Positions 1 through 20,213 of a DNA stretch of 20,213 bases are shown piece by piece. The notes beneath the pieces are model-generated. The model was not told the origin of the DNA and ran no database searches. It saw nothing but the letters and a program-made list of their open reading frames with translations. The stretch is from a virus. The position numbers and the translations under genes are program-made. Location: the IMG/VR virus record IMGVR_UViG_3300046001_005441, positions 1 to 20,213 of that record; one strand, 5' to 3'. How positions within the stretch are numbered: the stretch's first letter is position 1; the number at the start of each line of letters is the position of its first letter.

Positions 1-145
1 GAGATCGACTGATTCACATAGTATTCTTTTTAAGGTATTTAAAGGTTTTATAATGACTCTATCTTGTTTTTACAAAGAAAAAATGTTATATTTAATGAGG
101 TAATTAATATTATTACAAATAAACAAAAATATAGAAAAAAATAAA
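1..145. other. Upstream non-coding stretch
   Basis: The first 12 bases could be the last codons and TGA of an upstream gene (E-I-D-stop in frame 1), but too little is present to call it. The remainder is AT-rich leader for the methyltransferase at 146 and holds the candidate promoter at 64-94. I see nothing else here. Confidence 0.4.
64..94 (+). promoter_or_regulatory. Candidate Bacteroidota-type promoter for the Dam-like gene
   Basis: TTG at 64-66 is followed after 20 nt by TATATTTA at 87-94. This matches the TTG-N19/20-TAnnTTTG pattern except for the last base (A instead of G). It would give a leader of about 45 nt before the ATG at 146. The spacing equals that of the stronger promoters at 16006, 16271 and 19985. 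Confidence 0.4.
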
Positions 146-988
146 ATGTGTTTATCATATATAGGAGGTAAGAGTAGGATTGGAAAGTGGATTGTCCCTT
201 TCTATGATAAAAATATGGAAACATACGTTGAGCCATTTGGAGGAATGTTTTGGTGCTTCTTTAATATGGACTTGAAGGAGTTCCCCAACCTAAAGAAAGT
301 TGTTTATAATGACTTTAATCCATTAAACCATAATCTATTTAAATGCATTCAAAATCCGGCAGAGTTGTTAAGTGAGATTAATTCAATTGAATGTCAAAAA
401 TTTGGAGAAGAAATTACACCGCCAATATATAAAGAACAATTTATTAGGTTTCAGGCTGAAATATTTGGTGAAAATTTCAGCGTAGAACCTGGTAATTATG
501 AAGTTGCCGCAAAATACGTATATATTCTTACACAAGTATTCAGCGGGTCTAAACCTGAAACCTCATCATTTATTGATTTAAAAGGTAAGTATAAATCAAA
601 GTATTTGACATTTAGAGATAAGTTGTCTAAACCTGATTGGGTTGAACATTTTTTAAAAATTACCCATGTTGAGAATATGGATTTTGCACATTTGATTAAT
701 GCATATGACTCACCAACAACATATTTTTATGTGGATCCACCATATTGGAAAACTGAAAATTATTACTCAAATCACGATTTTGATAGAAATGACCACGAAA
801 GACTTGCTAACACATTAAAAGGAATCAAAGGTAAATTCAGTTTATCTTATTATGATTTTGACCTTTTAAATGAATGGTTTCCCAAAAATGAATATACTTG
901 GGAGAAGAAAGAATTTGCAAAAGCAGCCGCAGCAAAAAAAGGGGCAAAACAAAATATGGGGGAAGAATTATTAATTATGAACTACTAA
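146..988 (+). CDS. Dam-family (D12 class) DNA N6-adenine methyltransferase
   Basis: This enzyme should transfer a methyl group from S-adenosylmethionine to N6 of adenine in DNA. The 280-residue length is typical of the D12/Dam family. The N-terminal YIGGKSRIG (residues 5-13) and the AdoMet-binding motif EPFGG (29-33) are followed by YND near residue 53, and the catalytic DPPY tetrad lies at 197-200. The ATG at 146 leaves only four residues before the conserved YxGGK, so this start is well supported. No restriction endonuclease is adjacent, so it is an orphan methylase, probably protecting phage DNA from host restriction or marking it. The target sequence cannot be read from the protein. A box-headed gene follows after 48 nt. 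Confidence 0.93.
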   Translation: MCLSYIGGKSRIGKWIVPFYDKNMETYVEPFGGMFWCFFNMDLKEFPNLKKVVYNDFNPLNHNLFKCIQNPAELLSEINSIECQKFGEEITPPIYKEQFIRFQAEIFGENFSVEPGNYEVAAKYVYILTQVFSGSKPETSSFIDLKGKYKSKYLTFRDKLSKPDWVEHFLKITHVENMDFAHLINAYDSPTTYFYVDPPYWKTENYYSNHDFDRNDHERLANTLKGIKGKFSLSYYDFDLLNEWFPKNEYTWEKKEFAKAAAAKKGAKQNMGEELLIMNY

Positions 989-1010
989 AGAATATTTTTC
1001 TTATATTTGT

Positions 1011-1020
1011 GATATTTATT
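1011..1020 (+). promoter_or_regulatory. RTATTTATW box upstream of a tagged gene
   Basis: GATATTTATT lies 16 nt before the ATG at 1037. The identical ten bases occur at 18156, and close variants occur upstream of the genes at 6808, 11331, 13146 and, on the minus strand, 6752. I propose a phage late-promoter or initiation element. The TATATTTG at 1002-1009 just upstream lacks a TTG at the right spacing, so I do not call it a host-type promoter. Confidence 0.45.
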
Positions 1021-1036
1021 AATAAAACATACAAAA

Positions 1037-2404
1037 ATGGCAATTAAGTTTACAAACATTTTAAGAGATCTTATCATTGAAAGTTCAAGATTTCAAGTAT
1101 TATTTGACAAATACGTAAAACCTAATAAAGAAACAAGAAAGGCTATAATGCCATTCCCTATCCTATTTGAAATTATCGCAGCTGACCCAACATCAAGAAT
1201 ACCTGATGGTATGACTGCAGAGACAGCAAAACCTGAAGATATGGAGAAAGTAAAAATTGGAAAGTATGTCCAATGGATGCTTAAAAATTATGCAACACCT
1301 AATATTGACTTAGAAAGTGGTATTACCGACCCTAATAGTCCGGCAGTGAAACAGGCAATTAAACAATATCAAGATTTGTTCTTGGAGGACATTTATAAAA
1401 TCACTCAGGACTTAATGAAGTTTGAAAGATTTAAAAACAGATTACCACAAGAGGCTAGAGATATTAATAAATTAACTCCTGAGACTCTATATGATCAAGT
1501 TAAAGATTTCTCATTAGAAAAAACTAAAGCAACTAAGGATGAAAAGGTTGAAGCATCAAGAACATACCAACATCCAGGAGCTGACATTGTTTATCGTGGT
1601 TCTGAGTGGACAGTTGCTCGTATTTCAGACCAAGGACAATTAGGTAAAAACGCCGCTTGTTTCTATGGTGGACAACATAAAGAACCACAAAGAGGTGAAA
1701 CAAGATGGTGTACATCATCTCCAGGTTTAACTTGGTTTGATAGATACATTAAAGATGGTCCTTTATATGTTGTTATCCCTAACTCACCACGTAAATTTAC
1801 GGGTAGCATGGATATTGGTGAAGAATCTGGACTTCCAGCATACAGAATCCAATTCCACTTCCCATCTAATCAGTTTATGACACCTGACGATAGAAATATT
1901 GACTTGGTTGAGTTCTTGAATCAACAGGAAACAGGACTTAAAGAATACTTTAAACCTGAATTTATGAAAGGTTTGGCATCTAAAGGTGGAACTAAAGTGT
2001 CTGTTAATTACCCTGGTGATTCGGCATCTAAATTCATTGCTCTTTATGGTTTTGAAGAATTCTTTGAAACATTACCTGAAAATATTGAAAGACTTGAATT
2101 TACTAAAAAAGGTGGTCCTGACATTGCACTTAACATTCCTAATAGTATTGGTAAATTTAAAAACTTAACCGCTTTACACCTTGTTGGATGTGTTAAAAAT
2201 TTACCAGAATCTATTTGTCAACTTGAAAAACTACAGTTCCTTTCTTTACCTGATAACCCTCAGTTGGAGATGTTACCAAGTTGTTTAGCGAATCTTAAAA
2301 GATTAACTGTTATCAACTTGAAAAATAGTAATTCAAGTAGTGTGATTCCTGATTCATTGAAACAAAAAATGGATTCAGACGACGCATTCCACTTATTTGC
2401 TTAA
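1037..2404 (+). CDS. Tagged protein with WCT-type domain and C-terminal leucine-rich repeats
   Basis: The function is unknown. The first 15 residues (MAIKFTNILRDLIIE) form a short amphipathic peptide ending in I-I-E, followed by a serine, which fits the cargo tag seen in eight other proteins here. The middle carries a compact domain with RWCTSS at about 223-228 and GPLYVVIPNS shortly after. It then has YRIQFHFPSNQFM and an acidic DDRNID segment, a layout I associate with uncharacterised large-phage proteins. From about residue 345 to 440 there are leucine-rich-repeat-like units (L..LP..I..L..L..L.L), a scaffold that usually binds proteins. There are no membrane segments. It is followed by a separate small gene after about 55 nt. 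If the tag is real, the protein is packaged in the head and may act in the host at infection. Confidence 0.75.
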   Translation: MAIKFTNILRDLIIESSRFQVLFDKYVKPNKETRKAIMPFPILFEIIAADPTSRIPDGMTAETAKPEDMEKVKIGKYVQWMLKNYATPNIDLESGITDPNSPAVKQAIKQYQDLFLEDIYKITQDLMKFERFKNRLPQEARDINKLTPETLYDQVKDFSLEKTKATKDEKVEASRTYQHPGADIVYRGSEWTVARISDQGQLGKNAACFYGGQHKEPQRGETRWCTSSPGLTWFDRYIKDGPLYVVIPNSPRKFTGSMDIGEESGLPAYRIQFHFPSNQFMTPDDRNIDLVEFLNQQETGLKEYFKPEFMKGLASKGGTKVSVNYPGDSASKFIALYGFEEFFETLPENIERLEFTKKGGPDIALNIPNSIGKFKNLTALHLVGCVKNLPESICQLEKLQFLSLPDNPQLEMLPSCLANLKRLTVINLKNSNSSSVIPDSLKQKMDSDDAFHLFA

Positions 2405-2461
2405 AAAGTTTTTTATATCAAAAATATTTAGTATTTTTGTTTAAATTAAAAAGTATTGGAT

Positions 2462-2746
2462 ATGAGTGTTGACATTGAAATTTATATGACACAATTTAAG
2501 GGGTTCTTTGATAAGAACCCCGAACAATTAAAAATGTTAATAGGGGAAATTAACCCCGAAAAATTTTTTAGTGGCGTTAGGTCTATTGTTGCAGAAAACT
2601 CAGAAAAAGAAGATTCACCACTTGAACCAACGAGAAAACAAATTTTAACACTGATCGTAAACCTTAATGGTGAAACAAAAGAAAGTGTAGAAAAAAGATT
2701 AATCCCATTTATGAAACATCATATGGGATCCATTTGTTTGAATTAG
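2462..2746 (+). CDS. Small hypothetical phage protein
   Basis: This is a 94-residue protein that I do not recognise. I chose the ATG at 2462 (MSVDIEIYM) over an in-frame TTG six bases earlier. It is mostly charged and helical, with a C-terminal half containing KESVEKRLIPFMKHHMG. A TATTTTTG sequence at 2432-2439 resembles the -7 half of a Bacteroidota promoter but has no good TTG partner. It ends 21 nt before the PcfJ-like gene, so the two may be cotranscribed. It has no cargo tag, membrane segment or cysteine motif. Confidence 0.7.
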   Translation: MSVDIEIYMTQFKGFFDKNPEQLKMLIGEINPEKFFSGVRSIVAENSEKEDSPLEPTRKQILTLIVNLNGETKESVEKRLIPFMKHHMGSICLN

Positions 2747-2767
2747 TAACCCTATAATATTATTTTT

Positions 2768-4447
2768 ATGTCTGAAATGACGACATTATTTAAAAAAGAA
2801 GTTCGTAAATACACAACTGAAGTTTTTCAAAATTTTAATGAATTGGCACCCAAAACCCCAATTGACAACGATCCTTTTGATTTTGGCGTTAATCCTGGTA
2901 TACGACCAAGTCCACAAGGTTCTTTTAAACCAAAATTTGTATCAGAAGACGAGACTGTTTTTTTAGAAAACTACGCAAATCCCCTTTCATCATTAACTAT
3001 GTTGAGAAAGACATTAGTTATAGAAGAAAACGAAAATAAAATTGCTCTTAAATGTTATAACTACAGGAACCACAGAGATGTTGCAAAAAAGTATTTTATA
3101 GTTAGACGAGATATTACTTATCTAACATTCAACATTAAAAGAAAAACTTTTTATTCAGGAATACTTAGACTTAAAAAACGAGCTAAAATCGGTTCAAAAA
3201 TGTCTATGAATAAAACGGATTTATATTCAATGGATGTGTATAACCAAATATTTTATTTTATGTCGTATTTAAATAATGAATATGATAGTTATAATCTTAC
3301 CAATGAGGTAATTAATTTGTTTTTAAATAGAGTTTCTGAAATAATAGATATAAAATTTGATAAAGAGGATTTAACACCAAGAGACAAGTTTTATCAATTA
3401 TACCTTAAAATTTCTGGTATTAAGTATCCTGACGCATTTTCAAAGTTTGTAACATATTATACCCCTAAAAAGGAAATTAGAGAACATGGTAATAATTTAG
3501 TTACTTGGTTTATGAAAAAAAATGGATTTAAGGGAACTAAAATACGAGAACTTTTAAATAAGTATAATAATGTGGATATAAACGGACTAACCTCGTTTTA
3601 TAAACTATTAGGACAAAATTTATTTAATACAATTAATAGCGAATGTTTTTTAACTGAAAGTAAACTTGGGTCAGAATATTACGGAATGTGGTCTCAGATA
3701 CCGGAAATGTTAGGTAAAAAAGAATTGTATAATATTTGTAAAATATTAAATACAACAAAATCAGAAACCTTATTAAACTCTTTAGGTGATCATATTCATT
3801 ATAAAGAGTCTTTAAAAAAATATGGAGAATTTGTTAAAATTACGGCAACTAACTATGATGATTACGTAAAAGAACATTCTGAATGGTCATCACTTATACA
3901 ATCATATCGTACTGGTCTTGTTACAAGATTTTATGGAGATGATGAGTATTTAATTGAAAAACCAATCAACCATAATGGTGAAACGTATTATCCTGTATTA
4001 TTAAAGACAACCGAGCAATACGAAGGAGAATCAATGGTTCAAAGCAACTGCGTTAGAACTTATAGTGAGAAACCTTACTGTTTTATTGTGTCTTTAAGAA
4101 AAGGAAATGCGGATAGTGATGTGAGAGCAAGTATTGAGTTCCGATATATGAATGACGGACTTAAAGTTGTTCAAAAGTTAGGTAAATACAATAAACACTT
4201 ATCTGAAGAATGGTTATCCCCAATTAATGAATTGGAGGGATTTGCAAACTATCTTTATAGTAAAGGTGTGATTAAATTACCTGAGATGACTAAAAAATTT
4301 CCTAATGGTAAAGTAATTAAACAAAATGCAGTATTTGAAAATAAAAAGGATATAAAGTACATGTTACCAATTTGGAATAATGACGAACCTAAAAACTATT
4401 TACTAGATTATATTGCTGATTATGATTTATTTGAAGATTTACCATAA
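2768..4447 (+). CDS. PcfJ-like domain protein
   Basis: The C-terminal third carries the pattern I associate with PcfJ-like proteins of conjugative elements and phages. It has NCVRTY with its cysteine at residue 428, then FIVSLRKG, ASIEFRY, KVVQKLGKYNKHL and EEW, covering about residues 420-485. The N-terminal 400 residues are an unassigned basic, Tyr- and Lys-rich region. At 559 residues it is of ordinary size for this group. The biochemical function of PcfJ proteins is not established. No conjugation genes (relaxase, T4SS) are visible, so here it is a phage accessory gene. It leads a tight operon: the next gene starts 2 nt after its stop. It lacks the I/L-x-E cargo tag. Confidence 0.65.
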   Translation: MSEMTTLFKKEVRKYTTEVFQNFNELAPKTPIDNDPFDFGVNPGIRPSPQGSFKPKFVSEDETVFLENYANPLSSLTMLRKTLVIEENENKIALKCYNYRNHRDVAKKYFIVRRDITYLTFNIKRKTFYSGILRLKKRAKIGSKMSMNKTDLYSMDVYNQIFYFMSYLNNEYDSYNLTNEVINLFLNRVSEIIDIKFDKEDLTPRDKFYQLYLKISGIKYPDAFSKFVTYYTPKKEIREHGNNLVTWFMKKNGFKGTKIRELLNKYNNVDINGLTSFYKLLGQNLFNTINSECFLTESKLGSEYYGMWSQIPEMLGKKELYNICKILNTTKSETLLNSLGDHIHYKESLKKYGEFVKITATNYDDYVKEHSEWSSLIQSYRTGLVTRFYGDDEYLIEKPINHNGETYYPVLLKTTEQYEGESMVQSNCVRTYSEKPYCFIVSLRKGNADSDVRASIEFRYMNDGLKVVQKLGKYNKHLSEEWLSPINELEGFANYLYSKGVIKLPEMTKKFPNGKVIKQNAVFENKKDIKYMLPIWNNDEPKNYLLDYIADYDLFEDLP

Positions 4448-4449
4448 TT

Positions 4450-4782
4450 ATGGAAGAAAATAATATACCTGAACACGTTGTTAATCAATTTTTGAATAAA
4501 AATTCAAGTTACCCTAACATTGTAAGAACAAGAAATATAACATTAGATGGTATAAATGTGTTAATTGAAAAAAATAATTTAGAGTGGACCAATTCAATTT
4601 ACGATAAAGGATATATCTATATAGAGGGATTAGTTGTTTGGGGAAAATCCAAAACGTTTTTATACTTTAAAAAAAATGAAAATGAATTCACATATAAAAT
4701 ACACATCTTAACTGAAGATATTTCAAAAATAGATATGTTATTAATTGGATTAAATAAATATTATACAATAGATAAAATATGA
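4450..4782 (+). CDS. Hypothetical protein between PcfJ-like protein and glutaredoxin
   Basis: I do not recognise this 110-residue protein. It is rich in Ile, Asn, Lys and aromatic residues, with alternating hydrophobic strands (GYIYIEGLVVWG, TFLYFKK) that suggest a small beta-sheet fold. Its ATG follows the PcfJ-like stop by 2 nt. Its TGA overlaps the glutaredoxin ATG (ATGA at 4779-4782), so it is translationally coupled to both neighbours. No signal peptide or metal-binding motif is visible. Confidence 0.75.
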   Translation: MEENNIPEHVVNQFLNKNSSYPNIVRTRNITLDGINVLIEKNNLEWTNSIYDKGYIYIEGLVVWGKSKTFLYFKKNENEFTYKIHILTEDISKIDMLLIGLNKYYTIDKI

Positions 4783-5066
4783 AAGTAATTGTTTTATATA
4801 CAATGGAAGGGTGCCCATTTTGTGGGATGATAAAAGAAATTTTAGATAATGAAAATTATAGTTACCTTGAAAGAGATATTCATGAGCATTCAGAAGAGTA
4901 TGACGAATTTTCAAAAACAACGGATAATGATTTTATACCTGCATTTATGTTATTAACTTTAGATGAAAAAGATAATGCACATAACGTTAAATTATGTGCA
5001 CCTGACAGAGACTTTGAAGATATTTTTCAGGGAGTTGACATCATTAGAGATTACTTTTTAGACTAA
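4779..5066 (+). CDS. Glutaredoxin-like thiol oxidoreductase
   Basis: This small thioredoxin-fold protein (95 residues) opens with a beta strand (VIVLYTM) and the redox motif C12-P-F-C15. Its cis-proline follows in FIPAFM at residue 54. Length and motif placement match glutaredoxins. It would reduce disulfides using glutathione or another thiol donor; in phages such proteins commonly supply electrons to ribonucleotide reductase, though no reductase is in this window. It overlaps the upstream gene by 4 nt and its 3' end overlaps the convergent minus-strand gene by 9 nt. A second cysteine (KLCAPD) lies near residue 72. Confidence 0.88.
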   Translation: MKVIVLYTMEGCPFCGMIKEILDNENYSYLERDIHEHSEEYDEFSKTTDNDFIPAFMLLTLDEKDNAHNVKLCAPDRDFEDIFQGVDIIRDYFLD

Positions 5067-5936
5067 AATAAATTCTGATACTTTATTTAATTTTGAATAC
5101 GGGTTGTTTTCTGAATCCAAAATAGTGGATTCAAAATTGTACCCATTTAAATTAAATTCTTTAATTATATCATTAACATTAATTGGAAACACATCCAAGA
5201 TTAAAGACTCCAACCACTCAGATTTAACCATATTTTTATCACTACTAATTTTTATTTCACAGTTAAGATTATCAATTTCCGATAATTTAGATTTAGAAAA
5301 AATATTAATAGATACTTCATTACTTAAACCTAAATGAAACAGGTGTTCAGAGATAAATTTAGAAAGGACTTTATATGATTTTTCTGAATTAACATTCAAA
5401 CCATATGTTGGATCGGAAAAATATGTCTCAGAAGAAAAATCAGATTTAATTACATCAAAACTTGGAAATTCAGATAATAAAACATTTTTAACTTTAGAAA
5501 TATCCTCTTTATCACAATCAAATAATATAATTGAATGTAGTTCATCTACTTTAATGTTAAAATAAAGACCATCTTTTGAATTTTGATTTACAATTTTTTG
5601 ATAAAACTTATTTCTGTCGTTTTTAATATAGGTACTCGTAAAGTTTAATGACTCATCTTCAAAAGACGTATTATATAAGATAACGTCTATAATTTTTAAT
5701 AGTTTAGAAGATTCGGGTTTTAAGGACTCTAATTTTTTGGATATTACATCTGTTAAATTTAAAACCGTATCTGAGTCGGTCTTACCCCTAACTATAAAAA
5801 AATTCCTAACGTTAATAACTGATATTTCTACCATAACGTTAGGATTATTCTCTTTTAATTTTTCAACAATGGTATTCGCAAAAAGGTTACAAAGATTGTT
5901 ACCATCAAGATGATTATAAATTTCAATTTGATTCAT
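5058..5936 (-). CDS. Hypothetical protein, minus strand
   Basis: I do not recognise this 292-residue protein. It has a mixed alpha/beta pattern with strands such as VMVEISVINV followed by NFFIVRGKT near residues 45-52. That stretch weakly recalls the start of S-adenosylmethionine synthetase-like proteins, but I see no catalytic motif and do not assign that function. It is Ser-, Asn- and Lys-rich and has no membrane segment. It converges on the glutaredoxin gene with a 9-nt overlap and is the last of three minus-strand genes in an otherwise plus-strand region. The ATG at 5936 starts MNQIEIYNHL; it carries no cargo tag. Confidence 0.7.
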   Translation of the reverse strand: MNQIEIYNHLDGNNLCNLFANTIVEKLKENNPNVMVEISVINVRNFFIVRGKTDSDTVLNLTDVISKKLESLKPESSKLLKIIDVILYNTSFEDESLNFTSTYIKNDRNKFYQKIVNQNSKDGLYFNIKVDELHSIILFDCDKEDISKVKNVLLSEFPSFDVIKSDFSSETYFSDPTYGLNVNSEKSYKVLSKFISEHLFHLGLSNEVSINIFSKSKLSEIDNLNCEIKISSDKNMVKSEWLESLILDVFPINVNDIIKEFNLNGYNFESTILDSENNPYSKLNKVSEFILV

Positions 5937-6011
5937 ATTTAAAACTTTAATATTTTATTTTAATCAAGTTTAGTTAAAAAAAATATTAGGTTAAATATTA
6001 TAAATCAAAAA

Positions 6012-6143
6012 TTACTTCTTATTGTAATATTTTTCAACAATCTTTGTTACAGCTTGTTTTACTGTTTCATTGTTTTGTTGTTGTTGTGTTTGAACTGGTT
6101 GTTGTACCTGTTCATTGTTTTGTTTTTTACACCCACAAGACAT
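6012..6143 (-). CDS. CGC-motif microprotein (43 aa)
   Basis: This short frame encodes MSCGCKKQ followed by a Gln/Asn-rich linker with four consecutive glutamines. It ends in a helical basic tail (AVTKIVEKYYNKK). The N-terminal CGC-KK could bind metal or be modified, but no function is known to me. It lies 12 nt downstream of the homing endonuclease stop on the same strand. The clear contrast between a polar linker and a heptad-like C-terminus suggests a real gene rather than a chance frame. It is too short for most gene finders. Confidence 0.6.
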   Translation of the reverse strand: MSCGCKKQNNEQVQQPVQTQQQQNNETVKQAVTKIVEKYYNKK

Positions 6144-6155
6144 AATAATTTAGTT

Positions 6156-6752
6156 TTAATTGTTTATTATCTCAAACTTATGACCATATAAGGTCTTTCT
6201 TATTGATCCGTTATTTAGTTTTCCGTTATTTATTTTTTTACCTCTTAATGCTGATGATATTTTTTGTCTAACGTGTTTAGGTTGTCCAGAAGAAAACCCA
6301 TTAGAAATTAAATAGTTCGCACCCTCAACTAGAGACTCAAATATAAATATCTCACCAGTTTGAATATTTGTAAATGAAAATTTAGAAAAGTTGTTATTTT
6401 TAATTAAATTATATTTTGATAACGATATTTTAACCTCAAGATTGTATGTGTTTCTTCTAAATTCATTCACCATAGCCAAATTATAACCATAATTTAAATC
6501 ATTAGATTTATATTGTAATATGTAAAAATTTTCTCGGTCTATTAATTGATTTTTGTTACACCCCTCAATTATTTCAAAACCAAAGAATTCTTCACCGTAT
6601 TTATTAAACGAATTTTGTAAATATTGGTTATCGTGAGAGTTAGAGGACAACATCCAAAAATGTTTGTATTTACGATTTTGTAAATTTAGAGAACTACCAA
6701 TGTAAGTTTTACCATTAATTTTATTAAAAATTTTATAAATACCACATCCCAT
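6156..6752 (-). CDS. GIY-YIG homing endonuclease (SegA-like)
   Basis: The N-terminus holds the GIY-YIG nuclease core: CGIYKIFNKING then TYIGSS, followed by NLQNRKYKH with the conserved arginine, and a downstream glutamate in the EIIEG region. The C-terminus has a DNA-binding module typical of these enzymes (ISSALRGKK then TLYGHKFEI, a NUMOD1/IENR1-like pattern). I chose the ATG at 6752 (MGCGIYK) rather than 6779, because the GIY strand normally lies at the extreme N-terminus. In addition, a GATATTTATA box sits 3 nt before this ATG on the minus strand. It is free-standing with no intron around it and would make a site-specific cut that spreads its own gene among related phages. Confidence 0.88.
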   Translation of the reverse strand: MGCGIYKIFNKINGKTYIGSSLNLQNRKYKHFWMLSSNSHDNQYLQNSFNKYGEEFFGFEIIEGCNKNQLIDRENFYILQYKSNDLNYGYNLAMVNEFRRNTYNLEVKISLSKYNLIKNNNFSKFSFTNIQTGEIFIFESLVEGANYLISNGFSSGQPKHVRQKISSALRGKKINNGKLNNGSIRKTLYGHKFEIINN

Positions 6753-6755
6753 AAT

Positions 6756-6765
6756 TATAAATATC
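6756..6765 (-). promoter_or_regulatory. RTATTTATW box before the GIY-YIG gene
   Basis: Read on the minus strand, GATATTTATA ends 3 nt before the endonuclease ATG at 6752. This is the minus-strand member of the box family and argues that the element is directional and tied to gene starts. It also favours the shorter start of the endonuclease. Confidence 0.45.
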
Positions 6766-6792
6766 TTTGATAATGACAATTTGTAAATAGAA

Positions 6793-6802
6793 AGTATTTA
6801 TA
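6793..6802 (+). promoter_or_regulatory. RTATTTATW box before a tagged operon
   Basis: AGTATTTATA lies 5 nt before the ATG at 6808, which heads the two-gene tagged operon 6808-8422. The reverse complement resembles a T4 late promoter core (TATAAATA). However, the position next to plus-strand starts elsewhere in the window points to plus-strand action. Confidence 0.45.
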
Positions 6803-6807
6803 ACTAT

Positions 6808-8016
6808 ATGAATTTAAAAAACATAATTAGACGGGTTTTAAAAGAACAAGATGAAGAATGGGTTAATATTGACCCTGAATATTATATTGATCTTTTAAAG
6901 TATGTTAATGGTGATGGTGCACTCATTAAGAGATTTCCACAATATAGAGGTAAAAAAATTAGAATTACCGGTGACTTAGACTTAAATGGTTATAAAGACA
7001 TATCAAATATTGATAGCATTGATTATGTTGATGGTGGTTTAAGTTTTGATAGTACAAATATATCTTATTTTGATAAAAATAAAGTTAAGGGTAGATTTAG
7101 TTATTGGTACAGTACAATGCACAGTATTGAAAAAAAGAGAATTTTAAACCAAAAGTTAGCCACTCTTGATGGGTACAGACAAGAGGGTGAATGGGACGTT
7201 AATAACAATGATGAAGAATCAAATGAAACTGAAGCTCTCTTTATGCATTTAAATGAAAATGGTAATGTAAGTAAATATGAAAACGACGAAGGGGAAGAAG
7301 TAGAAGAAGATAAATATTTTATTTGGAAAACTAAGTACACATCCTATGGAAATTCATCAATGTTTGAATGGTTAGGAGATGATATGTTTGAAAGTGAATG
7401 GATTGTAATTCCTGATGATAAAATTCATTACGCAGCAACTGAAGCATTAAAACAACGAATAGATGAGATGGGTTATGACTCGTTTAATGATTATGTTTGG
7501 GAAAATAATTTAGACACTAAAGAAGTTGAGTCTTGGTTATATGAAAATTACGAAGATTATATAAGAAGCCAACCTGAAGATTGGGATATAACAAAAGAAC
7601 TTTCATCACAACAAGAAAAGTATGTTGAAATTTATGAACAAAAAATAGAAAGGTTAAATTCTAGATTAGAAACCGAAGAATTAACAGACGAAGAAACTGA
7701 AGAAATTGAAGACGAAATATCAAATATTGAAGATATTGTTGAAGAAATAAAAGAAAACCCTGAAGGTGAATATAGTGAGGACGAAATTGAAGATAGAATA
7801 CAATCACTTGTCGATGATTATTCTAATGATTTCCCAAGTTATTTAAGAGATCACGGATATGATGCTAAATATCTTTTAGAATTTGTTGATATTGATGGTG
7901 TTTGTGAAGACATCATAAGTAATGATGGTTATGGTAATATTTTAAACGGGTACGATGGAAATGACGATGAATATAAGGTAAATGATAAGTGGTATCACGT
8001 AATGAGACATAATTAA
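6808..8016 (+). CDS. Tagged, highly acidic phage protein
   Basis: The function is unknown. Residues 1-13 (MNLKNIIRRVLKE) are a basic amphipathic helix ending in L-K-E, followed by Q-D-E-E. This is one of the clearest cargo tags in the window. Residues about 45-95 have a repeat-like segment (IRITGDLDLNGYKDIS then VDGGLSFDST) suggesting a short beta-solenoid or LRR-like unit. The rest is strongly acidic, with a Glu/Asp-rich probable coiled coil at about residues 270-330. After the basic tag the protein would carry a large negative charge, which could mean DNA mimicry or neutralisation inside the head; that is speculation. It leads an operon with the next tagged gene, separated by 1 nt. An RTATTTATW box lies just upstream. 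Confidence 0.8.
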   Translation: MNLKNIIRRVLKEQDEEWVNIDPEYYIDLLKYVNGDGALIKRFPQYRGKKIRITGDLDLNGYKDISNIDSIDYVDGGLSFDSTNISYFDKNKVKGRFSYWYSTMHSIEKKRILNQKLATLDGYRQEGEWDVNNNDEESNETEALFMHLNENGNVSKYENDEGEEVEEDKYFIWKTKYTSYGNSSMFEWLGDDMFESEWIVIPDDKIHYAATEALKQRIDEMGYDSFNDYVWENNLDTKEVESWLYENYEDYIRSQPEDWDITKELSSQQEKYVEIYEQKIERLNSRLETEELTDEETEEIEDEISNIEDIVEEIKENPEGEYSEDEIEDRIQSLVDDYSNDFPSYLRDHGYDAKYLLEFVDIDGVCEDIISNDGYGNILNGYDGNDDEYKVNDKWYHVMRHN

Positions 8017-8017
8017 T

Positions 8018-8422
8018 ATGAAACATATAATCAAAAAAATATTAAAAGAAGAAAGTCTTAAACAAACTTTAAAACAACAAGTTAAAGAATTTGGTTGGAA
8101 AGGTACCGCGGAATTGGTTAATGGATCCGAAAACTTATTGGAATTGATACACATAAATAACCCAATGGATTTTCTTAATCTTTATAACGATCTTGACGTT
8201 TTTGATAGTGAAAAATTTATTTTATTTGGACGTAGAGAAAATGAAGAACTGATAACTTACTATAAAACACATAAAGATGTTTACATTGATTATAATCAAA
8301 TATGGTCAGTTTTAGAAGAAGGTTTTGGGCTTAGCTATGATGAAACTCAGTCACTTATAGAAACGTGGTTGGGTGACATATACAATTTAAGGGGAATCAA
8401 AGTCTATGAAAATGCAGAATAG
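8018..8422 (+). CDS. Tagged hypothetical protein
   Basis: This 134-residue protein starts with MKHIIKKILKEE, almost the same tag as the genes at 6808 and 18169, then a Lys/Gln-rich stretch and an alpha-helical acidic domain. I do not recognise the domain; the pattern LVNGSENLLELIHINNPMDF recalls uncharacterised large-phage proteins. It begins 1 nt after the previous tagged gene, so the two are cotranscribed. The last codons are part of a 25-bp sequence repeated just after the stop codon, a sign that the gene's 3' end has been partly duplicated or trimmed. Confidence 0.8.
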   Translation: MKHIIKKILKEESLKQTLKQQVKEFGWKGTAELVNGSENLLELIHINNPMDFLNLYNDLDVFDSEKFILFGRRENEELITYYKTHKDVYIDYNQIWSVLEEGFGLSYDETQSLIETWLGDIYNLRGIKVYENAE

Positions 8423-8456
8423 AAGTTCAAATGGTTGGGTGACGTATACAATTTAA
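8366..8456 (+). repeat. 25-bp direct repeat spanning the end of the 8018 gene
   Basis: TGGTTGGGTGAC(A/G)TATACAATTTAA-type copies lie at 8366-8390, inside the coding region, and 8432-8456, ten bases after the stop. They match at 24 of 25 positions and start 66 bp apart. The second copy is non-coding and looks like the remnant of a duplicated or recombined 3' gene end. Confidence 0.85.
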
Positions 8457-8482
8457 AAAGAAATATAATTTACACTATGTTA

Positions 8483-8499
8483 TAATTTATTATTATTTA
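8483..8499 (+). repeat. 17-nt leader repeat, copy 1
   Basis: TAATTTATTATTATTTA occurs here 3 nt before the ATG at 8503 and again, identically, at 9250-9266, 9 nt before the ATG at 9276. The recurrence just ahead of two starts suggests a shared initiation or promoter element, though the sequence is low in complexity. Confidence 0.45.
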
Positions 8500-8502
8500 G
8501 TG

Positions 8503-9252
8503 ATGAAAACAGATTGGTTATTTCAAGAACCCATAGATTTAGAGCACAAACAGTACGTACTTTTGGATTATCTACAAAAATTAGATAAAAATCTAAATAA
8601 TTTAAAATTATACCCCCAATTCCAAGAGATATCCTTACATCTTGCAAGTATCAATTTATTAATTGAAAAAGGACAATATCTTACTTTAGGGAGACAATTA
8701 AAGGATCCTGATGATGAAATACTTATTTCAGATTTAATTCCCGTTAATTGTCCATTACTTACAGAACAGGAAATATTAGAAGTATATAACGTCTGTAAAT
8801 ATTCAACCGAAAACTTAAAAGATTACTTTAATCACGCAAAAGCCATTTGGGACATTGTAAATGATACTGTATCTATTGAAGTAGTACAAAACCCAAAAAA
8901 CATTGAACCAAAACAAGGCCTTTTCTTTTTAGACTATAAAGAAAAAACATATCTATATGAGTTTATTATAAAACCAATTAAAAAAGATAGTCCTGAAACC
9001 AAATGTCACATTAAAAAAATATGTGAATGTCCAAAAGGAGATTTTAACGAAAAATTAAAGGAGGTAAAAAAATCATTAATCAAAGATATACAGGATGAAA
9101 AAATACACGGTAATTTAATCGTGTTTACTGTTAATCATAACAATAACTATCCACTTAGAGAAACATTACTACCAATAGTCAAAAGAAAGATTATGAATTA
9201 TATGATACAGTCAAAAATTATTAGACATAAGAATTTGACAGGTAAGATTTAA
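8503..9252 (+). CDS. Conserved hypothetical phage protein, head of the glutamine synthetase operon
   Basis: I do not assign a function to this 249-residue protein. It begins MKTDWLFQEPIDLEHKQY, followed by a predicted helical region (LLDYLQKLDKNLNNLKLYP) and a C-terminal domain with alternating strands and a C-x-C (KICECPKG) near residue 180. The general look is of a large-phage protein of unknown role; I recall similar starts in jumbo-phage hypotheticals but cannot verify this. I chose the ATG at 8503 over an adjoining GTG. It has no cargo tag or membrane segment. It is followed by two small genes and glutamine synthetase in the same direction with short gaps or overlaps. Confidence 0.75.
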   Translation: MKTDWLFQEPIDLEHKQYVLLDYLQKLDKNLNNLKLYPQFQEISLHLASINLLIEKGQYLTLGRQLKDPDDEILISDLIPVNCPLLTEQEILEVYNVCKYSTENLKDYFNHAKAIWDIVNDTVSIEVVQNPKNIEPKQGLFFLDYKEKTYLYEFIIKPIKKDSPETKCHIKKICECPKGDFNEKLKEVKKSLIKDIQDEKIHGNLIVFTVNHNNNYPLRETLLPIVKRKIMNYMIQSKIIRHKNLTGKI

Positions 9253-9275
9253 TTTATTATTATTTAAATAAAATT

Positions 9276-9422
9276 ATGGAAACAATTGAATTGTCAGTTA
9301 TTAAAAAAATGGTAAAAGAAAATCCTAATGATATGGAGTTAGGTAAAAAAATTAGACAAATGATTTTAGAAATTAAAAATCAAAAATATGGGATTCAACA
9401 AGAGGATACTCAAAAAGGATAA
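9276..9422 (+). CDS. Small hypothetical protein (48 aa)
   Basis: The frame starts at ATG 9276 and encodes METIELSVIKKMVKE, then a Lys/Gln-rich helix, ending IQQEDTQKG. It sits 23 nt after the previous gene, carries the 17-nt leader repeat just upstream, and overlaps the next small gene by 35 nt. Composition and spacing fit the operon. The function is unknown; the charged helical nature suggests a small protein-binding or regulatory factor. Confidence 0.55.
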   Translation: METIELSVIKKMVKENPNDMELGKKIRQMILEIKNQKYGIQQEDTQKG

Positions 9423-9570
9423 TATTATTAATAATATTGATAGGTTACCGATTTACCTATCGGCAGATGCAATCATTACAAGCGATGACTTCTCAAGGGA
9501 AGTTTATAAAATGTATTGTGATGGAAAAACAGAGGATGAAATCATAAAATATATAAACAAAAATAAATGA
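9388..9570 (+). CDS. Small hypothetical protein coupled to glutamine synthetase
   Basis: This 60-residue protein (MGFNKRILKK at the start, KTEDEIIKYINKNK at the end) is coupled to glutamine synthetase by an ATGA overlap at 9567-9570. It overlaps the preceding small frame by 35 nt. A 7-bp inverted repeat, GATAGGT/ACCTATC with a 9-nt loop at about 9439-9461, lies inside it and could form a hairpin some 100 nt before the synthetase start. I recognise no domain. Confidence 0.6.
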   Translation: MGFNKRILKKDNIINNIDRLPIYLSADAIITSDDFSREVYKMYCDGKTEDEIIKYINKNK

Positions 9571-10856
9571 AAATCAAATTAGAATACGTTTGGTTGGATG
9601 GATATACGCCAGAACCAAACTTAAGAAGTAAAGTAAAAATTGTAGAATACAATGATATTAAAAATGCGTTTTTGGATGGTAAATTTCCTGAATGGAACTT
9701 TGACGGGTCATCAACAAAACAAGCAGAAACAGGTAGTTCAGATTGTATTTTAAAACCTGTTAAACACTACATAACGGATGGGTTACTAAATACGATTTAT
9801 ATCCTTTGTGAAGTTATGAACCCAGATGGTACACCACACAAATCAAATTACCGTTCACAATTAGGTGATGAACAAGAAGATTTGTGGTTTGGATTTGAAC
9901 AAGAATACTTTATTCAAAAAGGGATCGGTGAAGGAGTTTTAGGTCACGACAGAAAGTATTTGGACCCACAAGGTAAGTATTACTGTGGTGTAGGACAAAA
10001 CGTTGTTGGAAGGGACTTTGTTGAAAGACATACTAATATGTGTTTAAATTATGGGATTGATATTACTGGAACAAATGCTGAGGTTGCGCTTGGACAATGG
10101 GAGTATCAGGTTTTTTCAAAAGGTAAACTAAATGCTGGAGATGACCTATGGATGTCACGATACTTCCTATACAAACTTTCTGAAGAATATGGTTACGCAA
10201 TTACAATCCACCCAAAACCACTACAATATGGAGAATGGAACGGTTCAGGACTTCATACAAACTTCTCAAATGATTATATGAGAAATGTTGGTGGAGAAGA
10301 GTATTTTAAATCATTATTTGCAAGTTTTAACGCAAGACATACTGAACATATTAAACATTATGGTTCACATAATGAATTAAGATTGACAGGTAATTTTGAA
10401 ACACAATCAATTGATAAATTTAGTTGGGGGGTTTCAGATAGAGGAGCATCAATTAGAGTACCACAACAAACAGCAAAAGATTGGAAAGGTTATGTTGAAG
10501 ATAGAAGACCTGGTTCAAACGCGGACCCATATAAAATTATCTACCAAATTGAAAAGTCAATTAATAATGCTGAAACAATTGGTGATATTAAACATATGAT
10601 GAATTTTAAAATTGATATTGATAAATTGGATGGTAAGTATGAAGGGATTTTAAGTAATGATGAATTACTTAAAGAATATAAAAACGATGAGGACTATGAA
10701 CTTGATGTTGAAACAATGGAAGGGTCTAATATACCAACAGAAGACATTAACTTCAATCCACAACTACAATCAGAATTAATATCAGAATTAAGAAATAAAT
10801 TGCAAAATAGCAAAATACCTAAAGCTCTTAAAAACGCAATGTTATATGGAAAATAA
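9567..10856 (+). CDS. glnA: Glutamine synthetase, type II-like (beta-grasp + catalytic), with C-terminal extension
   Basis: The enzyme should join glutamate and ammonia to make glutamine using ATP. All the hallmarks of the eukaryotic-like type II family are in order. They are WNFDGSST (latch), FEQEY with E111 and E113, NAEV then GQWE (E172, E179), and NGSGLH (N225-H230). They continue with HNELRLTG (268-275), SIRVP (R297) and EDRRP (311-315). Everything needed for catalysis appears present, so I expect an active enzyme. The family is usually about 340-370 residues; this one has 429, with an acidic extension of roughly 85 residues after the catalytic domain. It is translationally coupled to the small gene upstream. 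A phage copy is an auxiliary metabolic gene that could raise glutamine supply or relieve nitrogen limitation during infection. Confidence 0.95.
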   Translation: MKIKLEYVWLDGYTPEPNLRSKVKIVEYNDIKNAFLDGKFPEWNFDGSSTKQAETGSSDCILKPVKHYITDGLLNTIYILCEVMNPDGTPHKSNYRSQLGDEQEDLWFGFEQEYFIQKGIGEGVLGHDRKYLDPQGKYYCGVGQNVVGRDFVERHTNMCLNYGIDITGTNAEVALGQWEYQVFSKGKLNAGDDLWMSRYFLYKLSEEYGYAITIHPKPLQYGEWNGSGLHTNFSNDYMRNVGGEEYFKSLFASFNARHTEHIKHYGSHNELRLTGNFETQSIDKFSWGVSDRGASIRVPQQTAKDWKGYVEDRRPGSNADPYKIIYQIEKSINNAETIGDIKHMMNFKIDIDKLDGKYEGILSNDELLKEYKNDEDYELDVETMEGSNIPTEDINFNPQLQSELISELRNKLQNSKIPKALKNAMLYGK

Positions 10857-10869
10857 TAACAATATAAAA

Positions 10870-11232
10870 ATGATAGAATTTCAACAATTTGAACCACTTA
10901 AATCAAATAGATGGTTAATAAGAACGGAAGGATTAGAAATCAACCCTTTTTTATTTAGAAAATATAAAATATTTAATGATGGAAAAGAAATCATATTTAC
11001 CACAGAATTTATTGAAACGGTAAATAACACATATAACCCAAAAGATTTATTAAATATTGTTGGTATTACCATTGAGTATTTGGATCCAACAGGGGTTGCG
11101 GTTCAGAAACTTAAATTTGATGTTAAGGGGTTGAACTTTAAAATTAAACAATCATATAGTAAAGATACTTTACAAACTACAAAACTTAGATTTGTTGTTA
11201 ATTCAGATACATTAACTTTAATGAATAAATAA
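10870..11232 (+). CDS. Hypothetical protein, beta-rich
   Basis: The ATG at 10870 (MIEFQQFEPL) gives 120 residues; an earlier ATG at 10846 would overlap glutamine synthetase by 11 nt and add a poly-Asn stretch, so I prefer the later one. The protein shows KSNRWLIRT, FLFRKYKI, TTEFIETVNNTYNP, TIEYLDPTG and a repeated strand pattern to the end. This beta-rich layout recalls small phage structural (tail-tube or baseplate-like) proteins, but I cannot confirm that, and the neighbours are metabolic and DNA-modifying genes. It lies 13 nt after glutamine synthetase. Confidence 0.7.
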   Translation: MIEFQQFEPLKSNRWLIRTEGLEINPFLFRKYKIFNDGKEIIFTTEFIETVNNTYNPKDLLNIVGITIEYLDPTGVAVQKLKFDVKGLNFKIKQSYSKDTLQTTKLRFVVNSDTLTLMNK

Positions 11233-11233
11233 T

Positions 11234-11269
11234 ATGGAAAAAGAACAAGTAAACCACCCCCAACATTAA
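11234..11269 (+). pseudogene. Truncated DUF3310 start (11-codon stub)
   Basis: ATG at 11234 encodes MEKEQVNHPQH and then a TAA. VNHPxHY is the conserved N-terminal signature of DUF3310, and the intact copy at 12031 reads VNHPDHY at the same place. The stub stops exactly where the tyrosine should be. It begins 1 nt after the preceding gene's stop, as a normal operon gene would. I read it as the 5' end of a DUF3310 gene cut off by the insertion of the HNH endonuclease, with the intact homolog now lying beyond the endonuclease. It could also be translated as an 11-residue leader peptide. Confidence 0.65.
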
Positions 11270-11298
11270 AAAGTTTTGTTGTATGTGGTAAAAATCGT

Positions 11299-11330
11299 AG
11301 TATGGGGATATTTATATATAAACCCATACT
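11299..11330 (+). promoter_or_regulatory. Hairpin with embedded RTATTTATW box before the HNH gene
   Basis: AGTATGGG (11299-11306) and CCCATACT (11323-11330) form a perfect 8-bp inverted repeat whose right arm touches the ATG at 11331. The 16-nt loop contains the box GATATTTATA (11307-11316). In a longer transcript the hairpin would hide the start region. If transcription starts within or after the box, the mRNA would escape it. Phage T4 homing endonuclease genes are known to use inhibitory hairpins together with late promoters, and this layout fits the same logic. Confidence 0.6.
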
Positions 11331-12026
11331 ATGAAAAAACTTGAATTAAAAATTGGTGATAAATATCATTATTGGACTATATTAGAATTATCTGACTTTG
11401 AAAGTAAAAAAGGTGAAAGATATTATAAATGTAAGTGTGATTGTGGAACAATAAAGGATGTTAGAGCTCATCACTTGAAAAATGAAAAATCAAAATCTTG
11501 TGGTTGTTTTGTTAAAGAAACAATGTCAAAAATAAAAAGAATTGATATTGAAGGTCAAAAATTTGGTAAATTAACCCCTATAAAAAGAGTTCACCATAAT
11601 AATAGTAAACATTTAAATAATTGGTTATGTAAGTGTGATTGTGGTAACGAAGTAATTGCGTCTACGGGTGCGTTAAGAAGAAATAAACATTTATCTTGTG
11701 GGTGTATAAGGAAAGGTGAGGAAAGCCACAATTGGAAAGGGGGGAAAATTACAACACCATCAGGGTATGTTAAAAAATATGCACCTGAACACCCAAAAAA
11801 TATAATTGGTTATGTTTTGGAACATAGATTAATTATGGAAGAGATGGTTGGAAGATATTTAGAACCAAATGAGGAAGTTCACCATAAAAATGGTATTAGA
11901 AATGATAATTCTAAAGAAAACCTTGAATTATGGGTTAAATCCCAACCACCAGGACAAAGAGTTGACGATATGGTTGATTTTTGTTATAATTTCTTAAAGA
12001 AATATAAACCTGAAATATTAAAATAG
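11331..12026 (+). CDS. HNH homing endonuclease with two Cys4-type repeats
   Basis: Two related units begin the protein. The first has CKCDCG at 34-39 and SCGC at 56-59. The second has CKCDCG then SCGC at about residues 101-126, preceded by IEGQKFGKLTPI. These look like zinc-binding DNA-recognition modules. The C-terminal part is an HNH nuclease: LEHRLIMEEMVGRYL, then EEVHHKNGIRNDNS and ENLELW, with the tandem histidines and Asn expected of the metal site. It is free-standing, 231 residues, lies between a DUF3310 stub and an intact DUF3310 gene, and ends 4 nt before the latter. It probably cuts a DUF3310 allele and spreads by repair. Its leader has a start-proximal hairpin and an RTATTTATW box. 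Confidence 0.9.
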   Translation: MKKLELKIGDKYHYWTILELSDFESKKGERYYKCKCDCGTIKDVRAHHLKNEKSKSCGCFVKETMSKIKRIDIEGQKFGKLTPIKRVHHNNSKHLNNWLCKCDCGNEVIASTGALRRNKHLSCGCIRKGEESHNWKGGKITTPSGYVKKYAPEHPKNIIGYVLEHRLIMEEMVGRYLEPNEEVHHKNGIRNDNSKENLELWVKSQPPGQRVDDMVDFCYNFLKKYKPEILK

Positions 12027-12030
12027 TAAA

Positions 12031-12261
12031 ATGTCAGAAGAAAAAGAAATGGTTAATCATCCCGACCATTACCAATTTGGTGAAAATAATGAATATGAGG
12101 CAATCAAAGTAATTGATGCTTGGGAATTGGGATTCTCACTTGGTAATACTGTTAAGTACATCTCAAGAGCTGGAAAAAAAGAAAAAGATAAAGAATTACA
12201 GGACCTTAAAAAGGCGTTATGGTATTTACAACACCATATTGAAACATTAGAGAAAAAATGA
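12031..12261 (+). CDS. DUF3310 family protein
   Basis: The 76-residue protein carries the full DUF3310 pattern: VNHPDHYQFG, EAIKVIDAW, LGFSLGNTVKYISRAGKK, then LQDLKKALWYLQHHIE. Members are common in phages and are sometimes labelled nucleotide kinase-like, but no activity is established. Its TGA overlaps the ATG of the next methyltransferase (ATGA at 12258-12261), so the two are coupled. A truncated relative of its first eleven codons lies upstream of the HNH gene. Confidence 0.92.
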   Translation: MSEEKEMVNHPDHYQFGENNEYEAIKVIDAWELGFSLGNTVKYISRAGKKEKDKELQDLKKALWYLQHHIETLEKK

Positions 12262-13103
12262 TAGAAACAGGAAAAATAATAAATGGTGATTGTATTGAGG
12301 TAATGAAAAGTTTACCTGAAGGGGAAATAGATCTTCTTGTTTCATCACCCCCATACAATGTGGGTATTAATTATGACGCACATATAGATACATTAGACAT
12401 GGATGTTTATTGGGAATGGACTAAAGAGTGGTTATCCGAAGCTTACAGAATTTTGAAGGACGATGGTAGAGTTGCTATAAACATCCCTTACGAAACCAAT
12501 GTACGTGAACGAGGTGGTAGAGTGTTTTTTGTATCTGAATTTTATCAAATTATGAAACAAGTTGGGTTTAAATTTTTTGGTATTGTGGATTTGGAGGAAC
12601 AATCACCTCATCGTAGTAAGACAACTGCGTGGGGATCTTGGATGAGTCCGTCAAGTCCATATATTTATAACCCAAAAGAGTGTGTAATACTTGCATACAA
12701 AAAATACCACATTAAAAAGGTTAAAGGGGAACCTCAGTGGAAAGGAACACCAACTGAAATTATTCAGGAGGATGGAACCATAAAAAAGAAAGTAGTATAT
12801 GAGGAAGAAGATAAGAAAGAGTTTATGGAACTTGTTTTTGGTCAGTGGAATTACTTTGCAGATACTAAATCACTCACCAAGGCAACGTTCTCAATGGACA
12901 TCCCAACTAAAGCGATCAAGATATTGTCCTACAAAAACGATGTAATTCTTGACCCGTTTGCGGGTAGCGGAACAACATTAGTTGCTGCTGAGATACTTGG
13001 AAGAAGATGGTTAGGTATTGAACTATCACCAAATTATACGGAGGTGGCTAAAACAAGGGTTGAATATTTTAAAAACCTACAAACAGTATCAGAGGAAATC
13101 TAA
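12258..13103 (+). CDS. Beta-class DNA methyltransferase (N4-cytosine or N6-adenine)
   Basis: This AdoMet-dependent DNA amino-methyltransferase has catalytic motif IV as SPPYN at residues 30-34 near the N-terminus and AdoMet motif I as DPFAGSGTT at 232-240 near the C-terminus. That order defines the beta class. SPPY rather than DPPY favours N4-cytosine methylation, although some N6-adenine enzymes of this class share it. The target-recognition part lies between them (about 100-220). GRRWLGIELSPNY follows motif I as usual. No nuclease partner is present, so it is an orphan like the Dam-type gene at 146. It is coupled to DUF3310 by a 4-nt overlap and followed by a terminator. Confidence 0.93.
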   Translation: MIETGKIINGDCIEVMKSLPEGEIDLLVSSPPYNVGINYDAHIDTLDMDVYWEWTKEWLSEAYRILKDDGRVAINIPYETNVRERGGRVFFVSEFYQIMKQVGFKFFGIVDLEEQSPHRSKTTAWGSWMSPSSPYIYNPKECVILAYKKYHIKKVKGEPQWKGTPTEIIQEDGTIKKKVVYEEEDKKEFMELVFGQWNYFADTKSLTKATFSMDIPTKAIKILSYKNDVILDPFAGSGTTLVAAEILGRRWLGIELSPNYTEVAKTRVEYFKNLQTVSEEI

Positions 13104-13122
13104 GAGTAATCTTGGATTTTTT
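13100..13122 (+). terminator. Probable intrinsic terminator after the methyltransferase
   Basis: CTAAGA (13100-13105) pairs with TCTTGG (13110-13115), including one G-T pair, around a GTAA tetraloop, followed by ATTTTTT. The stem overlaps the methyltransferase stop codon. It would separate the DUF3310/methyltransferase operon from the tagged operon that begins at 13146. Confidence 0.55.
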
Positions 13123-13131
13123 GTTTTTAAT

Positions 13132-13141
13132 GGTATTTATA
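13132..13141 (+). promoter_or_regulatory. RTATTTATW box before a tagged operon
   Basis: GGTATTTATA lies 4 nt before the ATG at 13146. It directly follows a probable terminator, which makes a new transcription start here likely. Confidence 0.5.
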
Positions 13142-13145
13142 TATT

Positions 13146-13754
13146 ATGAAAAAAAATGTTATTAAAAATGTCAACTTAATACTTGAAGAAAGATATTTAA
13201 AACAAAAATCAATTATTATTGAAAGTTTAGAACCACCTAAAAGTGAAGACGAATATATATCAATAATTAAAAATAATGGATTCACACAAGTAAGTTCAAA
13301 GGACCCGAACACTGTTTGGAAATATGAAAATAGTAAAACACAAGTTTTTACATATAAAACAAAAGACGGTAAATTATATGTAAGTCAAAGAGGGTTTTAT
13401 AACCCAAAAACTGATTTACATATTCCCACAACTACTACATCTTTTAAAATACCTGTAACTACTGAATATCAAAAATATTGGGATAGGGCCGTTAATGACT
13501 ACATACAAAGTAAAAACATTTATGACCCGTCTTGGTCATTAGAAAATATTAATGACCAAATAAAAAAAATTGAAGATAATCTTAAAATAACTAACGATAA
13601 GGATATTGTTACAGTTGGTGGGGTTTTTATCAGAAATATTAAATCAGTTGAAGAAAATATTAATAAATGGTTGATTGATCCTGATAAACAGATGGCAAAA
13701 AATAACCTAAACCAGTTAAAGGGATTGGCAAAAGAAAAAGGATTATCCGTATGA
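13146..13754 (+). CDS. Tagged hypothetical protein upstream of the DHH-SET gene
   Basis: This 202-residue protein starts MKKNVIKNVNLILEE, an amphipathic tag with I-L-E/L-E-E. A second candidate I/L-x-E site follows in SIIIES near residue 27. The rest has a beta-rich middle (VWKYENSKTQVFTYK, KLYVSQRG) and a helical C-terminus, and I do not recognise it. Its TGA overlaps the ATG of the DHH-SET gene (ATGA at 13751), so the two proteins are coupled and may be packaged or act together. Confidence 0.78.
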   Translation: MKKNVIKNVNLILEERYLKQKSIIIESLEPPKSEDEYISIIKNNGFTQVSSKDPNTVWKYENSKTQVFTYKTKDGKLYVSQRGFYNPKTDLHIPTTTTSFKIPVTTEYQKYWDRAVNDYIQSKNIYDPSWSLENINDQIKKIEDNLKITNDKDIVTVGGVFIRNIKSVEENINKWLIDPDKQMAKNNLNQLKGLAKEKGLSV

Positions 13755-15985
13755 AATATATAATTAAAGAATCAGGAATTAGAGATATAAATCAAATAAA
13801 AAAAAGATATCCTAAAGCTAAAATTTACTTTCACCAAGATTTAGATGGAGTAACAACAGCCCTTGGTATGAAACATTATTTAGAGCAAAACGGGATTAAA
13901 GTTGTTGATGCTGAGACTATACAATACGGAGATAAAGAATTTGCAATTAAAAAAACGGATGCTGGTGGTGATATTATGCCTGTACTTGTGGATTTTGCTC
14001 ACGGGAAACCAATGTTTGTAATACATACAGACCATCACGATAGTCAGGCTGGGGTTGAACCTGGCACCGCAACTAATTTTAGACCGTCAAGATCTAACGT
14101 TGAAACAATATCACAAGTAGTTTCACCAAAAGAAATTTTTCCTTTTGATGATATTACTTTAATATCAACTGTGGACTCAGCCAATTTCTTGGCCCATAAT
14201 ATTACACAGGAAATGGTAATGAACTATTTGTTTAAATTTGATAAGGATAATAGTTTAAAATCTAACAAAATGTTAATGGGACTTGTCACTAATAAGTTAT
14301 TGTTGGCACTTAAAAATAAACCAAGATTTTTAGAAAATATTGTATTAGAAGCAAAACCATCTCTTTTAAGTATTTTAAATAATATAAGAGATCAGGTAAA
14401 AAAATATGGTTATGCTAGCGAAGTTGAAATGGTTAAAAACCAAGAAGAGTATGTTGAACGAATGAAAACAAGTGAGAATGTTAAATTTGTTGGACCAATA
14501 ATAGTACAATATGGTGGGGGTAATATGAGAAACCCTGGATCTTATGATAGATACACTCCTTTTAGAAATAATCCAGATAAAGACTTCATAGTACTTGCTT
14601 GGGGAATGGGGTTAGTGCAGGCATCTTGTAATCCATTTAAAGGGGATAGGGCATTAAAGGGGGTTGATTTAGGTGAAATGAAAAATGAAGTACTTAGTAA
14701 GTTTGAACCACTATTAAAAGGAATGACTATTACGTTTGGTACTTTAAAAAGAGTTTCAGAAATAAAGGCAGAACAAGATTCTGTTGGTTTTACATATAAA
14801 GATTTAATTGCAATATATGGGAATCGCCCATCATTTAAAGTACAAGGCGGGGAAAAAACTGTAGACATTATAAAAAACATATCAGAAACCCTTTATAAAA
14901 GACTATCAACTAAACAAAAAGAGATGTTGGATAGGATAAGTGTAAATGGTTGGGACGTTGTAATGGCAAACTCAGGAGGACATAAATGTATTACAAACAT
15001 ATCAGGACTTAGTTACTTATTCAGGGATTCTAAAAAAGACGAAACATCAACGTACGACAACCCAAAACTACAAGCAATATCTGATTATACGGGTAATAAT
15101 ACATTTGTGAACGATATAAAAGGTAAATTAAAGAAATATAACTTTTTAACTGATCCTCAAATTAATGCGGCTATTAGACAAATTGAAAAAGAAGGTGGTA
15201 TACAACCAAAAGAGGATGAAAATAAAATATCCAGCTATGTTGATTTAACTAAAGCAATACAAGACGAGTTTGTTAGTGTTTTAAACCAAAAAATACAAGG
15301 ACAAACAAATTTGACCGAATCTAAATCAAACAATAAAAAATATTTTGTTGATGAAAGCAAAATTAAAGGTGCAGGTAAAGGGGTTTTTGCGAAAACAGAT
15401 ATTAAAAAAGGAGAAACGATAGGATTACTTCACACAATAAAAAAGTTAGGATCGGAATACGATTTCACAGAACTTGGAAAAATGCATAACCATAACGATA
15501 AACCAACGTGTCATAATAAAAAAGTTGGAAATAAAAGATATTTGGTGGCATCAAAAAATCTTAAAAAGGGCGATGAATTAACAACAGATTATACATTACA
15601 GCCAGATCTTGAACAACCACAAAAAAATTGGGGGACAATTAAAGAAAATAAAGAAATGAGACCTGAAATTGATGGGTATAGAACATATTCACCATTTAAA
15701 AATTTAGAATATATAATTGTTAACGGTGATGGTATTGATTGTAATAATATAGTATACGATTTAGTCTTAATTGGTAACAATGGTAAAGTAAAATTCTGTA
15801 AAAAGAATTCTGGAACTTATTTTTTAAAGGGTGCAACAAAAATTGTTGAAATACCATTTAAAAATAACGAAAAATATTCTGACGTTTTTAAATCAAGCGA
15901 AACGTTTAATGAATGGTTAAAAGAAAAAATTAAAGAAATTGATGTTAAAAAAGAGATATTGAATGGCTTTTTAATAAAACATTGA
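13751..15985 (+). CDS. DHH-family phosphoesterase fused to a SET domain
   Basis: Residues about 20-430 look like a DHH/DHHA1 phosphoesterase (RecJ/NrnA superfamily): FHQDLDG with D30 and D32, VDFAHG with D81, HTDHHD at 92-97, and GGH at 409-411. Residues about 531-620 look like a SET domain, the fold of protein lysine methyltransferases. It shows GAGKGVFAKTDIKKGE, then NHNDKPT at 580-586 in place of the usual NHSxxPN, then GDELTTDYT at 607-615. A further domain of about 110 residues follows (EIDGYRTYSPFKNLEY onward). The N-terminus MKYIIKES fits the cargo tag. I/L-x-E sequences also occur at LTES before the SET domain and TIKEN after it, which could let a prohead protease split the modules. 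DHH proteins typically cut nucleotides, short RNA or ssDNA; the SET substrate is unknown. I know of no described protein with this architecture. Confidence 0.82.
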   Translation: MKYIIKESGIRDINQIKKRYPKAKIYFHQDLDGVTTALGMKHYLEQNGIKVVDAETIQYGDKEFAIKKTDAGGDIMPVLVDFAHGKPMFVIHTDHHDSQAGVEPGTATNFRPSRSNVETISQVVSPKEIFPFDDITLISTVDSANFLAHNITQEMVMNYLFKFDKDNSLKSNKMLMGLVTNKLLLALKNKPRFLENIVLEAKPSLLSILNNIRDQVKKYGYASEVEMVKNQEEYVERMKTSENVKFVGPIIVQYGGGNMRNPGSYDRYTPFRNNPDKDFIVLAWGMGLVQASCNPFKGDRALKGVDLGEMKNEVLSKFEPLLKGMTITFGTLKRVSEIKAEQDSVGFTYKDLIAIYGNRPSFKVQGGEKTVDIIKNISETLYKRLSTKQKEMLDRISVNGWDVVMANSGGHKCITNISGLSYLFRDSKKDETSTYDNPKLQAISDYTGNNTFVNDIKGKLKKYNFLTDPQINAAIRQIEKEGGIQPKEDENKISSYVDLTKAIQDEFVSVLNQKIQGQTNLTESKSNNKKYFVDESKIKGAGKGVFAKTDIKKGETIGLLHTIKKLGSEYDFTELGKMHNHNDKPTCHNKKVGNKRYLVASKNLKKGDELTTDYTLQPDLEQPQKNWGTIKENKEMRPEIDGYRTYSPFKNLEYIIVNGDGIDCNNIVYDLVLIGNNGKVKFCKKNSGTYFLKGATKIVEIPFKNNEKYSDVFKSSETFNEWLKEKIKEIDVKKEILNGFLIKH

Positions 15986-16005
15986 TATTTATTTCTACAA
16001 ATCAT

Positions 16006-16036
16006 TTGACAAATCAAAATAACTTACTTAAATTTG
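16006..16036 (+). promoter_or_regulatory. Bacteroidota-type promoter P1
   Basis: TTG at 16006-16008 (within TTTGACAAA) and TAAATTTG at 16029-16036 are separated by 20 nt, a full match to TTG-N19/20-TAnnTTTG. It lies in an intergenic region and drives the 51-residue gene at 16098. The surrounding 40 nt are closely similar to promoter P2 at 16271. Confidence 0.8.
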
Positions 16037-16043
16037 TAAAACA

Positions 16044-16061
16044 ATTAGGGAAAGACCTAAT
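16044..16061 (+). promoter_or_regulatory. 5'-terminal leader hairpin shared with the large RNA
   Basis: ATTAGG (16044-16049) pairs with CCTAAT (16056-16061) around the loop GAAAGA, close to the expected transcript start. The equivalent hairpin after P2 (16311-16326) has the loop AAAAGA. There a T-A pair is replaced by C-G (16046/16059 versus 16312/16325), a compensatory change that supports a real RNA structure. Confidence 0.65.
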
Positions 16062-16097
16062 GTTAAGTTGAAATATTAACCTTTAAACTGTGGTGAG

Positions 16098-16253
16098 ATG
16101 TCAGAAGACAATAACACTGTAGAATCTAAAGAACTTGTAATTTACGGTTACAAAAATTCTGAGGGAAAGATGTTTTGGACATCTAACCTTGAATTTGCGA
16201 ACATCCGAGCAAATTACTTCGGTACTTTTGATGTCTACGAAGAAAAAAATTAA
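16098..16253 (+). CDS. Small hypothetical protein (51 aa)
   Basis: ATG at 16098 opens a frame encoding MSEDNNTVESKELVIYGYK, then SEGKMFWTSNLEFAN and an ending FDVYEEKN. Composition is normal for the genome (acidic, aromatic-rich) and a strong host-type promoter with a structured leader lies upstream, so I believe it is real. No family is recognised. The style (a strand, a turn, then an acidic tail) resembles the last gene in the window at 20020. It ends 17 nt before promoter P2. Confidence 0.68.
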   Translation: MSEDNNTVESKELVIYGYKNSEGKMFWTSNLEFANIRANYFGTFDVYEEKN

Positions 16254-16270
16254 AAAAGTTCACAAAGTAC

Positions 16271-16301
16271 TTGACAAAACAAAATAAACGTCGTAACTTT
16301 G
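16271..16301 (+). promoter_or_regulatory. Bacteroidota-type promoter P2, driving the large RNA
   Basis: TTG at 16271-16273 (TTGACAAAACAAAATAA) and TAACTTTG at 16294-16301 are separated by 20 nt. It is a near-copy of P1, sharing TTGACAAA-CAAAATAA, the TAAnTTTGTAAAACAA block and the following hairpin. No ATG-initiated gene of convincing composition follows for about 1 kb, which fits a promoter dedicated to a non-coding transcript. Confidence 0.8.
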
Positions 16302-16306
16302 TAAAA

Positions 16307-17295
16307 CAAATCAGGAAAAGACCTGAAACGTTCTTTGAAAAATTAGATTATCCGTTCGGATAAAGTTTCATCAGATTAATTGATGAGTAATTGGAATAGG
16401 AATTCCACCTTTAAACGATAAAGATATTGGGCCGTGTATAGTCCATAAAATAAACTACGAAAGTAGGATAAAGTGAATCGGAAGTGTAACCGATTTGCGG
16501 TTTGGGTAACCGAACTTGAGTACACAAGCGGGATACCGTATAACCTTTAGTACCGAGGTCAACGATGTAGGGAAAGTGGTTAAACGATTGGGCGATGTGG
16601 GTCGTCTGATTGAGGTGGGAACACCAATAGGAATAACCCGTAGGGATATTGCAAAAAATAAGATTATCCGATTTTATTATTGCGTGTTCCAATACGATAG
16701 GATACTTAAAACCGAAAGGTATGATAACAAACGGGTGGTGCCGAAATTATCCTTGATAAACTTCTACCAAGGAGTTAATCACGAAGTAATCTTGAAATAT
16801 GGAGATGGGGACATTTCAAGGAGTAGTTTGGTATTTCGTTGTTCAAAAGATAACGAAGCTGAAAGACGGACCACTACTTCTATCAATCCACGACACAAAA
16901 ACTTTACAGAAATTAAGTAAAACTAAGAACTATAAAGCAAAAGTGTTCGTCAGGTAATAGTGAAAGGTGACTACATAGTAATGAGCTGTTCATTGCATAG
17001 GAAGACCGCAAGTTGACCTATATTCTTACCAAAAACCTCTAACCTCGCAAGGGTCAACTGGGAAGGCATTCTCGGAGAGAGTTGAGTAATGAGAGAGTAA
17101 CTAGTACCTCAAGGAGTGATTCACCTAAATAATCGTCACTGAGAAGTACCATTCAAAAGATGGTGGATACGAAGGGAAACAATAATCCTTCAAAAGATTC
17201 TCACAGAAACGTATAATCTCAGCGTTCTTTTTTAGGTTTAAAATCTTATAAGAAAAAAATTGATGGATGCAGATAATATTTGTATCCATTTTTTT
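16307..17295 (+). ncRNA. Candidate giant structured non-coding RNA (about 0.95 kb)
   Basis: The region is richer in G+C than its neighbours (sampled 60-nt lines 38-50% versus about 20-30%) and is densely folded. Local helices include 16348-53/58-63, 16368-73/81-86, 16392-97/402-407, and 16455-58/63-66 with a GAAA loop. Others are 16476-81/90-95, 16614-17/22-25 with a GGAA loop, 16678-82/90-94, 16711-13/18-20 with a GAAA loop, and 16791-98/813-820 (8 bp). Further ones are 16822-27/873-878 enclosing 16835-40/852-857, 16890-96/943-950, 17011-19/051-059 (9 bp), 17067-73/084-091, 17148-52/160-164 and 17171-75/187-191. It has its own promoter (P2) and a terminator, and no gene covers it. The 134-codon frame inside has no ATG. 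Size, ornateness and phage context resemble GOLLD and ROOL RNAs, but no class is assigned. The exact 3' end may instead be near 17232, where a weaker hairpin and T-run lie. Confidence 0.75.
17263..17295 (+). terminator. Intrinsic terminator of the large RNA
   Basis: ATGGATGCAGAT (17263-17274) pairs fully with ATTTGTATCCAT (17278-17289), with two G-T pairs, across a short AAT loop, and runs directly into seven T's. The T-run overlaps the TTG of the next promoter. Confidence 0.75.
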
Positions 17296-17323
17296 GTGCA
17301 TTAATTTTTTTTACATATCTTTG
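17294..17323 (+). promoter_or_regulatory. Bacteroidota-type promoter, probably leaderless
   Basis: TTG at 17294-17296 and TATCTTTG at 17316-17323 are 19 nt apart. The ATG at 17328 is only 5 nt beyond the last G of the -7 box, so the mRNA should have no or almost no leader. Confidence 0.75.
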
Positions 17324-17327
17324 ATGT

Positions 17328-17747
17328 ATGGTAAACGATGACAAAATAGGAAAAGCAATTTCAGACAAACATATTAAGGCGGTTAAAAAACTAACTAAAA
17401 ATATGTTAATTACTCCATCACAAAATGATGGGTATTATTTGGACAGTGATCTAAATAACTCAGTTATTAAAATTAAATCAGTTAGAAAGTATTCGCACAG
17501 ACGTACACAATGGTTAGAAAACAAAGAAAAATATGTATACGAAATTGATGTTATTGTTGATATGAGATCTAAAGGAGAGTATTACTATTACGGAACTAAC
17601 CATTATTGCCAACGAAACGCTAAAAGATATAACAAATACTATAGAAGTGCCATTTTAGGTGCGGTAACACAAGAACTAAAATATTTTGGAATTGATAACC
17701 GTGAAATGAATATTGTTATTTCAAAAATTGAGTACAAAGAAATTTGA
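17328..17747 (+). CDS. Hypothetical protein, likely leaderless mRNA
   Basis: I do not recognise this 139-residue protein. It is basic and very rich in Tyr, Lys and Arg in its second half (EYYYYGTNHYCQRNAKRY), with alternating strands before it (KYVYEIDVIVDMRS) and a C-terminal strand (MNIVISKIEY). That charge suggests nucleic-acid contact, but no motif confirms it. It is the first gene after the large RNA and has its own promoter, placed so close to the ATG that no ribosome-binding leader remains. No cargo tag or membrane segment is seen. Confidence 0.75.
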   Translation: MVNDDKIGKAISDKHIKAVKKLTKNMLITPSQNDGYYLDSDLNNSVIKIKSVRKYSHRRTQWLENKEKYVYEIDVIVDMRSKGEYYYYGTNHYCQRNAKRYNKYYRSAILGAVTQELKYFGIDNREMNIVISKIEYKEI

Positions 17748-17774
17748 TAGATTAAAAAAAAATCATTACATTTA
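17744..17774 (+). promoter_or_regulatory. Possible promoter for the 17789 gene
   Basis: TTG at 17744-17746 and TACATTTA at 17767-17774 are 20 nt apart, matching the host-type pattern except for the final base. It overlaps the upstream stop codon. Confidence 0.35.
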
Positions 17775-17788
17775 CATAAATAAAAGAT

Positions 17789-18055
17789 ATGGCAACACTA
17801 AAACACGTAACGATAGTACACCCGAAGTACGGTGAAGTTTTGAATGAGACATTCATTGATGAAGTACAGTTTAAGATATTCTTAAATATGGTACACTCCT
17901 CAATTGAATTGAGTCAGGACTTGACAACTTTCAACGGGAAAGATTTTTTAATCCACGTACCCGTTACAATATTAAAGGAGTGTTTGATTCTTGGTCTAGC
18001 AAAGGAGGTATCCATGGCTGAAATGGTAGTTGCGAAATCCAAGTTAGAGGGGTAG
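17789..18055 (+). CDS. Small hypothetical protein
   Basis: This 88-residue protein begins MATLKHVTIVHPKYGEVLNE, then a helix-rich segment (VQFKIFLNMVHSSIELSQD) and a C-terminal part with VTILKECLILGL. I recognise no family. It is followed by a leader-like stretch and a strong terminator at 18117. It probably forms a short unit of its own or with the 17328 gene, 41 nt upstream. Confidence 0.72.
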   Translation: MATLKHVTIVHPKYGEVLNETFIDEVQFKIFLNMVHSSIELSQDLTTFNGKDFLIHVPVTILKECLILGLAKEVSMAEMVVAKSKLEG

Positions 18056-18116
18056 TTTCTTTGTTAATCTTTAAAACAAAGTGGTGGCAGATCGGTTCAC
18101 AGTCCGTGGACGACCC

Positions 18117-18147
18117 AAAAAAGGTGAGAGAAATCTCACCTTTTTTT
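18117..18147 (+). terminator. Strong intrinsic terminator
   Basis: AAGGTGAGA (18121-18129) pairs perfectly with TCTCACCTT (18134-18142) around a GAAA tetraloop. An A-run precedes it and seven T's follow, so it may work in both directions. It closes the 17328-18055 unit. The 18056-18116 stretch before it has a 7-bp hairpin (CTTTGTT/AACAAAG) but no tRNA fold. Confidence 0.88.
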
Positions 18148-18155
18148 ATTGATGT

Positions 18156-18165
18156 GATATTTATT
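18156..18165 (+). promoter_or_regulatory. RTATTTATW box before the four-gene tagged operon
   Basis: GATATTTATT lies 3 nt before the ATG at 18169 and right after a strong terminator, so it occupies the only space available for a promoter of the operon 18169-19949. It is identical to the box at 1011. Confidence 0.55.
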
Positions 18166-18168
18166 AAT

Positions 18169-18537
18169 ATGAATATTAATGAAATCATAAAAAAGGTATT
18201 AAGAGAGGAATTTTTAAATGATTCTGTTATCTATGAGGATGTATTCGGATCAGTTGAAGAAGTTAATTTTTTAAATGAAGCGGAATACCAAGGAAGAAAG
18301 GTCCAACTTGGAAAAATTATGCAAGGTGACATTAAAAAATTTAAGGTTTATGTTAAAAACGACAAAGGAAAAGTCGTTAAGGTAAATTTTGGTTTTGGTG
18401 GAAAATCTGCAAAAGGAAAAAGAATGGTTATTAAAAAGAATAACCCTGAAAGAAGAAGATCATTTAGAGCAAGAATGAATTGTGATAACCCAGGTCCGAG
18501 ATGGAAACCAAGATATTGGGCTTGTAGAACTTGGTAA
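18169..18537 (+). CDS. Tagged protein with conserved Arg/Trp-rich C-terminal domain
   Basis: The start at 18169 (MNINEIIKKVLREE) is preferred, because an upstream in-frame start would read through the terminator. The tag ends in L-R-E, and a second candidate site, FLNEAEY, lies near residue 40. The rest is a compact basic domain: YQGRKVQLGKIMQGDIKKF, KVVKVNFGFGG, NNPERRRSFRARMNC and PRWKPRYWACRTW at the very end. I have seen this arrangement repeatedly in tailed-phage proteins, often as a C-terminal module, but I cannot name a verified function. Cysteines in NCDNPG and WACR with flanking histidine-free basic residues could bind nucleic acid. First gene of a four-gene tagged operon. Confidence 0.8.
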   Translation: MNINEIIKKVLREEFLNDSVIYEDVFGSVEEVNFLNEAEYQGRKVQLGKIMQGDIKKFKVYVKNDKGKVVKVNFGFGGKSAKGKRMVIKKNNPERRRSFRARMNCDNPGPRWKPRYWACRTW

Positions 18538-18560
18538 ATAAAATTAAAAATTAAAAAAAA

Positions 18561-19010
18561 ATGAAAAGTTATAGTAAAATTAGACACATTAAAGAGGCAA
18601 ACCAAAAAATTGAAGATAATTTTTTAAGTGAGCAAAAAATACTTAATACAGTAAGAGCTGGTCTTGCGGGTGCAGGAACAAACATAAAAACCGCAGCAAC
18701 AAATGTTTTTGACTCGTCTCAGGATATTGATAAAAGTAGACAACTTGAGGGGTTATTTAAAAAAGTAAAAGTTAGATCTGAATACTTAGATAAACAATTG
18801 GATTATTTAACACAAGAATTAACACAACTTCAACAAAAAATGAATGAATTGGGTGCTGCTAAACCTAATTATGCCGATGAAGTTAAAACAGTAACACCTA
18901 TGATTACAAACTATGTAAACAACATTGCGAATTTGAAAAAAGTAGGTGAAAATTTAAGAAACACTAATATAGAATATGCTGCCGGTGGTGGCCAAGTGGC
19001 GAACAAATAA
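18561..19010 (+). CDS. Tagged coiled-coil protein
   Basis: This 149-residue protein begins MKSYSKIRHIKEANQKIED and then NFLSEQ, giving candidate I/L-x-E sites at HIKE and FLSE. After the second comes a Gly/Ala-rich stretch (VRAGLAGAGTNIKTAA), then a long probable coiled coil (LDYLTQELTQLQQKMNEL) and a helical C-terminus ending in GGGQVANK. It has no cysteines or enzymatic motifs, so a structural or internal head role is plausible. It follows the previous tagged gene after 23 nt. Confidence 0.78.
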   Translation: MKSYSKIRHIKEANQKIEDNFLSEQKILNTVRAGLAGAGTNIKTAATNVFDSSQDIDKSRQLEGLFKKVKVRSEYLDKQLDYLTQELTQLQQKMNELGAAKPNYADEVKTVTPMITNYVNNIANLKKVGENLRNTNIEYAAGGGQVANK

Positions 19011-19018
19011 TATAAAGT

Positions 19019-19318
19019 ATGGGAAAAATAATGATAACAGAAAAACAATTGGAAGAAATTGTTAGGTCATTGAAAGAGAATCAAGAAGAAGGTTCTTATA
19101 TGGCAAAACAACAACTATTCACAATTGCAACATTAGCACAAAAAATGTGGGAGATGATGGAAGACGGTGACCAACTTGAAGATTGGATGGAAACCAAAAT
19201 TGCACAATCAGAACAATCAATCACATCTGTTGTTAAATCATTTATGTATGATAGTGCTGAGGAAAGAATGAAAGGTGGTAATAATTTAAATTTTGATGAT
19301 TTAATCATCGGGATGTAA
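19019..19318 (+). CDS. Small tagged helical protein
   Basis: This is a 99-residue acidic, fully helical-looking protein. The N-terminus MGKIMITEKQLEEIVRSLKE ends with L-K-E before NQEEGS, which fits the tag family. Translation could also start at the internal Met5 (MITEKQL). The rest is Met- and Gln-rich (MWEMMEDGDQLEDWME) and unrecognised. It lies 8 nt after the coiled-coil gene and 25 nt before the next tagged gene. Confidence 0.75.
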   Translation: MGKIMITEKQLEEIVRSLKENQEEGSYMAKQQLFTIATLAQKMWEMMEDGDQLEDWMETKIAQSEQSITSVVKSFMYDSAEERMKGGNNLNFDDLIIGM

Positions 19319-19343
19319 ATAAAAAAAATAAAAAATAAATAAA

Positions 19344-19949
19344 ATGAAAAGTTACTTAATTACGGAAGAAGAAAAAAATCGCATTTTAAATATGCATAAA
19401 AGAAGATCGGCAAATCATTATTTGGCTGAACAACTTACTAGTGGGGACCCAACACCCGACGAATATAAAGATTTGATTGGAAAAACTGTTATATTTAAAT
19501 ATAAAAATACAATTGAAATAACCTCAAAAACTTCTCCAAGTGATGTGTGGTACGACGATACAATTAGAGAGTTAGGACCTGAAGATAGAAAGGTATACGA
19601 TAACGTAATTAACAGCCCAATCAGAGGTAAAATTACTGCGGTTATTGGGGCGACATCTGATAACTTTGCTATTGTTAAGTTAACTGTTAAAAATATTAGT
19701 CCTGAATTAGGTTTTTCATTATTTCGTGAAGAAGATAATATCATATATAGATGTGGAACAAATACTTTTGAAGCTGATATTGAAATTAGTCAGGCTGCGA
19801 GTGTAAATGGGCCATTTTTTGAAGATAAAATTGTAAATGTTGGATATACTTGTCCTTCCTTATCACAGTATTTAGAGTCAAAATTACCTTGTGGTAACTT
19901 TGATTTTTCTATGAAGGATAATGAAAGATTACCTAATACATTATCTTAA
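19344..19949 (+). CDS. Tagged hypothetical protein, last gene of the operon
   Basis: The 201-residue protein opens MKSYLITEEEKNRILNMHK, a start I associate with many uncharacterised proteins of large Bacteroidota-type phages, and a candidate cleavage site L-A-E follows at about residue 29 (HYLAEQ). The remainder is a beta-rich domain (LIGKTVIFKY, RGKITAVIGA, NFAIVKLTVKNIS) with cysteines late in the chain (CGTN, TCPS, LPCG). The function is unknown. A strong terminator follows 19 nt after the stop. Confidence 0.78.
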   Translation: MKSYLITEEEKNRILNMHKRRSANHYLAEQLTSGDPTPDEYKDLIGKTVIFKYKNTIEITSKTSPSDVWYDDTIRELGPEDRKVYDNVINSPIRGKITAVIGATSDNFAIVKLTVKNISPELGFSLFREEDNIIYRCGTNTFEADIEISQAASVNGPFFEDKIVNVGYTCPSLSQYLESKLPCGNFDFSMKDNERLPNTLS

Positions 19950-19968
19950 AATAAAATATATTGAAATG

Positions 19969-20001
19969 AATCCCCCTTTCTTTATTGACTGGGGGATTTT
20001 T
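19969..20001 (+). terminator. Strong intrinsic terminator of the tagged operon
   Basis: AATCCCCC (19969-19976) pairs perfectly with GGGGGATT (19991-19998), followed by a run of T's. The loop contains the TTG (19985-19987) of the next promoter, so termination and reinitiation are interlocked. Confidence 0.88.
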
Positions 20002-20015
20002 ATTTACTATATTTG
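19985..20015 (+). promoter_or_regulatory. Bacteroidota-type promoter, probably leaderless
   Basis: TTG at 19985-19987 and TATATTTG at 20008-20015 are 20 nt apart. The ATG at 20020 lies 5 nt after the final G, the same distance as at the 17328 gene, so both mRNAs are probably leaderless. Confidence 0.78.
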
Positions 20016-20019
20016 TCAT

Positions 20020-20205
20020 ATGTATGTAATAGTTAAACACGTTTTAAAACCAAATTCTGTACCTGTAAAGTATCTACCGGTAATTTTGTTGAATAGTGAT
20101 ACTGAGGTTTGGGAATTTGATACCGAAGAAGAGGCTGAAAAAATGAGAGACATATTTCAAGCCAATTCAGATTCTGATCACAAATATCAGGTTAAGAAAA
20201 TATAA
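20020..20205 (+). CDS. Small hypothetical protein (61 aa)
   Basis: The ATG at 20020 (MYVIVKHVLKPNSVP) is chosen because it follows a well-formed promoter. The earlier in-frame ATG at 19921 would overlap the previous gene and read through the terminator. The protein has a strand (YLPVILLNSDTEVWEFD), an acidic helix (TEEEAEKMRDIFQ) and a basic C-terminus (KYQVKKI). It is a small alpha/beta protein of a kind common in phages. No function is known to me. Confidence 0.78.
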   Translation: MYVIVKHVLKPNSVPVKYLPVILLNSDTEVWEFDTEEEAEKMRDIFQANSDSDHKYQVKKI

Positions 20206-20213
20206 TAATATGC

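What the first reader, a model, noticed from the sequence alone, without database searches (positions are those of the whole stretch)
16307..17295. Candidate giant structured non-coding RNA in a phage genome
Seen: about 0.95 kb of relatively G+C-rich sequence between a clear host-type promoter and an intrinsic terminator. It holds about 25 local or nested helices (8-bp perfect stem at 16791-98/813-820, 9-bp stem at 17011-19/051-059, nested pair at 16822-27/873-878 and 16835-40/852-857) and several GNRA tetraloops. The only long frame has no ATG and uses AGA for 1 of 14 arginines, unlike its neighbours. Established: phages carry giant ornate RNAs such as GOLLD and ROOL of similar length. Inference: this is a member or a new class, possibly highly expressed during infection.
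Basis: partly seen in the sequence, partly recalled or inferred. Interest (0 to 1): 0.92.

Follow-up and report, generated by a model that had tools for sequence, protein, structure and literature searches.

The report
GOLLD giant RNA with rRNA-style leader
This stretch of a phage genome encodes GOLLD, a known giant phage RNA that assembles into hollow RNA cages; what seems new is that it starts with the same control signal bacteria put in front of ribosomal RNA and sits beside a conserved, undescribed tiny protein gene.

Summary
Window 16307-17295 is a complete member of the known family GOLLD (Rfam RF02032: 16819-17225, full model 1-416, 321 bits against a gathering score of 150, E 1.1e-91). 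I found about 50 related loci in IMG/VR and in two 635-642 kb phage genomes. Across 41 of them the whole RNA, including the 5' half that Rfam does not model, is supported by compensatory changes (125 of 179 pairs). The 16516-16920 frame is broken in relatives. The J13/15-L20 contact, an intermolecular bridge in the GOLLD nanocage structure, is complementary in 41 of 41 through three alternative pairings, so cage assembly is likely but inferred.

Two things look new. First, an almost invariant GTTCTTTGAA lies between the leader hairpin and the RNA. It matches boxA, the Nus-factor signal of rRNA operons, as found in Hymenobacter and Rufibacter 16S leaders. In these phages it also precedes tmRNA and tRNA arrays but hardly any protein gene. 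Second, a 51-aa protein of no known family (16098-16253) is encoded directly upstream, once per genome. The RNA is a new member of a known kind; the leader and small protein are testable leads.

The parts
16006..16036 (+). promoter of the upstream small gene (TTG, about 20 nt, TAAATTTG), followed by a leader hairpin but no boxA
   Evidence: sequence; pattern match; similar to the GOLLD promoter/leader (blastn 74% over 106 columns)
16098..16253 (+). 51-aa protein of a conserved small family encoded directly upstream of GOLLD
   Evidence: family in 25 GOLLD loci, same strand, 160-520 nt upstream; exactly one copy in 9 of 12 large relatives; median dN/dS 0.33; no credible Pfam or PHROG match
16271..16301 (+). 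GOLLD promoter, Bacteroidota type (TTGAC at 16271, TAACTTTG at 16294-16301)
   Evidence: aligned and conserved in relatives; pattern match
16311..16326 (+). leader hairpin TCAGG-AAAAGA-CCTGA just before boxA (the position of boxB in rrn leaders)
   Evidence: stem varies with compensation in relatives, e.g. CGG/CCG, TTGG/CCAA
16330..16339 (+). boxA-like GTTCTTTGAA
   Evidence: 97-100% identical per column in 29 aligned relatives while nearby columns drop to 34-80%; GTTCTTTGA upstream of 42 of 46 GOLLDs; same motif in Bacteroidota 16S leaders
16423..16818 (+). 5' domain of GOLLD (not in the Rfam model)
   Evidence: 97 pairs, 96.8% of cells paired, 71 pairs with compensatory change; slid controls at most 41% paired and 31 pairs
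16819..17225 (+). 3' domain of GOLLD
   Evidence: Rfam RF02032, 321.3 bits, E 1.1e-91, model 1-416; 78 pairs, 97.3% paired, 53 with compensatory change
16865..16951 (+). helix 16865-16871/16945-16951 around the variable linker (pseudoknotted with 16819-16827/16873-16881)
   Evidence: alignment columns 754-760/847-853 covary; the other helix also covaries
16882..16935 (+). variable A/T-rich linker; no tRNA inside
   Evidence: length varies in relatives; no tRNA in window
16937..16938 (+). J13/15 side of the kissing contact with L20
   Evidence: GC/GC 23, GG/CC 15, TC/GA 3 of 41 with 17008-17009
17008..17009 (+). L20 side of the kissing contact (bridge B7 in the GOLLD cage)
   Evidence: bridge described in PMC12286853
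17065..17068 (+). loop GGCA with self-complementary GC, candidate for a symmetric kissing bridge between half-shells
   Evidence: GC kept in the loop of relatives with this layout; a minority carry a TCGA loop in the neighbouring hairpin; mapping to bridge B8 is inference
17262..17295 (+). intrinsic terminator (13-bp stem, loop of 3, T-run)
   Evidence: in many relatives a tRNA-Met follows the RNA directly instead

Best explanation
16307-17295 encodes a full-length GOLLD RNA of a phage that probably infects Bacteroidota. Shown by sequence: a host-type promoter, a leader hairpin, a boxA-like element, a two-domain structured RNA of about 900 nt, and an intrinsic terminator. Inferred: host RNA polymerase starts at about 16307; boxA recruits NusB-NusE and the other Nus factors as on rRNA operons, so that this long untranslated transcript escapes Rho and folds as it is made; the RNA then assembles with itself into the hollow RNA cage (14 copies) solved for GOLLD env-38. 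Because the same leader type precedes the phages' tmRNA and tRNA arrays, and GOLLD lies next to tRNA genes, I think the cage most likely serves the phage's translation programme, for example by holding or protecting tRNAs or ribosomal particles. That last step is a guess (about 0.35).
For: RF02032 hit over the full model. 179 predicted pairs, 125 with compensatory change in 41 relatives; 42 of the 50 strongest covarying column pairs out of 168,377 fall in predicted helices. The J13/15-L20 intermolecular bridge is complementary in 41 of 41. BoxA: 42 of 46 GOLLDs have GTTCTTTGA and 3 more have GTTCTTTAA or GTTCTTTTA at the same place. Identical motif 154-166 nt before 16S in Hymenobacter and Rufibacter, where E. 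coli has TGCTCTTTAACA at -150. Of 25 promoter-boxA sites in 14 phage records (reversed-pattern control 2), 10 lead into GOLLD, 5 into tRNA arrays within 50 nt and 4 into tmRNA. Promoters before stable RNA against ORF: Fisher p 1.6e-17, with the caveat that the loci are related. The window ends at a tRNA island: a near-identical contig (1 mismatch in 4401) continues with 14 tRNAs.
Against: No RNA was measured here: transcription, ends, boxA function and cage formation are inferred. The motif is absent upstream of the GOLLD in LR756502 and no boxA-like motif was found around the Acinetobacter phage AM24 GOLLD, so it belongs to this lineage of phages, not to GOLLD in general. One Bacteroidota rrn leader (Chryseobacterium) lacks it in this form. 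One boxA precedes the small protein gene instead of an RNA (L261).
Confidence: 0.88

Rival explanations
1. GTTCTTTGAA is a structural part of GOLLD (for example pairing with the conserved TCAAGGA at 17109-17115) and not a boxA signal.
For: RNAalifold paired 16332-16338 with 17109-17115 in one alignment, 93% of cells paired.
Against: None of those pairs covaries; the partner varies (TTAAGAAG, TTTAGGTG, TCAAAGAG) while the motif does not; the second alignment did not recover that helix; the published cage pairs J17/22 with L22; the same motif precedes tmRNA and tRNA genes.
Confidence: 0.08
2. A new class of giant RNA that only resembles GOLLD in its 3' half.
For: Rfam models only the 3' domain; the 5' domain profile finds the Acinetobacter GOLLD 5' region only weakly (E 0.0033) and not loci L232-L234.
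Against: [quoted passage not shown] the weak AM24 5' match is co-linear and ends just before its 3' domain; the 3' match covers the complete model.
Confidence: 0.03
3. A protein-coding gene (frame 16516-16920, 134 aa) with incidental structure.
For: The frame is open in the window.
Against: Stops in all 31 relatives spanning its start and many frameshifts, flat codon-position divergence, no Pfam or PHROG hit, covarying helices across it.
Confidence: 0.01
4. The leader motif is boxA, but its main role is co-transcriptional folding or processing of the RNA, not protection from Rho.
For: For rRNA some authors hold that the main role of Nus factors is not antitermination (PMC4807359), and an RNA-chaperone role has been proposed (PMC10250234); GOLLD is large and highly folded.
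Against: BoxA raised long CRISPR-array transcripts about 10-fold in Legionella, consistent with a processivity role (PMC7862264).
Confidence: 0.35

Closest known systems
GOLLD RNA, Rfam RF02032 (env-38 cryo-EM cage, PMC12286853)
   Same: Complete 3' domain at 321 bits; two domains with a variable linker; about 900 nt; phage-encoded; tRNA neighbourhood; J13/15-L20 bridge conserved by covariation.
   Different: No tRNA in the linker; own promoter and intrinsic terminator where many relatives have tRNA-Met directly downstream; boxA-like leader and linked small protein, for which I found no description (for GOLLD with boxA).
rRNA operon leader (boxB-boxA-boxC)
   Same: Hairpin then boxA after a host-type promoter; boxA sequence identical to Hymenobacter 16S leaders; several relatives have tandem promoters (order of elements from PMC10250234).
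   Different: The RNA that follows is GOLLD, tmRNA or tRNA, not rRNA; boxA is about 28 nt from the promoter instead of about 170-200; no boxC identified.
BoxA leaders of CRISPR arrays (PMC7862264)
   Same: BoxA in front of a long untranslated RNA; the Legionella sequence GTTCTTTAAAA is identical to the variant in relative L037.
   Different: Cellular CRISPR locus, not a phage structured RNA.
ROOL, OLE, HEARO
   Same: Large ornate bacterial or phage RNAs; ROOL also forms cages (PMC12286853).
   Different: No match to any of them in the window at E up to 10.

Membership tests
GOLLD (RF02032) | covariance-model score above the curated gathering score | tested here: met
   321.3 against 150 bits, model 1-416; 14 control genomes negative
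GOLLD (RF02032) | conserved 3' domain secondary structure supported by covariation | tested here: met
   78 pairs, 97.3% paired, 53 compensatory
GOLLD (RF02032) | separate, less conserved structured 5' domain | tested here: met
   97 pairs, 71 compensatory; 5' profile weak or absent in other GOLLDs while the 3' profile hits them
GOLLD (RF02032) | J13/15-L20 contact | tested here: met
   complementary in 41 of 41 with three pairings; helix numbering matched by me to the paper's description
GOLLD (RF02032) | phage or prophage gene, often near tRNA islands | tested here: met
   virus record; tRNA island starts at window position 20212, read on a near-identical contig
GOLLD (RF02032) | assembly into a 14-mer RNA cage | not testable with these tools
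   only conservation of contacts was tested
GOLLD (RF02032) | expression rising during phage lysis | not testable with these tools
   no transcriptome available
rrn-type boxA | sequence match to boxA of the presumed host group | tested here: met
   GTTCTTTGAA in the window and in Hymenobacter 16S leaders
rrn-type boxA | in a leader before an untranslated RNA, rare elsewhere | tested here: met
   72 occurrences of GTTCTTTGA against 14 expected in the held loci
rrn-type boxA | binding of NusB-NusE and effect on transcription | not testable with these tools
   bench test proposed
ROOL / OLE / HEARO / group I or II intron | covariance-model match | tested here: not met
   none among matches up to E 10

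The most novel reading that the evidence does not exclude
Large Bacteroidota phages run a stable-RNA regulon (GOLLD, tmRNA, tRNA arrays and perhaps further RNAs) by borrowing the host's rRNA antitermination signal, so that cage-forming GOLLD is made like ribosomal RNA, together with a dedicated small GOLLD-linked protein.
Probability: 0.55. Interest if true: 0.7.

Novelty: new member of a known kind. Interest (0 to 1): 0.55.

Why it matters
GOLLD's function is unknown. The shared boxA leader suggests it is made by the same route as phage tmRNA and tRNAs, which ties it to translation or stable-RNA biogenesis and makes that testable by mutating ten bases. The linked small protein is a candidate protein partner. 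The set of about 50 related GOLLDs with complete 5' domains also gives a covariation-based model for a part that Rfam does not cover.

Tried and rejected
Protein-coding frame 16516-16920: rejected. Pairing of boxA with 17109-17115: rejected, no covariation. A genome-collection scan with a GOLLD pattern gave one Ruegeria locus that did not score as GOLLD. The pattern GAGTAATNANAGAGTA returned both true relatives and loci without a blast match to this GOLLD. BoxA upstream of the Acinetobacter AM24 GOLLD: none. Searches from divergent GOLLDs found only Acinetobacter phages and the two huge phages, and nothing in plasmids. Structure prediction of the small protein was not available when asked. No paper in the library holds GOLLD and boxA together; the library is open-access only, so this is weak evidence of novelty.

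Full report
Identity. Rfam's covariance model for GOLLD (RF02032) matches window 16819-17225 on the + strand over its whole length, 321.3 bits against a gathering score of 150, E 1.1e-91; the same search of the record gives one copy, and none in 14 control genomes. No match to ROOL, OLE, HEARO or introns appeared up to E 10. GOLLD env-38 was solved by cryo-EM as a 14-copy hollow RNA cage with a 5' cap domain, a 3' ring domain and a disordered linker (PMC12286853).

Relatives. blastn found two uncultured phage genomes of 635 and 642 kb and, for a 3' stretch only, Acinetobacter phages. Two DNA patterns in IMG/VR gave about 50 loci with a related GOLLD, and Rfam confirms the match in LR745206, LR756502 and AM24. 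A protein of the window (13751-15985) has its only phage-collection relatives in the two huge phages, so the window is probably a fragment of a related large phage. The promoter type (TTG, about 20 nt, TAnnTTTG) points to a Bacteroidota host; this is inference. The right edge of the window is the start of a tRNA-Arg gene: contig 3300046000_006648 overlaps the window by 4401 bases with one mismatch and continues with 14 tRNAs.

Structure. In an alignment of 41 relatives, 179 pairs are predicted and 125 have compensatory changes. The 5' domain (97 pairs) and 3' domain (78 pairs) are 96.8% and 97.3% paired; sliding the partner by 1-3 columns drops this to 34-42%. Of 168,377 column pairs ranked by a corrected G-test, 42 of the top 50 lie in predicted helices. 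Among the rest, 16938-17008 stands out; with 16937-17009 it forms a two-base contact that is GC/GC in 23, GG/CC in 15 and TC/GA in 3 relatives. By position I take this to be J13/15-L20, which is bridge B7 between chains in the cage; the helix numbering was matched by me to the paper's description. The frame 16516-16920 is interrupted in the relatives.

Leader. All but a few relatives have GTTCTTTGAA a few bases after the leader hairpin; the ten columns are 97-100% identical while nearby columns fall as low as 34-80%. GTTCTTTGA occurs upstream of 42 of 46 GOLLDs; L037, L166 and L169 have GTTCTTTAA or GTTCTTTTA there, and only LR756502 has none. To test the boxA reading I took 16S leaders of Bacteroidota from plasmid records: Hymenobacter (three) and Rufibacter carry GTTCTTTGA 154-166 nt before 16S, Chryseobacterium does not; E. 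coli has TGCTCTTTAACA at about -150 and Gemmobacter GCTCTTTGACA at about -238. A Legionella CRISPR boxA is GTTCTTTAAAA (PMC7862264).

Specificity. Among promoters in 54 GOLLD loci, boxA follows 36 of 58 that lead directly into GOLLD, tmRNA or tRNA and 4 of 114 that lead into an ORF (Fisher p 1.6e-17); two of these four (L051, L098) are GOLLD leaders in which a short ATG frame was called first. The loci are related, so the p-value overstates independence. All four tmRNAs that ARAGORN called in these loci have the motif or GTTCTTTAACA. Searching 14 phage records of 72-642 kb for TTTGT-N3-33-GTTCTTTGA gave 25 sites against 2 for the reversed pattern. Ten lead into GOLLD, five into tRNA arrays within 50 nt, four into tmRNA (one called by ARAGORN, three by sequence likeness), one into a tRNA-GOLLD operon 210 nt on, one into a conserved RNA of unknown kind, one into the small protein gene, and three into nothing recognised. 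The window supplies its own contrast: the upstream gene has a similar promoter and hairpin but no boxA.

Small protein. 16098-16253 encodes 51 aa of a family found in 25 GOLLD loci, always on the GOLLD strand and 160-520 nt upstream, exactly once in 9 of 12 large relatives and in none of LR745206, LR756502 or AM24. Median dN/dS is 0.33 and third codon positions vary most. No Pfam or PHROG family matches credibly.

Three-prime end. The window has an intrinsic terminator. Many relatives have a tRNA-Met close after the RNA, others have one upstream, so in those the ends would be set by tRNA processing; this is inference.

How it works. Shown: the gene anatomy, the conserved fold and the conserved inter-chain contact. 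Inferred: transcription by host polymerase, Nus-factor recruitment, cage assembly. Guess: a role in translation or RNA storage, because GOLLD shares its leader with tmRNA and tRNA genes and the cage paper cites ribosome pull-down. For rRNA it is debated whether Nus factors mainly prevent termination or help folding; both would suit GOLLD.

Verdict. The boxA leader and the linked small protein are, as far as the open-access library shows (for GOLLD with boxA; for boxA with phage tRNA arrays or tmRNA), not described for GOLLD.

Noticed in passing
window 16098-16253: 51-aa protein of an undescribed family found only directly upstream of GOLLD in the loci searched, one copy per genome, under purifying selection; candidate GOLLD partner.
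   Followed up: partly
L074 9401-9110 (-), L263 1505-1796, L072 5315-5569, L252 1505-1915: Conserved untranslated stretch of about 290 nt with a promoter-boxA leader in L074 and L263 (TTGGTAAGATAGCAGATAGACC...), no gathering-level Rfam match over it; candidate new phage RNA.
   Followed up: partly
L113 5025-5200, and similar stretches in L080, L076, L102, L150, L231: Conserved RNA-like element with promoter and boxA (or GTTCTTTAA) lying upstream of GOLLD (TTGGTTATAGAAACAGTCTAGGTCCGTAGGGC...), no Rfam match in L113.
   Followed up: partly
L025, L027, L031, L062, L064, L080, L102, L107, L113, L114: A tRNA-Met (CAT) gene starts directly after the GOLLD 3' end.
   Followed up: partly
L080 3703-4093, L081 942-1344, L114 6509-6896, L072 13563-13958, L113 7893-8285: Phage-encoded tmRNA genes on the opposite strand close to GOLLD.
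   Followed up: no
A1 columns 947-977 (window about 17042-17076): The two L21 hairpins appear in two layouts: CGCAA loop first and GGCA loop second, or TCGA loop first and CGCAA-type loop second.
   Followed up: no
window 9567-10856: Glutamine synthetase-like protein encoded by the phage (Pfam Gln-synt_C, Gln-synt_N).
   Followed up: no
window 13751-15985: 744-aa protein with a weak DHH-family match and a SET domain; phage relatives only in LR745206 and LR756502.
   Followed up: partly
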